From contig NZ_CP163424.1 of NCBI RefSeq assembly GCF_041429795.1, positions 248,001-312,000 of the forward strand: 64,000 bases of DNA, written 5' to 3'. A program made the translations under genes and the position numbers. Below the pieces are notes generated by a model. The model was not told the DNA's origin, searched no databases, and saw only the letters and a list, made by a program, of their open reading frames with translations. Every line of letters begins with the position of its first letter. The first letter of the stretch is position 1. This DNA is from Algimonas porphyrae. GTDB taxonomy: Bacteria > Pseudomonadota > Alphaproteobacteria > Caulobacterales > Maricaulaceae. Of this stretch, positions 1-64,000 are shown piece after piece.

Positions 1-2
1 CG

Positions 3-560
3 AAAGTCGTGGTTGGCGACGGTCCGCAAATGGACGCTCTGAAAAAACGCTATCCCGACATCCGCTTTACCGGCGCGAAGTTCGGAGACGATCTGGCGCG
101 TCATTTCGCCGATGCCGATGTTTTTGTCTTCCCGTCCAAGACCGATACGTTCGGCCTTGTCATCATCGAAGCCATGGCGACGGGCACGCCGGTCGCCGCC
201 TATCCGGTCAGCGGCCCGATCGATATTGTGCCCGGTTCCGGGGCAGGTGTGCTTGACGATGATTTGCGGACCGCCTGTCTGGCGGCGCTGGATCTGTCAC
301 GCGACGACACCCGCGCCCACGCAGAAAATTATGGCTGGGACAAGGCGACCGATATCTTCTTCGGGCACCTGACCCCGGAATATGAACCGCTTGCGCGCAA
401 ACGCTGGCGGCGCGTTCGCCGACTGGCCAAGATCGCCAGTTCGCCGGCGCATATACTGCGCCGCGAAACCCGCCGCATCTGGCGTATTCTGCGCGGTAAG
501 AGCGTGCCCGACACGCATTTCGAGCCGACACTCACACAGGGACCTGACATAGAGTCCTGA
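3..560 (+). CDS. GT4-family glycosyltransferase, C-terminal part (5' end outside window)
   Basis: The reading frame is already open at the first bases, so the N-terminal Rossmann half lies upstream. The visible 185 residues are the nucleotide-sugar-binding half of a GT-B enzyme: a VGDGP strand-loop, a DVFVFPS segment, and the acidic pocket TFGLVIIEAMATG, whose Glu normally contacts the sugar nucleotide. This arrangement resembles GT4 enzymes that mannosylate or glycosylate membrane lipids. The last about 60 residues are rich in Arg and Trp and may touch the membrane; that is inference. The gene converges on the ABC permease gene. The family is clear but donor and acceptor cannot be assigned from this fragment. 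Confidence 0.85.
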   Translation, partial: KVVVGDGPQMDALKKRYPDIRFTGAKFGDDLARHFADADVFVFPSKTDTFGLVIIEAMATGTPVAAYPVSGPIDIVPGSGAGVLDDDLRTACLAALDLSRDDTRAHAENYGWDKATDIFFGHLTPEYEPLARKRWRRVRRLAKIASSPAHILRRETRRIWRILRGKSVPDTHFEPTLTQGPDIES

Positions 561-593
561 TACGCACCCTGACGCAGGGTCGGGACGGAACGG

Positions 594-1331
594 CTAGTGC
601 CAGTCGCGGCGGGAGAGCCAGATAATTGACAGTGCAAAGACGATAAGCCCGCCAAGGCTGCCCATCAGAAGGGCTTGCGTGGCCTTAGAGGGATCTGTGT
701 TCAATATGTTGGTTGCCATCAGCCAGGGAAAATAAAGACCCTGCTGCGCGCTGGTCGCGACGACGGCGACGAAGGTCCCGGCAATACCGACCACGACGGG
801 CACGGCGAAACTGCGGTAGCGCATGGCGACGGCGAACTGAATCGCGACCACGAGCAGGCCCGTCAGCCACATCTTTCCCATGATCCCGCTCGACAGTGCG
901 AGCGGTAGCGCGCCCTGCATGGCCTGGTCCGGTGCGATCCAGCCTGCGACCAGACCGCTGCCGAGATTGGCCAGCGCGACCAGTGCGCTGATCAGGGCCA
1001 TGACGGCCAGCACGATCACGGCCTTGGCGGCGAAGACGGCAGTCTTGCGGTGCGGCAGGGCCAGCATGTAAGACCAACCCCGCGCGCCATGTTCCAGTTG
1101 CGCGACCAGCGCCGTGAGCGCCGTCGCCGTCATCGGCAGCAGGAAGAAGCTCCAGATCGCTGCGCCGCTCATGGCGAGCATGTCCCATTGGTCCGTACTG
1201 TTCCCCGTCGCGATGATCGCCACACCGAGCAGGAAGACCATCAGAGGGACCGCCAGGATCAGCAGCCAGATCAGCGAACGGCGCAGTTTCAGCCATTCCG
1301 CCTGTAACAGCCGTGCAAAATCTCCGATCAT
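594..1331 (-). CDS. ABC-2 type transporter permease
   Basis: A 245-residue integral membrane protein with about six hydrophobic segments, the first around residues 18-40 after a short basic cytosolic start (LLQAEWLKLRRS), as in the ABC-2 permeases that pair with BcrA-like ATPases. The start at 1331 was chosen because it overlaps the stop of the upstream ATPase gene in an ATGA, implying translational coupling. A longer open frame upstream only reads through the ATPase gene. With the ATPase it should form a homodimeric or four-part exporter in the inner membrane. Substrate unknown; peptide antibiotics or lipids are usual for this class. Confidence 0.85.
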   Translation of the reverse strand: MIGDFARLLQAEWLKLRRSLIWLLILAVPLMVFLLGVAIIATGNSTDQWDMLAMSGAAIWSFFLLPMTATALTALVAQLEHGARGWSYMLALPHRKTAVFAAKAVIVLAVMALISALVALANLGSGLVAGWIAPDQAMQGALPLALSSGIMGKMWLTGLLVVAIQFAVAMRYRSFAVPVVVGIAGTFVAVVATSAQQGLYFPWLMATNILNTDPSKATQALLMGSLGGLIVFALSIIWLSRRDWH

Positions 1332-2269
1332 GATGCGGCCCTCCGGGCATTGCCGTCCGGACCGTCTGTGGTCAGTGTCAGAAAAAGCTGCTCCAGACTT
1401 GTTTCGCGCTGTGTGACCTGGCTGACGGCGCATCCGGCCTCGACCAGCGCTTTTACCAGCCGGGCCCGCGCCCCCTGATCGAGCGGCGACTGGACGACCA
1501 AGCCATTATCCGTGCCGAGGGCGTCAAGCATCTGCTGGCGCGCGATCTCCTGCGCCTTTGCCGGGCTGTCCGTCTCGATCTCGAGCCGGGACGGCGCCTG
1601 AGCCATCAAGGCGCCCAGAGGGCCTTGGGATACAAGCTGGCCGGATTTGATCAGGGCACAATCGGTGCATATCTGCTGGATTTCGGACAGCTGGTGGCTG
1701 GAGATGAAAACGGTCGTGCCGGAACGCGTCGGCAGCTCGGTAATCAGTTTCCGCATATCAGCGATACCGGCAGGGTCGAGCCCGTTGGTCGGTTCGTCCA
1801 GCACAAGCAGGCGGGGGCGCCCCATCAGCGCTCGGGCCAGCGCCAGCCGCTGTCGCATGCCGAGAGAGTAGTCCCCGATGCGGCGCGCGGCGGCATCGCG
1901 TAAGCCGACAATGTCGAGCACGCGGTCAATTTCACCTTCGGACGGGTTCAATAGCAAGGCCGCGACACGCAGCAATTCCCGGCCCGTCAGATTGGGATAG
2001 AGGGCCGGCGTTTCGACGATCGCGCCGACCCCGGACAGGGCGGCGCGGCGGTCCTGCGCCAGATCGACGCCGTTAATCCTGACCTGCCCGGCATCGGCCC
2101 GGATGAGGCCGAGCAGCAGACGGATGGTTGTCGTCTTACCCGAACCATTCGGGCCGAGAAAACCGAACACGCTGCCTGCCGGAACATGGAGCGCCACCCC
2201 ATCAACGGCTTTGACCTGACCAAAATGACGCCGCAAGCCGGTGGTTGCGATGGCTGTATCCATCTGCAT
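1328..2269 (-). CDS. ABC transporter ATP-binding protein (BcrA/CcmA-like)
   Basis: A 313-residue nucleotide-binding protein. Walker A is GPNGSGKT near residue 40, the signature region reads YSLGMRQRLALA, and Walker B LLVLDEP is followed by the SSHQL switch segment, so the ATPase looks functional. The C-terminal about 90 residues are the extension typical of BcrA-like exporters. It is the first gene of a two-gene operon and its stop overlaps the permease start. An 8-bp inverted repeat surrounds its ribosome-binding site, so expression may be controlled there. Substrate cannot be predicted. Confidence 0.9.
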   Translation of the reverse strand: MQMDTAIATTGLRRHFGQVKAVDGVALHVPAGSVFGFLGPNGSGKTTTIRLLLGLIRADAGQVRINGVDLAQDRRAALSGVGAIVETPALYPNLTGRELLRVAALLLNPSEGEIDRVLDIVGLRDAAARRIGDYSLGMRQRLALARALMGRPRLLVLDEPTNGLDPAGIADMRKLITELPTRSGTTVFISSHQLSEIQQICTDCALIKSGQLVSQGPLGALMAQAPSRLEIETDSPAKAQEIARQQMLDALGTDNGLVVQSPLDQGARARLVKALVEAGCAVSQVTQRETSLEQLFLTLTTDGPDGNARRAAS

Positions 2270-2270
2270 T

Positions 2271-2295
2271 ATCCTTATCGATTATCAATAAGGAT
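2271..2295. promoter_or_regulatory. Inverted repeat over the ABC operon ribosome-binding site
   Basis: ATCCTTAT (2271-2278) and ATAAGGAT (2288-2295) are a perfect 8-bp inverted repeat with a 9-base spacer, 2-26 bases upstream of the ATPase start at 2269. On the coding strand the proximal arm includes the likely Shine-Dalgarno AAGGA. It could be a repressor operator or an mRNA hairpin that hides the ribosome site; sequence alone does not decide. Confidence 0.45.
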
Positions 2296-2341
2296 GTAGC
2301 CGCAGGACTGGGGTTGAATCAAGACCTAATCGAACGGCGTC

Positions 2342-2518
2342 CTATTTCTCCCGTTTCATGAAGGCCTTCACACTGGCCCCATAGGGCGTCACCCCGACCA
2401 GTGACCATCCGAGCAACCCCTGCTGATTGAGCTGGCCCTGAAAGTCGTGATCGACCTGATCGGGCTTGCTTTTCCACACGCTCGCCTTGAGCGTAATGAC
2501 CTTGTATTCGAAGCGCAT
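2342..2518 (-). CDS. Small DUF4177-like protein (second copy)
   Basis: A 58-residue protein beginning MRFEYKVITLKASVW with a LNQQGLLGWSLVGVTPYG segment. That layout, an EYKV strand followed by LN..G..GW.LV, is the DUF4177 pattern. It is the last of four same-strand genes (SPFH, Arc-like, two DUF4177-like) with a short gap after the previous stop at 2528. Function unknown. The two DUF4177-like genes are about the same size and probably arose by duplication. Confidence 0.7.
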   Translation of the reverse strand: MRFEYKVITLKASVWKSKPDQVDHDFQGQLNQQGLLGWSLVGVTPYGASVKAFMKREK

Positions 2519-2527
2519 GCGACCCTC

Positions 2528-2701
2528 CTAGCGGGGGCGTTTGAGGTAGAAGACCGTCGGAGCCGTATTGCAATTGATCGCGTAGGCTTCCCAGCCCTCC
2601 AGGCCGAGGCGGTTCAGTATGTCCGTACTATTGTCGCGGATTTTCGCGCCGCTCATGCCGGAGCCGCCTTCCACGATCTTATATTCCCATCTCTGTTTCA
2701 T
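2528..2701 (-). CDS. Small DUF4177-like protein (first copy)
   Basis: A 57-residue protein containing WEYKIVEGG and, further on, ILNRLGLEGWEAYAI, the DUF4177 pattern of an amphipathic strand followed by LN.LG.EGWE. Its ATG overlaps the stop of the Arc-like gene (ATGA at 2698-2701), supporting this start and coupled translation. It has two Cys-free basic ends and no signal peptide. The role of the family is unknown; location downstream of an SPFH gene suggests a job in that operon. Confidence 0.7.
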   Translation of the reverse strand: MKQRWEYKIVEGGSGMSGAKIRDNSTDILNRLGLEGWEAYAINCNTAPTVFYLKRPR

Positions 2702-2874
2702 TCATCCTCTCCATCGTTGTGATCGCGTTTAAGGCGACCCTGTTTTCGCAGCGCATCGCGCAGCACATATTCGATCTGCGCATTCAGCGAGCGCAACTCG
2801 TCATCGGACCAGCGCTTCATGGCATCGAGAATCGGAGCGCTGATCCGCAAAGGGTATGACTTCTTGTCAGCCAT
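2698..2874 (-). CDS. Arc-family-like ribbon-helix-helix protein
   Basis: A 58-residue protein starting MADKKSYPLRISAPILDAM and followed by SLNAQIEYVLRDALRK. The basic strand YPLRIS, a helix, then SLNAQIEYVL is the pattern of Arc/MetJ-type ribbon-helix-helix DNA-binding proteins. It starts 6 bases after the SPFH stop and overlaps the next small gene by four bases, so it is co-transcribed. It might autoregulate the operon; no toxin-like partner is visible, so an antitoxin role is unlikely but not excluded. Confidence 0.7.
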   Translation of the reverse strand: MADKKSYPLRISAPILDAMKRWSDDELRSLNAQIEYVLRDALRKQGRLKRDHNDGEDE

Positions 2875-2880
2875 GACCCG

Positions 2881-3753
2881 TTAGTAGAGGCTGCCCGTAT
2901 TCACGACTGGCTGTGTCGCCTTGTCGGAGCAGAGCACGACCAGCAGGTTGGACACCATGACCGCGCGGCGTTCCGGATCGAGTTCGACGATGTCCTTGGC
3001 CTGCAATTCGGCCAGCGCATCTTCGACCATGCCGACCGCGCCTTCGACGATCTTCTTGCGCGCGGCAATGATGGCGCCTGCCTGCTGACGCTGCAGCATC
3101 GCACCGGCAATTTCCGGCGAATAGGCCAGATGGGAAATGCGACTTTCGATCACATTGATCCCAGCTTTGGCCAAACGGTCCTGAATCTCCGTTTTCAGCC
3201 GTTCGGAAATCTCGTCCGGATGGGAGCGCAGGCTGATCTCGCCTTCGCTGTGCTGATCATAGGGATAGCTGGTCGCCATGGCCCGGATGGCGGCTTCCGA
3301 CTGGATCTGCACGAAGCTTTCATAGTCATCGACATTGAAGACGGCTTCGGCCGAGTCCGAGACTTCCCAGACGACGATAGCGGCGATCTCGATGGGCGAG
3401 CCGTCCAGTTCGTTGACCTTCAATTTGCCGGACTCGAAGTTGCGGACCCGCTTGGACACTTTCTTCTTGGAAAAGAAGATATTGTTCCAGCGCAGCCCCT
3501 GCTCATCCACCGTGCCGACATATTTCCCGAACAGGCTCAGCACGGCGGACTGGTTCGGGGCGACCGTATAGAGGCCGGCCATAAGGACGGCACCGACACC
3601 GATCACCAGAACGGCCAGAGCGATGCCGGCGCCCATATCGGCGCGCGCCGCAGCGACGATGCTGACCGTTCCCACCGTCATCATCGTGACGCCGAGCAGC
3701 AGCATCATGATGCCGTTCATCGACTTCGTATCCTTTTCCCTGATCTCAACCAT
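2881..3753 (-). CDS. SPFH (stomatin/prohibitin/flotillin/HflK) domain membrane protein
   Basis: A 290-residue protein with two N-terminal hydrophobic segments (about residues 12-33 and 38-62) followed by an SPFH domain: a [17 protein letters not shown] strand pair, then [27 protein letters not shown]. The C-terminal third is helical and Ala/Glu-rich. Such proteins form large membrane-bound cages or scaffolds that organise membrane microdomains or control proteases. It leads a four-gene operon with an Arc-like regulator and two DUF4177-like proteins. A GGAGAG ribosome site lies just before the start. Confidence 0.88.
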
Positions 3754-3868
3754 GAATCTCTCCTTTCATTCGTTATGATATCAATATGATATCTTTTTAT
3801 CGTTTGTCGAGATGAATCGGACTGCTGAAGTCGTAGGAAACTGATTTACTTGATAATTTTCTGGATCT

Positions 3869-5800
3869 TTAATCGCCCAGAACATCTTCGATGAAGTCCG
3901 CCTGAACCCGCGCATAGTAAAGTCGGTTGCGAAGCTTGCGCCAACCATGGCCTTCATCGGCAAAGCGGACATAGTCCGCACGGATCCCATTATCCCGCAA
4001 GGCACGCACCATGACTTCGGTTTCGTGCAGATCGATGCGTGGATCCATGGCCCCATGCGAATAGAGCACGGGCACACGAATCTGGTCGGCTTTCGCGATG
4101 GGGGAAATCTCCGTATAGAAGTCACGCCACTGCGGGTTGGTAATGTCGCCATATTCGATCCGGTCGCTGGCTTTCAGGCCGGGGCTGGCGATTTCCAGCG
4201 CCGTGACCCAGTCGCCGACGCCGAACAGGCTGACACCCGCATCGAATGCATCGGGATAATCGACCAGCACCGCATTGACCATATAGCCGCCATAGGATCC
4301 GCCCTGCACGGCGGCACGGGAGGTATCGACCCGGCCATCGGATTCAAGCCAGTCCAGCATGTCGACCAGATCGCGCACGCTATTCAAGCGCTTGCGGCGG
4401 TCATCCAGTGTTACATAGGTCCGCCCGAACCCGGTCGAGCCGCGCACATTGGGGCGGAACACGGCGATGCCGCGCGACAGCAGATATTGGACCGTCCCGT
4501 TCCAGTTCGGGCGCGCCTGCGCCGTCGGCCCGCCATGCACCATGAACAGCACAGGCGGGTTTGAAACCCCGTCCGGCAGGTAGAGCAGGCCCTGAAGGTC
4601 GACCCCGTCGCGGGCCGGCATGTGGACAGATTTTGGCTGAATCAGATCGCGTGGTTCGAGGCCGTCATAGTTGGAGGCGAAGACGCGGCGGGCTTTCAGC
4701 GTTTCGAGATCGACCGAATAGAGGTCCCCGGGCGTATCGGCACCCGATATGCGGATCAGGCCGGTTCCGTCGATGCAATCGATCGCGTAAACGCCTTTGG
4801 GCAGCCCATTGACGGGTGTTCCTGGGCCGCGCCTCAGAGGCGCGGTGAACAGGCTCGAAAAACCGTCCCGATTTTCAGTAAACAGAATCTGTTCTCCGCA
4901 GACACCGACCTGATCGATATCGACTGAACGGCGCAAACGCTGTTCATATTCGCCTGAAAGGCCGATCCGCTCCAGCGCGGAAAATTCATGATGTCGATTG
5001 GTTGCAAGGATGAGGGCGCGAGAGCGCGTATAAGTGACCCCGGCGTCCGTATGGTTGGCGCGCGGGCTCGGGGCGCTCAGGACGGTGCGTTCGCCCGTTT
5101 CAAGATCAAGCACGAACAGCTTGTCGCTGTCTTGGCCGACAGCTTCTGAAATAATCGCAGTGGAGCCGTCCGGCGCGACGGCTTGAACATAATTGCCAAA
5201 CTGCCCTTTAAAGACACGGCGCGTTTCGCCTGTGCTGACATCAGCCGTGTAAATGTCATAGTCGAGCCCGTTGCGTTCCGTCGAAGCGTAGACGATCGTC
5301 CCGCCATCGCCCGTAAAGTCGCCGAATTGGCGGAAGCCCTGATCTGTTGCGGGCAGGAGCAGGCGCGGGTCTGACCAACCGTCCCGCGTCGGTTCGATCA
5401 GCCAGTAATTTTCTCGCTCATCACCATTATTGTCAGCCCCGTAGATCAGCGCACCCGTGGGCGAAAATTCAAAGAAGGTAATGCCAGAGCCTTGACTGAC
5501 TTGCTCCAGCGTCGCCTGCGGGTCATCTGCGCGTGCATCCATGACGTAGATCTGGCGCGTTCCCGTCAGGGATAGTCGCGTTGCAATCGTCTGTCCATCC
5601 GGCGACAGGCGTGACGGCCCGGCCCCATAGGCGAGCACATAAGGCGCGACCGGACTGTCGAGATCGTCATAGCTGCCATCCGGCTCCATGAATGAGAGCG
5701 GCGTTTCAACCGTCGCGGCGGGTTCAGGTTCAAGGGTCGTATCCGGGGAACAGGCCCTCAGAAGCGAGGCAGCAAGCAAAAGAGTCAGGCTCTGTTTCAT
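3869..5800 (-). CDS. S9-family (prolyl oligopeptidase-like) peptidase, lipoprotein
   Basis: A 643-residue protein from the chosen start at 5800, which gives a signal peptide with lipobox LRAC (Cys17), so it should be a lipid-anchored periplasmic enzyme. The N-terminal half is a WD-like beta-propeller (repeated SPDG/APDG turns). The C-terminal half is an alpha/beta hydrolase with the nucleophile in QGGSYGGYM, an Asp in DPRID and a His in DEGHGW. This matches acylaminoacyl- or dipeptidyl-peptidases that trim short peptides. An in-frame ATG 17 codons upstream gives no better signal. It is monocistronic and divergent from marC. Confidence 0.9.
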   Translation of the reverse strand: MKQSLTLLLAASLLRACSPDTTLEPEPAATVETPLSFMEPDGSYDDLDSPVAPYVLAYGAGPSRLSPDGQTIATRLSLTGTRQIYVMDARADDPQATLEQVSQGSGITFFEFSPTGALIYGADNNGDERENYWLIEPTRDGWSDPRLLLPATDQGFRQFGDFTGDGGTIVYASTERNGLDYDIYTADVSTGETRRVFKGQFGNYVQAVAPDGSTAIISEAVGQDSDKLFVLDLETGERTVLSAPSPRANHTDAGVTYTRSRALILATNRHHEFSALERIGLSGEYEQRLRRSVDIDQVGVCGEQILFTENRDGFSSLFTAPLRRGPGTPVNGLPKGVYAIDCIDGTGLIRISGADTPGDLYSVDLETLKARRVFASNYDGLEPRDLIQPKSVHMPARDGVDLQGLLYLPDGVSNPPVLFMVHGGPTAQARPNWNGTVQYLLSRGIAVFRPNVRGSTGFGRTYVTLDDRRKRLNSVRDLVDMLDWLESDGRVDTSRAAVQGGSYGGYMVNAVLVDYPDAFDAGVSLFGVGDWVTALEIASPGLKASDRIEYGDITNPQWRDFYTEISPIAKADQIRVPVLYSHGAMDPRIDLHETEVMVRALRDNGIRADYVRFADEGHGWRKLRNRLYYARVQADFIEDVLGD

Positions 5801-5891
5801 GGGCAGGCTTGCACCACAAGGAGGGCTGCCATGCAAGGATGGGCGGCTCACAAGGCTTGCTCGCCGGAAATCACGCGATTATGGGGCGCGA

Positions 5892-6530
5892 ATGGACGTC
5901 TGGTTCGACATGGCTGTATTTGCGTCCGCTTTTGCGACGCTGTTCGTGATCATCGACCCGCCCGGTTGTGCGCCGATCTTTGCGACGCTGACGCAGGGCA
6001 CGTCGAAAGCGCATCAGCGCACCATGGCCTTCAAGGCCGTCGGGGTCGCCTCCGTCATCCTGATCGGCTTTGCCTTTGTCGGCGAATGGCTGTTCGGCAA
6101 GCTCGGCATCAGTCTGGATGCATTGCGCATCGCAGGCGGTGTGATGCTGTTCATCATCGGTCTGAACATGGTATTCGAAAAGCGCACGGAAAAGCGCGAA
6201 GACCGGGCCGAGGACCTGCTGGAAGATATTGAAGATCCTGAAGATATCTCCGTCTTTCCGATGGGTATTCCAATGATCGCCGGGCCCGGCACGATGGCCT
6301 CGCTCCTGCTGATGATGGGCGATCAGAACGACCGTTCCGGCGAAATCGCCGTGATGACCGCGCTGATTGCCGTCCTGCTTATCACGCTGGTCAGCTTCCT
6401 GCTCGCCGCGCCGCTCCTTCGGCTGATGGGCAAGACCTTCACCAATGTGCTGACCCGCGTCCTTGGCGTCCTGCTGGCCACCCTCGCCTCCCAATTCGTC
6501 CTCGACGGCATCCAGGGCGCACTGTTCTAG
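5892..6530 (+). CDS. MarC-family integral membrane protein
   Basis: A 212-residue protein with six hydrophobic segments and the family features FVIIDPPGCAPIF near the N-terminus and FPMGIPMIAGPGTMASL after the central acidic loop (EDRAEDLLEDIEDPED). MarC/UPF0056 proteins are inner-membrane proteins of unclear transport role. The start at 5892 places the first membrane segment at residue 6. The frame is open further upstream, but that part overlaps the 5' end of the S9 peptidase gene on the other strand. A strong bidirectional terminator follows. Confidence 0.9.
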   Translation: MDVWFDMAVFASAFATLFVIIDPPGCAPIFATLTQGTSKAHQRTMAFKAVGVASVILIGFAFVGEWLFGKLGISLDALRIAGGVMLFIIGLNMVFEKRTEKREDRAEDLLEDIEDPEDISVFPMGIPMIAGPGTMASLLLMMGDQNDRSGEIAVMTALIAVLLITLVSFLLAAPLLRLMGKTFTNVLTRVLGVLLATLASQFVLDGIQGALF

Positions 6531-6538
6531 TGCCATAA

Positions 6539-6566
6539 AAAAGCCCGGTTCTTGGACCGGGCTTTT
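6539..6566. terminator. Bidirectional rho-independent terminator between marC and the VOC gene
   Basis: AAAAGCCCGGT (6539-6549) pairs perfectly with ACCGGGCTTTT (6556-6566) around a 6-base loop, giving a GC-rich stem with A/T tracts on both sides. It lies between two convergent genes and can serve both. Confidence 0.9.
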
Positions 6567-6592
6567 TCTCATCTGGTGACCGTCCTGAAGGG

Positions 6593-7231
6593 TTAAGCGG
6601 CTTCCTTGTTCCCCAGCTTTTCCTGAACCTCTGGCACTTCCCAGTCGCTCGGCATGCGGGAGAAGTCGAAGAAGGGCTGGTCGTCGCCTTCGTCGATCGC
6701 CTTCTGGACCTGTGCGTAGAAGCCTTCACCCGCCATTTCGGAAAAGGTGATTTCCATGTCGCGAACTTCGCCCTGTGTTTCGGGGCGCTCGCAATATTCC
6801 GGGAAGGTCGCTTCGCCGGCATGACCGGTCGCATAGCCCTTGGCGAACATCTGCTTGAGAATGCCGAAGCCGTCATCCTGAATGATGACGTCGCCGCGCG
6901 GGTGACCACCCAGCGATTTCATGTGATCGATGAAGTTATCGAGCGAGTAGCAGTTATAGGCAACGTGCTGGCAGCTATGATCGCCATGCTTCTCGACGAA
7001 GTTGGTGACCTGGCTCTTCTCTTCACGGTCAATGCCTTCGATCAGGGCGATACCGAAATTACCGTAATCGATGCACCAGATCTTCATGGAGGATTTTCCG
7101 TTTGGATCGACATCGTCGATGCGCTTGATCAGCGTGCCGCCCTCGACCTCGATGTGGAACCAGGCCCACTGCTCGATCGTGCCTTTTTCACAGGCATAGG
7201 AAATATGGTCGACATTTTTGAGGTAGCTCAT
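6593..7231 (-). CDS. VOC-superfamily protein resembling half of 4-hydroxyphenylpyruvate dioxygenase
   Basis: A 212-residue protein whose metal-ligand candidates follow the HPPD order: His in NVDHISYAC near residue 9, His in HSCQHVAYNC, and Glu in FPEYCERP. Classical HPPD is about 350 residues with two VOC modules; only one long module is present. It is divergent from an Lrp/AsnC regulator, the arrangement often seen for tyrosine and phenylalanine catabolic genes. The start at 7231 is chosen because residues upstream show no domain homology. An iron-dependent dioxygenase role is inference. Confidence 0.75.
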   Translation of the reverse strand: MSYLKNVDHISYACEKGTIEQWAWFHIEVEGGTLIKRIDDVDPNGKSSMKIWCIDYGNFGIALIEGIDREEKSQVTNFVEKHGDHSCQHVAYNCYSLDNFIDHMKSLGGHPRGDVIIQDDGFGILKQMFAKGYATGHAGEATFPEYCERPETQGEVRDMEITFSEMAGEGFYAQVQKAIDEGDDQPFFDFSRMPSDWEVPEVQEKLGNKEAA

Positions 7232-7323
7232 GGGGCTCTCCATTCGTGTGATGACAATGTACAGAAATTCGTCACGCGCATTATAGTGTAGCCTGCGCGC
7301 GGTTTCGCTGCTATTTCCCGTCT

Positions 7324-7337
7324 GATTATCGATGATC
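7324..7337. promoter_or_regulatory. Near-palindrome in the VOC/lrp divergent promoter region
   Basis: GATTATCGATGATC is symmetric at 12 of 14 positions and sits 15 bases upstream of the Lrp-family start, inside the 120-base gap between divergent genes. It is a candidate operator for the adjacent regulator. No experimental support. Confidence 0.35.
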
Positions 7338-7351
7338 GTGCAGGAATTCAT

Positions 7352-7801
7352 ATGGATATCGCCGATAAACGCATTATTCGCGCGCTGAGGGATGATGGGC
7401 GATTATCGTGGGTGCAGCTCTCCGCGCTGGTCAATCTGTCGCCATCCGCCTGTCAACGACGCGTCGAAGCGCTTCAGGCATCCGGGATCATCCGGCGGTT
7501 TACGGTCGATCTCGATCCGCTGGCGATCGGCGCGACGATCCATGCGCTCATCCAGATCAAGGTGGAGCGGCAGGACACGGACACGGCGATGGCCTTTCGT
7601 GACCGCATTTCCAGCTATCCGGAAGTGTCGGGCTTTTACAAACTGTCCGGCAATATTGACTATCTGGCCCATGTGCATGTGGCGGACATTCCGGCCTTGT
7701 CGGATTTTCTCGATCGGCGCGTTCTGGCGCTGCCTGGCGTGGTCGATGCCAGTTCCGCCATCGTGCTGGACGATCTGCCCGCAAGATACCGTCCGGTCTG
7801 A
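7352..7801 (+). CDS. Lrp/AsnC-family transcriptional regulator
   Basis: A 149-residue protein with the family layout: N-terminal winged helix (DKRIIRALRDDGRLSWVQLSALVNLSPSACQRRVEAL, in pieces residues 4-40) and a C-terminal RAM ligand-binding sandwich ending in LPGVVDASSAIVLDD. AGGA precedes the ATG. Family members form octamers or hexadecamers and respond to amino acids. Its divergent neighbour is an HPPD-like VOC gene, so control of aromatic amino-acid breakdown is a reasonable guess. Confidence 0.92.
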   Translation: MDIADKRIIRALRDDGRLSWVQLSALVNLSPSACQRRVEALQASGIIRRFTVDLDPLAIGATIHALIQIKVERQDTDTAMAFRDRISSYPEVSGFYKLSGNIDYLAHVHVADIPALSDFLDRRVLALPGVVDASSAIVLDDLPARYRPV

Positions 7802-7853
7802 TCAGATCCCGGATGCGTCTCGTCGCGATTTGACGCGCCGCTCGACTTGCCCC

Positions 7854-9545
7854 ATGGCGCGGCTCATGCGTCATCTGTTGCTCGGCTCTGCCTGTCTTTT
7901 CCTGATCGCCTGTTCCAGCGTACCCGACCGTTCGGACATTCTGCAGACCCCGCAAGGCCCGGTGCAGGGCATCGTGTCGGACAATCCGGACATCGTCTCC
8001 TATCAGGGCATTCCGTTCGCTGCCCCGCCAGTCGGTGCGCTTCGCTGGGCCCCGCCCGCCCCGGCTCCGCGCTGGACCGAGGTCCGCGACGCATCCGCCT
8101 TCGGCACGCGCTGCATGCAGGCGACAGATGTGGAGGGAGGGTTCTTCAACCGTCTGATCGACGGGCATGGTCTGGGCTGGTTCAAGCGCTTTGCTATCAA
8201 GCGGGTTGTCGGCGCGATGGACCCGCCGCCAGTCAGCGAGGACTGCCTCTATCTGAACGTGCGCGCACCCAAGGACGCGACCGACGCACCCGTCATGGTC
8301 TGGATCCACGGCGGAGGGCATCAGTTCGGCTCGAGCGATTTCGATTATTATCAGGGCAATGCCCTGCCGGAACAGGGTGTGGTTCTGGTCACACTCAATT
8401 ACCGTCTCGGAGCGTTTGGCTATATGGCTCACCCGGCCCTGTCCGCCGATGATCCGCGCGGCGTGTCCGGCAATTATGGCACGCTTGATCAGATCGCGGC
8501 CTTGCAATGGGTACAGAACAACATTGCGGCCTATGGCGGCGATCCGGAGCGCGTGACGATTTTCGGTGAAAGTGCGGGCGCCTGGTCCGTCACGGAACTG
8601 ATGAGCACGCCACTGGCATCCGGCCTGTTTGATCGCGCGATCCTGCAGTCCGGAGCATCGACCTATCATCTGGGTCAGCTGGACGGCGGCGGGCTCGGCT
8701 GGCCGTCCGGGCATGAGACGGGCGTGCAGGTTGCGGACGCGCTCGGCCTCACCGATCCGACCGCGGAAGAGTTACGCGCCCTTCCGGCTGACGCCATTCA
8801 GGCCGTGATCACGAACGATATGTCGGAAGGCTTCCACCATGTTCGCGACGGGGTGGTCTTTCCGAAGAATGTCGGCCTGGCCTTCCTCAGCGGCGAGATC
8901 GAAGCCGTGCCGATCCTGGCCGGTTTCAACGCCGACGAAGGCACGTTGTTCTTTCCCGATGATCCGCAGCCAACCGTCTGGCTCAACGATCTTGAGCCGG
9001 GCGATGTCGCGCAACTGAAAAACCGCCTGTCGGACCCATTCCCGACTCAGGCTACCAAAATCGTCGATCTCTACGACCTCGATACGGACTATGTGACAGG
9101 CGGCACGCAGATGATGGGTGACGAGATATTCGGTGTGAATGTGCGCTTCGCAGCCCGGCAAGCCGTCGCCGCAGGCGCGCCCGCCTGGACTTATTTCTTC
9201 TCCCGCGTTCCGCCCTCGGACAAACAGACCGTCGGAGCGTTTCATGCGGCAGAAATTCCCTTTGTCTTCGGCAGCCAAGAACCCATTCTGGGTTTGTCGG
9301 ACGATGATGCGGCCCTGACCGATCTGATGGTCGGCTACTGGGCCAGCTTTGCGGCGGATGGGGATCCGAACGGTCCGGGCCTGCCGGACTGGCCGCAACA
9401 TGCGGATGATGCGTGGATGCATTTCTCGGCCAATACGGGTTTGCCCGCCGCACGGGTCGAGACCGGCGTGCGACAGGAAAAGCTCGACGCGCTGGAAGAA
9501 GGTTTGCGCGTCAAGCTCGACACGCTGCGGGCGACAATCGACTAG
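7854..9545 (+). CDS. Carboxylesterase type B (alpha/beta hydrolase), lipoprotein
   Basis: A 563-residue esterase. The N-terminus is a signal peptide with lipobox LIAC, followed by QTPQGPVQGI and YQGIPFAAPPVG, typical of type B carboxylesterases. The oxyanion segment is MVWIHGGGH and the nucleophile motif is FGESAGAWS. The catalytic Glu is likely in FNADEGTLF and His in GAFHAAEIPFVFG. The start at 7854 (or 7866) follows the regulator gene by about 50 bases. It probably hydrolyses an ester at the outer or inner membrane; substrate unknown. Confidence 0.9.
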   Translation: MARLMRHLLLGSACLFLIACSSVPDRSDILQTPQGPVQGIVSDNPDIVSYQGIPFAAPPVGALRWAPPAPAPRWTEVRDASAFGTRCMQATDVEGGFFNRLIDGHGLGWFKRFAIKRVVGAMDPPPVSEDCLYLNVRAPKDATDAPVMVWIHGGGHQFGSSDFDYYQGNALPEQGVVLVTLNYRLGAFGYMAHPALSADDPRGVSGNYGTLDQIAALQWVQNNIAAYGGDPERVTIFGESAGAWSVTELMSTPLASGLFDRAILQSGASTYHLGQLDGGGLGWPSGHETGVQVADALGLTDPTAEELRALPADAIQAVITNDMSEGFHHVRDGVVFPKNVGLAFLSGEIEAVPILAGFNADEGTLFFPDDPQPTVWLNDLEPGDVAQLKNRLSDPFPTQATKIVDLYDLDTDYVTGGTQMMGDEIFGVNVRFAARQAVAAGAPAWTYFFSRVPPSDKQTVGAFHAAEIPFVFGSQEPILGLSDDDAALTDLMVGYWASFAADGDPNGPGLPDWPQHADDAWMHFSANTGLPAARVETGVRQEKLDALEEGLRVKLDTLRATID

Positions 9546-9886
9546 CTGTCGTAGACGCTGTCCTTGCCGAATTCCTTGGTCAGCAGATAATAGACGACGG
9601 CGCGGTATTTGGTGCGGGATTTTTCCGCATACATATCCATGACGGATTTCAGCCGCGCATCCAGATCGTCGCTATCGTCCAGCCCGAGTTTGCCCATCAG
9701 GAAATTGCGTTTGACCGTTTCGACTTCCTTCGGGTCTGTCGCGGCGACCTTGGACGCATCATTATTGTAGATGGCCGGGCCGAGGCCTTTGGCGACTTTG
9801 CGGATCAGGTCCACATCGGGCTCAAGACCCAGCGTGCCTCTGATTTCATCGATATACTGACCGACCTTTTCGTCGAGTTTGCTCAT
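9542..9886 (-). CDS. DUF2853 family protein
   Basis: A 114-residue soluble helical protein recognisable by its family elements: KLDEKVGQYIDEIR at the start, KVAKGLGPAIYNNDASKVA in the middle, and YRAVVYYLLTKEFGK at the end. The stop overlaps the convergent esterase stop by a few bases. No catalytic motif is visible and the family has no known function. A one-mismatch EcfG-type promoter (GGAGC-N16-CGTT, 9930-9954 on the minus strand) lies upstream, which may hint at stress expression. Confidence 0.85.
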   Translation of the reverse strand: MSKLDEKVGQYIDEIRGTLGLEPDVDLIRKVAKGLGPAIYNNDASKVAATDPKEVETVKRNFLMGKLGLDDSDDLDARLKSVMDMYAEKSRTKYRAVVYYLLTKEFGKDSVYDS

Positions 9887-9904
9887 GGAATCCTCCGATT
9901 GTTG

Positions 9905-9918
9905 CGCCCGTTTTCGGG
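9905..9918 (-). terminator. Weak hairpin downstream of the nitrilase gene
   Basis: GCCCG (9905-9909) and CGGGC (9914-9918) form a 5-bp stem with a TTTT loop, between the nitrilase gene and the DUF2853 gene on the same strand. No uridine run follows on either strand, so this is only a possible transcription end. Confidence 0.3.
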
Positions 9919-9998
9919 CTTAACAGTCGTAACGCATCGCGGCGTGAATGGCTCCTGAACGTGTGCCGTCACTCGGGTTGCCCCTCTAGCCGCGTCTG

Positions 9999-11003
9999 CT
10001 AGCCATCGTTGAATGTCGCGATGGTCTGACGCGTCCGATCCACGCGCAGCTGCGTCACATCCGGGCGCGAATAATGACCCGAAGGATCGAAATTCTGACG
10101 TGCTTCGCGGACGCGGGCGGCATCGATTTTCACGACTTTCACGCCTGTCTCGCCGACCCAGGGCGCCAGCAGGAACGTGCCGTCCGGGGCGCAGATGCAC
10201 GATCCGCCATTGGCTGGCATGTCACCGATCGCATCGCGCACAAAATCCGCATCCGGCATGTCGTCGCGCACATCCTCGCGCCGCATCACGGCGCAGGCGC
10301 TGATCACGAAGGAGCGGCCTTCCTTGGCCAGAACCGGCGTCAGATCTTCCGTATTGCGATCATTGCCCGGCCAACCTGCAACATGCAGATCTTCGCCCTG
10401 TGCGTAGAGGGCCGCGCGTGGCAGCGGCATCCAGTTTTCCCAGCAGTTCAGGCCGCCCGTCGTGAAGGCTCCGAGCGAATGGACGACAAGCCCGTGCCCG
10501 TCGCCCGGGCTCCAGACCAGCCGTTCTTCATAAGTCGGTTGTAGCTTGCGGTGTACGGACCGGACCGTTCCGGACTGATCGATATAGACATAGGAGCAAT
10601 AGAGCGAATGACCGGACCGGTCGCGCGGACGTTCGACAATGCCGAGCCAGGCCGCCATTCCTGCCTCCCGCAACGCTTCGCAAATCCCGTCCAGATGTCC
10701 GTCTTCGATGGTCACGGATTGATCGGAATAATGTGCAAACAGCCGCTTGTTGCGATCATCGTCGAACCGCGCCCCATCGCCGCCGGACAACCAGAACGGA
10801 TAGCCCGGCAGATAGCTTTCCGGAAAGCAGATCAGGTCCGCCCCTTGCGCGGCGGCATCGCCAATCGCACCGATGACACGCCGCGTGCTCTCCGCGCGGT
10901 CCAGCAGGGCCGGGGATAGCTGCGCCACGGCGACAGACAAGATTTCAGTATCGGTCACTGAATGCGTGGTCGTGGGACGGGTGCTCATCGGACGAGAGGT
11001 CAT
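9999..11003 (-). CDS. Carbon-nitrogen hydrolase, nitrilase type
   Basis: A 334-residue enzyme carrying the nitrilase catalytic set: Glu in CFPESYLPGYP, Lys in HRKLQPTYEER, and nucleophilic Cys in GGLNCWENW. The NCWEN form and the length fit aliphatic or aryl nitrilases and cyanide hydratases rather than the shorter amidases. Such enzymes convert a nitrile to the carboxylic acid and ammonia in the cytosol. The first 20 residues are polar and low-complexity, and a second Met (10988) is an alternative start. It stands alone, divergent from the TadG-like cluster. Confidence 0.9.
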   Translation of the reverse strand: MTSRPMSTRPTTTHSVTDTEILSVAVAQLSPALLDRAESTRRVIGAIGDAAAQGADLICFPESYLPGYPFWLSGGDGARFDDDRNKRLFAHYSDQSVTIEDGHLDGICEALREAGMAAWLGIVERPRDRSGHSLYCSYVYIDQSGTVRSVHRKLQPTYEERLVWSPGDGHGLVVHSLGAFTTGGLNCWENWMPLPRAALYAQGEDLHVAGWPGNDRNTEDLTPVLAKEGRSFVISACAVMRREDVRDDMPDADFVRDAIGDMPANGGSCICAPDGTFLLAPWVGETGVKVVKIDAARVREARQNFDPSGHYSRPDVTQLRVDRTRQTIATFNDG

Positions 11004-11072
11004 GGATAATCATCTTTCATTAAGACTGTCTGCAAAGCTCTTGGCAGGACTTTCCCGTCATACTGCTACCCT

Positions 11073-12374
11073 ATGCTGAAACATTCATCCATTCACAGCT
11101 TCGCGCGCGACGTGAGAGGCAATATGGCCATGATGACCGCGCTCATGATGGGCGTCGTCATTCTGGGCGTTGGCGCGGCGCTCGACTTCACCCTCATGAC
11201 CAATCAGTCCAGCGACCTGCAGAATATGGCGGACGCCGCAGTCTTGGCCGCTGCACGCTCCGGTGAAGAGGATGATGAGACGCTGCAGAAGATCGCTCAG
11301 GCCGTCGTCGACAATCATAATACGACCGGCGCAGAGCTGACGGTTACAGCCCGACTGGACGGCGACATCGTCGTGGTCGACATCACATCCAAACACGAGA
11401 TGATCGTGCCCGGCATGCTGGGAACGGAGCCGCAAACAATTTCCGTCACCTCCGCATCGCCCCTGCCGACATCGACCCCTGTCAATCTGGCGCTTGTGCT
11501 GGATACGACGGGTTCCATGGCCGGATCGAATATAGCCGCGTTGAAGCTCGCCTCCAATGCGCTGCTCACCGAAATGGAAAGTGCGGAAGCCGAAACAAAA
11601 GTCTCGATCGTCCCATTCGGTCAATATGTGAACATCGGGTTCGAGGAAAAAAGCAAGGATAAGCGCGGCTGGATCAATCGGGGCAAGGAAGGACAAAGCT
11701 GGAAATCCTGCTGGATAAACCATGGCGGTCAGACCGTCTGCTCTAACGGCGTTCATAAGTGGCGCGGGTGCATGGGCACGCATACAGACACGAAGACCGC
11801 CGCAGGTGCCAGTGCGGGGTCCGCGAAATTTCCAGCAGCAATCGATGCATATTGCGGGTCGGAAGTCATGCCTTTATCGACCAATTTCACTGCCATGAAG
11901 ACAAAGATCAACAGCCTGACGACGGGCGGCACGACCTATCTGGCGGGCGGTCTGGCCTGGGGCTGGCGCACGCTCGACAAGTCGGCCCCCTATACGGAAG
12001 CCGCCGCTTCGACCGATCCGAACCTGATGAGCGCGATGGTCTTCATGACGGACGGGGCCAATAACCGTTCGCGCGGCGACAGTTACTGGTCATCCAGTGG
12101 CGTGAAGCATAATCGCGGCAGCGATGGTGGCAAGGCGGGTCTCGACCTGACCAAGGAACTCTGCAAGAACATCAAGGCGTCCGGCGTGAAAGTCTATGTC
12201 GTGGCCTACAAGTTGCCCAACGCCAAAAGCACTGCCGACGTCCTGTCCGAATGTGCCTCCTCTCAGGACACATTCTATGAACCGGAAAGCGCGGCCGAGC
12301 TGATCGATACGTTCAAAGGTATTGCCCGCAACCTGAATGAGGCGCGACTGGTATATTATAACGGCGATTCCTGA
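11073..12374 (+). CDS. TadG-like protein with von Willebrand factor A domain, copy 1
   Basis: A 433-residue protein. Residues about 10-50 hold the TadE/TadG N-terminal module: RGNMAMMTALMMGVVILGVG as a hydrophobic helix followed by QNMADAAVLAAARSGE. A VWA domain begins at VNLALVLDTTGSM, which carries a DxTxS version of the metal site. It contains a Cys-bearing insertion (WKSCW, TVCSNG, RGCMGTH). Such proteins are secreted or membrane-tethered and appear with Flp/Tad pili, acting in adhesion. It is the first of three tandem paralogues; no other tad genes are in the window. Confidence 0.85.
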   Translation: MLKHSSIHSFARDVRGNMAMMTALMMGVVILGVGAALDFTLMTNQSSDLQNMADAAVLAAARSGEEDDETLQKIAQAVVDNHNTTGAELTVTARLDGDIVVVDITSKHEMIVPGMLGTEPQTISVTSASPLPTSTPVNLALVLDTTGSMAGSNIAALKLASNALLTEMESAEAETKVSIVPFGQYVNIGFEEKSKDKRGWINRGKEGQSWKSCWINHGGQTVCSNGVHKWRGCMGTHTDTKTAAGASAGSAKFPAAIDAYCGSEVMPLSTNFTAMKTKINSLTTGGTTYLAGGLAWGWRTLDKSAPYTEAAASTDPNLMSAMVFMTDGANNRSRGDSYWSSSGVKHNRGSDGGKAGLDLTKELCKNIKASGVKVYVVAYKLPNAKSTADVLSECASSQDTFYEPESAAELIDTFKGIARNLNEARLVYYNGDS

Positions 12375-12495
12375 TCGGCGGCCAGCCGCCCGACGTTGGC
12401 CTAAACCCTAGCCTGTCTGGACGCTGCGCCCCGTTGGTGTCGGATTAACCCTGTTCGGAAAGCAAATCGCAGCCTTTCTGGGGTAAATCCGGGTC

Positions 12496-13911
12496 ATGTT
12501 CAACCGACCGACACTTCGTTCTTTCGCACGGGATGTGAAAGGCAATATGGCGATGATGACAGCGCTCATGATGGGCGTGGTCATTCTCGGCGTCGGCGCT
12601 GCGCTCGACTATACGCTGATGAACAACCAGTCGAGCGACCTGCAGAATATGGCCGATGCGGCGGTCCTGGCCGCCGCACGGTCCGGTGAAGACGATCCTG
12701 CAAAGTTGCAGAAAATTGCCCAAGCCGTGGTCAACAGTCACAATGTGGACGGGCCCAAGCTGACGGTCAAAGCCCGGCTGGACGGCGACATCGTCGTCGT
12801 CGACATCACCAGTGAACACGAATTGCTGATCCCGGGTATGGGCGACGAACCCAAACGCGTTTCCGTAACATCCGCATCGCCCCGCCCGTCCACAACTCCG
12901 ATCAATCTCGCACTTGTTCTGGACACGACCGATTCAATGCATGGGGCCAATATAGCCGCACTGAAACTCGCGTCATCAGCGCTTCTGACGGAAATGGAGA
13001 ATGTGGAATCCGAGACCCGCGTTTCGATTGTACCCTTCTCGGACTATGTGAATATTGGTTATAAAGAAAAGGCGAAGGATAACCGCCATTGGATCGATAG
13101 GAAAGACGAAGGTCATAGTTGGAAGTCCTGTTGGGACAGGACCAACTGGAAAGGCCGGACTTGCAAGAAGGTCGGTAAGACAACTCATCCTGTCTACAAA
13201 GATGGGAAATTCATGGGAAACCAGACTCGTGATAAATGGAGCTGCACCGGCGGTTCTAAGACAATAGAACGCGTCTGCGGTACGCATACTAAAAAATGGC
13301 ATGGCTGCATGGGCACGCGGGAGAACGACAAAAGAGCTCAACAAGCAGATTATGATGGCGTCAAACTACCGGTTGCTATCAACCAAACGTGCGGGACGCC
13401 GATCATGCCTCTGTCGAGCAACTTCGCTGAAATGCGCACCCGGGTACAATCTCTGTCGACCAGAGGCGAAACCTATCTGCCGAGCGGGCTTATCTGGGGT
13501 TGGCGCACGCTTGATCCTGAATTGCCTTATACCGAGGCGGCCTCCACCAGAGACCCAGAATTAATGACAGCGATGCTATTCATGACGGATGGTGCCAACA
13601 CGCGCTCCCGTGGCAAAAGTTCAGGCAACTCTTCGGGAACGGATCATGAGTATAAAAAGGATGGTGGAGCGGCAGGTCTGAAACTGACCAAAGATCTTTG
13701 TGAAGCTATAAAGGACGATGGAATTCATGTCTTTGTTGTGGCCTATCAAATGCCGGGGAAGAACTCGACAGCACAGGTCCTTTCTGACTGCGCCACCGAT
13801 TCTTCGACCTTTTTCGAGCCCGAAAATGCGCAGCAGCTCGTCTCCTCCTTCCGGGACATCGCCAAAATGCTGAACCAGACGCGGCTGATCTATCACGAGA
13901 CCGACAGCTAA
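12496..13911 (+). CDS. TadG-like protein with von Willebrand factor A domain, copy 2
   Basis: A 471-residue paralogue of the upstream gene. The N-terminal TadE/TadG module is nearly identical (KGNMAMMTALMMGVVILGVG) and the VWA metal loop reads VLDTTDSM. The Cys-rich insertion is longer than in copy 1, with CKKVGKT, SCTGGSK, RVCGTH and HGCMGTR segments that could form several disulphides outside the cytoplasm. Base composition falls noticeably from about 13050 to 13760 relative to the flanks, while the ends remain GC-rich, suggesting recombination of the central segment. It lies 121 bases after copy 1. Confidence 0.85.
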   Translation: MFNRPTLRSFARDVKGNMAMMTALMMGVVILGVGAALDYTLMNNQSSDLQNMADAAVLAAARSGEDDPAKLQKIAQAVVNSHNVDGPKLTVKARLDGDIVVVDITSEHELLIPGMGDEPKRVSVTSASPRPSTTPINLALVLDTTDSMHGANIAALKLASSALLTEMENVESETRVSIVPFSDYVNIGYKEKAKDNRHWIDRKDEGHSWKSCWDRTNWKGRTCKKVGKTTHPVYKDGKFMGNQTRDKWSCTGGSKTIERVCGTHTKKWHGCMGTRENDKRAQQADYDGVKLPVAINQTCGTPIMPLSSNFAEMRTRVQSLSTRGETYLPSGLIWGWRTLDPELPYTEAASTRDPELMTAMLFMTDGANTRSRGKSSGNSSGTDHEYKKDGGAAGLKLTKDLCEAIKDDGIHVFVVAYQMPGKNSTAQVLSDCATDSSTFFEPENAQQLVSSFRDIAKMLNQTRLIYHETDS

Positions 13912-13948
13912 TCCGGGTCGCAAACGCCCCTCACGAGGAAACAGGACA

Positions 13949-15346
13949 ATGATGTGGGACTCATTCCGGAAGTGTCAGCGCGGCAATATGGCGATGATGA
14001 CGGCAGTTTCGATGCTGGTCGTCATGCTCGGCGTTGGCGCGGCGATCGATTACGGATCCATGAATGAACGCAGCAGCAACCTGCAGAACATGGCCGATGC
14101 CGCCGTTCTCGCCGCCGCAGCGTCGGGCGAGGACAAGCACGCCGATCTGTCACAGATCGCGCGCGAGGTCATCAGGACTCATAACAAGGAGGGCTGGTCG
14201 CTCAGCGTCGATGTGCGGTTGGAGGACGATCTGCTCGTCGTCGATATCACCAACCAGTATGACCCTTTCATCATGGGAATGATGGGCAAAGACAATCACG
14301 CACTGAGCGTCACGACCGCTTCGCCGCTGGCCGGCGACACGCCGATCGAACTGGCGCTGGTTCTGGACACAACCGATTCCATGGCCGGTGCGAACATGAA
14401 CGCCATGCGCGTCGCGGCGAATGCCATGCTGACCGACCTGCAGGACAGCGAGTCCGATGTCCGCGTCTCCGTCGTGCCATTCGGGCAATATGTGAATATC
14501 GGCACCTCGCATGGCAAACCGGGGTCCCGCAGCTGGATCGACATGCGTAATTACGGCGAGAGCTATCAGCATTGCTGGCGTCCGCGCACGCAAATCAAGG
14601 CGCCGACCTGTCGCAAGGTCGGTACGGAAACCTACACGGTCTGGCGGGATGGCCGGAATATGGGCACGCGCACGCGTGACAAGAAGGAATGCAGCGGCGG
14701 GGAATGGCGAACCGAACCCGAGCAATGCGTGACGAAAACGCGCGACTGGCATGGCTGTATGGGCACCCGAACCAGCGATGCCAAAGCCGCACAGGCGGCG
14801 GTCAACGGCACGCGACTGCCTGCCGCCATTGACGAACATTGCGGGTCAGAGCTGATGCCGCTTTCGTCCAGTTTCAATCAGATGCGGACAAAGGTGACGT
14901 CCCTTTCGACCAAGGGATCGACCTATCTGCCGAGCGGACTGGTCTGGGGCTGGCGGACACTCACGCCTGCCGCACCCTACACGCAGGCGGTCGCGACCCG
15001 GGCCGAGAGTCCCAAACGCGCCATGCTGTTCATGACGGACGGGCTCAACAATCTGTCGCGAGGCGACGGGTCCAGTAACGCATCCGGCGTCAAGCACCGC
15101 CGCACCAGCGACGGCGGCGCTGATGGGCTCGCCCTGACACGCTCGCTTTGCCAGAACATCAATGATGACGAGATCGAGATTTTCGTCGTCGCCTATCAAC
15201 TACCCGGATCGAGCCGGACGGCAGACGTTCTATCAGATTGTGCGACGACCAAGGCTCATTTCTTCGAACCGGACAATGCGGCGCAGCTGCTGCGCGACTT
15301 CCGGGAAATCGCGACCATGCTGGACTCCCCGCGACTTGTTTTCTGA
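13949..15346 (+). CDS. TadG-like protein with von Willebrand factor A domain, copy 3
   Basis: A 465-residue paralogue of the two preceding genes, starting MMWDSFRKCQRGNMAMMTA with the same hydrophobic helix and QNMADAAVLAAAASGE. The VWA loop is VLDTTDSM. The insertion carries CRKVGTE, ECSGGEW, EQCVTK and HGCMGTR, so its Cys spacing matches copy 2 more than copy 1. Only 37 bases separate it from copy 2, so they may be co-transcribed; copy 1 probably has its own promoter. All three likely act at the cell surface in attachment. Confidence 0.85.
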   Translation: MMWDSFRKCQRGNMAMMTAVSMLVVMLGVGAAIDYGSMNERSSNLQNMADAAVLAAAASGEDKHADLSQIAREVIRTHNKEGWSLSVDVRLEDDLLVVDITNQYDPFIMGMMGKDNHALSVTTASPLAGDTPIELALVLDTTDSMAGANMNAMRVAANAMLTDLQDSESDVRVSVVPFGQYVNIGTSHGKPGSRSWIDMRNYGESYQHCWRPRTQIKAPTCRKVGTETYTVWRDGRNMGTRTRDKKECSGGEWRTEPEQCVTKTRDWHGCMGTRTSDAKAAQAAVNGTRLPAAIDEHCGSELMPLSSSFNQMRTKVTSLSTKGSTYLPSGLVWGWRTLTPAAPYTQAVATRAESPKRAMLFMTDGLNNLSRGDGSSNASGVKHRRTSDGGADGLALTRSLCQNINDDEIEIFVVAYQLPGSSRTADVLSDCATTKAHFFEPDNAAQLLRDFREIATMLDSPRLVF

Positions 15347-15459
15347 GGCCGAGCCGCCCGCAATAAGCCCCACCCAATCCAGTTGCAGACCCGTCCGGTC
15401 CGCTCGATCTGCCAATCTCCGATCTGGTCCTTCGCGACGCGCCGGTCTAGGCGAGGCGG

Positions 15460-16080
15460 ATGGGCCTTTATGATTCCGTTATCCTGCCGTGTCTTCTGAA
15501 CGCGGCATGCGGCACAAAGCCGATTGCGCGTCAGCGCGAGAAGGTCGTCCCGTACGCGCGCGGTCATGTCGTCGAAATCGGCATCGGATCCGGACTGAAC
15601 CTGTCCCACTATGATGCGGGCAGCGTCGATCGCGTCACCGGGATCGACCCTGACGAAGCGCTCTGGGCCAAAGCGGCCACGCGCGCAGCGCGCTGTGATT
15701 TCCCCGTTGAGCGGCTGGGTCTGTCCGGTGAATCGCTGCCGCTCGATGATTGTTGCGCGGATACGGTCCTTGTGACCTACGCGCTCTGCACCATTCCCGA
15801 TCCGGTTGCCGCTCTGCGCGAAATGGGGCGCATCCTCAAACCTGACGGCGAAATCCTGTTCTGCGAGCATGGCCGCGCGCCCGATCCGTCCGTGGCGCGT
15901 TGGCAGGACCGGATCGATCCGGTCTGGAAGCGGATTGCGGGCGGATGTCATTCGGGACGGGATATTCCCGCCCTGTTCACGCAGGCTGGTCTGCACCTTG
16001 CACGGCTGCAGCAAATGTACATACCAGGACCGAAACCGTTGAGCTATAATTACTGGGGCGCGGCAACGCGCGGAACATGA
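15460..16080 (+). CDS. Class I SAM-dependent methyltransferase
   Basis: A 206-residue enzyme with motif I VVEIGIGSGLNLSHY, an acidic adenosine-binding residue in GIDPDE, and motif IV region TVLVTYALCTIPDP followed by EMGRILKPDGEILFCEHG. The sequence resembles the small phospholipid or ubiquinone/menaquinone C-methyltransferase-like group. The C-terminal PKPLSYNYWGAA stretch is conserved in one such group of small methyltransferases. It ends in an ATGA overlap with a lipoprotein gene. Substrate is not assignable. Confidence 0.85.
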   Translation: MGLYDSVILPCLLNAACGTKPIARQREKVVPYARGHVVEIGIGSGLNLSHYDAGSVDRVTGIDPDEALWAKAATRAARCDFPVERLGLSGESLPLDDCCADTVLVTYALCTIPDPVAALREMGRILKPDGEILFCEHGRAPDPSVARWQDRIDPVWKRIAGGCHSGRDIPALFTQAGLHLARLQQMYIPGPKPLSYNYWGAATRGT

Positions 16081-16574
16081 TGATGCATAAGATCCGTTTC
16101 TGGCTGGCCCTCTTGTTCGGCTGTCTCCTGGTCGCCTGCGGCAATGCTGAGACAGGGGTCGGGCCGAACCCGTCCCTGCTGTACGGGACATGGGCGCAGG
16201 ACGGTTTGGCGCAGGCCGATCCCGACATGGTCGTCGATCAGGCAGTCGTCGAATATCGTCCGGACGGAACGTCGACATTCGATGCGTTGATGACCCTGAC
16301 CTTGCCGGAAACGGCGCCGATCCTGTTCGATATTCGCGTCGATGTGAATTGGACCCTGGACGAAACCATCGTCACCCGGAGCCTCGATAACGTGACGGTC
16401 ACACCGCGCGAACCCGGCCCGGAAACGAACGCGTTTGCACGACAACTCGAAGCGGCCTATCGCGCCAGCCCCCCCGGGCGGCTGATCGTACAATATGCCG
16501 ATGCCAATGAACTCGTCTTCCTCGACCCGGATACTAGCGCGATGATGCGGTATTTGAGAAAGCAAGGCAGATAA
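16077..16574 (+). CDS. Putative lipoprotein, lipocalin-like (copy A)
   Basis: A 165-residue protein with an N-terminal signal peptide and lipobox LVAC. The mature part starts with a LLYGTWAQ motif and alternates short beta strands (VVEYRPDGTSTFDALMTL, and further on LIVQYADANELVFLD), like small beta-barrel lipoproteins that measure deviation from a G.W motif. It overlaps the methyltransferase stop by four bases. A related gene follows about 75 bases downstream, sharing GTW/GEW, an EY(R/K).DGTS strand and an acidic LD/RD end. Function unknown. Confidence 0.75.
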   Translation: MMMHKIRFWLALLFGCLLVACGNAETGVGPNPSLLYGTWAQDGLAQADPDMVVDQAVVEYRPDGTSTFDALMTLTLPETAPILFDIRVDVNWTLDETIVTRSLDNVTVTPREPGPETNAFARQLEAAYRASPPGRLIVQYADANELVFLDPDTSAMMRYLRKQGR

Positions 16575-16650
16575 GGACGAACACACAAGCGGGAACGAAA
16601 CACTGCGACAGGAATAATTAGAACAGCCATACTTTACGATAGGATCCTTC

Positions 16651-17133
16651 ATGCGCCGCTTTGCTGCAACCCTTCTTCTTACAACGCCATTCCTGATCGC
16701 TTGTGCGGGCGACACCCCCAAGACCCAGGCCGAACTGCTCGTCGGTGAATGGGATCAGGTCGCGCCTGTCACCATCAACGAGGGCGGCCAGACCATCACG
16801 CTCAGCGACGGCGAAGTCGAGTATAAGCATGACGGCACATCCGAAGGCGAAACCATGATGACGATATCCGGCATGCCCGAAGCGCTGGCCAGCTATCGTC
16901 TTGATGCGAACGGCACATACCGCCTGGACGGCGACGTCATCATCTCGCAAATAACGAGCGTGGACGTTGATCCGGTCGGATCGGATGAACAGGCCCGCCA
17001 GATGGCCTCGCAGATGGCCACGATGATGGCCGCTGGCCCGGAAAGCCGCTCTACCATCCTATCGATCGACACAGATACGCTGGTTCTGCGGGACGAGGCT
17101 TCGGGCGGTGAAATCCGCTACACGCGCGACTAG
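16651..17133 (+). CDS. Putative lipoprotein, lipocalin-like (copy B)
   Basis: A 160-residue protein with a signal peptide and lipobox LIAC. The mature region has LLVGEWDQ, then VEYKHDGTSEGETMMTI and LDGDVIISQITSV, the same order of strands as the upstream lipoprotein, so the pair looks like an old duplication. It also has a Met-rich helix (RQMASQMATMMAAG). It is convergent with the crotonase gene and their ends overlap by four bases. No enzymatic motif is seen. Confidence 0.75.
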   Translation: MRRFAATLLLTTPFLIACAGDTPKTQAELLVGEWDQVAPVTINEGGQTITLSDGEVEYKHDGTSEGETMMTISGMPEALASYRLDANGTYRLDGDVIISQITSVDVDPVGSDEQARQMASQMATMMAAGPESRSTILSIDTDTLVLRDEASGGEIRYTRD

Positions 17134-17975
17134 TCCCGCCTGACTCTGGGCAGGTCCGCATAATTGCCGGGGCGTTTCTGGCCTTTCGCCATCAAGGCTT
17201 CCATCATTTCCGACGGAATCAGCATGGACATGTTCCAGACGGCGATCTGGTCCAGCGCTTCGGCCGTGTCGTGATCGCGCGAATAGGTGATGATGCGCTT
17301 GCAGCCATAGACGGCGAGCGGCGGCTTTGACGCGATGTCGCGCGCCATCGCCATGGCCGCATCCATCATCTCCGCTTCCGAATCGTAAGTCGTGTTGAAC
17401 AGGCCGCGCCGTTCGCACTCGCGTCCGTTCATGCGGCGGCCCGTATAGGCCAGTTCGCGCACGACCCCTTCGGGCATGTGATTGAGGATGCGCGGAAACG
17501 TGCCGACATCCGCCGTCATGCCGACATTGATTTCATAGATCGTGATATAGCTATCGGTCGTGCCGAGCCGGATATCGCACGCCGTGATGAGGTCCACGCC
17601 GCCGCCGATACAGCCGCCATGAATGGCCACGATGACCGGGATGCGGCAATCCTCAATCGCGGTAAAACTGTCCTGCAGGCGCCGGACAGTGTTGTAGAAA
17701 TCCGCGCCATGCTGCGGTTTGTTCTTATCCGCCCCGCCGGTTCCGCCGGAACCGAACATGCCGACATCGATCCCGGCGGAGAAGATCGGCTTTTCCCCAA
17801 TCGTATCGGCAGAGATCACGATGCAGCGCGCTTGGGCATTGTCGTCAATGTCACGAATGATTTTTGGCAGATCGCTCCAGAAGCTCTCGCTCATGGCGTT
17901 GCGCTTTTCCGGACGGCTTAGTCGGATATGGGCGACCTGGTCTTCGATCGAGACCGTGAAACACTCATACGACAT
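17130..17975 (-). CDS. Enoyl-CoA hydratase/isomerase family, delta(3,5)-delta(2,4)-dienoyl-CoA isomerase-like
   Basis: A 281-residue crotonase-fold protein. The oxyanion-hole segments are FSAGIDVGMF and GGCIGGGVDLITACD. Three acidic residues expected of ECH1-type dienoyl-CoA isomerases are all present: Asp in GGGVDL, Glu in IYEINVG and Asp in TADVGT. That favours isomerisation of 3,5-dienoyl-CoA to 2,4-dienoyl-CoA during unsaturated fatty-acid oxidation over simple hydration. It lies 2 bases after the DUF2855 gene on the same strand and is therefore probably co-transcribed with it. Confidence 0.82.
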   Translation of the reverse strand: MSYECFTVSIEDQVAHIRLSRPEKRNAMSESFWSDLPKIIRDIDDNAQARCIVISADTIGEKPIFSAGIDVGMFGSGGTGGADKNKPQHGADFYNTVRRLQDSFTAIEDCRIPVIVAIHGGCIGGGVDLITACDIRLGTTDSYITIYEINVGMTADVGTFPRILNHMPEGVVRELAYTGRRMNGRECERRGLFNTTYDSEAEMMDAAMAMARDIASKPPLAVYGCKRIITYSRDHDTAEALDQIAVWNMSMLIPSEMMEALMAKGQKRPGNYADLPRVRRD

Positions 17976-17977
17976 GA

Positions 17978-19063
17978 TCAGCCTTTCAGCGTGAAGAGGG
18001 CGGCCTGCGTCGGATCCGCCGTATCGTTCAGCAGGTCCTTATAGGCCGACAGCATGGCTTCGACGCCCGCCGGTTCGCCGACACTCATCCACTCGGCTGC
18101 ATCATTCAGGAATGGAATCCAGCGTTCGGACAGGCGTTGCGCGAAACCCGCCCCGCCCCATTCGCCAATGCGCATCTTGGCATAATCCGGCGCGAAGAAC
18201 ATTTTCATCGGCGCGCCTTCATCCGGCTTGGGTGCGGCGTCGCCTTCATAATGGGACTTCCCGACGGCGCAGCCATATTTCACATTGTCGCGTAAGTGAT
18301 CGTAAAGCCGCCGGAGCAGCGCGCCATTGCCGGCCATATCGACGATGACGGTTGGCGCTTTATCGAGCCCTTCGATCATATCGTAAGTGACAACCGTGTC
18401 GTAGTAACCCGTGCTTTCGACGAAGTCCCTGTTGCGCAGTGAGGTCAGGCCGATCACCTCGACCTTGCCGCGCTGCTTCATGCAATAGGCTGTGCCGAGC
18501 GATGTCTTGGAGGACGCGCTGGTGATGACAACGCGGCCCGCGCCGAACGCGTCTTCACTGGCGACGAAATCATCGATCAGGAAGCTGGTCAGGAAAAGCG
18601 GACGCAGCACAGGCTGGATCGCTTTCTGAACACCGTAGGACGGATCTGCGTATGTATAGGAGTAGCCATTATAGACAGGGTGCAAGGGTGCGCGATGATC
18701 GGCCACGTCCTGAAAGCCCTGCGGCGTGATCTTGCCTGGCCGAACGACAAGCTCGTCCGCGACGGGCAGGAAACCATAGACTTCCGTCCCGACCGCCACC
18801 TCATCGCAGCGCGATTCCGTCACAGTCGCAAAACCCCAGACCGGCATCCGGCCCTGATGGTCTTCACCGAAGCCGTAAGCCTTGGGGTTGAAATAGTGCC
18901 AGTAACCGATTTGATCGCCAAAGATCATATAGGTGACATTATTGGCGGTCAGGGCGAAACTGTCGATCGACAGCCGAACCTCGCCGTCGTCGAGAGCCGC
19001 CGAATCCGTCTTCAGCAAGGTAATGTCGGACGGGTCCGTCCGGTTCACGAGTAGAGTTTGCAT
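17978..19063 (-). CDS. DUF2855 family protein (MDR-like)
   Basis: A 361-residue protein typical of DUF2855. Early segments (DDGEVRLSIDSFALTANNVTYM and PVWGFATV) resemble the GroES-like half of medium-chain reductases. The middle holds a degenerate nucleotide-binding region (VVITSASSKTSLGTAYCMK). No zinc ligands are seen. The family has no established reaction. Its gene is directly upstream of a dienoyl-CoA isomerase-like gene with only two bases between them, so a role in acyl-CoA or ketone metabolism is a fair inference. Confidence 0.82.
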   Translation of the reverse strand: MQTLLVNRTDPSDITLLKTDSAALDDGEVRLSIDSFALTANNVTYMIFGDQIGYWHYFNPKAYGFGEDHQGRMPVWGFATVTESRCDEVAVGTEVYGFLPVADELVVRPGKITPQGFQDVADHRAPLHPVYNGYSYTYADPSYGVQKAIQPVLRPLFLTSFLIDDFVASEDAFGAGRVVITSASSKTSLGTAYCMKQRGKVEVIGLTSLRNRDFVESTGYYDTVVTYDMIEGLDKAPTVIVDMAGNGALLRRLYDHLRDNVKYGCAVGKSHYEGDAAPKPDEGAPMKMFFAPDYAKMRIGEWGGAGFAQRLSERWIPFLNDAAEWMSVGEPAGVEAMLSAYKDLLNDTADPTQAALFTLKG

Positions 19064-19133
19064 GGCAACCGCCTAGCATGGTTGATCTGCCTGCGTCATC
19101 CATTGGCGCGAATAACGTCTATGCGAAACCGGA

Positions 19134-20504
19134 TCAGAGGCTGAGGGTGTATCGGTTGTGCGACGGCCGGTGAATTCCGACGCGCGCGACAGAGCCCAGC
19201 TTTTCCCCGCGTGAGCCCCGTCGCCACCAGGCCGGGTCATTGGCCCAGAGCTTGGCCGTGGTCGCAACGAAGAGGAACCAGCTAATGTCGTTCTGCTGCA
19301 GAATGGCCGACTCCGACAGAGAAAAGAGAATGAAGAAGAACACGCTCAGCACCAGCCAGTAGGTTTCGACCCCGCCCGTCTTGATCCGCGTCAGGCTCTT
19401 GATCACGGTCGCCAGCAGCAGCGAACCGAACAGGGCAATGATCACCACCCCGCCGGAAAGCCAACTATCCAGCCAGCCATTATGCGCGGTCGGGACGTCC
19501 CATTGCAGCACGGTCCGCGTCTCGTAGCTGGGCCCCAGCGGGTCCTGCCAGAACACGCCATAACCATAGCCGAGCCAGAATTTCTGTTCGATCGCGCGAC
19601 CGAGCAGGATCCAGATGTCAGTTCGCCCGGTCAGAGTCGGGTCCTTGCCGATCAGCGACAGCGCCCATTCGAACCCGACCGTCAGCAGCAGAACCAGGCC
19701 CGCCGTCCCGACGATCACGGCCCAGATGACCGGAACGCGCAGGAAGGGAAAACGCCGGAACACACGGACAATCAGGAAGAGGGCGAAACACCCCATGGCC
19801 GCCAGCAGCGCCGTCTTCGACGTCGACAACAACATGATGAGAAAGCAGAGCATCCCTGTTGGGATCCAGACCCAGAAGCGGCCGGGCCGCATGGCAAAGG
19901 CGCAGAGCGATACGGCAAACCCCTTGGCCATGATCCCACCGAGATAGTTCTTTTCTGCCCACGGTCCGCGCCATGCACCGGGGTGTATTTCCTGCATGAT
20001 CCCGCGCGTCGGATTGGCCAGCGCAACGACCAGTGTGATCAGGCAGAGGATCAGCACGGCGACACCGATGCGTTGCAGCATTTCGCCCCAGTCATATCGC
20101 GCCGCGAAGACAAGCCCGGCCAGCGTGGTCATCATCAGAGCTATGGAACGGCGCAGGCTCACGCCCGGATCGATCGACCAGAGGAAGGTCAGACCCAGCC
20201 ACAGGACGCAGATGATGATAAGCGGGTTTCGCGCGATCAGGCGCAGCGTCTTGGGCAGTTGCAACAGCATGAAACCCGCCACGATGGCGTAGATCGGATA
20301 CCAGAGCATGCGCGCAAACGGGCTATCGCCCTGATCCAGCGCTTCGGCACTGGCAAATGTCAGCCCGATAATGGCGCCTGAAAAGAACAGGATGATCAGC
20401 ACCCAGAGCGCGCTTTCCGCACCGCGCAACAGTCCGAACAGCGCATAATTGCGCTGCTGCAGCTGCGTGTGCGCATAACCCGTCTGATAGGTGGCCGACA
20501 TCAT
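19134..20504 (-). CDS. O-antigen ligase family (Wzy/WaaL-like) membrane protein
   Basis: A 456-residue protein with about ten to twelve hydrophobic segments and the large periplasmic loop between late segments that carries conserved residues: LTGRTDIWILLGRAI, GYGYGVFW, and AHNGWLDSWLSGG. The GRTDIW and HNG motifs are hallmarks of the O-antigen ligase/polymerase family, so it probably joins or polymerises surface polysaccharide units at the periplasmic face. The start at 20504 avoids a basic upstream extension. No other polysaccharide genes are adjacent except the glycosyltransferase at the window start. Confidence 0.85.
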   Translation of the reverse strand: MMSATYQTGYAHTQLQQRNYALFGLLRGAESALWVLIILFFSGAIIGLTFASAEALDQGDSPFARMLWYPIYAIVAGFMLLQLPKTLRLIARNPLIIICVLWLGLTFLWSIDPGVSLRRSIALMMTTLAGLVFAARYDWGEMLQRIGVAVLILCLITLVVALANPTRGIMQEIHPGAWRGPWAEKNYLGGIMAKGFAVSLCAFAMRPGRFWVWIPTGMLCFLIMLLSTSKTALLAAMGCFALFLIVRVFRRFPFLRVPVIWAVIVGTAGLVLLLTVGFEWALSLIGKDPTLTGRTDIWILLGRAIEQKFWLGYGYGVFWQDPLGPSYETRTVLQWDVPTAHNGWLDSWLSGGVVIIALFGSLLLATVIKSLTRIKTGGVETYWLVLSVFFFILFSLSESAILQQNDISWFLFVATTAKLWANDPAWWRRGSRGEKLGSVARVGIHRPSHNRYTLSL

Positions 20505-20631
20505 CGCCCTGCCATGCCGCAAAAGGGGTTATCGCGCCGTTAACCATAGGGCCGTCAACGGGCAAAGCTAACCGCAAACATGGCAAATCCGCCCCTTTAC
20601 CTCGCGCGCTGGACCCGTCATCTCCCTGCCC

Positions 20632-22395
20632 ATGAGCAAGATTGTCAAACTGGGTGGTGCGTCTGGATATTGGGGCGAAAGCGATATGGCGTGGGGGCAG
20701 CTCCTCGCGGCGGAAAAGACCGGGCAAAAGCTCGACTATATCGTGTTCGACTATCTGGCCGAGATCACAATGAGCATCATGGCCAAGATGCGCAAATCCG
20801 ATCCGAACCGGGGCTATGCGCCGGACTTTGTGGCTAATCTGGCCAAACATCTGCCAGAGATTGCGCGGCAAGGCGTCAAGGTCTGCTCCAATGCGGGCGG
20901 CGTCAATCCGGAAGGCTGCGCCGCCGCCGTGCGCGAGGCAGTGGCCATGGCCGGGCTCGACCTCAAAGTCGCCGTCATCACCGGCGATGATTTCCTGCAC
21001 CGTCTCGATGCGCTTGAAGACGCAACCGAAATGTTTACCGGCGAGCAGTTCCCGGACCCGAAAACTGTGGTCTCGGCAAATGCCTATCTCGGGGCCTTTC
21101 CGGTCGCCAAGGCCCTCGCGAATGGAGCGGACATCGTCATTACTGGGCGCTGCGTCGATAGTGCGGTCACGCTGGGCGCGCTGATCCATGAATTTGGCTG
21201 GCAGCCGGACGATCTGGATAAGCTCGCCCAAGGCTCCCTTGTCGGGCATCTGATCGAATGCGGCCCACAGGTGACGGGCGGAAACTTCACGGACTGGAAA
21301 CAGGTCGCCGACACGCTCGTCGATGTCGGCTACCCCATCGCCGAAGTGTCTGACGATGGCAGCTGCATCATCACCAAGCCGGACGGCACGGGCGGCATCG
21401 TCAATCGCGGCACGGTCTGCGAGCAGATGGTTTACGAGATCGGTGATCCGGCTGCCTATTATCTACCCGACGTGGTCTGCGATTTTACCCAAGTCACAAT
21501 CGAACAGGTCGGACCGGATCGGGTTCTGGCGTCGGGCGCGCGCGGCCTCGGTGTGCCGGACACATACAAGGCCAGCGTGACAGTGGCAGACGGCCACCGC
21601 CTCTCCGCCATCTTCTTCATGGTCGGCGAAGACGCGGCCGAAAAGGCGCAGCTTTTCTTTAAAGCCAGCATGACCCGCGCCCGGCGCAAGCTGCGCGACC
21701 GCAACATGGCGGATTATACTCATGTCGAGCTGGAACTGACTGGCAATGATTTTCATTACGGGGCCTTCGCGCGGGACCGCGATCCGCTCGAAGTCGCATT
21801 CCGGATATCCGTCCGTCATGAAGAGGCGTCAGCTTGCACGCTGATGCTGAAGGAGGCTTCCGGCTTCGCCCTCGCCATGCCGCCGGGCTTTGCCCTGTTT
21901 GCGGGCGCGCGGCCCAAGCCGCAGGCGGTCGTCCGGCTCTATTCGACACTGATCGACAAGTCGGTTCCGAATGTGCGGATCGACGACGCCCCGTTCACAC
22001 CCGCTGCGCCGGTCGCCCTGCAGACGCCCGACCGCATGGTGCCGGATGCGCCGTCCCAGCCTGCCGACACGAACGTCCCACTCGTCGAGCTCGCTTGGCT
22101 GCGCTCCGGCGACAAGGGCGACAAGAGCAATATCGGCGTAATCGCGCGCAAGCCTGAATTCATGCCCTATATCTGGGCCGCGCTGAGCGAAGCGGCTGTA
22201 CGCGAGCGGTTTGCGCATTTTGTCGAAGGCGATGTCGAGCGCTGGTATCTTCCGGGATCAGAATCGATGAATATTCTGATGGACGAAGCGCTGGGCGGTG
22301 GCGGCATGGCCAGTTTGCGCAATGACAGTCAGGGTAAGAGCTTCGGTCAGATCCTCGCCGTTATGCCGATCCCGGTCCCCAGCGCGTTGCTGTAA
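20632..22395 (+). CDS. AtuA-family (acyclic terpene utilization) protein
   Basis: A 587-residue protein. The N-terminal about 450 residues are the AtuA (DUF1446) domain: LGGASGYWGE, DYLAEITMSIMAKM, CSNAGGVNPEGCA, ITGRCVDSAV. The C-terminal about 105 residues are the AtuA-like ferredoxin-fold domain, recognised by LAWLRSGDKGDKSNIGVIA and GGGGMASLRNDSQGKS. In pseudomonads the gene belongs to citronellol/geraniol breakdown, but the family is broad and the genes for the rest of that pathway are not here. Both domains in one chain is common. Confidence 0.85.
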   Translation: MSKIVKLGGASGYWGESDMAWGQLLAAEKTGQKLDYIVFDYLAEITMSIMAKMRKSDPNRGYAPDFVANLAKHLPEIARQGVKVCSNAGGVNPEGCAAAVREAVAMAGLDLKVAVITGDDFLHRLDALEDATEMFTGEQFPDPKTVVSANAYLGAFPVAKALANGADIVITGRCVDSAVTLGALIHEFGWQPDDLDKLAQGSLVGHLIECGPQVTGGNFTDWKQVADTLVDVGYPIAEVSDDGSCIITKPDGTGGIVNRGTVCEQMVYEIGDPAAYYLPDVVCDFTQVTIEQVGPDRVLASGARGLGVPDTYKASVTVADGHRLSAIFFMVGEDAAEKAQLFFKASMTRARRKLRDRNMADYTHVELELTGNDFHYGAFARDRDPLEVAFRISVRHEEASACTLMLKEASGFALAMPPGFALFAGARPKPQAVVRLYSTLIDKSVPNVRIDDAPFTPAAPVALQTPDRMVPDAPSQPADTNVPLVELAWLRSGDKGDKSNIGVIARKPEFMPYIWAALSEAAVRERFAHFVEGDVERWYLPGSESMNILMDEALGGGGMASLRNDSQGKSFGQILAVMPIPVPSALL

Positions 22396-22409
22396 AGACC
22401 AGGCCTGTC

Positions 22410-23117
22410 CTAGATGCCTTTGCGGAACGCGCTTGGGGTCAGCCCATATTCGGTACGAAAACGCGTTGTAAGATGGCTGTGGCTGGCAAAGCCGGTGCGG
22501 AAGGCGATGTCGGTAATGCTGAGAACCGTCTCGGCGAGAAGTGAGCGCACCCAGCGCAGACGCTGGCGCAGGACATATTGGGCGGGCGTGGTTCCGAAAT
22601 GCAGGGCGAATCCGTCCAGCAGCTGATGTTCGCTCATCCCGGCGACCGTGGCCATATCCTCCAGCCGGATCGTCTGGCTGAGATTGTCCGCAATATAATC
22701 GCCCAGTCGCTCGACGGCGCGTAAGAGAAAGGGGTCATACCGCCCCAGACAGCCGATCAGCTCGATCGGGCCGGACCGACTGCCCATCGCCTCGCGCAGC
22801 CGGGCTTCGTCGAGCTTCATGACGGCATAAGTGACGACACCGCCTTGCGCCGATGTGGCGTAGCGTCGTCCCTGCGGAACCGACCAGACTTCGCCCGCCA
22901 TCGCGCCGCCGACAATATGTCCGCTGCCGTCCAGTTCCGATTCCAGTCGGTTCATGCGTCCGCCCTCATGCAGAATGATGGTGTGCCGGTCGTCCTGCAT
23001 CGGCCATTCGACCCCGTCGCGGATATTCTCGCGGTAACGCCCGAAGACGAGACCGGGCCAGCTGCGTTCGATCAGCGCGACCGGCGCGCCGGGTAAAGTC
23101 TGTGTGGGGCGCGTCAC
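22410..23117 (-). CDS. AraC-family transcriptional regulator
   Basis: A 235-residue protein. The C-terminal about 100 residues carry both helix-turn-helix units of the AraC DNA-binding domain, with IRLEDMATVAGMSEHQLLDGF and the second unit ITDIAFRTGFASHSHLTTRFRTEYGLTPS, the family signature. The N-terminal part looks like a small cupin-like sensing domain. It is divergent from an SDR gene with 119 bases between them, so it probably controls that gene. Inducer unknown. Confidence 0.9.
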   Translation of the reverse strand: MTRPTQTLPGAPVALIERSWPGLVFGRYRENIRDGVEWPMQDDRHTIILHEGGRMNRLESELDGSGHIVGGAMAGEVWSVPQGRRYATSAQGGVVTYAVMKLDEARLREAMGSRSGPIELIGCLGRYDPFLLRAVERLGDYIADNLSQTIRLEDMATVAGMSEHQLLDGFALHFGTTPAQYVLRQRLRWVRSLLAETVLSITDIAFRTGFASHSHLTTRFRTEYGLTPSAFRKGI

Positions 23118-23193
23118 GCGCAGACCGGCAGGGGAGGCATCATGCGGAGATCATAGAAGGTCGGCGGAGAATTTGAAAGTCTTGCGGCTGGGC

Positions 23194-23215
23194 GGTCCCT
23201 AATTTGTAGGTCCCT
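23194..23215 (+). promoter_or_regulatory. Direct repeat GGTCCCT in the AraC/SDR intergenic region
   Basis: GGTCCCT occurs at 23194-23200 and 23209-23215, 15 bases apart, about 22 bases upstream of the SDR start. AraC-type proteins commonly bind direct repeats near promoters, so this is a candidate site for the divergent regulator. The assignment is inference. Confidence 0.3.
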
Positions 23216-23236
23216 CCAACCCGAAAGGTAACGATC

Positions 23237-24007
23237 ATGCATACAGCTCTCGACGGAAAGACCGTTCTCATCACAGGCGGCGCAAACAATCTTGGTGGTC
23301 TTCTGGCGCGCGATTTTGCGGCCCACGGCGCTAAAGCCGTGGCCATTCACTATAATAGCGACAAGAGCGCCGAAGCCGCAAAAGAAACGGCGACCGCCGT
23401 CGAAGCCGCAGGCGCGAAAGCCGCGATCTTCCAGGGCGATCTGCGCCCCGCCGACGCGATGACGAAACTCTTCGATGATGTCGAAGCCCAGTTCGGCAAA
23501 ATCGATATCGGCATCAACACGGTCGGCATGGTTCTGAGAAAGCCGATCGTCGAGATTTCAGAAGACGATTATGACCACATGTTCGACGTCAACAGCAAAG
23601 CAGCCTTCTTCTTTCTGAAGGAGTGCGGCCAGCGCATGAACGATAAGGGCCGGATCGTCACCATTGTCACCTCGCTGCTGGGGGCGTTCGCGCCGGGCTA
23701 TTCCAGCTACGGCGGGGCCAAGGCACCGGTCGAGCATTTCACCCGGGCCGCTTCGAAGGAATTCGCCGAGCGCGGCATTTCGGTCAATGCCATCGGCCCG
23801 GGCCCGATGGATACGTCCTTCTTTTACGGTCAGGAAACCGAGGAGACGACGCAATATCACAAGAACAATACGGCCCTCTCGGCCTATTCGACAACCGGCC
23901 TGACCGACATTGAAGACATTGTGCCCTATATCCGCATGATGGTAACGGAAGGCTGGTGGATGACCGGCCAGACCATTCTGGTCAATGGTGGCTATACGAC
24001 GAAATAG
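23237..24007 (+). CDS. Short-chain dehydrogenase/reductase (SDR)
   Basis: A 256-residue classical SDR. The cofactor loop is TGGANNLGG (residues about 14-22), slightly off the usual TGxxxGIG, and NTVG replaces the common NNAG. The catalytic Ser-Tyr-Lys set is present as VTSLLG and YSSYGGAKAP. GPGPMDTSFF follows as in 3-oxoacyl-ACP-reductase-like members. It likely uses NAD(P)H to reduce or oxidise a small carbonyl or alcohol. Divergent from an AraC regulator that probably controls it. A GAAAGG ribosome site precedes the ATG. Confidence 0.9.
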   Translation: MHTALDGKTVLITGGANNLGGLLARDFAAHGAKAVAIHYNSDKSAEAAKETATAVEAAGAKAAIFQGDLRPADAMTKLFDDVEAQFGKIDIGINTVGMVLRKPIVEISEDDYDHMFDVNSKAAFFFLKECGQRMNDKGRIVTIVTSLLGAFAPGYSSYGGAKAPVEHFTRAASKEFAERGISVNAIGPGPMDTSFFYGQETEETTQYHKNNTALSAYSTTGLTDIEDIVPYIRMMVTEGWWMTGQTILVNGGYTTK

Positions 24008-24080
24008 ATCGCAAGCCGATCCGGACAATGATGCGGCCCGATCCGTCGGGACGCATCTGCGTGGGGCTAAGGGGATATTT

Positions 24081-25253
24081 ATGAAAGCCTATATTCGACC
24101 GATGTTGGCACGGGATCCGGATGAAGGCCACCGCGCGGCAACGCCGCTGGAATTGTTATTTGATCTGGCATCTGTCGTAGCGATTGCCGCGGCGTCCGTC
24201 GGCTTGCACCATGCTATCGCCGATGCACACGCACTCGACGGAGTTATTCGTTTCGTGATGGCCTTCTTTGCCATCTGGTGGGCGTGGATGAACTATACGT
24301 GGTTCGCTTCGGCCTATGATAATGAGGACGCGCTCTTCCGGGTTCTGTCCATGGTGATGATTGGTGGCTCTATCGTGATTGCCGCCGGGATCGATCCGTT
24401 GTTCAAGTCACTCGATCTGACGACCGTGATCCTGGGCTATGTGATCACGCGTGTGCCGCTGATCTTCCTCTGGCTCCGGGCGGCCATGGCGGATGCAACG
24501 CGGAGACAGACCTGTCTGCGCTACGCGGTCGGTATCGCGGTGGCCCAGATTTTCTGGATCTCACTCCTCTTTATGCCGGACGTCTCAATGACGCTTTTCC
24601 TGGGGGTTTTCCTGCTCGGCGTTCTGATCGAACTCGCCGTCCCGGCCCTTGCGGAACGCAGCGTTAACACGAGCTGGCATCGTCATCACATAATCGAACG
24701 TTATGGGCTGCTGACGATCATTGTCCTCGGTGAAGTGCTGCTGGCCGCCTATATTGCGCTGCAAAGCGTCTTTGGCGAAACGACAGATATGAGCCTCATC
24801 CGGGTCGCCGTTTATGCCGTGACGGTGATGGCTGCGATGTGGTGGCTCTACTTCTCCGATGAAGATCATCTGGACGATACAAATCTGGGGCGTGCTCTGT
24901 CCTGGGGTTACGGACATTTTCTGGTCTTCGGCTCTGCTGCGGCTGTCGGCGCGGGATTTGCCGTCATGGTCGACGTCGTGACGGATCACGCCAGGATCGA
25001 CATGCAGACCGCCGTCCAGTCCGTCGCCATTCCGCTCGCGCTCTACATGTTCAGTCTCTGGCTTATCCGGGACAGGGTGATCTTGCGGGGTCTCGCCTCT
25101 TTCATCCCCCTTATTTTTGCCGGGCTTGTGCTCGTGACAGTCTTTGTTCCTGTCGGGTTTGGCTGGCTGACCGTGCTGAGCATCGCCTGCGTCGTCATTC
25201 GCAACGCGCTGGCCCGTGCGCAGGGTCTAGCGGATTTGGGGGACGCCTCATGA
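24081..25253 (+). CDS. Low temperature requirement protein A (LtrA) family membrane protein
   Basis: A 390-residue protein with about ten hydrophobic segments. The N-terminus carries the family mark TPLELLFDLASVVAI, and a later cytosolic His-rich motif NTSWHRHHIIERYGLLTIIVLGE is also characteristic. The start at 24081 follows AAGGGGA by 6 bases. LtrA proteins are found in many bacteria, often with unclear roles; the name comes from cold-sensitive Listeria mutants. Monocistronic between the SDR gene and efp. Confidence 0.88.
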   Translation: MKAYIRPMLARDPDEGHRAATPLELLFDLASVVAIAAASVGLHHAIADAHALDGVIRFVMAFFAIWWAWMNYTWFASAYDNEDALFRVLSMVMIGGSIVIAAGIDPLFKSLDLTTVILGYVITRVPLIFLWLRAAMADATRRQTCLRYAVGIAVAQIFWISLLFMPDVSMTLFLGVFLLGVLIELAVPALAERSVNTSWHRHHIIERYGLLTIIVLGEVLLAAYIALQSVFGETTDMSLIRVAVYAVTVMAAMWWLYFSDEDHLDDTNLGRALSWGYGHFLVFGSAAAVGAGFAVMVDVVTDHARIDMQTAVQSVAIPLALYMFSLWLIRDRVILRGLASFIPLIFAGLVLVTVFVPVGFGWLTVLSIACVVIRNALARAQGLADLGDAS

Positions 25254-25343
25254 TCCTGGCACTTTAAGCCGCAGCGCGGAGTTGCCCCGGTCCCCCTGCC
25301 TCTGTTAGGCGCGCGCAAACGATAGACAAGGACCGCACGCCCC

Positions 25344-25910
25344 ATGAAAATGAACGGCAACGAGATCAAGCCCGGCAATATCATCAAGCATCAGGATACG
25401 CTCTGGGTGGCGGTGAAATGCTCCCATGTGAAACCCGGCAAGGGCGGCGCCTTCAATCAGGTCGAACTTAAAAACCTGATGGACGGTCGCAAGCTCAATG
25501 AACGCTTCCGCGCTTCGGAAACGGTCGAGCGGGTCCGGCTCGAGCAAAAGCCCCATACCTATCTCTATGATGAAGGCGATATGGCCGTCTTCATGAACTC
25601 CGAGACCTATGAGCAGATTATGCTGGAGCGTGATTTCATCGGCGAGCGCGCCGTCTATCTGAATGACGGCATGGAAGTGAATGTGGAATTCTACGAAGAG
25701 AAAGCCATCGGCGTCTCCCTGCCAGATCAGGTGACGCTGGAAGTCGCCGAGACGGAACCCGTCGTCAAAGGGCAGACGGCGGCCAACAGTTTCAAGCCGG
25801 CCATTCTGACCAATGGTGTGCGCACCGCCGTGCCGCCCTTTGTCGGCACCGGCGAACGGCTCGTCATCAACACGGAAGATGGCAGCTACGTGACCCGTGC
25901 CTCGGATTAG
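25344..25910 (+). CDS. efp: Elongation factor P
   Basis: A 188-residue protein with the three EF-P beta-barrel domains: KOW-like N-terminus ([18 protein letters not shown]), the loop KPGKGGAF whose Lys33 is the usual modification site, the OB domain around residues 65-125, and the C-terminal [31 protein letters not shown] rescues ribosomes stalled at polyproline. Lysine at the tip of the loop points to the EpmA-type lysylation route. The modification gene is not in the window. Confidence 0.97.
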
Positions 25911-25918
25911 GGCCCGCC

Positions 25919-26095
25919 ATGTCCAGAAACCTCGGAAAGCAACTGGCTATCTTGCGGCTGATCCCGATCATCCTGCTGATCATCGTCGCGTTCGGGCTGG
26001 ATTACGGGCTGGGCGTGGACAAGGTCTTGTCCGTCGGCATTGCGCTGGTCGTGGCGATCGCAGCGCGGCTGATCCTCGTGCGGATATGGACGTAA
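25919..26095 (+). CDS. Small two-helix membrane protein
   Basis: A 58-residue protein starting MSRNLGKQLAILRLIP, with two hydrophobic stretches (about residues 12-28 and 36-54). It begins 8 bases after the efp stop and ends 12 bases before a second small membrane protein, so it is probably co-transcribed with efp. No family is recognised. Confidence 0.6.
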   Translation: MSRNLGKQLAILRLIPIILLIIVAFGLDYGLGVDKVLSVGIALVVAIAARLILVRIWT

Positions 26096-26107
26096 GGGCG
26101 AGCCGGT

Positions 26108-26293
26108 ATGAGCGACCGTTACAAGACCGGACTGATGGGCGCCGTGGCGGGGTTGATCATCGCTGTCTTCATCTTCTTCTTTTTCCGGGATCCCGAAGCC
26201 GGACGCATGGATAATGCGCTGCTGATGGCCTTGGCTCCGCTGGGCGGTTTCGCCGGCGGCTGGTTCGGTTATAAGGGCGACAAGGACACCTAG
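26108..26293 (+). CDS. Small membrane protein
   Basis: A 61-residue protein with one strong hydrophobic helix (AVAGLIIAVFIFFFF, residues about 11-26) and a second Gly-rich segment (LAPLGGFAGGWFGY) near the C-terminus. It follows another small membrane gene by 12 bases and precedes the inositol monophosphatase gene. No family is recognised; the pair could be a short membrane module attached to the efp operon. Confidence 0.6.
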   Translation: MSDRYKTGLMGAVAGLIIAVFIFFFFRDPEAGRMDNALLMALAPLGGFAGGWFGYKGDKDT

Positions 26294-26391
26294 CGCTGCC
26301 CCCTCTCTGAAGATTGCGCTCGCGTCTACTGGGCCGCCTGTTATAGCAGCGTCTTTACATCAATCTTCTGACTTCGACTGGAACAAACGCG

Positions 26392-27210
26392 ATGAGCGGA
26401 ATGTCAGCCATTATGGGCGTGATGCAATCGGCAGCCCGCAAGGCGTCGCGCAACCTGCTGCGCGATTTCGGCGAAGTCGAGACGCTGCAGGTCAGTCGCA
26501 AGGGACCGGCGGATTTCGTCAGTCGTGCCGACCGCAAGGCCGAACGGACGATCCACGAAGAATTGTCGCGGGCCCGCCCCGGCTATGGCTTCCTGATGGA
26601 AGAGGCGGGCGAGATCGAAGGGTCCGACAAGTCGCACCGTTTCATCGTCGATCCGCTCGACGGCACGACCAACTTCCTGCACGGCATTCCGCACTTTGCC
26701 ATTTCGATCGCACTAGAGCGCGAAATCGACGGAAACCCGCGCGAGCTTGTCGCCGGGATGGTCTATAATCCCGTCACGGATGATATGTGGTTCGCCGAGA
26801 AAGGTCGTGGGGCTTACATCAATGACGGCACACGCGGCGGCGCGGATCGTCGCCTGCGCCCCGCGCAGCGTACGGATTTTTCCGACTGCATTTTCGCTAC
26901 GGGTGTGCCGTTCAAGGGCCGCCCGGGTCATGCAAAATTCCTCAAGGAACTGCACAAGGTCATGGGCACGTCAGCGGGCGTGCGCCGCTTCGGCGCGGCG
27001 TCGCTGGATCTCGCCTGGACGGCTGCGGGCCGCTATGACGGCTTCTGGGAACGCGGGCTGGCCCCGTGGGATGTCGCTGCGGGCATCGTGATTGCGCGCG
27101 AAGCCGGATTGCAGGTCGAAAGCCTGTCCGGCGGCAACCCCGAAGAGACCGGCGACATCATCGTTGCTAACGAAACGATCTTTCCCATGCTGGAAGAGCG
27201 GGTCCGATAG
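26392..27210 (+). CDS. suhB: Inositol monophosphatase family protein (SuhB-like)
   Basis: A 272-residue phosphatase with both Li-sensitive family motifs: the metal-binding DPLDGTTNFLHG (residues about 86-97), an upstream Glu pair in LMEEAGE, and the C-terminal WDVAAGIVIAREAG. It hydrolyses inositol-1-phosphate and related esters; in E. coli SuhB also acts with the NusG/rRNA antitermination complex. Proximity to efp is a common alphaproteobacterial arrangement. Exact orthology with SuhB is likely but not proved here. Confidence 0.88.
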   Translation: MSGMSAIMGVMQSAARKASRNLLRDFGEVETLQVSRKGPADFVSRADRKAERTIHEELSRARPGYGFLMEEAGEIEGSDKSHRFIVDPLDGTTNFLHGIPHFAISIALEREIDGNPRELVAGMVYNPVTDDMWFAEKGRGAYINDGTRGGADRRLRPAQRTDFSDCIFATGVPFKGRPGHAKFLKELHKVMGTSAGVRRFGAASLDLAWTAAGRYDGFWERGLAPWDVAAGIVIAREAGLQVESLSGGNPEETGDIIVANETIFPMLEERVR

Positions 27211-27217
27211 CTTCTAC

Positions 27218-27745
27218 TCAGGCACCCCTGTTTTCGTAATCCTCACGGGTTATTTCGAAGACATAATAAGGATGCGTTTGTCCGTTCCAGACCTTTGTGA
27301 ATTCGCCGTCGCGCTGTTGCGCGCCAAGGCGCCTCATTGCTGATATCGAGCGACGGTTTGATTGCGCGACATCGAACGTGACCGTTTTCACATGATCGAA
27401 AATATGCTCGAGCATGAGATGCTTGACTTCAGAATTATATTGGCCGCCCCAATATGGCCGTGCCAGAAACGTATAGCCGATTTTGACCTCTGAACTGTCT
27501 GAACTAAGATCATAGTAGCGGCTGCTTCCGATGACGGCTTTCGTCGCCCTGTCCTCGATGACAAGGGCGCCATTCACCAACGCACCGTCAAAAAAGCGAC
27601 GAAACGCGGATTCCTTATATCGGTCAGGCTCGAAGTGATTGGCCCAGATGTGTGGGTCTGATGCTGCTCTGTGAAGCGCGACCCAGTCATCGTCCCGCAA
27701 TGGGCGCAATTTCGTGAGAGGGCCGACCAGAACGGGGAGCTGCAT
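27218..27745 (-). CDS. GNAT-family N-acetyltransferase (RimJ/RimL type)
   Basis: A 175-residue enzyme from the start at 27745. It shows the RimJ/L pattern: LTKLRPLRDDDW near the N-terminus, AVIGSSRYYDLS, VKIGYTFLARPYWGGQYNSEVKHLMLEH with the acetyl-CoA-binding loop diverged from Q-x-x-G-x-G/A, and VAQSNRRSISAMRRLGAQ. It likely acetylates an amine of a protein N-terminus or small molecule. Convergent with the suhB-like gene. An in-frame Met 14 codons upstream is possible but adds a non-conserved basic leader. Confidence 0.85.
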   Translation of the reverse strand: MQLPVLVGPLTKLRPLRDDDWVALHRAASDPHIWANHFEPDRYKESAFRRFFDGALVNGALVIEDRATKAVIGSSRYYDLSSDSSEVKIGYTFLARPYWGGQYNSEVKHLMLEHIFDHVKTVTFDVAQSNRRSISAMRRLGAQQRDGEFTKVWNGQTHPYYVFEITREDYENRGA

Positions 27746-27891
27746 TTGGCTGCGACTATAAGAGCGGAAAGGCCCGGTCAATCTCACGACATCTGTCGCC
27801 TACGCTTGATTCTCCGGGCGGCTGCCCATATAGGCCCCGCCACGCGGTGGACCGACCAAAGCAAAGCCGTACCCAACATAGAGATTGAATA

Positions 27892-28107
27892 ATGAAGACC
27901 GACGGACATCCCGACTACCATACCATCACCGTGAAGATGGTGGATGGCAGCACTTATGAAACGCGCTCCACCTGGGGCAAGGAAGGCGACACGCTCGTCC
28001 TTGATATCGACCCCAAGACACACCCCGCCTGGACCGGCGGCGAAGCCCGCATTTCCGATCGCGGTCGCGTGTCGAAGTTCAAGGACAAATTCAAGGGCTT
28101 CGCATAA
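27892..28107 (+). CDS. rpmE: 50S ribosomal protein L31
   Basis: A 71-residue protein with the alphaproteobacterial L31 pattern: [25 protein letters not shown], in pieces, then [14 protein letters not shown] and a basic C-terminus ([13 protein letters not shown]). It lacks the CxxC zinc pair, so it is the zinc-independent form. It sits alone and ends before a strong terminator. L31 lies at the central protuberance of the 50S subunit. Confidence 0.95.
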
Positions 28108-28170
28108 GCCCTGTCGCGCGGGGACCATCCCTAGAGATGATTTAGGCCCTTCCCCAAAAGTCGAAAAAAC

Positions 28171-28195
28171 AAAGCCGCCCCAACCGGGCGGCTTT
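28171..28195 (+). terminator. Rho-independent terminator after rpmE
   Basis: AAAGCCGCCC (28171-28180) pairs with GGGCGGCTTT (28186-28195) around a 5-base loop and is followed by further T residues. It is also flanked by an A tract, so it can act for the convergent metallophosphoesterase gene. Confidence 0.92.
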
Positions 28196-28225
28196 TTTGA
28201 TCTTATGGCTGGATTGGGCGCAGAC

Positions 28226-29089
28226 TCAGGGTTCGCGAAGCGGCTGCGTATCCAGTATTTTGGCCTTCTTTCGCATCGTCTCATAGCCGTCCCGCCGCCA
28301 AGCCGACAGCTCGTGACGCGGCTTGCGAAAGGCTTCGGATCGCACAAAGCCCTCACCGTCAAATTCGATCATGGTGATGACCAGTTCATCCGCCGTAACG
28401 GCAATATGATTGAAGGCTGGGTTGTTGTCCCGCCGACGCGTCGAGAGCGTGCCCGACGAAACGGATAGCAACTCGCTCCCCCCCGGCTTGCGCTCGACGA
28501 CAAAGGGCACATGGACGTGGCCGGACAGAACCATGTCGCAATTCCCGTCGGCCAGGCGCTTCAAGGCTTCGGGTCCATTATCCGTCGTTTTCTGCAGGGG
28601 CGATTCCGGCGGATAGATGAAGGGATGGTGGACATTGAGCAAGCGCAGCTTGTTCCAGTCACTCTCATGAAAGCGCGCAATCACCGTGTCGAGCCTGTCG
28701 AGATCGACAACCCCGACCGACCAGTCGAGCTTCATTTGCACGCCGCGCGCCGTATTCATCGACTGAATGATCACATTTTCGTCTTCGAAGAGGCCGATAT
28801 CCAGCGGATCGATATAGTCCGCATAGCGATCGAACGGTTTCATCATCCGGTCGATAATGCCGTACATGGGAGTATCGTGATTGCCCGCCGTGATGACCTT
28901 GGGTCCTGCCAGCCCCGCAATCCATTCGGCAGCCCGAGCGAATTCCTCTTCCGAGCCGGTCTGGGTAATGTCGCCGGAGATGACCGATATATCCGGCTCC
29001 AGCTTGTCGATCGTCGCCCCCAATTTGGCCAGCGCGCTCTGGTCTTCGACGCCGAAGTGAATATCCGCAAAGTGCAGAATGGATGTCAT
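28226..29089 (-). CDS. Calcineurin-like metallophosphoesterase
   Basis: A 287-residue phosphoesterase with the full dinuclear metal set: FADIHFG, SGDITQTG, AGNHDTP, HHPF and GHVHVPF. Such enzymes include UDP-diacylglucosamine hydrolases and cyclic nucleotide phosphodiesterases. It is the third gene of an operon with a cardiolipin synthase and a DAG-kinase-like protein, 23 bases after the latter, so a phospholipid or phosphodiester substrate is likely. The chosen start at 29089 removes a non-conserved leader. Confidence 0.88.
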   Translation of the reverse strand: MTSILHFADIHFGVEDQSALAKLGATIDKLEPDISVISGDITQTGSEEEFARAAEWIAGLAGPKVITAGNHDTPMYGIIDRMMKPFDRYADYIDPLDIGLFEDENVIIQSMNTARGVQMKLDWSVGVVDLDRLDTVIARFHESDWNKLRLLNVHHPFIYPPESPLQKTTDNGPEALKRLADGNCDMVLSGHVHVPFVVERKPGGSELLSVSSGTLSTRRRDNNPAFNHIAVTADELVITMIEFDGEGFVRSEAFRKPRHELSAWRRDGYETMRKKAKILDTQPLREP

Positions 29090-29112
29090 GGGGGCTCCGT
29101 CTTGTGGGTCGG

Positions 29113-30036
29113 TTAATCGGTTTGGCGCTGCGTTGGAAAGCTCATGGCCGGCCAAGGTGCCATGACGAGGCCGCGTTGCCTGTCGATACGAACGCTAACA
29201 TCGCCTTCGAAAGTCATGGACTCGCCGTCCAGCAAGCCTTCGATCGGATCATCGGATCGCAGCCGGAAACGCTGCGTCCTGACATGTTCGACGGACTCGC
29301 TCTGACGAATATTCCCAAGCAGCGCCGACAGGCCGAGCGACAGCGTGCTTCCGCCCGTCACCGTTTCGAACAGGGTCAGATCCAGCACGTCCGGGTCCAG
29401 TGCCTCGCCGTCCATGAAAGGGCATGTCACATTGACCAGCTCCAGCTGCAGCGACCCGAAGGGCGCATCATCCGTTGCGATCGTGATCGGCGCCGCTTCC
29501 GATGTGGTTCTCATCGTCTTGATCGCATCACGCGCCGCTTCGACAACATGACCGTCCCGCAGCTCCTCGCGCGCATCGTTCATGCGCGTCGGCTTTCCGA
29601 ACATGGCCCCGACCATGAAAGTGCCGACCTCGCCGCGATCATCGCTGACGACCCCGGCCGTCATGGGACGGGGCTGGGCTGCCGCAAGTCCGCCCAGCAA
29701 ACAGTCCTGCCAGACATCGGATCCGTAAAGACCCAGCATCAGCATGTTCATCGTGCCGCCGGGCAAGGCGATAAACGGGACGTCCTGATCGCGAGCGATC
29801 GAAGCCACGGCAGCTGCCGTGCCGTCCCCGCCAAAGCTGATCAGAAGGTCGCCGCCAGCGTCGCGCATGTTCTGCATCATGTCAGCCATGTCGGCGGACT
29901 GCCCCATGAAGATTTTCGGGCGACCATATCCGTAACGTTCCAGCAATGTCGTAATCTGCCCGGAAATATCTTCCGATGAGGATGATGACAGATTGATCAG
30001 CAATACGGGTCGTGACGGGGCAGTTCGAAAGGTCAT
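29113..30036 (-). CDS. Diacylglycerol kinase-like (DAGK catalytic domain) protein
   Basis: A 307-residue protein with the family loop ISFGGDGTAAAVAS (residues about 70-84) and the following LPGGTMNMLMLGLYG. The C-terminal half forms the beta sandwich of YegS/DgkB enzymes, with MDGEALDP supplying an acidic residue. It should phosphorylate a lipid such as diacylglycerol. The start at 30036 overlaps the stop of cardiolipin synthase (ATGA), implying coupled translation. Lipid head-group turnover is the likely shared theme. Confidence 0.87.
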   Translation of the reverse strand: MTFRTAPSRPVLLINLSSSSSEDISGQITTLLERYGYGRPKIFMGQSADMADMMQNMRDAGGDLLISFGGDGTAAAVASIARDQDVPFIALPGGTMNMLMLGLYGSDVWQDCLLGGLAAAQPRPMTAGVVSDDRGEVGTFMVGAMFGKPTRMNDAREELRDGHVVEAARDAIKTMRTTSEAAPITIATDDAPFGSLQLELVNVTCPFMDGEALDPDVLDLTLFETVTGGSTLSLGLSALLGNIRQSESVEHVRTQRFRLRSDDPIEGLLDGESMTFEGDVSVRIDRQRGLVMAPWPAMSFPTQRQTD

Positions 30037-31496
30037 AAGAGCGGGCTCGCAAGGCGGAGAATATTTTCTTTCCAGCGAAGGAAGGGACCGCGCGTTTCCC
30101 ATTTCTGCGGATCCAGCATCTCGGACTCGCTGATATAGGTTTCGATCAGACGCCCGGTTTCAGCCGCGAAATCCTCATCATAGACACACAGCGTCATTTC
30201 CAGATTAAGATAGAAGCTTCGCATATCGACATTGGCAGTGCCGATCAGGGTCATCTGGTTATCGACCTGAACCAGCTTGGTGTGCAGCATGCCGCCCGTA
30301 AATCTGTGAATTTCGATTCCAGCCTGGATCAGACTGTCAAAGGTCGCCTCCCCGGCGTGACGGGCCATGATCGAGTCGACCCGGCGCGGAACGATCAGAC
30401 GGACATTGACGCCGCGGTGGGCGGCGTTGATCAGGGCCAACTGTATGGTATCATCAGGGACGAAATAGGGCGTGACCAGCGTGATCGTATCGCTCGCCGC
30501 ATAGATCGACGATACCATGAGTTCATGAATGACGGATCGCTGCATTTCCGGACCGGAAGGAACGAGCTGCATGACGGGTCCACCCTCGAAATGCGGCGCA
30601 GCGTCGCCATCGTCTGAGAGCTCCCGCAGGTCGTCCTTCGTATAATCCATGCCCTGACTGTCGAAAATATAGTCCGTGTTGAACACGCAGGACAGGGACG
30701 ACACAATATGGCCTTCCAGGCGCATCATGACATCGACCCACTGGCCATATCCCTGCCCCTGTTTAAATTTAACGGGATCGGTCAGATTGAAACTGCCCGT
30801 ATAGCCGATCTCCTGATCGATCACGATCAACTTGCGATGGTTGCGAAGATCCGTCCGCTTGGACAGCGCCTTGATCGGATTGACGGAGAGGGAATGAACA
30901 ACGTCGACCCCGGCGCGACACAGCCGCTCATCCCAGTCTGACTTGAAGAAGGGACGACCGCCAAAATCATCGACCATGAGGCGCGTATCGATCCCGCGCT
31001 CTGCCGCGCGTTCCAGCGCTTCCAGAATACCGATGATCAATCCGTCGGGATCGACGATGTAGAATTCCAGATAGACGCTCTCCTGTGCGGCATCGATATC
31101 TGCGATCATGGCCGCGACGAGAGGCGGCGCTTCGGTGAACAGTTTGTAGCGATTGCCAGCCGTCGGGAAGAAACCGGTCTGGATCGAGAGCATCCAGGAC
31201 AGGTCCTGCAGATAATTGTCGACGGGTAGATCTTCACGGCTGACACGTCGTTTGCCGATTCCGAAGTCGCGCTGATAATGTTGTCGAATGTCCCAGCCCG
31301 TCTGCATGCGTTTGCGGCCCAGTGATTGGCTGCCAAACAGGAAGTAGAGACCGGCACCGACCACAGGCAGAACGGATAGCAGCACGATCCAAGACAGGGT
31401 CGTGGCGACATTGATCCGTCGGCTGATGATGATCAGCGACAGGGTCACAGTCACAATGATGTGCGCAAGCAGAAAAAGCGGGCTGGTTGGCAGCAT
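30033..31496 (-). CDS. cls: Cardiolipin synthase (phospholipase D superfamily)
   Basis: A 487-residue membrane enzyme. Two N-terminal hydrophobic helices (about residues 5-25 and 32-52) are followed by two HKD motifs: NHRKLIVIDQEIGYTGSFNL, with HxK, and HTKLVQVDNQMTLIGTANVD. This matches ClsA/ClsC-type cardiolipin synthases, which condense phosphatidylglycerol. First gene of an operon with DAGK-like and metallophosphoesterase genes. A consensus EcfG-type promoter (GGAAC-N16-CGTT) lies 58-82 bases upstream of the start, so stress induction is plausible. Start at 31496 follows the best membrane leader. Confidence 0.92.
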   Translation of the reverse strand: MLPTSPLFLLAHIIVTVTLSLIIISRRINVATTLSWIVLLSVLPVVGAGLYFLFGSQSLGRKRMQTGWDIRQHYQRDFGIGKRRVSREDLPVDNYLQDLSWMLSIQTGFFPTAGNRYKLFTEAPPLVAAMIADIDAAQESVYLEFYIVDPDGLIIGILEALERAAERGIDTRLMVDDFGGRPFFKSDWDERLCRAGVDVVHSLSVNPIKALSKRTDLRNHRKLIVIDQEIGYTGSFNLTDPVKFKQGQGYGQWVDVMMRLEGHIVSSLSCVFNTDYIFDSQGMDYTKDDLRELSDDGDAAPHFEGGPVMQLVPSGPEMQRSVIHELMVSSIYAASDTITLVTPYFVPDDTIQLALINAAHRGVNVRLIVPRRVDSIMARHAGEATFDSLIQAGIEIHRFTGGMLHTKLVQVDNQMTLIGTANVDMRSFYLNLEMTLCVYDEDFAAETGRLIETYISESEMLDPQKWETRGPFLRWKENILRLASPLL

Positions 31497-31551
31497 TTTC
31501 CTTGTCCCCTGTGACGGTCGTACTAACAACTGACACAGTCAGCCTTGTACG

Positions 31552-31576
31552 GGAACGGCTAGCGGGGCTGCGGGTT
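31552..31576 (+). promoter_or_regulatory. Possible EcfG-type promoter facing the EEP gene
   Basis: GGAAC at 31552-31556 is followed after 16 bases by GGTT at 31573-31576, one base off the CGTT -10 consensus. It points toward the EEP gene at 31632. It overlaps the promoter on the other strand because the core is nearly symmetric. Confidence 0.4.
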
Positions 31577-31578
31577 CC
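31554..31578 (-). promoter_or_regulatory. EcfG-type promoter for the cls operon
   Basis: On the minus strand GGAAC (31578-31574), a 16-base spacer and CGTT (31557-31554) match the sigma EcfG general-stress consensus exactly. Predicted transcription starts near 31547, about 50 bases ahead of the cls start. The match is seen in the sequence; sigma factor use is inferred. Confidence 0.65.
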
Positions 31579-31631
31579 TGTTTTCGTCGAATTGTGTTGG
31601 CAGAACAGACAAGGAGGACGACAGGACCGAT

Positions 31632-32396
31632 ATGCGCCAATCCTTCACCGTACTGTCCTACAATATACAAGCCGGTATCGGGACGCAGCGCGCCCATCAT
31701 TATGTCACGCGGGCCCATCATCAGGTGATCAGCACGAAGGCCAAGCGCGAACGGTTGCGATCGATCGGCAAATTCATTGCCGGGTTCGACATTGCCTGCC
31801 TGCAGGAAGTCGATCCGGGGGGGCGCCGGGCGGGTTTCAGCAATCAGGGCGATATTCTGAGCGAAGCCAGCGGCCATCCGCATCATGTCTATCAGGAAAA
31901 CCGGGCCGTCCGGGCGATTTCCCGTCATGGCAATGCCATTCTGTCCCGCGTCCCAATCGTCAGTTGCGAGGATCTGAAACTGCCTGGACGTATTGGCGGG
32001 CGCGGCGCGCTGCTGGTCGAATTCGATATGGAACCTGCGACGATACTGGCCTGCGTCCACCTCTCGCTAGGGCCTGACGATCAGCGCGAACAACTCGAAT
32101 ATCTGGCCGATGAGATGGACAAGCCCCGCTATGGCCGGGCGCGGAAGATCGTCTGCGGTGACATGAATTGTGCGGCCCGATCCGGCCCGCTATCCCGCTT
32201 CTCGGAAGTCAGCGGATTACGTCCGATCACGGGAGCCCCGCATAAGACCTACCCGTCTTGGACACCGCGACTGGGGCTAGACCATATTCTGACCGACGAC
32301 ACGACGATCGATCACCAAGTCACGGTGGAAGCGGCCAGCTTTTCGGATCATCTTCCCGTGTCTGCCCGGTTTCAGGCCTCAAGCCTGCCAACGTAA
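31632..32396 (+). CDS. Endonuclease/exonuclease/phosphatase (EEP) family protein
   Basis: A 254-residue protein with EEP landmarks: LSYNIQAGIG at the start, the metal Glu in IACLQEVD, GNAILSR, VHLSLG, CGDMNCAA, and the terminal LDHILTDD plus SFSDHLPVSA. Members include Mg-dependent DNases, sphingomyelinases and phosphatidylinositol phosphatases. No signal peptide is seen, so it is cytosolic. It is divergent from the cardiolipin synthase operon, so a phospholipid or phosphodiester substrate is an attractive guess. Confidence 0.88.
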   Translation: MRQSFTVLSYNIQAGIGTQRAHHYVTRAHHQVISTKAKRERLRSIGKFIAGFDIACLQEVDPGGRRAGFSNQGDILSEASGHPHHVYQENRAVRAISRHGNAILSRVPIVSCEDLKLPGRIGGRGALLVEFDMEPATILACVHLSLGPDDQREQLEYLADEMDKPRYGRARKIVCGDMNCAARSGPLSRFSEVSGLRPITGAPHKTYPSWTPRLGLDHILTDDTTIDHQVTVEAASFSDHLPVSARFQASSLPT

Positions 32397-32440
32397 GGCA
32401 TATGCGATGTCGGTGCGAAGCATGGATCACCCAAACGAGA

Positions 32441-32468
32441 CCGGGCCCGGTCATATGACCAGGCCCGG
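32441..32468 (+). terminator. Long inverted repeat after the EEP gene
   Basis: The 14-base arms at 32441-32454 and 32455-32468 are complementary at 13 of 14 positions, with the central CATATG forming the tip. It is 44 bases after the EEP stop. GC-rich but without a T run, so a factor-dependent or processing signal is as likely as an intrinsic terminator. Confidence 0.5.
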
Positions 32469-32867
32469 TTATGGGTGAGATCCGCAAGGGAACGGGGAAG
32501 GCCATAACGGATCTCGTATCAGTGCATGTCGCCACTTTCGACCGGACTGATGGATTTTTACCTACGGGATTACGGCGCCGCATACGATAACCACAGATAC
32601 GGCTTTGCGGCTCAGACCGCGTGAATGTCCGTCAACACATCTGTTTTTATCCTAGATAAAGAAGTTTTCGTCCAATTTTGCTGGAAATTACAGGTTGGAG
32701 GCCTGCGAATTATCATTAGTTAAGAGCGATTCGCGCTTTTCCTGTTATAGAATAAGAAAGATGCGTCGGTTTTGACGTCATCAAACGGGAACATTTTCGC
32801 ACCTAACCTCTGAACGGGCACTGCTGGAGCGCAGTGCGAGGTCGCGCAGCGAGACTAAGATTTTATC
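32469..32867. other. Intergenic region, no gene seen
   Basis: About 400 bases upstream of the first Crp/Fnr gene. The part from about 32630 to 32770 is clearly richer in A and T than the flanks and holds a TATAGAAT stretch near 32746 that might be a -10 element. No open frame with coding character is visible on either strand. Confidence 0.5.
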
Positions 32868-33641
32868 ATGGGCACGACACGCCAAAGCCTCGCCAATTCG
32901 CTTGTAGAGCCTGCGTCATTCCGCAAGCTTGCCGCTCTGTCCGACATCTCGCGGGAGGATCTTCAAGCCCTCTCTTCCATGCCCTATACCGACATTGCGG
33001 TGGGGCGTAATCGCTCCCTGATCGATCCGCTCAACGATCCGCTTAAATGTTTCGTCGTTGCGACGGGCTGGGCCTATTCCTTTGCGGTCATGCCCAATGG
33101 GCGGCGCCAAGTCTTTCACATCTATCAGGAAGGCGATTTGATCGGCTTCGAGGATCTGATGTTCAGCCGGAACGTCTTTCCGGTGACGGCCATCACGAAT
33201 TGCCGGCTTGCCAATATCAGAACGGACCAGATGCGGTCCTTTCTGTCACGCAATGTCCGACTGTCATCCTATCTCTATGCGATGAGCAACCTCAATCAGG
33301 TTGTCCTGATGGACCGCATGCAGGCGATTGCTCGGCTCGAGCCCAAGCCACGCATGGCGCACTTCCTGCTAGAACTGATGAGCCGGACGCGGGTAACGTC
33401 CGATTTCCATAATGGTCGCCGGGGCCGGTCCATGGTTTTCAACCTGCCAATGCGCCAGGGTCTGATTGCCGATTGTGCCGGGATGAGCGCTGTTCATGTC
33501 TCCCGCACACTGTCCTGGTTTGTCGAGGACGGTCTGATCTCACGCCCGGCACGCCATATTTTCGAAGTGCATGATGAACAGCGTCTGCTAGATATGAGCG
33601 GCTTCAAGAACCGCTACGAGACCATTACACGCATGAATTGA
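32868..33641 (+). CDS. Crp/Fnr-family transcriptional regulator (1)
   Basis: A 257-residue regulator. An N-terminal cyclic-nucleotide-binding-like barrel (about 20-130) includes FVVATGWAYSFAVMPNGRRQVFHIYQEGDLIGFEDL. A long dimer helix (VVLMDRMQAIARLEPKPRMAHFLLELM) leads to the winged helix with MRQGLIADCAGMSAVHVSRTLSWFVEDGLI. It lacks the N-terminal Cys cluster of oxygen-sensing FNR and clear cAMP contacts, so the signal is unknown. First of four family members in this 8-kb signalling region. Confidence 0.9.
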   Translation: MGTTRQSLANSLVEPASFRKLAALSDISREDLQALSSMPYTDIAVGRNRSLIDPLNDPLKCFVVATGWAYSFAVMPNGRRQVFHIYQEGDLIGFEDLMFSRNVFPVTAITNCRLANIRTDQMRSFLSRNVRLSSYLYAMSNLNQVVLMDRMQAIARLEPKPRMAHFLLELMSRTRVTSDFHNGRRGRSMVFNLPMRQGLIADCAGMSAVHVSRTLSWFVEDGLISRPARHIFEVHDEQRLLDMSGFKNRYETITRMN

Positions 33642-33803
33642 CACGACCATCGGCTGCAGAGCTCACGCCGCATTGCTTTTTGATCCTGCGGCGCCTCTGA
33701 AATCTTATTATCGATTAAACCATTGCAATTGTTGACTGCAGGCAATCTGCGAGACTTAACGTGTTATAATGACACTCGCCTGATTTTACATCATGGGAGC
33801 CGA

Positions 33804-34622
33804 ATGCAGCGCAGTTTGGACGGAAACTGCTTCGGGAGACGACAGTACCAGACCATGCATCCGCTTATTCGTAAAATTTCTCATTTCGCCGATATTTCGG
33901 CTGACGAAGCCGATATGCTTCTTGGGCTGTTCAGCCATGAACAGGCTTATGCCGACGGTGATGCAGTCTTCTCGGCCGATACAGAGCAGTCGACCTTCTT
34001 CGTTGTTTTGGAGGGGTGGTTCTATTCCTTTTCAATCCTGCCGGACGGCGCGCGTCAAATTCACGATGTCTACCATGCCGGTGACGTGATCGGCCTCGAT
34101 CATCTATCCTGGTCCCGATCGACGATCTCCGTCTCAGCCGCGTCAGATGGCCGCCTCGCAGCCGCCCCACTGACACCTGCCCGGCGTGTCATGTTCCGCA
34201 ATCCCCATCTCTCCGCGATCTTCTACAGCCTTCACATGCTGACGAATGTTCAGTTGCTGGACCGGATCACGGCGATTGCCCGGCTTGGGGCCTATGAAAG
34301 CCTGGCCTATTTCCTGTCAGACGCGACGGCGCGGCGACGCATGATTTCCGCCGACTACCCGTCTGAACTCTACTTGCCTTTGTCACAGAAATTCATCGCC
34401 GACTGCCTCGGCCTGAGTGCCGTTCATGTCTCCCGGCAATTCAACAAGCTGATCGAGAACAAGCTGTTGCGGCGGCTTTCGCGCTCCTCTATCCAGATTC
34501 TGGATGAAGACCGTCTTCGCAAGATCAGTGATTATCAGGACCGCTATGCCAATCTTGATCGTCACCGCTTCGAACGCGAGCTCGGACGGGCACTGGCGGG
34601 GCATCATGGACAGAGCGAATAG
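33804..34622 (+). CDS. Crp/Fnr-family transcriptional regulator (2)
   Basis: A 272-residue regulator related to the one upstream (shared WFYSFSILPDGARQIHDVYHAGDVIGLDHL pattern and SAVHVSR recognition helix). The start at 33804 has GGGAG 4 bases before it; the domain homology begins at a second ATG, 33855, which is the alternative. The C-terminus is extended by an Arg-rich tail (RFERELGRAL). No Fe-S Cys set. A TATAAT lies at 33765-33770. It is 9 bases ahead of the LOV gene, so the two are probably one operon. Confidence 0.88.
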   Translation: MQRSLDGNCFGRRQYQTMHPLIRKISHFADISADEADMLLGLFSHEQAYADGDAVFSADTEQSTFFVVLEGWFYSFSILPDGARQIHDVYHAGDVIGLDHLSWSRSTISVSAASDGRLAAAPLTPARRVMFRNPHLSAIFYSLHMLTNVQLLDRITAIARLGAYESLAYFLSDATARRRMISADYPSELYLPLSQKFIADCLGLSAVHVSRQFNKLIENKLLRRLSRSSIQILDEDRLRKISDYQDRYANLDRHRFERELGRALAGHHGQSE

Positions 34623-34631
34623 ACAAGGCCG

Positions 34632-35675
34632 ATGAGCACGACACGAGATATCGTGTTGGATGCCGATCCGCCCGATCTTCGTATGGATATGTCGGGCTTC
34701 TTCCGCACGACATCCATTTCGTTCGTCGTGGCCGACCCGAATCTGCCCGATACCCCTATTGTCTACGTCAATCGCGCCTTTGAGCTGACGACGGGTTATT
34801 CCTACCGTTACGTGGTGGGTCGCAATTGCCGTTTTCTTCAGGGACCGGATACGGACCCTGACGCTGTCAAGAATATTGCCATCGCCCTGTCACGCGGCGA
34901 AGGCGTGCGCCAGAAACTGCTCAACTACCGGGCGGACGGCTCATCCTTCATCAATGATCTGGTCATCACGCCGATCCACGATGCCGACGGGAAACTGGCT
35001 TATTTCGTCGGCGTGCAGCGCGAATTGCAGCCCAACGATAATGGCCTTCAGGATGAATTGAGAAGCAAGACGATCGATATTGTCCGGCAGCAGGTGCAGA
35101 TCCACCTCTCCGTCGTCATGGAGTTATCCCGGCTTCATGCCGATGACGAGCGTGACGATGGCCCAGTTGATTTCGTCAGCCTGCTGCGCCGACTGGAAAT
35201 CCTCGATCTTCTTTATGCCAATTTGAATGAGAGTTCGCTGCGCAAGGAATTGCTCGATGCCGGGGCCTATGTCAGCCAGATCGCGGCGAAACTCGTCGCC
35301 AAAAGACCGCAGGCCGGCATCCGTATCAATATCTCCACCGAGCCCGCGATCGTTCCACTGGATATTGCCGTACGTCTGGGGGTCGTCTTGGCCGAGTTGT
35401 TGGAATCGTCTCTGGAAACCTCCTTTTCAGGCATGGATTCCGGAAATCTGGAAGTGTCGCTCGCCAATCTCGATGACCGGCTGGAACTAACCGTTTTCGA
35501 TGATGGTCACGGGGATCCGAGTGCTTCTGAGTGGCTTGAAAGCGGAGACTTGACGTTGCGGGTCATCCGGCGGCTTCTCGATGATTTGCACGCCACCATC
35601 CGTGCGCCAGCCGTTGATCAGGGTCGCGAAATTATTGTCTCCGTTCCACTCGGACCGCGTGACATGCGGCCATAG
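34632..35675 (+). CDS. LOV-domain protein with degenerate histidine kinase half
   Basis: A 347-residue protein. Residues about 25-135 form a PAS/LOV domain with the flavin-adduct motif GRNCRFLQG (Cys66), an NRAFELTTGY start and the YFVGVQREL end, so it should sense blue light through FMN. The following part resembles HisKA_2/HWE kinases in layout, but the phospho-acceptor His region reads RQQVQIHLSVV and the ATP N-box reads LAELLESSLETSF, lacking the essential Asn. A G-box-like DDGHGDP remains. It is therefore likely a sensor without its own kinase activity. Follows a Crp/Fnr gene by 9 bases. Confidence 0.85.
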   Translation: MSTTRDIVLDADPPDLRMDMSGFFRTTSISFVVADPNLPDTPIVYVNRAFELTTGYSYRYVVGRNCRFLQGPDTDPDAVKNIAIALSRGEGVRQKLLNYRADGSSFINDLVITPIHDADGKLAYFVGVQRELQPNDNGLQDELRSKTIDIVRQQVQIHLSVVMELSRLHADDERDDGPVDFVSLLRRLEILDLLYANLNESSLRKELLDAGAYVSQIAAKLVAKRPQAGIRINISTEPAIVPLDIAVRLGVVLAELLESSLETSFSGMDSGNLEVSLANLDDRLELTVFDDGHGDPSASEWLESGDLTLRVIRRLLDDLHATIRAPAVDQGREIIVSVPLGPRDMRP

Positions 35676-35714
35676 GCAGATTGCGGGACAGGCCTTGGCC
35701 TGCGCGAAAGCGGA

Positions 35715-36428
35715 TTAGTCGACCGGATCCAGCGACATGCCGCAAATCTCCGACAAAGCGTCGATATCTCTGACAATGATGCGGTTGCGGCCATAGTCGA
35801 TCAGACCTTCCTTTCGGAATGCGCTCATCAGCTTGGAAATCGATACATTCGTTAGTCCCAGCATATTGCCGATTTCTTCCTGCGTCATAGGCAGGCGGAT
35901 TGTCTCGTCCACGCCGCTGACACCAGCCTGACGCGCGACTTCGACGATGCGCAGCATGGCGAAGGCCAGTCGGCCTCGTGCAGGTAGCTGGCCCAAGGCC
36001 GTAATGTGGCGCTGCATGCGTTGTGACTGATGCGAGAGCGCACGGTTAAGCCATTGCGAGAGCTTTTCGTCCTGCGCGCACAGGGCTTGTAGCTGGTCGA
36101 TCTCGATCCGATAGGCGCGCACATTTTGGAGTGCGATCGCTGCATAATCGTCCTGGTTCAAGCTTGTCAGGCGCGTGATTCCGGCGATGCTGCCCGGCCC
36201 GAGTATATCCAGAATCTGCGTATCGCCAGTTTCGATCGACAGTTTCGAAACGGCCCAACCCTCGGCGATCAGATAGACGGCATCCAGCGTCTGGCCACTC
36301 GCAATGATGGACCGACCGCGATCGATCGTCGCCAGTCTGTGCCGCGAAAGGGGCAGGCCGGCGACCAGTTCTTCAGGCAGGGTTGATAGAACAGGGTCCG
36401 TTTGATGGGTGTCGTATGCGAGTGTCAT
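35715..36428 (-). CDS. Crp/Fnr-family transcriptional regulator (3)
   Basis: A 237-residue regulator on the opposite strand, convergent with the LOV gene. The barrel contains VYLIAEGWAVSKLSIETGDTQILDILGPGSIAGI, and the winged helix reads LPMTQEEIGNMLGLTNVSISKLMSAFRKEGLI, a TQEEIG type different from members 1 and 2 but like member 4. A consensus EcfG-type promoter (GGAAC-N17-CGTT) lies 75-100 bases upstream and an inverted repeat lies 41 bases upstream, a possible autoregulatory site. Confidence 0.9.
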   Translation of the reverse strand: MTLAYDTHQTDPVLSTLPEELVAGLPLSRHRLATIDRGRSIIASGQTLDAVYLIAEGWAVSKLSIETGDTQILDILGPGSIAGITRLTSLNQDDYAAIALQNVRAYRIEIDQLQALCAQDEKLSQWLNRALSHQSQRMQRHITALGQLPARGRLAFAMLRIVEVARQAGVSGVDETIRLPMTQEEIGNMLGLTNVSISKLMSAFRKEGLIDYGRNRIIVRDIDALSEICGMSLDPVD

Positions 36429-36468
36429 ATAAAATAGCGCTCAGGTAGAATGCTGCGAAATCGATCGG

Positions 36469-36491
36469 ACAGATTTTTGTAAAAAGTCTGT
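36469..36491. promoter_or_regulatory. Inverted repeat upstream of Crp/Fnr gene (3)
   Basis: A 23-base near-perfect dyad, ACAGATTTTT and AAAAAGTCTGT around a short centre, about 41 bases upstream of the start at 36428. Between the EcfG-type promoter and the gene, it could be an operator or an mRNA hairpin. Binding partner unknown. Confidence 0.4.
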
Positions 36492-36502
36492 TTCATGATC
36501 AC

Positions 36503-36528
36503 AACGTCCTAATCGCCGGTTCCGTTCC
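36503..36528 (-). promoter_or_regulatory. EcfG-type promoter for Crp/Fnr gene (3)
   Basis: On the minus strand GGAAC (36528-36524), 17 bases, then CGTT (36506-36503): an exact match to the sigma EcfG general-stress consensus. A second GGAAC overlaps the spacer. The expected transcript start is about 70 bases ahead of the gene. Confidence 0.7.
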
Positions 36529-36638
36529 ATGAGCGCCTTGAGCCCCGAACACGCGGGGTGGCAACCATACCGAGTTGCAAGGACGCCTGAAGCCAGGAAA
36601 CAGAGTGTCCGATCGATGGTTGCGGTCGATAAAGAGCC

Positions 36639-36839
36639 TTAGGCGAAGCGGTTCCCTTCGGGCAGGTCCTGTTCGCCGGCTCCACCACTATCGGTTTCGC
36701 TATCGTCGTTGAGCGCGGGGGAGCTGGTCATGTCAGCGGCATTGGCTTCATCCCGCATCGCCTTGGCATCGGCTTCGGTCGATTTGTCCGTCGTCTTTTT
36801 CGTCAGATCGGGGTCGGTCTTACTGGCACACATGGTCAT
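36639..36839 (-). CDS. Small acidic, probably disordered protein
   Basis: A 66-residue protein of low complexity, very rich in Asp, Glu, Thr and Ser (MTMCASKTDPDLTKKTTDKS at the start, later SETDSGGAGEQDLPEGNRF). No fold or family is recognised. An EcfG-like promoter (GGAAC-N17-CGTA) lies 27-52 bases upstream, and a stress-induced small protein is the most natural reading. Coding character is moderate; the single open frame and the promoter position support it. Confidence 0.55.
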   Translation of the reverse strand: MTMCASKTDPDLTKKTTDKSTEADAKAMRDEANAADMTSSPALNDDSETDSGGAGEQDLPEGNRFA

Positions 36840-36865
36840 AGCCTCTCGTTGAACGTCTCCAACTC

Positions 36866-36891
36866 TACGCCTGCCCGGCAGAACTTGTTCC
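36866..36891 (-). promoter_or_regulatory. Probable EcfG-type promoter for the small acidic gene
   Basis: Minus strand: GGAAC (36891-36887), 17 bases, CGTA (36869-36866). One base from the CGTT consensus. It would start transcription about 20 bases upstream of the coding start at 36839. Confidence 0.5.
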
Positions 36892-36945
36892 CGTCAGCCC
36901 AAGGCATACTCTCAACTCCGGTGCGCGCCTGCGGCCCAAAAGGGT

Positions 36946-37233
36946 CTAGGCCAGCAGGGATAATTGTCCCTGCGACGTCTGGGACGCGTCCATGTGCGGT
37001 CCAGTCTGCGAACCCGTGTGTGATCCGGGGTGCGATCCCGCCATCAGCGCCGACGGCATAACCAGCGTTCGCGACGATGCAGTCGAGGCCTGACGCCAGC
37101 TATAGACCTTGGCCAGAGCCGAGCCGGGCGGACAATACCAGCGTTTGACAGACGCGTCCCAACGCGCACCGAGCCGTTTTGCCATCTCGCGGTCTTTATA
37201 GGCCACATTGATATATCGTTTTGTCACAGCCAT
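36946..37233 (-). CDS. DUF5710 domain protein
   Basis: A 95-residue protein. The first about 45 residues are a DUF5710 domain, with YINVAYKDREMAKRLGARWD followed by VKRWYCPPGSALAKVYSW. This small domain is common in phage, plasmid and DNA-metabolism proteins and is thought to bind nucleic acid or act as an adaptor. The remainder is a low-complexity tail with repeated GSH/GSQ/GPH steps, no known function. The start at 37233 was chosen as the first Met of the domain. Confidence 0.78.
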   Translation of the reverse strand: MAVTKRYINVAYKDREMAKRLGARWDASVKRWYCPPGSALAKVYSWRQASTASSRTLVMPSALMAGSHPGSHTGSQTGPHMDASQTSQGQLSLLA

Positions 37234-37436
37234 TCCTTTCAAGACAGGAACAGAACATAATAAGAACATCTGTCCGTTACAAGGAATAAATTCTTAAGCT
37301 CTGCCAATGTGAACCCCCTGAAACTGGCTGAGCTAAGGGCGACGAGACCACTTCCGGTCTTTGATCTATTTATAATTCAGCTATCTATCGATCCTTGGCC
37401 CGTGTATGGTCACCACTGGCCACCGGCGATATCATC

Positions 37437-37832
37437 ATGACTGAAGACGCGGCAGATTTAGGCAATAAACGCATACGGGTTCTCGTTGTCGAAGACGAAC
37501 CGCTGATCGCGTTCGATCTGATATCGGAAATCGAATCCGGCAATCACGACGTCGTCGGCCAATGCGCGACGGCGGCCAAGGCCATATCCCTGGCCGAGAC
37601 ACTCAAGCCCGACATCATCGTCATGGATATCGGCCTGATGGGTCAGGCAGACGGGCTGGATGCAGCTCGCGAAATTCGCACACGGTTCGGCATTGGCTGT
37701 ATTTTCGTTTCGGCGACACTGGACCGCGTCGCGCCCGAACAGTGGCATGAAATCGATCCCGTTGCGCTTATTCGCAAACCCTATCGCGATGACGCTCTGG
37801 ACAAGGCGATTTCGCGGGCGGTCACGGGGTAG
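37437..37832 (+). CDS. Single-domain response regulator (receiver)
   Basis: A 131-residue protein that is only a receiver domain: acidic pair in VVEDEP, phospho-acceptor Asp in IIVMDIGL, Ser/Thr switch in VSAT, Lys in IRKPYRDD. No output domain follows. Stand-alone receivers of this type (LovR, for example) work beside LOV/HWE kinases as phosphate sinks or modulators of the general stress response. Located between a LOV protein and two HWE-type genes, it is a good candidate acceptor for them. The start at 37437 gives a short leader. Confidence 0.88.
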   Translation: MTEDAADLGNKRIRVLVVEDEPLIAFDLISEIESGNHDVVGQCATAAKAISLAETLKPDIIVMDIGLMGQADGLDAAREIRTRFGIGCIFVSATLDRVAPEQWHEIDPVALIRKPYRDDALDKAISRAVTG

Positions 37833-37985
37833 GCGCGATTCCAGTGAAATCTTGATCTGAATCGCCTAAACCGGCCGTATTCCGCTTGATATTTTAACAT
37901 CAGATAATATTTAGCGCGTCTCAGGGGAGCAGACTGACACGGTCCAGACATCACCGTCTGGTCGCAAAAATGCGAGTGTGCCCAG

Positions 37986-38729
37986 ATGGACGATGCGAAA
38001 TTACAGCTGCAAGCTCTTTTGCCGACAGCCATCCGTCATCGGCCCTGGATCGATTCCGTTTCCCTGCGCGCACATGAAATTGATGGCCATCAGGCCCTGA
38101 TCCGGGCTGGTGGATCGCCACAAAGGCTCTATTTCGTCGCCAAGGGATGGTTGAGTGGCTCGACCCTATTGTCGCAAAAACTCCGTCCGATCAGCAGCCT
38201 GCATATTCGCGGTGACACGATCGGCCTGACCTGGCTGTCCGCCCCTAATCCGGTCGAAGACGTTTCGACACTGACGCCCGCCGAACTGATCAGTGTCCCG
38301 ATGGCGGAATTCCGTGACTGGCTCAGCCGGGATACCGTTCTTGGCGAATTCGTCATGCGCGAAATCGTGCGCAGCATGATGAACCTGCAGATCATGTCCG
38401 CCGTCGCGGGTCACATGAAGGCCCCGGACCGGCTGGCCTATTTCCTGTTTATCATGCTCAAGCGCTGCCGCCGCAGTTTCAACACATCGCTGACCACGCT
38501 TCAGCTGCCCATGACGCAGGAAGAGATCGGTCGTCTTCTGGGGCTGACCAACGTGTCGGTCAACCGGGCCTTCCGGTCGCTGGAGGCGGAGGGCCTGATT
38601 CAGACGGGTCGCCAGACAGTCATGTTTCACAATGAGGCTGCGTTTGCCGAACGGTTCGACCTGGATACGCGTCCTGCACTGATCGACCAGCTTGTCGGGG
38701 CTCAACTCGACCTGACGGATGCCGCCTGA
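37986..38729 (+). CDS. Crp/Fnr-family transcriptional regulator (4)
   Basis: A 247-residue regulator. Its barrel includes LYFVAKGWLSGSTLLSQKLRPISSLHIRGDTIGLTWL, and the winged helix reads LPMTQEEIGRLLGLTNVSVNRAFRSLEAEGLI, closest to member 3. No Fe-S Cys cluster or cAMP signature. It sits between the receiver and the HWE pair, all on the plus strand. A repeat of A/T-rich half sites (around 37890-37915) lies upstream but is not a convincing operator. Confidence 0.9.
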   Translation: MDDAKLQLQALLPTAIRHRPWIDSVSLRAHEIDGHQALIRAGGSPQRLYFVAKGWLSGSTLLSQKLRPISSLHIRGDTIGLTWLSAPNPVEDVSTLTPAELISVPMAEFRDWLSRDTVLGEFVMREIVRSMMNLQIMSAVAGHMKAPDRLAYFLFIMLKRCRRSFNTSLTTLQLPMTQEEIGRLLGLTNVSVNRAFRSLEAEGLIQTGRQTVMFHNEAAFAERFDLDTRPALIDQLVGAQLDLTDAA

Positions 38730-38823
38730 TTGATGGGTTGTCTGGCAAAGTAGCGTGTGCCGGGGTGCTGACCGGGCGAAGTTAGCGTTCGCGCGACCGT
38801 TCGAAACAGTCTAGGCTGGGTCC

Positions 38824-39960
38824 ATGACGACCCCGCCAGCTCACGATCTGGCGACATGGCAGACAGCGTCAGAGGATCACACCGTGCCGGACGATCAAGA
38901 CGGACAGCAGACGGATATCGCCGCCAGAGAGCAGCTGGAGCGACGGCGACTGGCACGCCTGATCGAAGCGCTGCCCATCTTCTCCGGGCTGCTCTCGGTC
39001 GATGGTCAGTTAATGGAAACGCACCCGCAAACCCGTGAAGCCTTTCTGTGGGACCTTCCCAGTTTTGCCTATGACCATGACTCGATCACGCAAATCGTCG
39101 ATCTCTGCGAGCGGGCCGCAGCCGGTGAACGCGTGCAGATCGAACGCCCCTATCGTCGCTCGACTACGACAGCCGCTGATCAGTTCGGGCGGGGGTTGCT
39201 GACGCTGACACCCGTCCGCGACGAAGGCGATCATATCGAGGAACTGACTGTCACCTTGATCGACTGCGACGATAATGGGCTGGGTCTTCGCGACGGACAG
39301 GTTCGAAACCGCCTGGCTACGACCAATCTGCGGATCGAGAACATGCTGAGCCTGGCGCAGACCGTGATCGAGGCCTCCGCCGATGACATACCGACGCGTC
39401 AATCGCGCGATCAACTCCGCGACCGTCTGACCCTGAGGCTGGATGCACTCGCCAGCGTGATCGATATCATCAGCGACCCGGAACGCCAGGACTGGCCCCT
39501 GCAGGCGTTGATCCGCATGTTGTGCGAAGACCTGCCCGACGCCTTGCAGCAGGGCCGGTTGCAGCTGAACGAAATAGACGGCGACATAGCGATCGAACAT
39601 GTCCCGCTCATGACCCTTCTATTGTTCGAACTGGTCAGTAATGCGCGTCGCTTCGGGGCCTGGCGCGATGACGGCAAAGGGCGAGCGGGCACAGTTTCCA
39701 TCCAATCGGATGTCGTCGACGATCATGACGGGCGGACGTTACGATTGCACTGGACGGAAGATGGCGGCCCCCCCGTGCCCGCCGACTTGGGCCGTCGCTT
39801 CGGCTTCACCTTGGCTGAGCGCCTGTTCCCGCAGATCACTGGCGGGACGGCGCGTCTGCTGAACGCCGAAGACGGGCTGTCCTGGACGTTCGAACTCCCG
39901 GTCCGGGCTCTGGATGTGCCGCTGGCGAGCGATTTCGGCTTTGACGGTTATCCCGCATGA
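38824..39960 (+). CDS. HWE-type histidine kinase lacking the phospho-acceptor His
   Basis: A 378-residue protein with an N-terminal PAS-like region (LPIFSGLLSVDGQLMETHP, residues about 50-150) and an HWE kinase C-terminus. The dimerisation box reads NLRIENMLSLAQTVI: Leu169 stands where HWE kinases have His (N-H-R-V-K-N), and Glu replaces the following Lys. The ATP-binding half looks intact, with FELVSNARRFGAW (Glu269, Asn273) and the HWE motif region LHWTEDGGPPVP, GFTLAERLFP. So it should bind ATP but cannot autophosphorylate in cis. Its stop overlaps the next gene by four bases. Confidence 0.82.
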   Translation: MTTPPAHDLATWQTASEDHTVPDDQDGQQTDIAAREQLERRRLARLIEALPIFSGLLSVDGQLMETHPQTREAFLWDLPSFAYDHDSITQIVDLCERAAAGERVQIERPYRRSTTTAADQFGRGLLTLTPVRDEGDHIEELTVTLIDCDDNGLGLRDGQVRNRLATTNLRIENMLSLAQTVIEASADDIPTRQSRDQLRDRLTLRLDALASVIDIISDPERQDWPLQALIRMLCEDLPDALQQGRLQLNEIDGDIAIEHVPLMTLLLFELVSNARRFGAWRDDGKGRAGTVSIQSDVVDDHDGRTLRLHWTEDGGPPVPADLGRRFGFTLAERLFPQITGGTARLLNAEDGLSWTFELPVRALDVPLASDFGFDGYPA

Positions 39961-40946
39961 GCGGCCCTGTCATCGTCCGGCCGCGAGCCTTCCGGTCCCC
40001 AGAGCGCAAGGCGCGACTGCTGCTGGCGAGCCTGCCCATCTTCGCGGGTCTGCTGTCGAAGGACGGAACCGTTCTGGAATGTAATTTCGCGCCGCTCGGG
40101 GGGCCGCTGGATACACGACCTGACTGGATCGGGCGGCCATTCGAACGCGGGCCCTGGTGGGATTATTCCGAGGAATCACGCGCGGACATTCTGATCATGC
40201 TGGGACGCGCGCAGCGCGGCGAACGCGTCGCTCGCGAACGCCTCTATCGTCGTCCAGACGGACAGATGGGCGTTATGATGCTCACCCTCGTTCCGCTTTT
40301 TGCGCCCTATGGACAACCGGATGCGATCCTCGTCATGGCGGTCGATGTCACGGAACGACGGCGTGAGCGGGACACGGCAGAACGGATCGCCTTCGACATG
40401 GCGCACCGCTTGCGCAATAGTTTCACGATCATGCGAACCCTGGCGACACGCTCCGATCTGGAGGATACTGACGGTCGGACGGCCCTGTCCCGACGCCTGT
40501 CGCGCGTCCGTGACAGCCACAGCGTGGCCTTTCGCTATCTGTTTTTCGACGTGCCGATCCAGAATGTTGTCGAAGCGGCGATTGATGATCAGGACCGGTT
40601 GAGCCGTTATGAATTCGATCCAGTCAGCGTTCCCGTGGATTATGTGGAGATGCTGATGCTGGCGCTGGGCGAACTGGCCCGAAAAGGCGAAGCGGCAGAG
40701 CTTTTCTGCCTGCGGCGCGGCGACAGGCGGCTGCGTCTCCAGTGGCGCGAATCTACACCACGCGCGGATGCCGACTTACCGGCAGGTCTGTCACATGTGC
40801 TCGTCAAAACCATGCCGGAACAGCAGAGCGGCGGCCAGGTTCAGATCAGGAACGATCTGAACGGCTTTTTCTGGCTGTTCGATTGTCCGCTGATTCACCC
40901 CGATCTGGACGAAACGCCCACAGGTGACAACACTGCCGCGCCATAG
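39957..40946 (+). CDS. HWE-type protein with His but degenerate ATPase
   Basis: A 329-residue paralogue of the upstream gene. The PAS-like region is recognisable (LPIFAGLLSKDGTVLECNF, residues about 26-130). The dimerisation box DMAHRLRNSFTIMRTLATR retains the phospho-acceptor His150 and the Arg and Asn that follow. The ATP-binding half is eroded: the N-box reads LALGELARKGEAA with no Asn, and the G-box WRESTPRAD lacks the GGPP. It could accept phosphate but not bind ATP well. ATGA overlap couples it to the paralogue whose defects are the mirror image. Confidence 0.82.
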   Translation: MSGPVIVRPRAFRSPERKARLLLASLPIFAGLLSKDGTVLECNFAPLGGPLDTRPDWIGRPFERGPWWDYSEESRADILIMLGRAQRGERVARERLYRRPDGQMGVMMLTLVPLFAPYGQPDAILVMAVDVTERRRERDTAERIAFDMAHRLRNSFTIMRTLATRSDLEDTDGRTALSRRLSRVRDSHSVAFRYLFFDVPIQNVVEAAIDDQDRLSRYEFDPVSVPVDYVEMLMLALGELARKGEAAELFCLRRGDRRLRLQWRESTPRADADLPAGLSHVLVKTMPEQQSGGQVQIRNDLNGFFWLFDCPLIHPDLDETPTGDNTAAP

Positions 40947-40976
40947 GCGCGGCCCGAACCTGCTTGTCGCTGTCTA

Positions 40977-42344
40977 TCAGAAATTCGGCAGGGCCGGGCT
41001 GTGCGGTGTCGATGCGATCTGGCTGGCCTGAGGCCAGGCACAGTAATCCGCCGCATAATAGGCCCCCGGTCGGAAATTCCCGGATAGACCCGGTCCGCCA
41101 AACGGCATGGACGATGCGGCGCCCGTTGTCGGCTTGTTCCAGTTCACGATTCCGGCGCGCAAACGCGGGCGGACATGATCCCAGAGGTCCGGATCATCAC
41201 TGACAAGGCCGGCGGCCAGACCGAAGTGGGTCGCATTGGCACGTGCAATCTGCGCCTCGATACCATCGACCCGGTAGACCTGCAGGAAGGGCGCAAAAAT
41301 CTCTTCGTCCGGCGCGTCGCAATCCGTCACATCCATCAGACCCGGCCGCAGGAACGCCCCGTCTCGCGTCAGGCCCACGAGCGACCGACCGCCACATTCC
41401 GCCAGATCAGCCTCGAACGCCATGGCTGCTTTCGCTGCCGCTTCCGAGACGACGGAGCCGATGAAGACATCCGCATCCGGCGCACCGATCCTCATCGCTG
41501 CAATCCTTGCAGTGATCCGGTCCAGAACCGCATCCCCGAACGCGCCTGTGGGCAGGATCAGGCGGCGAGCGCAGGAACAGCGTTGCCCCGCAGAGATGTA
41601 GGCTGAGACGGTCGCAATATCCGCAGCCGCGTCGACATCCGCTGCATCGTGAATGATCAACGGATTGTTGCCCCCCATTTCCAGCGCCAGAATCACATTT
41701 GGACGCCCCGCAAAATGTCTGTGAAAGAATGTTCCGGTCGTCGCGCTGCCTGTGAACAGCAATCCGTCAATGTCCGCGTCCAATAACGCCGCCCCCGTAT
41801 CGCGTCCGCCTTGCACAATGTTCAGCACGCCGTCTGGCAGGCCCGCCGCGGCGGCGATGTCGGTGAAGATATCCCCCAGGCTCGGCGCCAGTTCGCTCGG
41901 CTTGAAGACAACACTGTTTCCGGCCAGCAAAGCCGGAACGATATGTCCATTGGGCAGATGACCCGGAAAATTGAAAGGGCCGAACACGGCCATGACCCCG
42001 TGCGGATGGTGATGCAGCGCCATCGCGTCGGACTGCGTATCCCCCGCCCGCTCGGCCTGGGCCCGGATCGAGTGACCGACCTTGGCTGCCATCGCACCCG
42101 CTTCGGTCCGCGCTTCCCACATGGGCTTGCCGATTTCGTCCGAAATGGCGCGGGCGATCACCTCTGTCCGGGTCGTGATTTCACTCGCCCAGCGTTCCAT
42201 CATGGCGATGCGCGCCGACACGGGCGTCAGGGAGAAAGCATGAAACGCTTCACGGGCTTTCCCGACGGCTGAATTCACGGCGTCAGGGGAAGCGGCCTCA
42301 CCCTCCCAGACGGTTTCGCCCGTGACCGGGTTGATACTTTTCAT
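40977..42344 (-). CDS. astD: Succinylglutamate-semialdehyde dehydrogenase
   Basis: A 455-residue aldehyde dehydrogenase. Family markers include FGPFNFPGHLPNGH, the NAD-binding FTGSATTGT, Glu in LALEMGGNNP and the catalytic Cys in SAGQRCSCARR. The sequence HLPNGHIVPALLAGN is AstD-like. It oxidises N-succinylglutamate semialdehyde in the arginine succinyltransferase pathway. Last gene of a four-gene operon, it overlaps the M20 hydrolase stop by four bases. Confidence 0.93.
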   Translation of the reverse strand: MKSINPVTGETVWEGEAASPDAVNSAVGKAREAFHAFSLTPVSARIAMMERWASEITTRTEVIARAISDEIGKPMWEARTEAGAMAAKVGHSIRAQAERAGDTQSDAMALHHHPHGVMAVFGPFNFPGHLPNGHIVPALLAGNSVVFKPSELAPSLGDIFTDIAAAAGLPDGVLNIVQGGRDTGAALLDADIDGLLFTGSATTGTFFHRHFAGRPNVILALEMGGNNPLIIHDAADVDAAADIATVSAYISAGQRCSCARRLILPTGAFGDAVLDRITARIAAMRIGAPDADVFIGSVVSEAAAKAAMAFEADLAECGGRSLVGLTRDGAFLRPGLMDVTDCDAPDEEIFAPFLQVYRVDGIEAQIARANATHFGLAAGLVSDDPDLWDHVRPRLRAGIVNWNKPTTGAASSMPFGGPGLSGNFRPGAYYAADYCAWPQASQIASTPHSPALPNF

Positions 42345-43612
42345 GACATCAGCTTCTTGATCGCGGGGCCGTCCATGCGGCCATCCGCAAGACGGTTGAG
42401 GATCAGCGTCGCGAGCCCGGCCCGTTCCGACAGACTGTCCACCACCATGAATTCGTCGGCGGAATGGATACGTCCGCCGCGTACACCCAGCGTGTCGATA
42501 TTGGGAGTGCCTGCCGCGAACACATTATTGCCTTCGCACACGCCGCCCGTGTCCTTGAAGACGAGGTCCAGCCCGATACCCTTAGCCGTTTCGCGCACCT
42601 CGCCGATCAAGCGGTCCTGCGCGGCGTTGCGCGGCTTGGGCGGGCGGTAGAAACCGCCATGCACATGCGCGGTGATGCCGTCGCGCTGCAAGGTCTCCTC
42701 CAGCGCGGCCATGATCTGGCTTTCGGCCCATATGGCCGCGTCCGGATCGGGTGCGCGAGAGCCGACCCTTAAGACGGCATTATCCGGCACGATGTTGACG
42801 GCTGCGCCGCCATCGACACTGCCGACATTGAAAACCACACCGTCACGCATCCCCATCAGCGCTTCGACTTTCAACGCCATCTCGCAGGCGGCCCAGACGG
42901 CAGATCGCCCTTTTTCAGGCTCCCGGCCCGCATGGGCGGAGCGACCGCGAAACACGATGTCCCATATACCCGATCCCTTGCGGGCCCCGGCCAGCGCGCC
43001 GTCTTCCATGGCGGGCTCGAAGGTCAGCCCGATATGCGCCTTGGCCGCGGCGGCGCGCAGAAATGCATCGGACGCGAAATTGCCCGTTTCCTCATCCGGT
43101 GTCAGAATGACCGTATAGCCGAGCCTGTCCGTCTGCCCATGCGCTTCGAACGTCTTCAGCGCTTCGATCATCACGCAGATCCCACCCTTCATGTCCGCGA
43201 GGCCAGGCCCGTTCAGCTTGCCCTCCCCCATATCGGCGATGTCGGTGAAGGTGCCCGGCGGGAAGACCGTATCATAGTGACCGGTCAGCACGATCTGCAC
43301 CGGCGCGTCCGGACGCTGCACGGCGCGCAGAACCGGCCCGGTGTAAAAAGCGTCGGTTTCGCCCTTGGCGTTGATCTTTTCGATTGGCGGGGTGTCGACG
43401 ACCTCCACCGCCGCGCCGGTCTCTTTCAGTGCATCGGCAATGGACGGTGCCAGCTGTTTCAATCCGTCCGCATTCCAGCTGCCCGTATTGACCTGAGCCC
43501 AGCCGAGCACCCGGTCCAGCATCGCCGCCTGTCGCGAAGCGACATGATCGAGCGCGGCCCGATCAGCCGCATTCAGCTCAGCCAGCTTCCCGGATGTCGT
43601 TAATGGGAGCAT
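42341..43612 (-). CDS. M20-family metallohydrolase (ArgE/DapE-like) in the ast operon
   Basis: A 423-residue dizinc hydrolase. Metal and catalytic positions are clear: GHYDTVFPPG, Asp in GLADMKGG, Glu-Glu in PDEETGNF, and the dimerisation lid with GSGIWDIVFRGRSAHAG. It sits between astB and astD in the position where astE would be useful, so hydrolysis of N-succinylglutamate to succinate and glutamate is a reasonable inference. AstE itself belongs to a different (aspartoacylase-type) family and is not present. astC is also absent from the operon. Confidence 0.87.
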   Translation of the reverse strand: MLPLTTSGKLAELNAADRAALDHVASRQAAMLDRVLGWAQVNTGSWNADGLKQLAPSIADALKETGAAVEVVDTPPIEKINAKGETDAFYTGPVLRAVQRPDAPVQIVLTGHYDTVFPPGTFTDIADMGEGKLNGPGLADMKGGICVMIEALKTFEAHGQTDRLGYTVILTPDEETGNFASDAFLRAAAAKAHIGLTFEPAMEDGALAGARKGSGIWDIVFRGRSAHAGREPEKGRSAVWAACEMALKVEALMGMRDGVVFNVGSVDGGAAVNIVPDNAVLRVGSRAPDPDAAIWAESQIMAALEETLQRDGITAHVHGGFYRPPKPRNAAQDRLIGEVRETAKGIGLDLVFKDTGGVCEGNNVFAAGTPNIDTLGVRGGRIHSADEFMVVDSLSERAGLATLILNRLADGRMDGPAIKKLMS

Positions 43613-44964
43613 CAGGCGTCCTTCTGGAAGTCATAGAGGTTCGGCAGATCCAGCGCTTGCGTGATCGCATCCAGTGCCGCGCGCGATTCGGTCAGAAAGG
43701 CCGGGTCGGCAATATCGTCGAGGGTCAGACTGTCGCGATAATGTGTCCGCACTACGGCGCGCAGCGAATCCAGCTTTGCCGCCGTAATCACCACGCCCTG
43801 ATGCATGGCGGCCATCGCCGGTTCGCTCATCGCCACGCGCAAACGCAGACAGGCCGGTCCCCCACCATTGCTCATGCTCTGGCGCAGGTCGAGATAATGC
43901 GCGGCGTCGATAATGCCGTCATCCAGCAGGCGGTCGACATAGGCTTTCGCACTCGGCGTCTCTTCTGTCTCGGTCGGCAGGATCATCGCCATCTTGCTGC
44001 GCCCCTTCGCGTCCGGCGGCAGCGTCACCAGCTGTGAGTTGAAAACATAGGAAGAGACAGCATCACCGATGGGCATGTCCGCGCGCGCGAAGCGCGGCGC
44101 GAAACCGAGCGGCTCACAAGCTCGCGTCAGCGCGGCCTCCATCGCGTCCGGCGCTTCAAATGCCAACGCGTGATAGAGCATCATATCTTCGTTCACCACG
44201 CAGACCACGTCATTATGGAAAGCGCCGGCATCGATAGCGGCGGGATTCTGACGCAGGAAATGGGCGGTCGACAGCCCATGGCGGCTGGCGAGCGCATGAA
44301 CGGATTCCAATGTCTGGCGTGCGGGGAAGGTCGGATCGTCGTCGCTGGCATTGAGCGCGGCGCGGCCATAGACGAAGACCTCCAGCCCGGCATCGCCGTG
44401 GCTTTTGCAGAAGCGGTTATGGTTCGCGGCCCCTTCATCGCCGAGCATCGGATTCATCGGCAGAGCGTCATGCACGGCGAAGTGAGTGTCGTCGTGAAAG
44501 ATCCGGCGCAAGGTCCGTGTTGTCTGGCCATGTTCCATCGCCCGGTGCGGCATGGAGATCAGGTTGGCAGGCGTGAAATGGACCCGACCGTCCTTCGTAT
44601 CCGCGGCGGGCGAGACGGTCGCGGCATTGGCCGTCCACATGCAGGACGCCGAGCTGGCATTGGCGAGCAATGCCGGGTTCACGCGGTGGGCCAGAGACAG
44701 AATATCGGCATCCGACCCGGTGAACCCCAGCGCGCGCAGAAAGCCGATACGGGGGCCGTCATGCGGCGGTAGAACGCCTTGCGGCAGGCCGAGATCGAGC
44801 AGCCGCTCCATCTTGTCGAGACCCTGCAGCGCGGCCGCACGCGGGTTGGACGTCCGCCCTTTATGCGTGGCCGAGGCGATATTGCCCCGGCTCAATCCGG
44901 CATAATTGTGGGTCGGGCCGACCAGCCCGTCAAAATTCATTTCGCGCGTCGTCATAGCGATCAT
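43612..44964 (-). CDS. astB: N-succinylarginine dihydrolase
   Basis: A 450-residue protein matching AstB: MNFDGLVGPTHNYAGLSRGN at the start, an ANAATVSPAADT segment, HNDVVCVVNEDMMLYH, and SNGGGPACLRLRV near the C-terminus. These carry the guanidine-modifying His, Asp and Cys residues. It converts N-succinylarginine to N-succinylornithine, ammonia and CO2. Second gene of the operon, 17 bases after astA, with its stop touching the M20 hydrolase start. Confidence 0.94.
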   Translation of the reverse strand: MIAMTTREMNFDGLVGPTHNYAGLSRGNIASATHKGRTSNPRAAALQGLDKMERLLDLGLPQGVLPPHDGPRIGFLRALGFTGSDADILSLAHRVNPALLANASSASCMWTANAATVSPAADTKDGRVHFTPANLISMPHRAMEHGQTTRTLRRIFHDDTHFAVHDALPMNPMLGDEGAANHNRFCKSHGDAGLEVFVYGRAALNASDDDPTFPARQTLESVHALASRHGLSTAHFLRQNPAAIDAGAFHNDVVCVVNEDMMLYHALAFEAPDAMEAALTRACEPLGFAPRFARADMPIGDAVSSYVFNSQLVTLPPDAKGRSKMAMILPTETEETPSAKAYVDRLLDDGIIDAAHYLDLRQSMSNGGGPACLRLRVAMSEPAMAAMHQGVVITAAKLDSLRAVVRTHYRDSLTLDDIADPAFLTESRAALDAITQALDLPNLYDFQKDA

Positions 44965-44981
44965 TCAGCCCTGTCTGCGTC

Positions 44982-45956
44982 TCAGCCTCGCCGGTCCTGA
45001 GCCAGCGCAATCCGTGCGGAGCCCAGCGGTTCAGCCGCAGCATTGAGCGTCCCGGCGGCAAGATCGCCCGTTGTCAGTGTCGCCCGGAAATCCGCGCCCT
45101 GTCCGGTGAAGGCCAGCAGGCGCTGCAGCCCGTCACCATAACCTGTCATGTCGCGCACTGTCCGGGCAATCAGCGTTGCCCCGATCCGGCACTGAATGGC
45201 AGGGCCACCATCGAAAATGTCGCACAGTTCCGTGTCTTCGAACCCGGCCCCCATCAGCAGGTTCATCGCACCGCGCGAGATTTCGTGGGGTCGCCCCGCA
45301 CAAATGCGCGCCGCGTCCGGCAACAGGTTCATCAGGATCGGCAGGCTTGGCAGCAATTGAACGATGAAGCGCCCGTCGCTGGCGGACAGGCGATCGGCAA
45401 TATCGAAGTCCGTCTGAATGAATTTCGAGGTCAGGTGATCCCAGAACGGGCTGTTGCCCTGATCGTCGACCCATCCGCGAATATCCGCCATCAGCCGCAT
45501 CGCAAACAGCTCCTGATGGTTCTCGATAAAGCAGAGCCGTCCCAGCGACAGCAGACGCGCCACCCCCTTGCCGCGCGCTTCCGGTGCCAGAAAGATCGAC
45601 GCCAATTCGGTATAGCCGTCGAAATCGGTCGTCAGTTGTAGCGTTTCATAGTCAGTCCGCAGATTGATCTGGGATGCCCGGCGGGCATGGCGCGAGCGTT
45701 TGAAGGAATAGAAGGGGCGCTCAATGCCCAGACGCGGAATGATGCCTGAGATGCCCATGACCTGCCCGTCCCGTTCCACGACGAAGAGCAGACGGTTGGC
45801 CTGACTGTCGCCAGCCAGAAAGCGGTGGGTCGCCGCAATATAGTCATCGACCCGCGCCTGCGATCGCGGCACGGTCGTCAGTCCGGCATCAGCGGTTGAC
45901 GTAAAACGGGCGATGGCTTCGGCGTCATCGGATGTGGCGAGGCGAAAGATGTCCAA
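44982..45956 (-). CDS. astA: Arginine N-succinyltransferase
   Basis: A 324-residue protein with the AstA pattern: an N-terminal GNAT-like start (IFRLATSDDAEAIARF), FYSFKRSRHARRASQINLRTDYETL, ELASIFLAPEARGKGVARLLSLGRLCFI with the acyl-CoA loop, and SPFWDHLTSKFIQTDF. It begins arginine breakdown by transferring succinyl from succinyl-CoA. First gene of the operon. The 275-base gap to the divergent stress-protein gene presumably holds its promoter; no clear box was found. Confidence 0.94.
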   Translation of the reverse strand: MDIFRLATSDDAEAIARFTSTADAGLTTVPRSQARVDDYIAATHRFLAGDSQANRLLFVVERDGQVMGISGIIPRLGIERPFYSFKRSRHARRASQINLRTDYETLQLTTDFDGYTELASIFLAPEARGKGVARLLSLGRLCFIENHQELFAMRLMADIRGWVDDQGNSPFWDHLTSKFIQTDFDIADRLSASDGRFIVQLLPSLPILMNLLPDAARICAGRPHEISRGAMNLLMGAGFEDTELCDIFDGGPAIQCRIGATLIARTVRDMTGYGDGLQRLLAFTGQGADFRATLTTGDLAAGTLNAAAEPLGSARIALAQDRRG

Positions 45957-46234
45957 GGGGAGAACTCGTCGCTTGCGTCCGCGAGCCGGTCCGTTGGGGC
46001 ACAGCAGTCGAGGGGACGTAACGCCTTACTATCGGGGTCTCGCTTCGACTTCAAGCTTTGCCAGGAAAAGGTGACGCAGGGCACAATGACGGGGGTCTTC
46101 ATATGCAACGCCTATAGGCGGAATTCGTCATGTGAAATTTACGGTCGAGCACAGTACGGCTAGGCTGGCTGTCACTTTCCCGACGCCATCGACGGAGCCG
46201 CCGGGGACGAACCCGATGCAAGATGGAGGTTATG

Positions 46235-47212
46235 ATGCGCCTGTTTTCCAACGTCCTTTATGTTGTTGGCCCAGATGACGCCGCGCCCGCATTGGCGCGC
46301 GCCATATCGCTAATGCGCGAAGAGGGCGCGACGCTGACGCTCGTCTCCGTGGTCGAAACCATGGTCAGCGGATCACCGTCAGGGACGTTCCACGACGAAC
46401 TCGCCGAGGCTTTCAACGCGTTGCGTCATAAGCGCCTCGATCATCTGAAGCTGGTCGCCGCCGGTGTGCCGGACGGCATCGAAACGGTCTGTGAAGTCAT
46501 GGATGGCCGGGCCTATATGGAAATCATCAAACGGGTTCAGCTCTACCGGCATGATCTGGTGGTGGCGACCGTGTCCGAGGACGGCAGCCCCGCCAACCGG
46601 CTCTTCGTCAGCGAAGACATGCAGTTGCTGCGCAAATGCCCTTGTCCGCTGCTCCTGCTCAAGCGCGCGAGCGTGGGAGCCTTTGCCAGCGTGATGGCAG
46701 CTGTGGATTTCGATCATGCCGACCTGCTCAATACGGAGGAGGCCGGGCACCATCTCAATGACGACATTGTCGACCTGGCCGTCGTGATCGCGGATCAGGA
46801 TAAGAGCGATTTGCACATCGCCAATGTCTTTACCGTGCCGGGTGAAGGCGCAATGATCGCCGGATGGATCCCGATGGCGCCTGAGAACCTGTCTGATTAT
46901 GCAGGCCGATGCGAGGCTGCCGCGTCGGAGATGCTGGACCAGTTGGTCCAGGCCAGCGAGACCCGTCTCGATCTGGATCTGTTCGCGTCGAACCGGATCA
47001 AAACCCATATCGTCAAAGGCCGCGCCCGCGCCGAGATACCGGCCCTGGCCGACACGCTCGGCACGGATCTGATTGTCATGGGAACGATCGGACGCGTCGG
47101 CATTCCGGGCTTTCTGATCGGCAATACGGCAGAGACCATTCTTGGCGCCATCGACTGTTCCGTTCTGGCCTTGAAACCGGACGGCTTCGAAAGCCCTGTC
47201 TCGCCGGGGTGA
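46235..47212 (+). CDS. Tandem universal stress protein (two UspA domains)
   Basis: A 325-residue protein with two UspA modules, about residues 1-145 and 150-325. The second holds the ATP-binding signature region LIVMGTIGRVGIPGFLIGNTAETIL followed by CSVLALKP. The first reads LRKCPCPLLLL at the matching place. The start at 46235 is 5 bases after a GGAGG; 46232 is the near alternative. Such proteins bind ATP or AMP and protect during stress. It is divergent from the ast operon. Confidence 0.88.
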   Translation: MRLFSNVLYVVGPDDAAPALARAISLMREEGATLTLVSVVETMVSGSPSGTFHDELAEAFNALRHKRLDHLKLVAAGVPDGIETVCEVMDGRAYMEIIKRVQLYRHDLVVATVSEDGSPANRLFVSEDMQLLRKCPCPLLLLKRASVGAFASVMAAVDFDHADLLNTEEAGHHLNDDIVDLAVVIADQDKSDLHIANVFTVPGEGAMIAGWIPMAPENLSDYAGRCEAAASEMLDQLVQASETRLDLDLFASNRIKTHIVKGRARAEIPALADTLGTDLIVMGTIGRVGIPGFLIGNTAETILGAIDCSVLALKPDGFESPVSPG

Positions 47213-47303
47213 GGTCGGACCGGAGGGGTTTCCGCGGTCGTTGCATGCATCCGATACATGGCGTAAATAAATGTGTGTGCTCGCCTCTCCCAAAACGCCC
47301 TTT

Positions 47304-48440
47304 ATGCGCAAAATAGCTCTGATTTTCGGTCTGATGACCTTATGGGCCTGCGGCGCAGAGGCCGTTGATCCTGAAGCTGCATCGACACCGGCGTTCGACG
47401 TCTCGAAAACAACAGCCCAACTTCAGGATCATTGCGACGCAGATCGCTTTTCAGGGATCGTAATGGTGGTCGATCGCGACCGTACAGTTTATGAATATTC
47501 CTGCAGCGGGTCCGCACAAACGGCTGCCGCCATTAATGCCGACACCGTTTTCAAGCTGTTTTCGACCAGCAAGCAGATGACGGCGACGATTATCCTGCAA
47601 CTCGTCGACGAGGGGCAATTGTCGCTCGATACGCCTGTCGACACCTTTTTCGAGGCATCGCCGCCCGGATGGAACGCTGTCACCGTCGGCGATCTTCTGG
47701 TCCATGCATCCGGCATTCCGGACCTGACAAACGGTCTGCTGGAACAATTCGAACTGGGTGAAACCGACCACGCGAAAGCGGTTCAGGCCGCCATAAAAAA
47801 GGCCGGGCCCCTTGCGCAGACAAAGGGAACCGGAAACTGGCAATATAGTAATTTCGGCTATGAGATGCTGGCCACGATTGCATCAGACATTATCGGTGCC
47901 GATTTCGGTGAAATCGTCGCCACCCGTGTTTTTGATCGTGCGGGAATGACAACTGCCTCCGTTGAGAGCATTGATCCCGAAGCAACCGCATTGCAGGCCA
48001 TAGACAATCCGCGACTGATTCAGGGTTACAATGGTGAGCCGGGAGCGCGGACCGAGGCCCTCAGCTATTCCTTCGTCCAGCAAGGCGCCGGCGCCGTTCA
48101 CGCATCAGGCAATGATCTTGCGGCCTATTTCCGGGCCCTGACGGATGGACGTCTCCTGACGGAAGCTGCCCGGGCCACGCAGAGAACGCAGACCATGCCA
48201 CTCAATGACACTATGACCGTGATCCCGGGTTGGTTCGTCGGTGATATTCATGGTCTGGAAATGCTCAGCCATTCCGGCGGCAATAATGGCTATATTTCAT
48301 GGTTCGGCATGGTTCCCGACCGTGATCTCGCAATAATCATGCTGAGCAATTATGGTGACGCCCCGACACGCGCCATCCGGACAGATTTGATGGACGAGCT
48401 TTTCAAGGCGGATGTCTCTGAAGACGGCGTCGATCAGTAA
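47304..48440 (+). CDS. Serine hydrolase, beta-lactamase class C family, lipoprotein
   Basis: A 378-residue protein. The signal peptide ends with lipobox LWAC, so it is a periplasmic lipoprotein. The penicillin-recognising set is complete: SxxK in FSTSKQMTA, YxN in QYSNFGYEM and the KTG-like HSGGNNG box. Family members include esterases, D-aminopeptidases and AmpC-type enzymes; AmpC-like antibiotic resistance is not implied. Start at 47304 chosen to place the basic residues directly before the hydrophobic core. It is convergent with the tRNA-Leu gene. Confidence 0.88.
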   Translation: MRKIALIFGLMTLWACGAEAVDPEAASTPAFDVSKTTAQLQDHCDADRFSGIVMVVDRDRTVYEYSCSGSAQTAAAINADTVFKLFSTSKQMTATIILQLVDEGQLSLDTPVDTFFEASPPGWNAVTVGDLLVHASGIPDLTNGLLEQFELGETDHAKAVQAAIKKAGPLAQTKGTGNWQYSNFGYEMLATIASDIIGADFGEIVATRVFDRAGMTTASVESIDPEATALQAIDNPRLIQGYNGEPGARTEALSYSFVQQGAGAVHASGNDLAAYFRALTDGRLLTEAARATQRTQTMPLNDTMTVIPGWFVGDIHGLEMLSHSGGNNGYISWFGMVPDRDLAIIMLSNYGDAPTRAIRTDLMDELFKADVSEDGVDQ

Positions 48441-48472
48441 AGCCGACGAAACGAAACCGCTGGAAATACGCG

Positions 48473-48555
48473 TACCGGTGGTCGGACTCGAACCGACACG
48501 TCCCAGGGACACGGGATTTTGAATCCCGCGTGTCTACCAATTCCACCACACCGGC
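48473..48555 (-). tRNA. tRNA-Leu (anticodon CAA)
   Basis: The minus strand folds as a class II tRNA: acceptor GCCGGTG paired with CACCGGT (G-U at the first pair) and discriminator A, D-arm TGGAATTGGTAGACA, anticodon loop TTCAAAA with CAA at 34-36, variable arm CCCTGGGACG region, and T arm GTCGG TTCGAGT CCGAC. It decodes UUG. The gene is complete; the prophage begins just beyond its 5' side and does not cut it. Confidence 0.95.
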
Positions 48556-48635
48556 GCGCGGGTCAGGCTCTTAAAGTCATCTACGCAAGCGTCAACGGCC
48601 AAGGGCATTCAGGCGTGTGCAATTGTAACCAACAG

Positions 48636-48651
48636 TAATAGGTGTCCAAAG
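48636..48651 (+). repeat. Prophage-end repeat copy 1 (TAATAGGTGTCC)
   Basis: TAATAGGTGTCCAAAG, repeated as TAATAGGTGTCCGAAG at 48782. These probable transposase-binding sites lie near the predicted left terminus, comparable to the L1-L3 sites of Mu; identity is inferred from position and repetition. Confidence 0.55.
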
Positions 48652-48654
48652 GCT

Positions 48655-48688
48655 GGACTTGGCAGGACCGGACGGGACTTGGCAGGAC
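48655..48688 (+). repeat. 20-bp tandem repeat (GGACTTGGCAGGAC twice)
   Basis: GGACTTGGCAGGAC occurs at 48655-48668 and 48675-48688, exactly 20 bases (two helical turns) apart. A shorter match, ACTTGGCAG, lies at 48921. The phasing suggests protein binding to one face of the DNA. Confidence 0.6.
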
Positions 48689-48781
48689 AAGATTGAAACT
48701 ATTGAGGAATTTGACAGTCTGACGGCGTGGGAGATGGAAGGCCGAAAACAAGAGAAGATGACCAAAAAAGCCGAAACATAA

Positions 48782-48797
48782 TAATAGGTGTCCGAAG
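48782..48797 (+). repeat. Prophage-end repeat copy 2 (TAATAGGTGTCC)
   Basis: TAATAGGTGTCCGAAG, 146 bases from copy 1 and differing from it by one base over 16. Candidate inner transposase-binding site. Confidence 0.55.
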
Positions 48798-48959
48798 CGG
48801 CATCTCTCAAGTGGCGCTCAAGTCCCATTAAAACCTAGGAAAAGGCCGCGGGTTAGATTTTGGAAAGGTTACCATTTGAGCTGCAACGGTAATCTTCACC
48901 TAAGATACTGAAAAACAATAACTTGGCAGAATTTCAAGCGGTTGGAACATGACCGCTAC

Positions 48960-49607
48960 TCATACCCAGTTTCCAATGAACTTTATTATGCCGATGAGCT
49001 TCATGTTTACGCTTTCGGGAGACTCGATTTCCTGATCGATATATGCCTCGTTATCGGACTGAATAAGTAGCCCTCCGCCGAGGATTTTCTGGATGCGTTT
49101 CACATAAAGATCCCCGTCGATTGTGAAGGCATATATCTCGTCGCCATGGAACTCTTCTATGCCATGGTCGACAATCAATAATGCTCCTGGCCGGATCGTA
49201 GGAAACATGCTGTCGCCTCGCGACGTGATTACTGAGAGGTTTTCCGTTGATAGACCGACATGTTCCTGAAACCAATCTCGCTCGAATGCCACTGGAGCAA
49301 TCTGGGGCTCCCCGTTGATAACTGCTCCGGCTCCAGCGGACGCCTCAATATCGAAACGTCGAATTAGAACGAGCTCCCCGCCAGCAACATCAACACTCGG
49401 AACACCATTCAGAATCCAGTTCAAATCTGACCCCGTCTCCTTAGCTATTTTGGCAACTATCGATGCCTTTAGATCCTGAGAGCCTGATAGCCATCGCTTA
49501 AACGATGAGACTGGATAGCCAAGTTCGTCCGCAAACTGGTCTTGCGTAACGCCTTCCGGAATTACGCTTTTGAGACGATCTGCAACACTTTTGAGACTTT
49601 CTCCCAT
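48960..49607 (-). CDS. Prophage repressor, S24 (LexA/CI-like) self-cleaving
   Basis: A 215-residue repressor. The N-terminal about 65 residues form a helix-turn-helix (TQDQFADELGYPVSSFKRWL). The C-terminal half is an S24 peptidase with catalytic Ser133 in SRGDSMFPTI and Lys170 in DLYVKRIQ, and Ala-Gly cleavage candidates at 91-94. It should hold the lytic promoter off and be inactivated by RecA in SOS. This differs from Mu, whose c repressor is not self-cleaving. It is transcribed leftward, toward the phage end, opposite to ner. Confidence 0.93.
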   Translation of the reverse strand: MGESLKSVADRLKSVIPEGVTQDQFADELGYPVSSFKRWLSGSQDLKASIVAKIAKETGSDLNWILNGVPSVDVAGGELVLIRRFDIEASAGAGAVINGEPQIAPVAFERDWFQEHVGLSTENLSVITSRGDSMFPTIRPGALLIVDHGIEEFHGDEIYAFTIDGDLYVKRIQKILGGGLLIQSDNEAYIDQEIESPESVNMKLIGIIKFIGNWV

Positions 49608-49647
49608 AAAAGTATCATTTCCTTATTGACAGTACCACTTTTGGGAC
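49567..49647 (+). promoter_or_regulatory. Candidate operator repeats CTTTTGRGAC (three copies)
   Basis: CTTTTGAGAC at 49567-49576 and 49588-49597 (21 bases apart) and CTTTTGGGAC at 49638-49647. The third lies in the gap between repressor and ner and overlaps a dyad AGTACC...GGGACT. The first two lie in the repressor coding start and encode the repeated LKSV, so they may be coincidence. Confidence 0.4.
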
Positions 49648-49653
49648 TATCCA
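49626..49653 (+). promoter_or_regulatory. Possible rightward early promoter
   Basis: TTGACA (49626-49631) matches the -35 consensus; TATCCA (49648-49653) 16 bases on is a weak -10. It overlaps the third operator-like repeat, as expected for a repressed early promoter, and faces ner. Confidence 0.4.
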
Positions 49654-49729
49654 TCGTTTTATCTATTGAGGCTCACAGCACGACACCGGGCGCAATCGGG
49701 TTCGTGCCACGAGGGAAAGAAACGACGGC

Positions 49730-50050
49730 ATGCACCAATCAGGCGACGCAACCAAAGTCGAGGCCAAGGAGTGGGACCGCGAGAGCATCAAGGCAGAGCT
49801 TCGTCGCCTAGGTTACTCGCTGGCGCGTCTGGACCGGATGCATGATTTCAAGCCCGGCTACTTTTCAGCCGTACTCGTGCAGCCTCTTCCCAGGGGCGAG
49901 AAGATCATCGCAGACATGCTGGGTGAAACACCCAGCTCCATTTGGCCTGACCGTTACGGGCCAGACGGGCGTCCCTTGCGGGGGCGCTTCCTTCCAAGAA
50001 ACGACGTTCCGCAAACAAGGGACGCCCGTCAAGTCTCTGGTGCGGAATAA
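49730..50050 (+). CDS. ner: Ner-like winged-helix regulator
   Basis: A 106-residue protein. Residues 12-80 match the Ner/Nlp family: EWDRESIKAELRRLGYSLARLDRMHDFKPGY, IIADMLGETPSSIWPDRYGPDGRP. Ner represses the early and repressor promoters in Mu to favour transposition. It is the first rightward gene after the repressor, as in Mu. Its last codon overlaps the next start (TAATG). The Ser-Arg-rich C-terminus is not conserved. Confidence 0.88.
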   Translation: MHQSGDATKVEAKEWDRESIKAELRRLGYSLARLDRMHDFKPGYFSAVLVQPLPRGEKIIADMLGETPSSIWPDRYGPDGRPLRGRFLPRNDVPQTRDARQVSGAE

Positions 50051-50643
50051 TGGGTGTCTGCACAGTCACTCTCCCGAACGCGAAGGCCGCACAGGCCTGG
50101 TCCCGGCGGACAGGACTCGACGTCGGCGCTTACGCTGTTGTCATCGAGCCGCCGTTCGACAGACCTCTTGATGATACGCCCTTGGCCGCACTCGAGCGCG
50201 CTAGGACTTGGCTCGACGTGTCCGAGGGTTGCGGTCTCTCTTTGAAATTCGAAGACTATGAGATGTTGCAGTTCGAAGCCGTGTCGGCCTTCGAGATCCG
50301 CTTCATTGAGCGGGCGCTGAATTCTCAGAAACTTGATGATCTCAAGCAGCCCAGCTGCCCTGCTCTGTCACCCGAAGATTATGCCTTCGTCCTGACACTC
50401 GGCTTTGACGAGATCGGGCATGTCCAATGGCTGGTTGAAGAGGCTCTGAAGAAGAAGCTGTGCGCCGCCGATTTCATGCGCAGGCTCCGGCTCTCAATCA
50501 AGAACCGTCGCGAAGACCGGCTGGAGAAAGGCCTGCCGGAGCGAGAAGAGCAAGACTGCGCGACGGGACGGGCACGAGCCATCGCCCAACTCGGCGAACT
50601 CCTGAAGCGGTATCAGGGACTGTCGCTGGAGACAGAGGCATGA
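50050..50643 (+). CDS. Phage early protein of unknown function
   Basis: A 197-residue soluble protein. It has no recognised domain. The central part (FEDYEMLQFEAVSAFEIRFIERAL) and the C-terminal part (CAADFMRRLRLSIKNRREDRLEKGLPEREEQDCA) look helical, with a charged end. It sits between ner and the transposase genes and overlaps both neighbours by a base or more, so it belongs to the early operon. It might assist transposition or host takeover; this is only inferred from position. Confidence 0.7.
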   Translation: MGVCTVTLPNAKAAQAWSRRTGLDVGAYAVVIEPPFDRPLDDTPLAALERARTWLDVSEGCGLSLKFEDYEMLQFEAVSAFEIRFIERALNSQKLDDLKQPSCPALSPEDYAFVLTLGFDEIGHVQWLVEEALKKKLCAADFMRRLRLSIKNRREDRLEKGLPEREEQDCATGRARAIAQLGELLKRYQGLSLETEA

Positions 50644-50867
50644 GCGGTCGGGGGGTCAAGCGCTGCGACGCAAAGTTCTGTCAGGACCGCATCGGTCGCG
50701 GTCAGCTGATGTGTCGCACACACTGGGCGATGGTCTCTAGGACGACACAGACACAGGTCAATGCTGCGTGGCGTCGATACAAAAAGCGGGAGATCGACAT
50801 TTATGAGCTCGTCAGAGTTCAGAGCCTTGCAATTGACGAAGTCGCTAAGGCTGAGGGCGTCGAATGA
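50640..50867 (+). CDS. Small zinc-finger-like early protein
   Basis: A 75-residue protein from the start at 50640, which overlaps the previous stop (ATGA). It has a Cys/His pattern CDAKFC...MCRTHW that suggests a small zinc knuckle, followed by a helical basic segment (NAAWRRYKKREIDIYELVR). Its stop overlaps the transposase start. The finger resembles the C-GRPT-YCxxH modules of two later early genes. DNA or RNA binding is likely, not shown. Confidence 0.7.
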   Translation: MSGRGVKRCDAKFCQDRIGRGQLMCRTHWAMVSRTTQTQVNAAWRRYKKREIDIYELVRVQSLAIDEVAKAEGVE

Positions 50868-53038
50868 GCGCGCTCAAGGCATATTACTCCGCGACTGAGA
50901 TAGCAGCGTTTGGTCTACCGGGGCTTCCTAAGATGCAGCACCGCATCAAGGAAAAGGCTGCCCGAGAAGGATGGTTGTGCCGACCTCGCGAAAACCAAGG
51001 AGGAGGCGTCGAGTTTGCGCTGCCGCACTGGGCGCGCTTGCATCTGGCGACTGAGGCCGCACGGGAACGCTCCGCCAAGCGAAAAACGATCCAGAAGCCC
51101 CGTGTGAAGGACAAACGCATCGCTGATGCGCGCGGGCTGATCGTCTCGGAAATCGAAGCCTTCACGGCGGACGCCATGTGCGCGCCGAGTGCGGCTGCAA
51201 AAGCGGTCAAGGCGGCTTATGACGACCACTCCTTCATCGTGCCGAACTGGGCACGCGAGGCCATTCCAGGCTTCACAGTCCGGACCGCCATGCGCTGGCT
51301 GCGCGCCAAGGAAGAGGGCGGGTCCAAGGCGCTGTCGAACGCGAAGAAAGGCCCGAAGACGGGCAATATGTTCGACAATAATCCAGCGCTCTCAAGCTTC
51401 ATTATTTCGCAGATCACAGGACGACCGCACCTGAAAACCAGCCTGCTGCGCGAGGGTATCATTGCCGCTGGGATCGAGCCCGTTCCCAGCCTGTCTGGGC
51501 TGCAGCAATGGGTCCGCAAGTGGAAAGCTGAACATGCGCGCGGAATGTTGAGGGTCTCTGACCCGGATGCGTGGCGCTCCAAATATGGCACCGCGTTCGG
51601 CTCGCGCTCCGAACATATCGTTAGGGTCAATCAGCTTTGGGAAATCGACGGCACAGTCTGTGACGTGATGTGCGTAACGCCGGAAGGTGGCTCCAAACGC
51701 TACGCACTGACGGCCATCGTCGATGTGTTTTCACGCCGGGCAAAGGTGCTGGTCAGCCGCCAGCCATCTGCCGTTTCGGTCGGGCTGTTACTTCGCAAAG
51801 CTGTGCTCGACTGGGGCCTTCCCGAAACCCTCAAATGCGATAACGGTAAAGACTATACGGCCACCTATATATCCCGGCTGGCGCTGGATATGGGCTTTTC
51901 CCTCGACTTCTGCGCCCCGTTCGATCCTGCTGCGAAGCCACATGTCGAGCGGTTTTTCGGCACGATGACGCGGCAGCTGTTCGAGATCCTGCCGGGCTAT
52001 GTCGGACACAATGTCGCCGAGCGTCAGGCACTCAATAACCGCAAGGCCATGGCCGACCGGATGGGGCGTTCAGAACGTCTTATTGAGGCTAAGCTGGATG
52101 GTGGTGAGATTCAAAGCATCATCGATGCCTGGATCGAAACTGATTATCACACACGCACCCATGAAGCGCTGAAAACGTCACCGATGCTGCGGGCCCTTGA
52201 TGGCGGCAACCCGGTTCTGATCGAAGATGAGCGCGCGCTCGACCTGCTGCTTGCGACATCACCCGGTACAGACGGCGTTCGAAAGGTCCTCAAGCGAGGC
52301 GTCAAGGCGCTTGGACGGACCTATATCGCCCAAGAACTGGGCGGCATGGTCGGCGAGCGTGTGTTCGTAAAGTTCGACCCCAGCGATCCGGCACGGATCT
52401 ACTGCTATTCCGCTGATCGTGAGCGCTTTATCTGCAGCGCGGAAGACCCGTCGATGACGGAGGCTGACAGACAGCAGATCGCGCTCAATGCGAAGATCGC
52501 ACAGAAAGACGAGGCGCGTCAGTTCGAAGCTGAAGTTCGAGCCGCACAGGATGCGTTCGATCCGGAAGACTTCGCTCCGTCCATCCTACGATCAAAGGCC
52601 CAGCACGCCTCCAAGATTGTGCCCTTCGTTCCAAACGTCATCCCTTTCAATCCCGACGCGGATCTGTCGGGACGGGATGTCGGTCCGGGTTTCGCCAGAG
52701 AGCGCGCAGCAGCCAACGGCGCACCGCGTGCGCCCGTTCCGACTGCTGCACCAGTCAGGGACGAGATGCCGGTCGAACGGATCGAAGCCATGGTCGCCGA
52801 ACTGGACGCCAAAATCGAGCGCCCCGTCGAAACATGGATCCGTGATGACGGAACCGCTCGACCCGTCTTCGATGACGATGTCGCCTTTGCCCAATTCATT
52901 CAAACCGAGCCCGCACCCCACCCCGAGGACGTTGCGCTGCTGACCCAATACGTCAGCCAATCCGCTGCGCTTCAGCTGAAGCTGTCCATCGCCGGGCTCT
53001 CAACCTTCGTCACAGACATAACTGGAGTTGATTTGTGA
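50864..53038 (+). CDS. MuA-like DDE transposase
   Basis: A 724-residue transposase. Residues about 1-60 hold a MuA-type DNA-binding start (YYSATEIAAFGLPGLPKMQHRI, GWLCRPR). The catalytic core has Asp262 in WEIDGT, Asp326 in KCDNGKDY and Glu362 in HVERFFGTM, a DD35E set. After it comes the Mu-type beta-barrel domain and a long C-terminal tail that would contact the B protein. It cuts and joins phage ends. Its stop overlaps a GTG start of the B gene. Confidence 0.93.
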   Translation: MSALKAYYSATEIAAFGLPGLPKMQHRIKEKAAREGWLCRPRENQGGGVEFALPHWARLHLATEAARERSAKRKTIQKPRVKDKRIADARGLIVSEIEAFTADAMCAPSAAAKAVKAAYDDHSFIVPNWAREAIPGFTVRTAMRWLRAKEEGGSKALSNAKKGPKTGNMFDNNPALSSFIISQITGRPHLKTSLLREGIIAAGIEPVPSLSGLQQWVRKWKAEHARGMLRVSDPDAWRSKYGTAFGSRSEHIVRVNQLWEIDGTVCDVMCVTPEGGSKRYALTAIVDVFSRRAKVLVSRQPSAVSVGLLLRKAVLDWGLPETLKCDNGKDYTATYISRLALDMGFSLDFCAPFDPAAKPHVERFFGTMTRQLFEILPGYVGHNVAERQALNNRKAMADRMGRSERLIEAKLDGGEIQSIIDAWIETDYHTRTHEALKTSPMLRALDGGNPVLIEDERALDLLLATSPGTDGVRKVLKRGVKALGRTYIAQELGGMVGERVFVKFDPSDPARIYCYSADRERFICSAEDPSMTEADRQQIALNAKIAQKDEARQFEAEVRAAQDAFDPEDFAPSILRSKAQHASKIVPFVPNVIPFNPDADLSGRDVGPGFARERAAANGAPRAPVPTAAPVRDEMPVERIEAMVAELDAKIERPVETWIRDDGTARPVFDDDVAFAQFIQTEPAPHPEDVALLTQYVSQSAALQLKLSIAGLSTFVTDITGVDL

Positions 53039-53754
53039 GACATACGTTCTGCCGAGAAGTAAGCAATGCCGTCCGGTTCATGGACGGCGTCGAGACGCTG
53101 AAGGCCAGGGGAGCCGTCGAATCCAGCTGGATGCTGGTCGAGGCTGAACCGGGTCTCGGCAAGAGTTCTATGTTTGAATGGTATTCCGTTCAGGAAGATG
53201 TGCCGCTCGTTCGTGCCAAGGCTGACTGGACCGTCAACTGGATGCTCAAGGACGTTTCAGCGGCTCTCGGCATCGAAGCGAAAAGCTCCAGCAAAGCCAA
53301 TTATGAGCAGATCATCAGTGAGCTGATGAATGGCGAACAGCTCCTCATGGTTGATGAAATAAACCATGCCGCCCGCCGCTTAGTCGTGATCGAGACACTC
53401 CGGGACATCACGGACATGACACAGACCATGCTGCTGACCGGCGGTCACAAGGGAACGCTATCGGTCCTGAAGCCGCACAAGCAGATCTATGACCGGATCG
53501 GCAATGTCGTCGAGCTGGAAGTCGCGAGCATTGCCGACATTAAGGCATTGTGTCGGACCCGCTGCGAGGTTGAGATCACCGATGAGGTCATCGCCGAAAT
53601 CCATCAGCAGACGGGTGGTAATCATCGGCGCGTCATGAATGCGATCGCCAGGGTCGAAGCCCTTGGTCGCCGCCGTCGCGAGGCCGTCACTCTGCCGATG
53701 CTGAAAGGCTTGCGCCTGACACATGATAACCGTGCACGCGGAGCGAGCGCATGA
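53035..53754 (+). CDS. MuB-like AAA+ target-DNA activator
   Basis: A 239-residue ATPase starting at GTG. Walker A EPGLGKSS (residues 38-45), Walker B LLMVDEINHA, and a sensor region TGGHKGTL are present. The C-terminal about 70 residues form the small helical DNA-binding domain (HQQTGGNHRRVMNAIARVEALGRRR, in pieces). It selects target DNA, stimulates the transposase and gives target immunity in Mu. Its start overlaps the transposase stop and its end overlaps the next gene by four bases. Confidence 0.92.
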   Translation: MRHTFCREVSNAVRFMDGVETLKARGAVESSWMLVEAEPGLGKSSMFEWYSVQEDVPLVRAKADWTVNWMLKDVSAALGIEAKSSSKANYEQIISELMNGEQLLMVDEINHAARRLVVIETLRDITDMTQTMLLTGGHKGTLSVLKPHKQIYDRIGNVVELEVASIADIKALCRTRCEVEITDEVIAEIHQQTGGNHRRVMNAIARVEALGRRRREAVTLPMLKGLRLTHDNRARGASA

Positions 53755-54395
53755 GCGCGCCTTGCGAAACAGATGTCCGGCAGATGGACGTGTTGAAGCT
53801 CGTCATCGAAGGCACAGACTGCGACAGTTACGGCGTCACGCGGGATCTCGTCGCCCAGGAGCTCGGTCTGCGCGGATGCGATGCCAACCACAAACTTGGG
53901 CAGTTGATCAGGCGGGGGCTTATATGCGTCGCGTCTGTTGGACGGTATCGTCCGACTGAATCAGGCCGTGAGCTGCTCGCATCAGGTGGGACGATCCCGT
54001 CTGGCCCGATGCCGGATGCGCCGCTGAAAGATCGCCAGATGAGCAATCAGAGCCTGCGGGCACGGCTCTGGCGGGCCATGAAGCGAAAGCCGCGCTTTAC
54101 CATTCCCGAGATCCTGACGCTGGCGTCCAATGACACGGATGGAAAGCCAGAGGACAATGCCCGAACCTATGTACGCGAACTCAAGCGCGCGGGCTATCTG
54201 ACGGAACTGCCGCGCCGCGAGAAACGCGGTCGCGGTGGATCTTCTGTAAAGGTCTTCTGGCTGCGCGAGCATACAGGTCCCGAGCATCCACGTGTTCGCA
54301 AGAGGCAGGACGGTCCACCACGGCTCTATGATCCGAATAAGCGCGACTGGGTGCGCTGGATCGATGAGGATCCTGACGTGGGAGCCCCGTCATGA
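53751..54395 (+). CDS. Phage early protein with two winged-helix-like regions
   Basis: A 214-residue basic protein. Two regions look like winged helices: residues about 8-65 (MDVLKLVIEG, VTRDLVAQELGLRG, NHKLGQLIRRGLI) and about 95-160 (SLRARLWRAMKRKPRFTIPEILTLAS, TYVRELKRAGYL). The C-terminal part is Arg-rich and ends with a WVRWID motif. It overlaps the B gene and the next gene. DNA-binding regulator or replication accessory is a fair guess. Confidence 0.7.
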   Translation: MSAPCETDVRQMDVLKLVIEGTDCDSYGVTRDLVAQELGLRGCDANHKLGQLIRRGLICVASVGRYRPTESGRELLASGGTIPSGPMPDAPLKDRQMSNQSLRARLWRAMKRKPRFTIPEILTLASNDTDGKPEDNARTYVRELKRAGYLTELPRREKRGRGGSSVKVFWLREHTGPEHPRVRKRQDGPPRLYDPNKRDWVRWIDEDPDVGAPS

Positions 54396-54784
54396 GCCCG
54401 GCAGCCAAGCAGACTGCGAGTGCGCTCGAGAAGGCGCGCGCCGCATGGAAGACATTACCAGACTGGGTTGAGGTGCTTGCTGGAGCCGTCGACGGCGAAG
54501 GTTCGACCGGTGATGTGGCGAGCCGGATAGGTTACAGTCCGAGCTCGATCTCCGGCGTGATCAATCGATCCTACACAGGGCGACTGGTTCATATCGAAAC
54601 GGCGGTGCGCCAGACCTTGATGCGCGGGTCTGTCAGCTGTCCTGTCATGGGCATCATTACGGGCGAGCGTTGCAACAAGGCGCAGCGTGAAAAGCTGGTG
54701 CCAACCAATCCCATCAAAGTGAGGCTCTACAAGGCTTGCCGGAATGGCTGCCCGAATGCGCGGTCTGCGGGAGAGCCGTCATGA
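54392..54784 (+). CDS. Helix-turn-helix phage protein with Cys-rich C-terminus
   Basis: A 130-residue protein. The first half has a helix-turn-helix-like stretch (GDVASRIGYSPSSISGVINRSYTG), and the second half has CPVMGIITGERCNKAQREK and RLYKACRNGCPNARS, a Cys pattern seen repeatedly in transposable phages of alphaproteobacteria. Probably DNA-binding with a zinc site. Stops at TGA overlapping the next start. Role in phage unknown. Confidence 0.75.
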   Translation: MSPAAKQTASALEKARAAWKTLPDWVEVLAGAVDGEGSTGDVASRIGYSPSSISGVINRSYTGRLVHIETAVRQTLMRGSVSCPVMGIITGERCNKAQREKLVPTNPIKVRLYKACRNGCPNARSAGEPS

Positions 54785-55146
54785 AGCAGGCTCCTGACAC
54801 ATCCCTTCTGGAAAAAGCTCTCGACAATCTAGGTCAGGGAATCGTCGCGCTCGAGCGATTACGGACGCGCATCGAGGCCGGGGAACCAGTCTCACCATCG
54901 ATGCTGACCGGTACGCTGAAACTCGGCGTCAGCATCATGACGGCCTCAGGAACCGTCATCGAAGCGGCGGTCGATCAGGCTAATGGCGTGCCGACCCGCG
55001 CGCCACAGGGGAAGCTCGCTGCTGCAGAAGAAGCTGCTGCCAGAGCAGGCCTGCAAGTCATCGGTCGGGACGGAAAAATCATCAGAATTGGGCGTCGGGT
55101 TGAATCCTTTTCGGACCCGGCAGGCGGGTCCGACCGCGCCTCATGA
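54781..55146 (+). CDS. Phage early hypothetical protein
   Basis: A 121-residue protein with Leu/Ile-rich helices (LLEKALDNLGQGIVALERLRTRIEAG, and LTGTLKLGVSIMTASGTVIEAAVDQ, in pieces) that would pair in a bundle, then a beta strand region (RDGKIIRIGRRVESF). The start at 54781 overlaps the previous stop (ATGA), and its stop overlaps gam. It is not recognised; may be a small replication or structural accessory protein. Confidence 0.65.
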   Translation: MKQAPDTSLLEKALDNLGQGIVALERLRTRIEAGEPVSPSMLTGTLKLGVSIMTASGTVIEAAVDQANGVPTRAPQGKLAAAEEAAARAGLQVIGRDGKIIRIGRRVESFSDPAGGSDRAS

Positions 55147-55694
55147 GCGGTCATCAATCACACATGGAGAATATAGTGAGCAAGAGAGACAATAAAATAT
55201 CAGGCGGAGCGCCGCAGTCGCGGGCCGAGGCCGAGGAATGGATGAGCCGCCTGCAGAAGGTCAATATCCGGATTCGCGACATCGATACGGATCTGCGCGA
55301 GCAATCAGCTGATCTGAAAGTACGGGCGGCGGCAAAGGTTGAGCCCTTCATCAATGAAAAGGAGATCATCTCCAAAGGTCTGTTTGCCTGGGCGGAAGCG
55401 AACCGGGATGCCCTCACGAATGGTGGCAAGACGAAAACCATCAAACTCGAAACCGGCACAGTCTTCTGGCGGCAGCAACCCGCCAAGGTGACCCTGCGCG
55501 GTGTCGACAAAGTCCTCGAATATCTGTCGAGCAACCGGCTCAGGCGCTTCATCCGCATCAAAAAGGAAGTCGATAAGGACGCCATGCTGCGAGAGCAGAC
55601 AGTCGCCAGCAAAATTCCCGGCGTCTCGATCAAATCTGCTGGCGAGATGATCGAAGCCAAACCCTTTGAAGATACGCTGGAGGCCTCGTCATGA
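55143..55694 (+). CDS. gam: Gam-like host-nuclease inhibitor
   Basis: A 183-residue protein with the Mu Gam pattern: a coiled-coil N-terminus (WMSRLQKVNIRIRDIDTDLREQSADLKVRAAAKVEPFINEKE, in pieces), FAWAEANRDAL, KLETGTVFWRQQPAKVTLR, and RFIRIKKEVDKDAM. Gam binds linear phage DNA ends like Ku, protecting them from RecBCD-type exonucleases. The exact start is uncertain: 55143 overlaps the upstream stop, 55164 is an ATG, and 55176 is a GTG with GGAGA upstream. Confidence 0.9.
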   Translation: MSGHQSHMENIVSKRDNKISGGAPQSRAEAEEWMSRLQKVNIRIRDIDTDLREQSADLKVRAAAKVEPFINEKEIISKGLFAWAEANRDALTNGGKTKTIKLETGTVFWRQQPAKVTLRGVDKVLEYLSSNRLRRFIRIKKEVDKDAMLREQTVASKIPGVSIKSAGEMIEAKPFEDTLEASS

Positions 55695-55954
55695 TGAGTG
55701 AAGCCGACCGTCAGGAACAAATGGGCGATGCCACGCGCGAGAAATTGCGTCAGTTCATCGCCCGCATCGAGCGTCTGGAAGCCGAGAAGGCCGAACTGAC
55801 GACGGATATCCGCGAGGTCTATTCTGAAGTGAAGGCCTTTGGTTTCGACACGAAAGTTCTCAGGAAACTGATCTCGCTTCGCAAGCAGGACGTCAATGAA
55901 CGCTCCGAGCAGGAAGCCCTGCTGGATCTCTACATGGGAGGCCTCGATGACTGA
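55691..55954 (+). CDS. GapR-like (DUF2312) DNA-binding protein
   Basis: An 87-residue protein matching GapR: KLRQFIARIERLEAEKAEL, TTDIREVYSEVKAFGFDTKVLRKLISLRKQD, ALLDLYMGGL. GapR is a nucleoid protein that binds overtwisted DNA ahead of replication and transcription in Caulobacter. A phage copy inside the early operon may help phage replication or reshape the host nucleoid. Start and stop overlap neighbours by four and eight bases. The family call is strong; the phage role is inference. Confidence 0.9.
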   Translation: MMSEADRQEQMGDATREKLRQFIARIERLEAEKAELTTDIREVYSEVKAFGFDTKVLRKLISLRKQDVNERSEQEALLDLYMGGLDD

Positions 55955-56204
55955 TCTGTATTCAAATGGGCCGTTCTGGAAAACGGTCGATACCGAGGAC
56001 GGAGAGGGCGCAGGACCGGTCTATGTCGCGGTCGACCCAGCCTATTCCCCGAAGCCCTATGACGAGCTGACGAGCCATGAATGTAGCTTTCTCGTCGGAG
56101 AAGGGCGCGGTCGTGAGCAGATGGCCTGCGGACGTCCGACCGACACCGGTTCGATTTATTGTGGCCATCACCGCGCGCAGGCGGCGCGCGTGGCCTTCTG
56201 CTAG
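55947..56204 (+). CDS. Zinc-binding protein like the GcrA C-terminus
   Basis: An 85-residue protein. The C-terminal half has Cys/His residues in ECSFLVGEG...MACGRPTDTG...YCGHHRAQAARV. This resembles the C-terminal region of GcrA, the alphaproteobacterial cell-cycle activator that works on methylated promoters (C..P.G, CG, YC..H, A..). The N-terminal half is acidic and lacks GcrA's helix-turn-helix. It may bind sigma-70 or act as a GcrA mimic; the resemblance is judged by eye. Confidence 0.65.
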   Translation: MTDLYSNGPFWKTVDTEDGEGAGPVYVAVDPAYSPKPYDELTSHECSFLVGEGRGREQMACGRPTDTGSIYCGHHRAQAARVAFC

Positions 56205-56217
56205 GATGGAGTAGGCC

Positions 56218-56667
56218 ATGGCTTTCCAAGATGAACACGATGCCATGAGCGCAGCTATCACGGCGCTCGACCCGCTGGCCGATGCCATTGCGGCACGACT
56301 GGAGACGTCCGGTAATGCGGAGTCTCTTCGCCGCCTGACTGCACTGCTGACGGCTATCGTTCCGCACATTCTAAATGATGAGGGTCCGAGTATGCCGATC
56401 CTGCGAGAGGGTGAACCTGTGTTCATGCTCTGCGGCCGCGATCCCGTGGCCGCACCCTTGATCGAAGCCTGGGCTTACCTGCGCAGCGGTCATGTCGTCA
56501 TGGCGCAGCGCAGCCTTGAACAGGTGATGTCGGCGGCATCGCACATGGAGTCGCAAGGGTCCGGCGATCCGCAGATCCTCTCCGCGTTCCGCATCGCGCG
56601 GGATTGCCGCGATTATCAATTGGAGATGGCGCTCGGTACCGGGCGCGCATCGACAGCAGACGGATGA
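56218..56667 (+). CDS. Phage early hypothetical protein
   Basis: A 149-residue helical protein, Met- and Ala-rich (ITALDPLADAIAARLETSGNAESLRRLTALLTAIVPHIL, in pieces; GHVVMAQRSLEQVMSAASHME). No recognised domain. It starts 13 bases after the zinc protein, one of the few gaps in this operon, and its stop overlaps the next start. Function unknown. Confidence 0.65.
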   Translation: MAFQDEHDAMSAAITALDPLADAIAARLETSGNAESLRRLTALLTAIVPHILNDEGPSMPILREGEPVFMLCGRDPVAAPLIEAWAYLRSGHVVMAQRSLEQVMSAASHMESQGSGDPQILSAFRIARDCRDYQLEMALGTGRASTADG

Positions 56668-56981
56668 CGTCCAGCCGCAATCAGGGCGATGCCTCTTTGC
56701 TCGACTGGGCAGAGCGGCAGGCCCTGACTGCGGCTCTTCAAAAAGCCCGAGCCGAACGCGATGTCGCCCGCAAGGCCCTTCGCATCGCCGGACGGGGTCA
56801 GCGCCTCAGGGCGCGGACACGCTACCAGCGCGCCACGCACAGCGTTCTCGCACTGGAATTGAAAATCAATCGACTGACAGGGGGCGCGCCATGCGACCGG
56901 GACCGAACAACCGAAAATCCAGCTTTGGACGCGACCTGCTCAGCGCCGGTCTCGCCCTTGCCGTCATCATGGCCGCTATGA
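56664..56981 (+). CDS. Phage early basic hypothetical protein
   Basis: A 105-residue protein from the start at 56664 (overlapping the previous stop). Residues about 10-65 are a charged helix rich in Ala, Arg and Lys (LTAALQKARAERDVARKALRIAGRGQRLRARTRYQRAT, in pieces), likely DNA- or RNA-binding. The C-terminal 25 residues overlap, in another frame, a small membrane-protein gene and are Pro/Ser-rich, so the true function may lie in the first part. Confidence 0.55.
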   Translation: MTSSRNQGDASLLDWAERQALTAALQKARAERDVARKALRIAGRGQRLRARTRYQRATHSVLALELKINRLTGGAPCDRDRTTENPALDATCSAPVSPLPSSWPL

Positions 56982-56998
56982 TCGTGGGGCTCAGCTGA
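56891..56998 (+). CDS. Tiny single-helix membrane protein
   Basis: A 35-residue frame: a basic head (MRPGPNNRKSSFGRDLLS) then the hydrophobic helix AGLALAVIMAAMIVGLS. It overlaps the 3' part of the preceding gene in another frame, and its TGA overlaps the ATG of the next gene (TGATG at 56996-57000). The exact junction and single membrane span argue for a real gene, though at this length confidence is limited. Confidence 0.5.
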   Translation: MRPGPNNRKSSFGRDLLSAGLALAVIMAAMIVGLS

Positions 56999-57228
56999 TG
57001 TCTGATCATGAACATGAGACCGTGTTCGAACTCACGCCAGAGATCAAAAACGGCGAAGTTCGTTTCTACGTTGACGTGATCCTTAAGCGTCCGGTCTCGG
57101 TCTCGGAATTGCGCCGTATGGCGGGGACGTTGAACCTCGCTGCCGATCAGATGGATGAGGTTCTGAAGACGGAGAGGTCTGTTAGCGAATTTCTGGATGA
57201 CGCCGTCCGGAAGGTGTCAGGTCGATGA
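56998..57228 (+). CDS. Phage early small protein
   Basis: A 76-residue acidic protein with a beta hairpin start (ETVFELTPEIKNGEVRFYVDVIL) and helices RRMAGTLNLAADQMDEVLKTERSVSEFLDDAVRKV, in pieces. The start overlaps the tiny membrane gene and the stop overlaps the methyltransferase start. Could be a small antirestriction or adaptor protein; not recognised. Confidence 0.65.
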   Translation: MSDHEHETVFELTPEIKNGEVRFYVDVILKRPVSVSELRRMAGTLNLAADQMDEVLKTERSVSEFLDDAVRKVSGR

Positions 57229-57833
57229 GTGACGATTATCCATTTTCCGATCTGCCTTTGTTTGGGTTCGACCTGATCATGGCAGATCCGCCCTGGGATT
57301 TTGGCTGCTGGTCTGAGAAGGGCGAAGCGAAGAATGCCAAGTCGCATTATCGCTGCATGAGCCTGGACGATATCCGCACGCTGCCAGTCGGGGAACTGGC
57401 GTCGAAGAACTGTCTACTCTGGCTTTGGGCGACCAATCCGATGCTCGACCAGGCGTTCGAGGTGATCCGGGCATGGGGATTTCAGTTCAAGACGGCTGGA
57501 ACATGGGTCAAGCGCACGCGCCACGGCAAGCTCGGTTTCGGGACGGGCTATGTTTTGCGGTCTGCAAATGAACCGTTTCTGCTCGCTACGGTCTCGGATG
57601 CGAACGTACCTTTCCTGATCGCGACAACAGGTGAAATTTCGACGGCGCGGAATGTGCGTTCTGTCATCGAAGGCCCCGTCCGGGAGCACAGCCGAAAACC
57701 CGATGAAGCCTTTGCTGCGGCTGAGCAGCTCATCCCCCGTGCGCGGCGTCTGGAGCTGTTCTCGAGACAGGCCCGGCCAGGCTGGACCGTGTGGGGTGAT
57801 CAGGCTGACAAATTCAATGAGGTCGACGCATGA
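57225..57833 (+). CDS. MT-A70 family adenine DNA methyltransferase
   Basis: A 202-residue methyltransferase with the catalytic DPPW (residues 21-24) in MADPPWDFG, the adenine-directed MT-A70 signature CLLWLWATNPM, WGFQFKTAGTWVK, and RSANEPFLLAT. It should transfer methyl to N6 of adenine in phage or host DNA. Phage copies usually protect DNA from restriction. In a host whose cell cycle responds to adenine methylation (CcrM/GcrA), it could also alter host gene control. It overlaps both neighbours by four bases. Confidence 0.9.
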   Translation: MSDDYPFSDLPLFGFDLIMADPPWDFGCWSEKGEAKNAKSHYRCMSLDDIRTLPVGELASKNCLLWLWATNPMLDQAFEVIRAWGFQFKTAGTWVKRTRHGKLGFGTGYVLRSANEPFLLATVSDANVPFLIATTGEISTARNVRSVIEGPVREHSRKPDEAFAAAEQLIPRARRLELFSRQARPGWTVWGDQADKFNEVDA

Positions 57834-58219
57834 AATTTCATTCGGAAAATCAGAAGCGCCGCACAAGGCGGATCGCCAGAATGATGCTGCAGGGCATGAC
57901 GGACGTTCAGATGGCTGATGTCGAAGGCTGTCGCCGCGAGACTGTACGGTTCTGTCGGCACACATTTATTTCGCAGGAAGACGGTGCGAGCCAAGAGAAA
58001 CGCAAGCACAGCGCTCATGCATTTCTGGAAAGGCTCGAAGCCGAGCTGGAAAAACCCGAGATCAAGGCTCGCAAATCCCGGACGTGTCAGCGCTACAACA
58101 CGCGGACGCGTCGCTACTGCGGAAAGCCGACCCTGTCCAATTATTGCGAGCCCTGCGACGCGACGCTGCGCGAGCCGGTCGCCTGTGTGAGTGGCGTCGA
58201 GCGGATGACGATGCTGTGA
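57830..58219 (+). CDS. Helix-turn-helix plus zinc-finger phage protein
   Basis: A 129-residue protein. The N-terminus is a helix-turn-helix-like stretch (RIARMMLQGMTDVQMADVEGCRRETVRFC). The C-terminal part has Cys residues in RTCQRYNTRTRRYCGKPTLSNYCEPC, which repeat the CG.PT....YC.. spacing of the GcrA-C-like early protein upstream. Likely binds DNA with a zinc-ribbon arm. Its stop overlaps a GTG start. Confidence 0.72.
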   Translation: MKFHSENQKRRTRRIARMMLQGMTDVQMADVEGCRRETVRFCRHTFISQEDGASQEKRKHSAHAFLERLEAELEKPEIKARKSRTCQRYNTRTRRYCGKPTLSNYCEPCDATLREPVACVSGVERMTML

Positions 58220-58503
58220 TTGCAGATAGCCGGAAACCGTATTTAACGCACGCGTTCGCAGTTCCGTTGTCGCAAACGGTGAGTGAGAGTTCAGCCGCGC
58301 ACAAAGCGCGTTTCCAGGATCGCGAGTCCGATTTTCTTCGTCGCGTCCATGGTCTCGCCTCATCGATCATTCGTCATAGTGGAGAGCTACAGTATATCTG
58401 TAGGGATCGGGGTTTGGCTGCCGATATACGCATGTGCGAGGTTCGTGAAATCACGCGCGATCTGGTCTTGATGATCGAAGCCGAAACGCGGGTACCGTCA
58501 TGA
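58216..58503 (+). CDS. Phage early hypothetical protein (GTG start)
   Basis: A 95-residue protein from GTG at 58216, chosen because it overlaps the previous stop (GTGA) and because the longer frame upstream has no family support. The sequence is mostly helical (RVHGLASSIIRHSGELQYICRD, AADIRMCEVREITRDLVLMIEAE, in pieces), Arg- and Ile-rich. Unrecognised. Confidence 0.6.
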   Translation: MIADSRKPYLTHAFAVPLSQTVSESSAAHKARFQDRESDFLRRVHGLASSIIRHSGELQYICRDRGLAADIRMCEVREITRDLVLMIEAETRVPS

Positions 58504-58937
58504 GCGCCGCACTCCGCAGGCTTCATGCTGAACGGCGGCGTTACAGTATCGACGAAGAGACGTTCCGGGCGATCCTCCTCGGCCAGATCGGACGCGAGAG
58601 TTCGAAGGGCATCACCATGGCGGGTGCCAATGCCTGCATCCGGGAGTTTGCCAAATATAAGCCGGAACTTGCGCCGCCATCAGATGAAAACCCGGACGGC
58701 TGGCGCAGACGATCAGACGATCCGCTTGTGCGCAAGATCTACGCGCTCTGGACTGTCCTGCGTAATGGCGGGGTAGTCCAGCCGAGATTCCCCGACGCTT
58801 ATGTCAAGCGCATGACCAAGGCGGACCGGGCTGATTTTCTGACACCCGTTCAGTGCAATACTGTCATCGAGGGACTGAAAGAGATTATTGACCGTGAGGG
58901 TCTGGGCGGCGGCAACATCAGGACATCGCGTCGGTAA
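58500..58937 (+). CDS. gemA: GemA (DUF1018) regulatory protein
   Basis: A 145-residue protein matching the gp16/GemA family: LHAERRRYSIDEETFRAILL, SSKGITMAGANACIREFAK, DDPLVRKIYALWTVLRNGGVV and FLTPVQCNTVIEGLKEII. In Mu, GemA alters host gene expression, in part through effects on supercoiling. It overlaps both neighbours (ATGA start; next gene starts on its last base). Confidence 0.9.
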   Translation: MSAALRRLHAERRRYSIDEETFRAILLGQIGRESSKGITMAGANACIREFAKYKPELAPPSDENPDGWRRRSDDPLVRKIYALWTVLRNGGVVQPRFPDAYVKRMTKADRADFLTPVQCNTVIEGLKEIIDREGLGGGNIRTSRR

Positions 58938-59320
58938 TGGCCGTGTCCGAGACACTCGAGCGCATCATAGATGCGGCAGGCCAGCAGGCCGCCCAGCTTC
59001 TGTGTCGCGCGCATGGCGGGCACCGCCTTTACCTGTCCGACCGCCCAGGCTCCGCATTGGTTGATTGCGTAGGGCTGGACGCCGCGGGCGCAATCGTTAA
59101 AGAATTCGGGAATTGCGAGATGGATATTCCAATGGGGCACTGGTCGGGTCCCAGCGCACGCCGCAGAGCTGTGAGGCGCGCTCTGCAGAATGGGGCGACG
59201 ACGACCGACGCGGCGAGACTGGCCGGTGTCTGCGACCGGACAGGGTGGCGCGTCCGGGCCGCACTGAAAACTGGCGGCCCCGATACACTCCCGCTTTTTG
59301 GTGACGATAGCGCCGACTGA
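58937..59320 (+). CDS. mor: Mor-like middle/late transcription activator
   Basis: A 127-residue protein. The C-terminal half has the Mor/C pattern: a Gly-rich GGHRLYLSDR strand, IVKEFGNCEMDIPM loop, then ARRRAVRRALQNGATTTDAARLAGVCDRTGWRVRAAL, a helix-turn-helix. Mor activates the promoter that leads to late genes. It is the last gene of the early operon and is directly followed by a 16-bp palindrome spaced as a Mor-binding site would be. Identity is by motif and position. Confidence 0.75.
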   Translation: MAVSETLERIIDAAGQQAAQLLCRAHGGHRLYLSDRPGSALVDCVGLDAAGAIVKEFGNCEMDIPMGHWSGPSARRRAVRRALQNGATTTDAARLAGVCDRTGWRVRAALKTGGPDTLPLFGDDSAD

Positions 59321-59335
59321 CTGACAGCTGTCAGT
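59320..59335 (+). promoter_or_regulatory. 16-bp perfect palindrome, candidate Mor site
   Basis: ACTGACAGCTGTCAGT overlaps the mor stop. Its centre is 32 bases before a TATGGC (59359-59364) that could be a -10, placing the palindrome at about -43, the position where Mor binds at the Mu middle promoter. It lies 65 bases before the lysozyme start. Confidence 0.55.
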
Positions 59336-59399
59336 GTGTTCCAGAAATCTCTGAAGCCTATGGCTTGTGTCGATCCACGCGCCACAATGAGCCAGAGCT

Positions 59400-60326
59400 A
59401 TGCGATTATCACAACCGGGACGGGACCTGCTGAAGCGCCTCGAGGGCAGCCGGGCACGGGTCTATCAGGACGCGGCTGGCCATGACACGATCGGCGTCGG
59501 GCATCTCATTAAGCCCGAAGACCGCGAGCGCTACAAAGATGCCGTGCTGAGCGATCACGAAATCGCTCAGCTGCTGACACGCGACCTGCTTCAGTTCGAA
59601 GCGGCGGTCACACAAGTCTGTCAGGACGGCGGCTTGATGCCGTCTCAAACCCAGTTTGACGCGTTCGTTCTGTTGACCTTCAATATCGGTGTTGGCGGTC
59701 GCGATCCGGGCTTTGTGACATCGACCGTGCTGCGTCGCTTCCTGAACCGTGACGAGGCGGGCGCGGCGGCCGCTTTCCTGATGTGGAATAAGATTACCAT
59801 TACCGACCGAGGAACCGGCGAGCGTCGACGGGTCGTATCTCGCGCACTTGAGGCGCGCCGTATCGCAGAATCACGTCTGTTCTTGCACGGTTACTATGAC
59901 GCGACACCTTACAACTCGCTCGACGATGAAGAGCAGCTGCGCGCGTTGATTATTCCGTCCAACCGCCAGGGGCAGAGCGAGAGCGTCTTACCGTCCGAGT
60001 CGGAGATCCGTCCGAACCTGAAATCATCGCGGACAATGAAAGCGACAACGGCCGGGCAGGCGGGTACGGGCATTGCGGCATCGGCCGCGACAGTCGGCGC
60101 GGTCCGAGAGATCACAGAGCAAGCGGCTGATGCAGCCCATAATGCCGGTGATGCGGCGCGCTCTGTCACCGACGTAACGGAAGCCACGGTTCGAACGGCC
60201 TCTTTCATGTCCAGCATCTCATTCTGGGTGTTCGCTGCCATTGGCATCGGCGCTCTGATTGCGATCATTGCCTTTATCCTGATCCGCCGCGCGCGCCAGG
60301 ATGACTGGCAGCGTGGGCTCCGCTGA
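59400..60326 (+). CDS. GH24 (T4-type) lysozyme with C-terminal membrane segment
   Basis: A 308-residue endolysin. The first about 165 residues are a T4-like muramidase with the catalytic triad Glu15, Asp24, Thr30 (E-x8-D-x5-T) in LEGSRARVYQDAAGHDTIGVGH. No N-terminal signal peptide. After an Ala-rich linker (about 215-255) comes a hydrophobic helix (SFWVFAAIGIGALIAIIAFILI, about residues 270-292) and a basic end. The membrane anchor is unusual for a T4-type lysin and may hold the enzyme at the inner membrane. Confidence 0.9.
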   Translation: MRLSQPGRDLLKRLEGSRARVYQDAAGHDTIGVGHLIKPEDRERYKDAVLSDHEIAQLLTRDLLQFEAAVTQVCQDGGLMPSQTQFDAFVLLTFNIGVGGRDPGFVTSTVLRRFLNRDEAGAAAAFLMWNKITITDRGTGERRRVVSRALEARRIAESRLFLHGYYDATPYNSLDDEEQLRALIIPSNRQGQSESVLPSESEIRPNLKSSRTMKATTAGQAGTGIAASAATVGAVREITEQAADAAHNAGDAARSVTDVTEATVRTASFMSSISFWVFAAIGIGALIAIIAFILIRRARQDDWQRGLR

Positions 60327-60328
60327 TC

Positions 60329-60619
60329 ATGGGAGGGTTTGGTGCATGGATCGCGGCTCGCCTGTCCAAGATCGGCGGAGCCTTAGTCCTGGCGGGTGCC
60401 GTCGTTTTGGGCGTGTTGATGGCGATAACTGGGATCAAGCGCCGCGCGCACCATGAGGGTCGCGAAGAAGTTCGTGATGAAGAAGAAAGACGGCGGCTAC
60501 GTCAGGCCGTCGAAGATGGAGAGCGTCATGCTGAAATCACCGAAGCCATGCAGGACGCCCATGTGGACGGCCCTCGCACTCGCGACGATGTGCTTGACCG
60601 CCTGCGGAACGACCCCTGA
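60329..60619 (+). CDS. i-spanin (Rz-like)
   Basis: A 96-residue protein with an N-terminal hydrophobic anchor (KIGGALVLAGAVVLGVLMAI) followed by a charged helix (RRAHHEGREEVRDEEERRRLRQAVEDGERHAEI, in pieces). This is the Rz layout: inner-membrane anchor plus periplasmic coiled coil. An o-spanin gene begins inside it in another frame and ends past it. The gene starts 2 bases after the lysozyme stop. Confidence 0.85.
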   Translation: MGGFGAWIAARLSKIGGALVLAGAVVLGVLMAITGIKRRAHHEGREEVRDEEERRRLRQAVEDGERHAEITEAMQDAHVDGPRTRDDVLDRLRNDP

Positions 60620-60827
60620 GGTCGAGACCGTTGTCGTCAGGGAATATGTCTGTCCGCTGGTCGAGCCATGGCCTGCGGATCTGCGCGCTGTTGCGGCAGA
60701 TGATCTGATGTTTCTGCCGCCCTCATCACCCGTCTTCGATCTGCTCGCCTCCGCCATTCGCCTGCGCGACAGCGTGAAGGCCTGTCACGAGACAAAAAAA
60801 CAACAAGAAAAAGGGGCATCGGAATGA
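60528..60827 (+). CDS. o-spanin (Rz1-like) lipoprotein, overlapping the i-spanin
   Basis: A 99-residue protein starting inside the i-spanin gene in a +1 frame. A signal peptide (MLKSPKPCRTPMWTALALAT) ends in lipobox LTAC with Cys26. The mature part is Pro-containing and Val/Glu-rich (VVREYVCPLVEPWP). Rz1 proteins sit in the outer membrane and join Rz to fuse the two membranes in lysis. The overlap is about 92 bases. An in-frame ATG further upstream is possible. Confidence 0.85.
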   Translation: MLKSPKPCRTPMWTALALATMCLTACGTTPEVETVVVREYVCPLVEPWPADLRAVAADDLMFLPPSSPVFDLLASAIRLRDSVKACHETKKQQEKGASE

Positions 60828-61165
60828 TGTCGATTACATCAAAATTCTATGCCTGGATGGATCTGAACTGGCCGATCGTCCTGCTGTCGATCTTCATTCT
60901 GTGTATTTTCCTGACGGGCTGTTTTGCCTTCACAGTCTGGGTTTTACGCAGCGACAATGAGTCCGCGATCAGCGCTATCCTTACCATGCGCGAAGAGCAG
61001 GATCAGCGATCGCAGAGCATGATCGCGGATCTTAAACGTGAGATGGGTCGCAAGACCGACGAGATCATGGGGACCGTGTCTGATACGGCCGAAGCGCTGG
61101 TCGAGGAGGTCGATGAACGCCAGGCGGAACGGACCTCGTTTCTGACGGATGAACATGATGGGTAG
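60824..61165 (+). CDS. Phage membrane protein (holin candidate)
   Basis: A 113-residue protein with one strong hydrophobic helix (WPIVLLSIFILCIFLTGCFAFTVWVL, about residues 16-42) and a long charged, probably coiled-coil C-terminus (REEQDQRSQSMIADLKREMGRK). It overlaps the o-spanin stop by four bases. Its place after the spanin pair makes a holin or antiholin role possible, but the long soluble tail is atypical. Confidence 0.65.
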   Translation: MMSITSKFYAWMDLNWPIVLLSIFILCIFLTGCFAFTVWVLRSDNESAISAILTMREEQDQRSQSMIADLKREMGRKTDEIMGTVSDTAEALVEEVDERQAERTSFLTDEHDG

Positions 61166-61565
61166 TCCGTTAGCCATCGACTGGGCGGCCGTTCTCGGTG
61201 TTGCGACCCTGATCTGTACGATCATCGGCGGAATGCTGACGCTCGTCTACAGGCTGATCGTCGTCAATCAAGGAAAGACAGCCGCGCTCTTTGACGCGCG
61301 GGTCGAGGCCGCAGTTCAGGCTTTCGAGGCGGCTCTCAGGGCGCGCGATGAACTCGAGCGCGAGAGGATTGATGGCTACAAACAGGATGTCGCTGCCCTG
61401 CGCAAGCGTCAGGATTTACTTGAGAGGGAGCTGAGGTCGATGGTCAAGGATCTCTCTCGAAACTACGTTCCCCGCGAAGATTTTCTGAAGCGGGACACGG
61501 CGTTGGAACTGAAACTTGATCGGCTCGGAGAGAGGCTGGTCAACATTGTCACGAGGGAGGGCTGA
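61149..61565 (+). CDS. DUF2730-like phage membrane coiled-coil protein
   Basis: A 138-residue protein. A hydrophobic segment (AAVLGVATLICTIIGGMLTLVYRLIV, residues about 13-38) is followed by a long coiled coil (VQAFEAALRARDELERERIDGYKQDVAALRKRQDLLERELRSMV, in pieces). This is the DUF2730 (Mu gp25-like) layout found between lysis and packaging genes of Mu-like phages. The start could also be 61155. Its role in phage assembly is unknown. Confidence 0.72.
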   Translation: MNMMGSPLAIDWAAVLGVATLICTIIGGMLTLVYRLIVVNQGKTAALFDARVEAAVQAFEAALRARDELERERIDGYKQDVAALRKRQDLLERELRSMVKDLSRNYVPREDFLKRDTALELKLDRLGERLVNIVTREG

Positions 61566-61566
61566 G

Positions 61567-61887
61567 ATGCCGATATCACAAGAACACACCGTTGCATCAG
61601 CGAGGCGTAATCTGCGCTGGTCTGTGATCCTTTGTGCCAGCGCAGGCGGGCGACTTGGCATCAATGAAGATATCGTGTTGGACACGATTAATCGATCTGG
61701 CCTGCCTGTCACGCGCTCCGAGATGCGCGATGCTGCGCATTATGTCGAAAGTCATGGCTATATCGGCATCGACGAAGGTGACAATCAATGGGTCTTCAAG
61801 ATTACCAGCAAAGGTACTGATCTCGTCGACAATGAAATTGCTTGCCCTAAGTCGATTGCGCGGCCTCCGAAATACTGGGGTGACTGA
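61567..61887 (+). CDS. Mu gp26-like winged-helix protein
   Basis: A 106-residue protein from the start at 61567, one base after the previous stop. It has a winged-helix-like core (LCASAGGRLGINEDIVLDTINRSGLPVTRSEMRDAAHYVESHGYI, in pieces) and a strand WVFKITSKGTDLVDNEI. The ArsR-like shape and the position between DUF2730 and DUF3486 genes match Mu gp26, thought to act with the packaging genes. No catalytic motif. Confidence 0.65.
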   Translation: MPISQEHTVASARRNLRWSVILCASAGGRLGINEDIVLDTINRSGLPVTRSEMRDAAHYVESHGYIGIDEGDNQWVFKITSKGTDLVDNEIACPKSIARPPKYWGD

Positions 61888-61892
61888 CCGAG

Positions 61893-62444
61893 ATGCCAGC
61901 GCCGTCCAAAATTATGGTGCTCCTCAATGATGCGGAGCGCGCCGAGCTCGACCGCCGCATCAAGGAAAACGGCTTTGGCGGTTATCGCACGCTTGCTGCC
62001 TGGCTTCAGGAACGGGGCTATGAAATCAGCAAATCGTCTGTGCACGCCTACGGCCAAGAGCTCGAGCAGCAGTGCAAGAAGATCCGGATAGCAACAGAGC
62101 AGGCGGACTATATTCGCCGGATGTTCCCTGACGACGATGCCGGGATGATGGATGGGGTGCTACGGACATTCGTCGCCGAGCTGTTTTCCTACATGCAGGA
62201 CTTCAGCATTGAGAAAGGCTCCATGGATCCAACCAAGATGGGCAAGCTCATCGGGGATCTGTCAAGAGCGACCGTGTCTCAGAAAAAATTGCAGGCACAG
62301 ATCCGCGAAGAAGAGCGCCAGCTCGCCGCCGAGGCTGCGCGAGACGCTGTATCCGAACAGGGTGTATCAGCCGAGATTGCTGACATGATCTATCGTCAAG
62401 TCCTGGGCGTTGACCGACCGGCTCTCGAGGCTCCATCGACGTGA
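61893..62444 (+). CDS. DUF3486 protein (Mu gp27-like small terminase)
   Basis: A 183-residue protein with the DUF3486 pattern: MPAPSKIMVLLNDAERAELDRRIKENGFGGYRTLAAWL (in pieces), ISKSSVHAYGQEL, then a long helical part (ATVSQKKLQAQIREEERQLAAE). It probably recognises phage DNA for packaging. Starts 5 bases after the previous stop and overlaps the large terminase GTG by four. Confidence 0.88.
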   Translation: MPAPSKIMVLLNDAERAELDRRIKENGFGGYRTLAAWLQERGYEISKSSVHAYGQELEQQCKKIRIATEQADYIRRMFPDDDAGMMDGVLRTFVAELFSYMQDFSIEKGSMDPTKMGKLIGDLSRATVSQKKLQAQIREEERQLAAEAARDAVSEQGVSAEIADMIYRQVLGVDRPALEAPST

Positions 62445-63964
62445 GCGCGAAACCCGCCACAGTTGAATCCGAAATCGACTGGGAGGCGGTTAAGGCCGAG
62501 GCCTCAAGCGATGCCGACCGGCTGAAGGCATCCAACGACAATGACAAGATTCTGCTGCGCTACCAGCAGCGTATTCTGGCCACAGTCGCACAATCCGCCT
62601 TTGTTGTTATCGAGAAAAGCCGTCGTATCGGTGCGACTTGGGCGCTGGCATCAGATGCCGTTCTGCGGGCCGGGAAGTCCCGCGCGGCGGGCGGCCAGAA
62701 CGTCATGTATATTTCCTACGCCATGGACATGACGCGGGAGTTCGTCGAGGCCTGCGCATTCTTTGCGCGGATCTTCGGCCAGGCGATGACCAAAGCTGGC
62801 GAATTTCTGTTCAAGGAAGGCAAAGATGATGAAGGGATCAATGCGTTCCGGATCGAATTTGCGTCCGGCTTCAAGATCCAGGCGCTCAGTTCCGCACCGC
62901 GTTCGATCCGCGGCAAGCAGGGTCTGGTTATCATCGATGAGGCCGCATTCGTTGACAGTCTCGATGAGCTGGTCAAGGCGGCGAACGCCATGTCGATCTG
63001 GGGCGGTCGGGTGGTCATCATCTCTACGCATAATGGCGTAGACAATCCGTTTAACAAGCTGCTCGATGAGGTGAAGTCCGGAGAGCAAGCCGGTGTTTGG
63101 TTGAAGGTAACCTTCGATCAGGCGATCGCGGACGGGCTCTATGAGCGTGTCGCGCTGATGAAACCGGAGATGGCGTCACTCGGTCGCGACGGGTTTGTCG
63201 CGCGCATTCGCGGCATATATGCGAAAAATGCATCCGAGGAGCTCGACGTCATTCCATCGGCAGGCGGCGGGTCCTGGCTCGCGGCGGCCGACATCGCCAA
63301 GGCGACGGCCGCCAATGACAATGCAGTTGGTCCGCATGCCTATCAGGGCGGTCCGTGTGTGCTGGGTTGGGACGTGGCACGTAAGGTGGACCTCTCAGTG
63401 CTCTATCTCTTCGAGTTGGTTGGGAACCGGCTAGAAGAGCGTGAGCTGATCGTGATGAAAGGCCTGCGCTTTTCAGAACAATATGGCGAAGTGGACCGGC
63501 TCTTTGAGCGGTACCGCATTATCAAGTTCAATATCGATCAGACGGGCATGGGCGAAGCCGTCGTGGAAGAAATGGAAGAGCGTCACGGCGAGAGCATTGT
63601 CGAAGGTGTCATGTTCACATCTGCCAACAAGCTCGAGATTGCCATGGTGCTGAAGCGGCGGTTTGAAGATGAGGAGATGCTGATCAGCAATGATCCACTG
63701 CTGCGCGCCGACCTGCGATCCATCAAGAAAAGCGGCGGCGCTTCGGGACGTCCCGTCTTCGCCAATGACAACAACAAGGATGACGATACGGATGGCCATG
63801 GGGACCGGTTTTGGGCAGCCGGTCTGGCGACGCTCGCCGCCGAGACAGGCGAGATCCAATATGACTACCACTCCGCTGCCCGGTCGAGTGCGTCCGAGGT
63901 GCCATTCGGCGGCCGTCGAGTGCGCACCAGCTCAGGTCTGTCGTCCATGAAAGGAGCCTATTGA
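62441..63964 (+). CDS. Phage terminase large subunit (Mu gp28-like)
   Basis: A 507-residue protein starting at GTG. The ATPase has a Walker A-like EKSRRIGATW and Walker B LVIIDEAAF, followed by the coupling motif STHNG. The C-terminal RNase H-like nuclease shows Asp in GWDVARKVDLS and in FNIDQTGMGEAV. It pumps and cuts DNA during packaging. The stop overlaps the next start. Confidence 0.93.
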   Translation: MSAKPATVESEIDWEAVKAEASSDADRLKASNDNDKILLRYQQRILATVAQSAFVVIEKSRRIGATWALASDAVLRAGKSRAAGGQNVMYISYAMDMTREFVEACAFFARIFGQAMTKAGEFLFKEGKDDEGINAFRIEFASGFKIQALSSAPRSIRGKQGLVIIDEAAFVDSLDELVKAANAMSIWGGRVVIISTHNGVDNPFNKLLDEVKSGEQAGVWLKVTFDQAIADGLYERVALMKPEMASLGRDGFVARIRGIYAKNASEELDVIPSAGGGSWLAAADIAKATAANDNAVGPHAYQGGPCVLGWDVARKVDLSVLYLFELVGNRLEERELIVMKGLRFSEQYGEVDRLFERYRIIKFNIDQTGMGEAVVEEMEERHGESIVEGVMFTSANKLEIAMVLKRRFEDEEMLISNDPLLRADLRSIKKSGGASGRPVFANDNNKDDDTDGHGDRFWAAGLATLAAETGEIQYDYHSAARSSASEVPFGGRRVRTSSGLSSMKGAY

Positions 63965-64000
63965 TGCCCGGCCGTCATATTCAACGGGTCGGTCAATCAG
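63964..64000 (+). CDS. Start of next phage gene, probably portal (cut by window)
   Basis: An ATG at 63964 overlaps the terminase stop (TGATG) and opens a frame, M-P-G-R-H-I-Q-R-V-G-Q-S, still open at the window end. In Mu-like phages the next gene is the DUF935 portal protein. Only 12 codons are visible, so the call rests on gene order. Confidence 0.5.
   Translation, partial: MPGRHIQRVGQS

Follow-up and report, generated by a model that had tools for sequence, protein, structure and literature searches.

Two overlapping genes for HWE-type histidine kinase proteins with complementary defects in Algimonas porphyrae: a possible split kinase in one of two lineages

Background

Split histidine kinases as such are already known. 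In Rhodobacter sphaeroides the phospho-acceptor is carried by one and the catalytic domain by the other of two proteins, CheA3 and CheA4, neither of which autophosphorylates alone, and the authors put the share of histidine kinases that could be both split and bifunctional at up to 1.7% (PMC3591291). RT-HK of Rubellimicrobium thermophilum, an HWE/HisKA2 kinase, autophosphorylates in trans, which was tested by mixing its H-minus and N-minus mutants; many of the studied HWE/HisKA2 kinases are not dimers, EL346 being monomeric and EsxG hexameric (PMC12148442). PhyT (formerly PhyP) has HRxxN and a degenerate ATPase domain and takes phosphate from the single-domain receiver SdrG, and PhyK and LovK also act as phosphotransferases (PMC5898713, PMC5964349). 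The latter two keep their catalytic domain though its ATP-binding residues are dispensable for phosphotransfer (PMC5964349), so that a conserved catalytic domain does not prove kinase activity. In DivL of Caulobacter the His is replaced by Tyr, and the protein is a sensor of a phosphorylated receiver (PMC4211667).

In the present study we analysed two overlapping genes, A and B, located in a 64,000-nucleotide stretch of Algimonas porphyrae DNA (contig NZ_CP163424.1, positions 248,001 to 312,000 of the forward strand), which we call the window and whose own positions are given throughout, together with their orthologues in three further genomes of the genus, G058, G050 and G047. The H-minus/N-minus mixture made for RT-HK, likewise an HWE/HisKA2 kinase, is the natural configuration of A and B, with the difference that the halves of RT-HK were laboratory mutants of one gene, whereas A and B are natural paralogues. 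As with CheA3 and CheA4, acceptor and ATP site are on separate proteins in the pairs of the window and G058; those two, however, are of the CheA family and lack whole domains, while A and B are full-length HWE-type paralogues minus residues or short segments, and their joint activity is putative. Since many HWE/HisKA2 kinases are non-dimeric, an A-B heterodimer is not to be taken for granted. B is similar to PhyT in its HRxxN with a degenerate ATPase domain, and to PhyK and LovK in that the ATP-binding residues of these are dispensable, but the portions of the two reports used here mention no partner that lacks the His and has kept its ATP site (PMC5898713, PMC5964349), and PhyT is membrane-anchored whereas B starts with a PAS domain. 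The Tyr of DivL recurs in the acceptor slot of B of G050 and G047, while B of the window has His, and no split partner is mentioned in the part of the DivL report drawn on (PMC4211667). No report of such an HWE pair was found in the literature on HWE pseudokinases and heterodimers, on split or heterodimeric histidine kinases and on Algimonas histidine kinases, most subscription papers lying outside this scope.

Methods

For the comparison set, one open reading frame was taken from each of the 67 best-scoring loci of searches in the own genome, the family and the order. The frames were cut to the kinase region and repeats were removed, which provided 48 HWE relatives, a non-random sample of top matches, in addition to the eight A and B proteins. 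In the trees computed without A and without B, by a quick method, five long rows (L004, L013, L048, L056, L081) were left out as well.

Results

Domains and predicted structures

Gene A (38824..39960, + strand, 378 aa) comprises a PAS-like N-terminus, an HWE-type DHp region without His and a catalytic domain with intact N-box and FG. Gene B (39957..40946, + strand, 329 aa) comprises a PAS_4 domain, an HWE-type DHp region with His and a degenerate catalytic domain. The start of B overlaps the end of A by ATGA, an overlap already described in an earlier note made from the sequence alone and borne out by both open reading frames; it suggests that A and B are on one transcript. In a search of its own genome A finds B at E 4.7e-9. 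The HWE_HK profile of Pfam matches A of the window above its cut-off (23.9 bits vs 22.8, E 7.3e-5, profile positions 5-72 of 83), as it does A of G058 (24.9 bits, again above 22.8), and B of the window below it (15.4 bits, E 0.033); A of G050 and G047 and B of G058, G050 and G047 gave no HWE_HK match in Pfam at E 1. All four A and all four B proteins have WxE, a motif which we take to be a mark of the HWE family.

A PAS-like N-terminus had been attributed to both proteins. In B this was confirmed by a PAS_4 match at residues 24-136 (E 9.3e-12, Pfam), a span that would leave no space for a periplasmic sensor. A of the window gave no PAS match in Pfam at E 1; its PAS-like fold is read from the way it aligns to B and from its model. 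AlphaFold2 models, obtained with eight sequences (pLDDT 71.9 and pTM 0.55 for A, 77.7 and 0.68 for B), each contain elements compatible with a PAS fold, with a pair of DHp helices and with a catalytic domain. The top two PDB matches for both models are 6ph4_B and 4r3a_A, with a large full-length rmsd of 12 to 20; 5epv_B, which is the kinase region alone, aligns at an rmsd of 3.1 (A) and 3.3 (B). A profile of A and B together, compared with the PDB, gave 5epv at 1.5e-21, 6ph4 at 4e-21 and 4r3a at 1.7e-9. The Brucella LOV-HK (6PH4, 5EPV) and Erythrobacter EL346 (4R3A) are thus the closest solved relatives and best fold matches of A and B, but each is encoded by one gene, while A and B divide the H-box and the ATP site between two paralogues.

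Catalytic residues

The acceptor His, the H+1 Arg, the H+4 Asn, the N-box Glu and the N-box Asn were each present in 48 of the 48 relatives, GFG in 47 and GGP after WxE in 43. The other five have His and Asn without GGP, so a protein missing only GGP may still be active. Aligned with these proteins, A of the window has Leu169 (39328..39330, + strand) in the phospho-acceptor slot, Glu269 and Asn273 in the N-box FELVSNARRFGA (39625..39660, + strand) and GGPP at residues 314-317 (39763..39774, + strand), and its GFG box reads RFG. The alignment therefore agrees with the assignment of these residues in the earlier note, including the dimerisation box, which had been aligned by eye.

The acceptor slot of A is occupied by Leu, Ala, Asp and Ser in the window, G058, G050 and G047, respectively (His 0/4), so the search for a usable His in A ended without a candidate in any of the four orthologues. 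The N-box Glu and Asn and the FG are kept in all four. GGP is present in the window and G058 and gone in G050 and G047: after WxE, A of G058, G050 and G047 reads DGGPR, TAGRA and SGLQD, and GGPP itself is unconserved. Nine motif positions of the A catalytic domain are invariant in the four genomes, namely E, N, A, G and A of the N-box, W and E of WxE (these two being invariant in B too), and F and G. Against a background of 72 invariant among 330 ungapped columns, the hypergeometric P is 7e-7; this value, like the other P values below, is a guide, because the sites were picked from known motifs after inspection of the window and adjacent columns are not independent. The pattern, with nine motif positions fixed and an acceptor slot that holds four residues in four genomes, is beyond chance. 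At 39913-39957 of the window lies a C-terminal tail of A, poorly predicted, with a Phe-Asp-Gly that is invariant in all four orthologues and, judged from the sequence, is possibly a short docking motif.

B of the window keeps His150 as phospho-acceptor (40404..40406, + strand). Its N-box is degenerate (40671..40685, + strand), with Glu239 kept and Lys243 in the Asn slot, there is no GGP, and the GFG box aligns as GLS; the loss of the Asn and of GGPP had been pointed out in the earlier note. Across the window, G058, G050 and G047 the acceptor of B is His, His, Tyr and Tyr, and the N-box Glu slot reads E, E, A and A. The H+1 Arg and H+4 Asn are kept 4/4. No usable N-box Asn or GFG box turned up in B of any of the four genomes (0/4 for either). 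Eight of the ten columns round the acceptor are invariant (background 112/315, P 0.005), and the four H-box motif residues taken alone, with three invariant, are within background (P 0.13). HRxxN together with a degenerate ATPase domain, as in PhyT, is thus a property of B of the window and G058, and a Tyr in the acceptor slot, as in DivL, of B of G050 and G047 only. The mirrored loss that was expected in relatives stood in so far as A is without His and B without Asn and GFG in all four genomes, but the complement on the side of B, the acceptor His, is found in just two of them.

Distribution of the pair

Full-length A is present in four of 137 family genomes, and full-length B in the same ones; all four belong to the genus, for which 18 genomes were covered. 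A survey for either gene alone, which could have spoken against a two-gene unit, found neither full-length gene without the other at E 1e-10 in these 137 genomes, several of which are incomplete (listed completeness 85% for G050 and 70% for G047). Matches at this threshold came from a further six genomes for A and a further two for B, in each case to a portion of a larger open frame. Wider searches used the A and B profiles. In that of the order, for which 348 genomes were sampled evenly out of a larger set, full-length A and B were found only in G000 and G058; G047 and G050 are absent from its matches and were presumably not among the genomes drawn. The class search of 385 genomes at E 1e-25 (B) and 1e-33 (A) gave nothing beyond the window's own genome. 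Across the deepest split of the orthologues the identity of A and B is about 30-47%. Between the window and G058 it is 60% and 70% for A and B, respectively, vs 83% for the astD-like gene.

Genomic surroundings

The pair closes a block of genes, which in the window consists of three Crp/Fnr-family regulators (32868..33641, + strand; 33723..34622, + strand; 35715..36428, - strand) with a LOV/PAS protein (34632..35675, + strand), a small DUF5710 protein (36946-37269, with counterparts in G058, G050, G047 and G044), a single-domain receiver, a fourth Crp/Fnr-family regulator (37986..38729, + strand), A and B. The last regulator is directly upstream of A in all four loci. The four regulators form an array round the LOV protein and the receiver (32868-38729), and similar arrays are found in G058, G047 and G050, each of which has one additional Crp-like gene ahead of DUF5710. 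The block is flanked by what we recognise as an endonuclease-like gene on one side and as astD/astB-like genes on the other.

The receiver (response regulator; 37437..37832, + strand; the listed open reading frame starts at 37395 with TTG) is a candidate for taking phosphate from B. Only the window and G058 have it in this position, ahead of the Crp gene and A, and there the two proteins are 62-72% identical over the aligned parts; G050 and G047 have no receiver there, and their best receiver matches elsewhere are 32-34% identical. On one contig of G047 the order is DUF5710, a PepSY-like membrane gene, the Crp gene, A and B. Both contigs of G050 end with the start of the PepSY-like gene, which points to the same order. 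This gene, recognised by a sub-threshold Pfam match, lies by DUF5710 in G047 (L024 3292-3831), G044 (L144 4839-5393) and G050 (L145 8534-9082), in the place that the receiver has in the window and G058. Neither the 64-kb window nor the two searched stretches of G058 yielded it.

In G044 the same flanks enclose DUF5710-like and PepSY-like genes (L144 4461-5479), and no Crp, LOV, receiver, A or B gene of the block was detected by tblastn at E 1e-5. Three ast-region proteins place G044 with the window and G058 (99/99; astD alone 98/93), so that the block was either lost there or replaced by a block-less copy, and the DUF5710-like gene left behind means more than one deletion or, again, such a replacement. 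G059 has two of the Crp genes and a LOV protein (40% identical), without any match to A or B at E 1e-10.

The LOV protein, which is photoreceptor-like, has a histidine-kinase-like C-terminus without His and N-box Asn: in the window, Gln is in the His slot and Ser in the Asn slot, and the DDGxG box is kept. It accompanies A and B in all four genomes, and its acceptor slot reads Q, Q, H and N in the window, G058, G050 and G047 and R in G059, and its N-box Asn slot S or A in the four pair-bearing genomes and N in G059, all read by eye against a G058 paralogue with HRVKN in a region of low identity.

Origin and selection

In a tree of 56 rows A forms one clade and B another (100/99 each), and the two group together at 93/90, just below the strong mark of the tool and with a long-branch warning on the tree. 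Both clades divide into window plus G058 and G050 plus G047, and the duplication is therefore older than that split. Without A, B joins the PAS-HWE kinases L035, L037 and L049-L051 (SH-aLRT 98); without B, A joins the same kinases (SH-aLRT 95). Placed separately with the same five, A and B are probably not grouped by long-branch attraction alone. Taken together, these sequence data suggest that A and B are probably tandem duplicates of one PAS-HWE histidine kinase that have lost opposite catalytic parts, the duplication having presumably occurred in the ancestor of part of the genus.

Comparing the window with G058, we obtained dN 0.348 and dS 1.832 for A and dN 0.238 and dS 1.389 for B; for G050 and G047, dN was 0.355 and dS 0.901 (A) and dN 0.239 and dS 0.838 (B). 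The resulting dN/dS of about 0.19 and 0.39 for A and 0.17 and 0.29 for B comes from NG86 only, at a dS of 0.84 to 1.83 that is near or past saturation. Such ratios, about 0.17 to 0.39, indicate that A and B are constrained by purifying selection, though they evolve faster than the astD-like gene.

Discussion

We read the pair as a split kinase with a relay to the receiver in the window lineage and as a non-phosphorylating, DivL-like complex in the sister lineage, a proposal that we hold tentatively and rate somewhat short of an even chance. The data show the residues, the co-occurrence, the purifying selection and the grouping of A with B in the tree; what we infer concerns dimerisation, phosphotransfer, partner and output. 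A would be the ATP-binding subunit without acceptor and B the DHp/acceptor subunit without ATP site, the two being made from one transcript and most likely forming a heteromer. In the window lineage PAS input would control A, the ATP of which would phosphorylate His150 of B in trans; B would hand the phosphate to the nearby receiver, and this may act, through a step that we leave unnamed, on the regulatory block with the Crp array. In G050 and G047 the pair would persist as a signalling complex that does not phosphorylate. For the window lineage a split kinase is the most economical reading, as it accounts for the restriction of the N-box Asn and FG to A and for the His, the H+4 Asn and the nearby receiver on the side of B. 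Four features, the His and the N-box Glu of B, the GGP of A and the receiver (the last judged at this place), separate the window and G058, which have every one of them, from G050 and G047, which have none. As all four follow a single split of the tree, they amount to one contrast and not to four.

The same contrast limits the proposal. An acceptor on one protein and an ATP site on the other, as put forward earlier, hold for the window and G058 but not for G050 and G047, where neither slot has a His and the acceptor of B is Tyr. The claim of an obligate His-based two-gene kinase thus fails as a function of the whole family. The N-box of A is equally conserved in these two genomes, and its ATP binding there has to serve something besides phosphorylation of that His; the same may be so in the window. 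On the sequence evidence, a two-gene kinase is a plausible reading of two of the four known pairs, while the other two contradict it as a general rule.

The main rival, on balance unlikely in our judgement, makes B a PhyT/PhyK-like histidine phosphotransferase (or phosphatase), which would exchange phosphate with the nearby receiver and be charged by another kinase of the cell, while A would be its regulatory partner, binding ATP but not phosphorylating B. HRxxN and a degenerate ATPase domain are united in B of the window and G058 as in PhyT, the receiver is in the same block, and a further HWE kinase of the genome, L002 (near genome position 2794715-2795293), has both His and Asn in place. 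Such a role of B would, however, leave unexplained both the nine invariant motif positions of A beside its freely varying His slot and the fact that A and B are always found together. The sister lineage speaks for another alternative, which we consider quite unlikely as an account of all genomes: A and B might both be pseudokinases and form a DivL-like pair whose DHp bundle serves to sense or bind a phosphorylated receiver or another kinase, with no phosphotransfer in any genome and with His150 of B as a residue yet to be lost. In G050 and G047 the genes are intact and constrained without His in either slot, the acceptor of B is Tyr between conserved flanks, and DivL likewise has Tyr (PMC4211667). 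The LOV protein of the block is itself without His in three and without N-box Asn in four of the four genomes. A pure scaffold, on the other hand, would need none of the features that the window lineage keeps together, that is the His, the Glu of B, the GGP of A and the receiver.

Simple decay, in which A and B are dying duplicates and their complementarity is coincidental, is disfavoured and appears very improbable, in line with the opinion of the earlier note. It could account for the evolution of A and B at a faster rate than the astD-like gene and for the absence of the entire block from G044. It is at odds with the open frames in all four genomes, with the low dN/dS, and with motif positions of A that are invariant and H-box flanks of B that are conserved at the low identity seen over the deepest split.

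A wider history can be sketched for the split kinase, which we regard as rather doubtful in its full form: a natural obligate two-gene HWE kinase would have arisen by duplication and reciprocal loss, and in one lineage a Tyr would later have replaced the acceptor His, with the ATP-binding subunit retained. The pair there would be a non-phosphorylating ATP switch, or A would phosphorylate a Tyr on a histidine-kinase fold.

Should our reading of the pair be right, it would be a natural counterpart of the laboratory H-minus/N-minus complementation, and it would show a kinase of like subunits turning into an obligate heteromer after duplication, with the sister lineage presenting the same pair after loss of the acceptor. 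The pair makes the question of cis versus trans phosphorylation in HWE kinases testable without engineered mutants.
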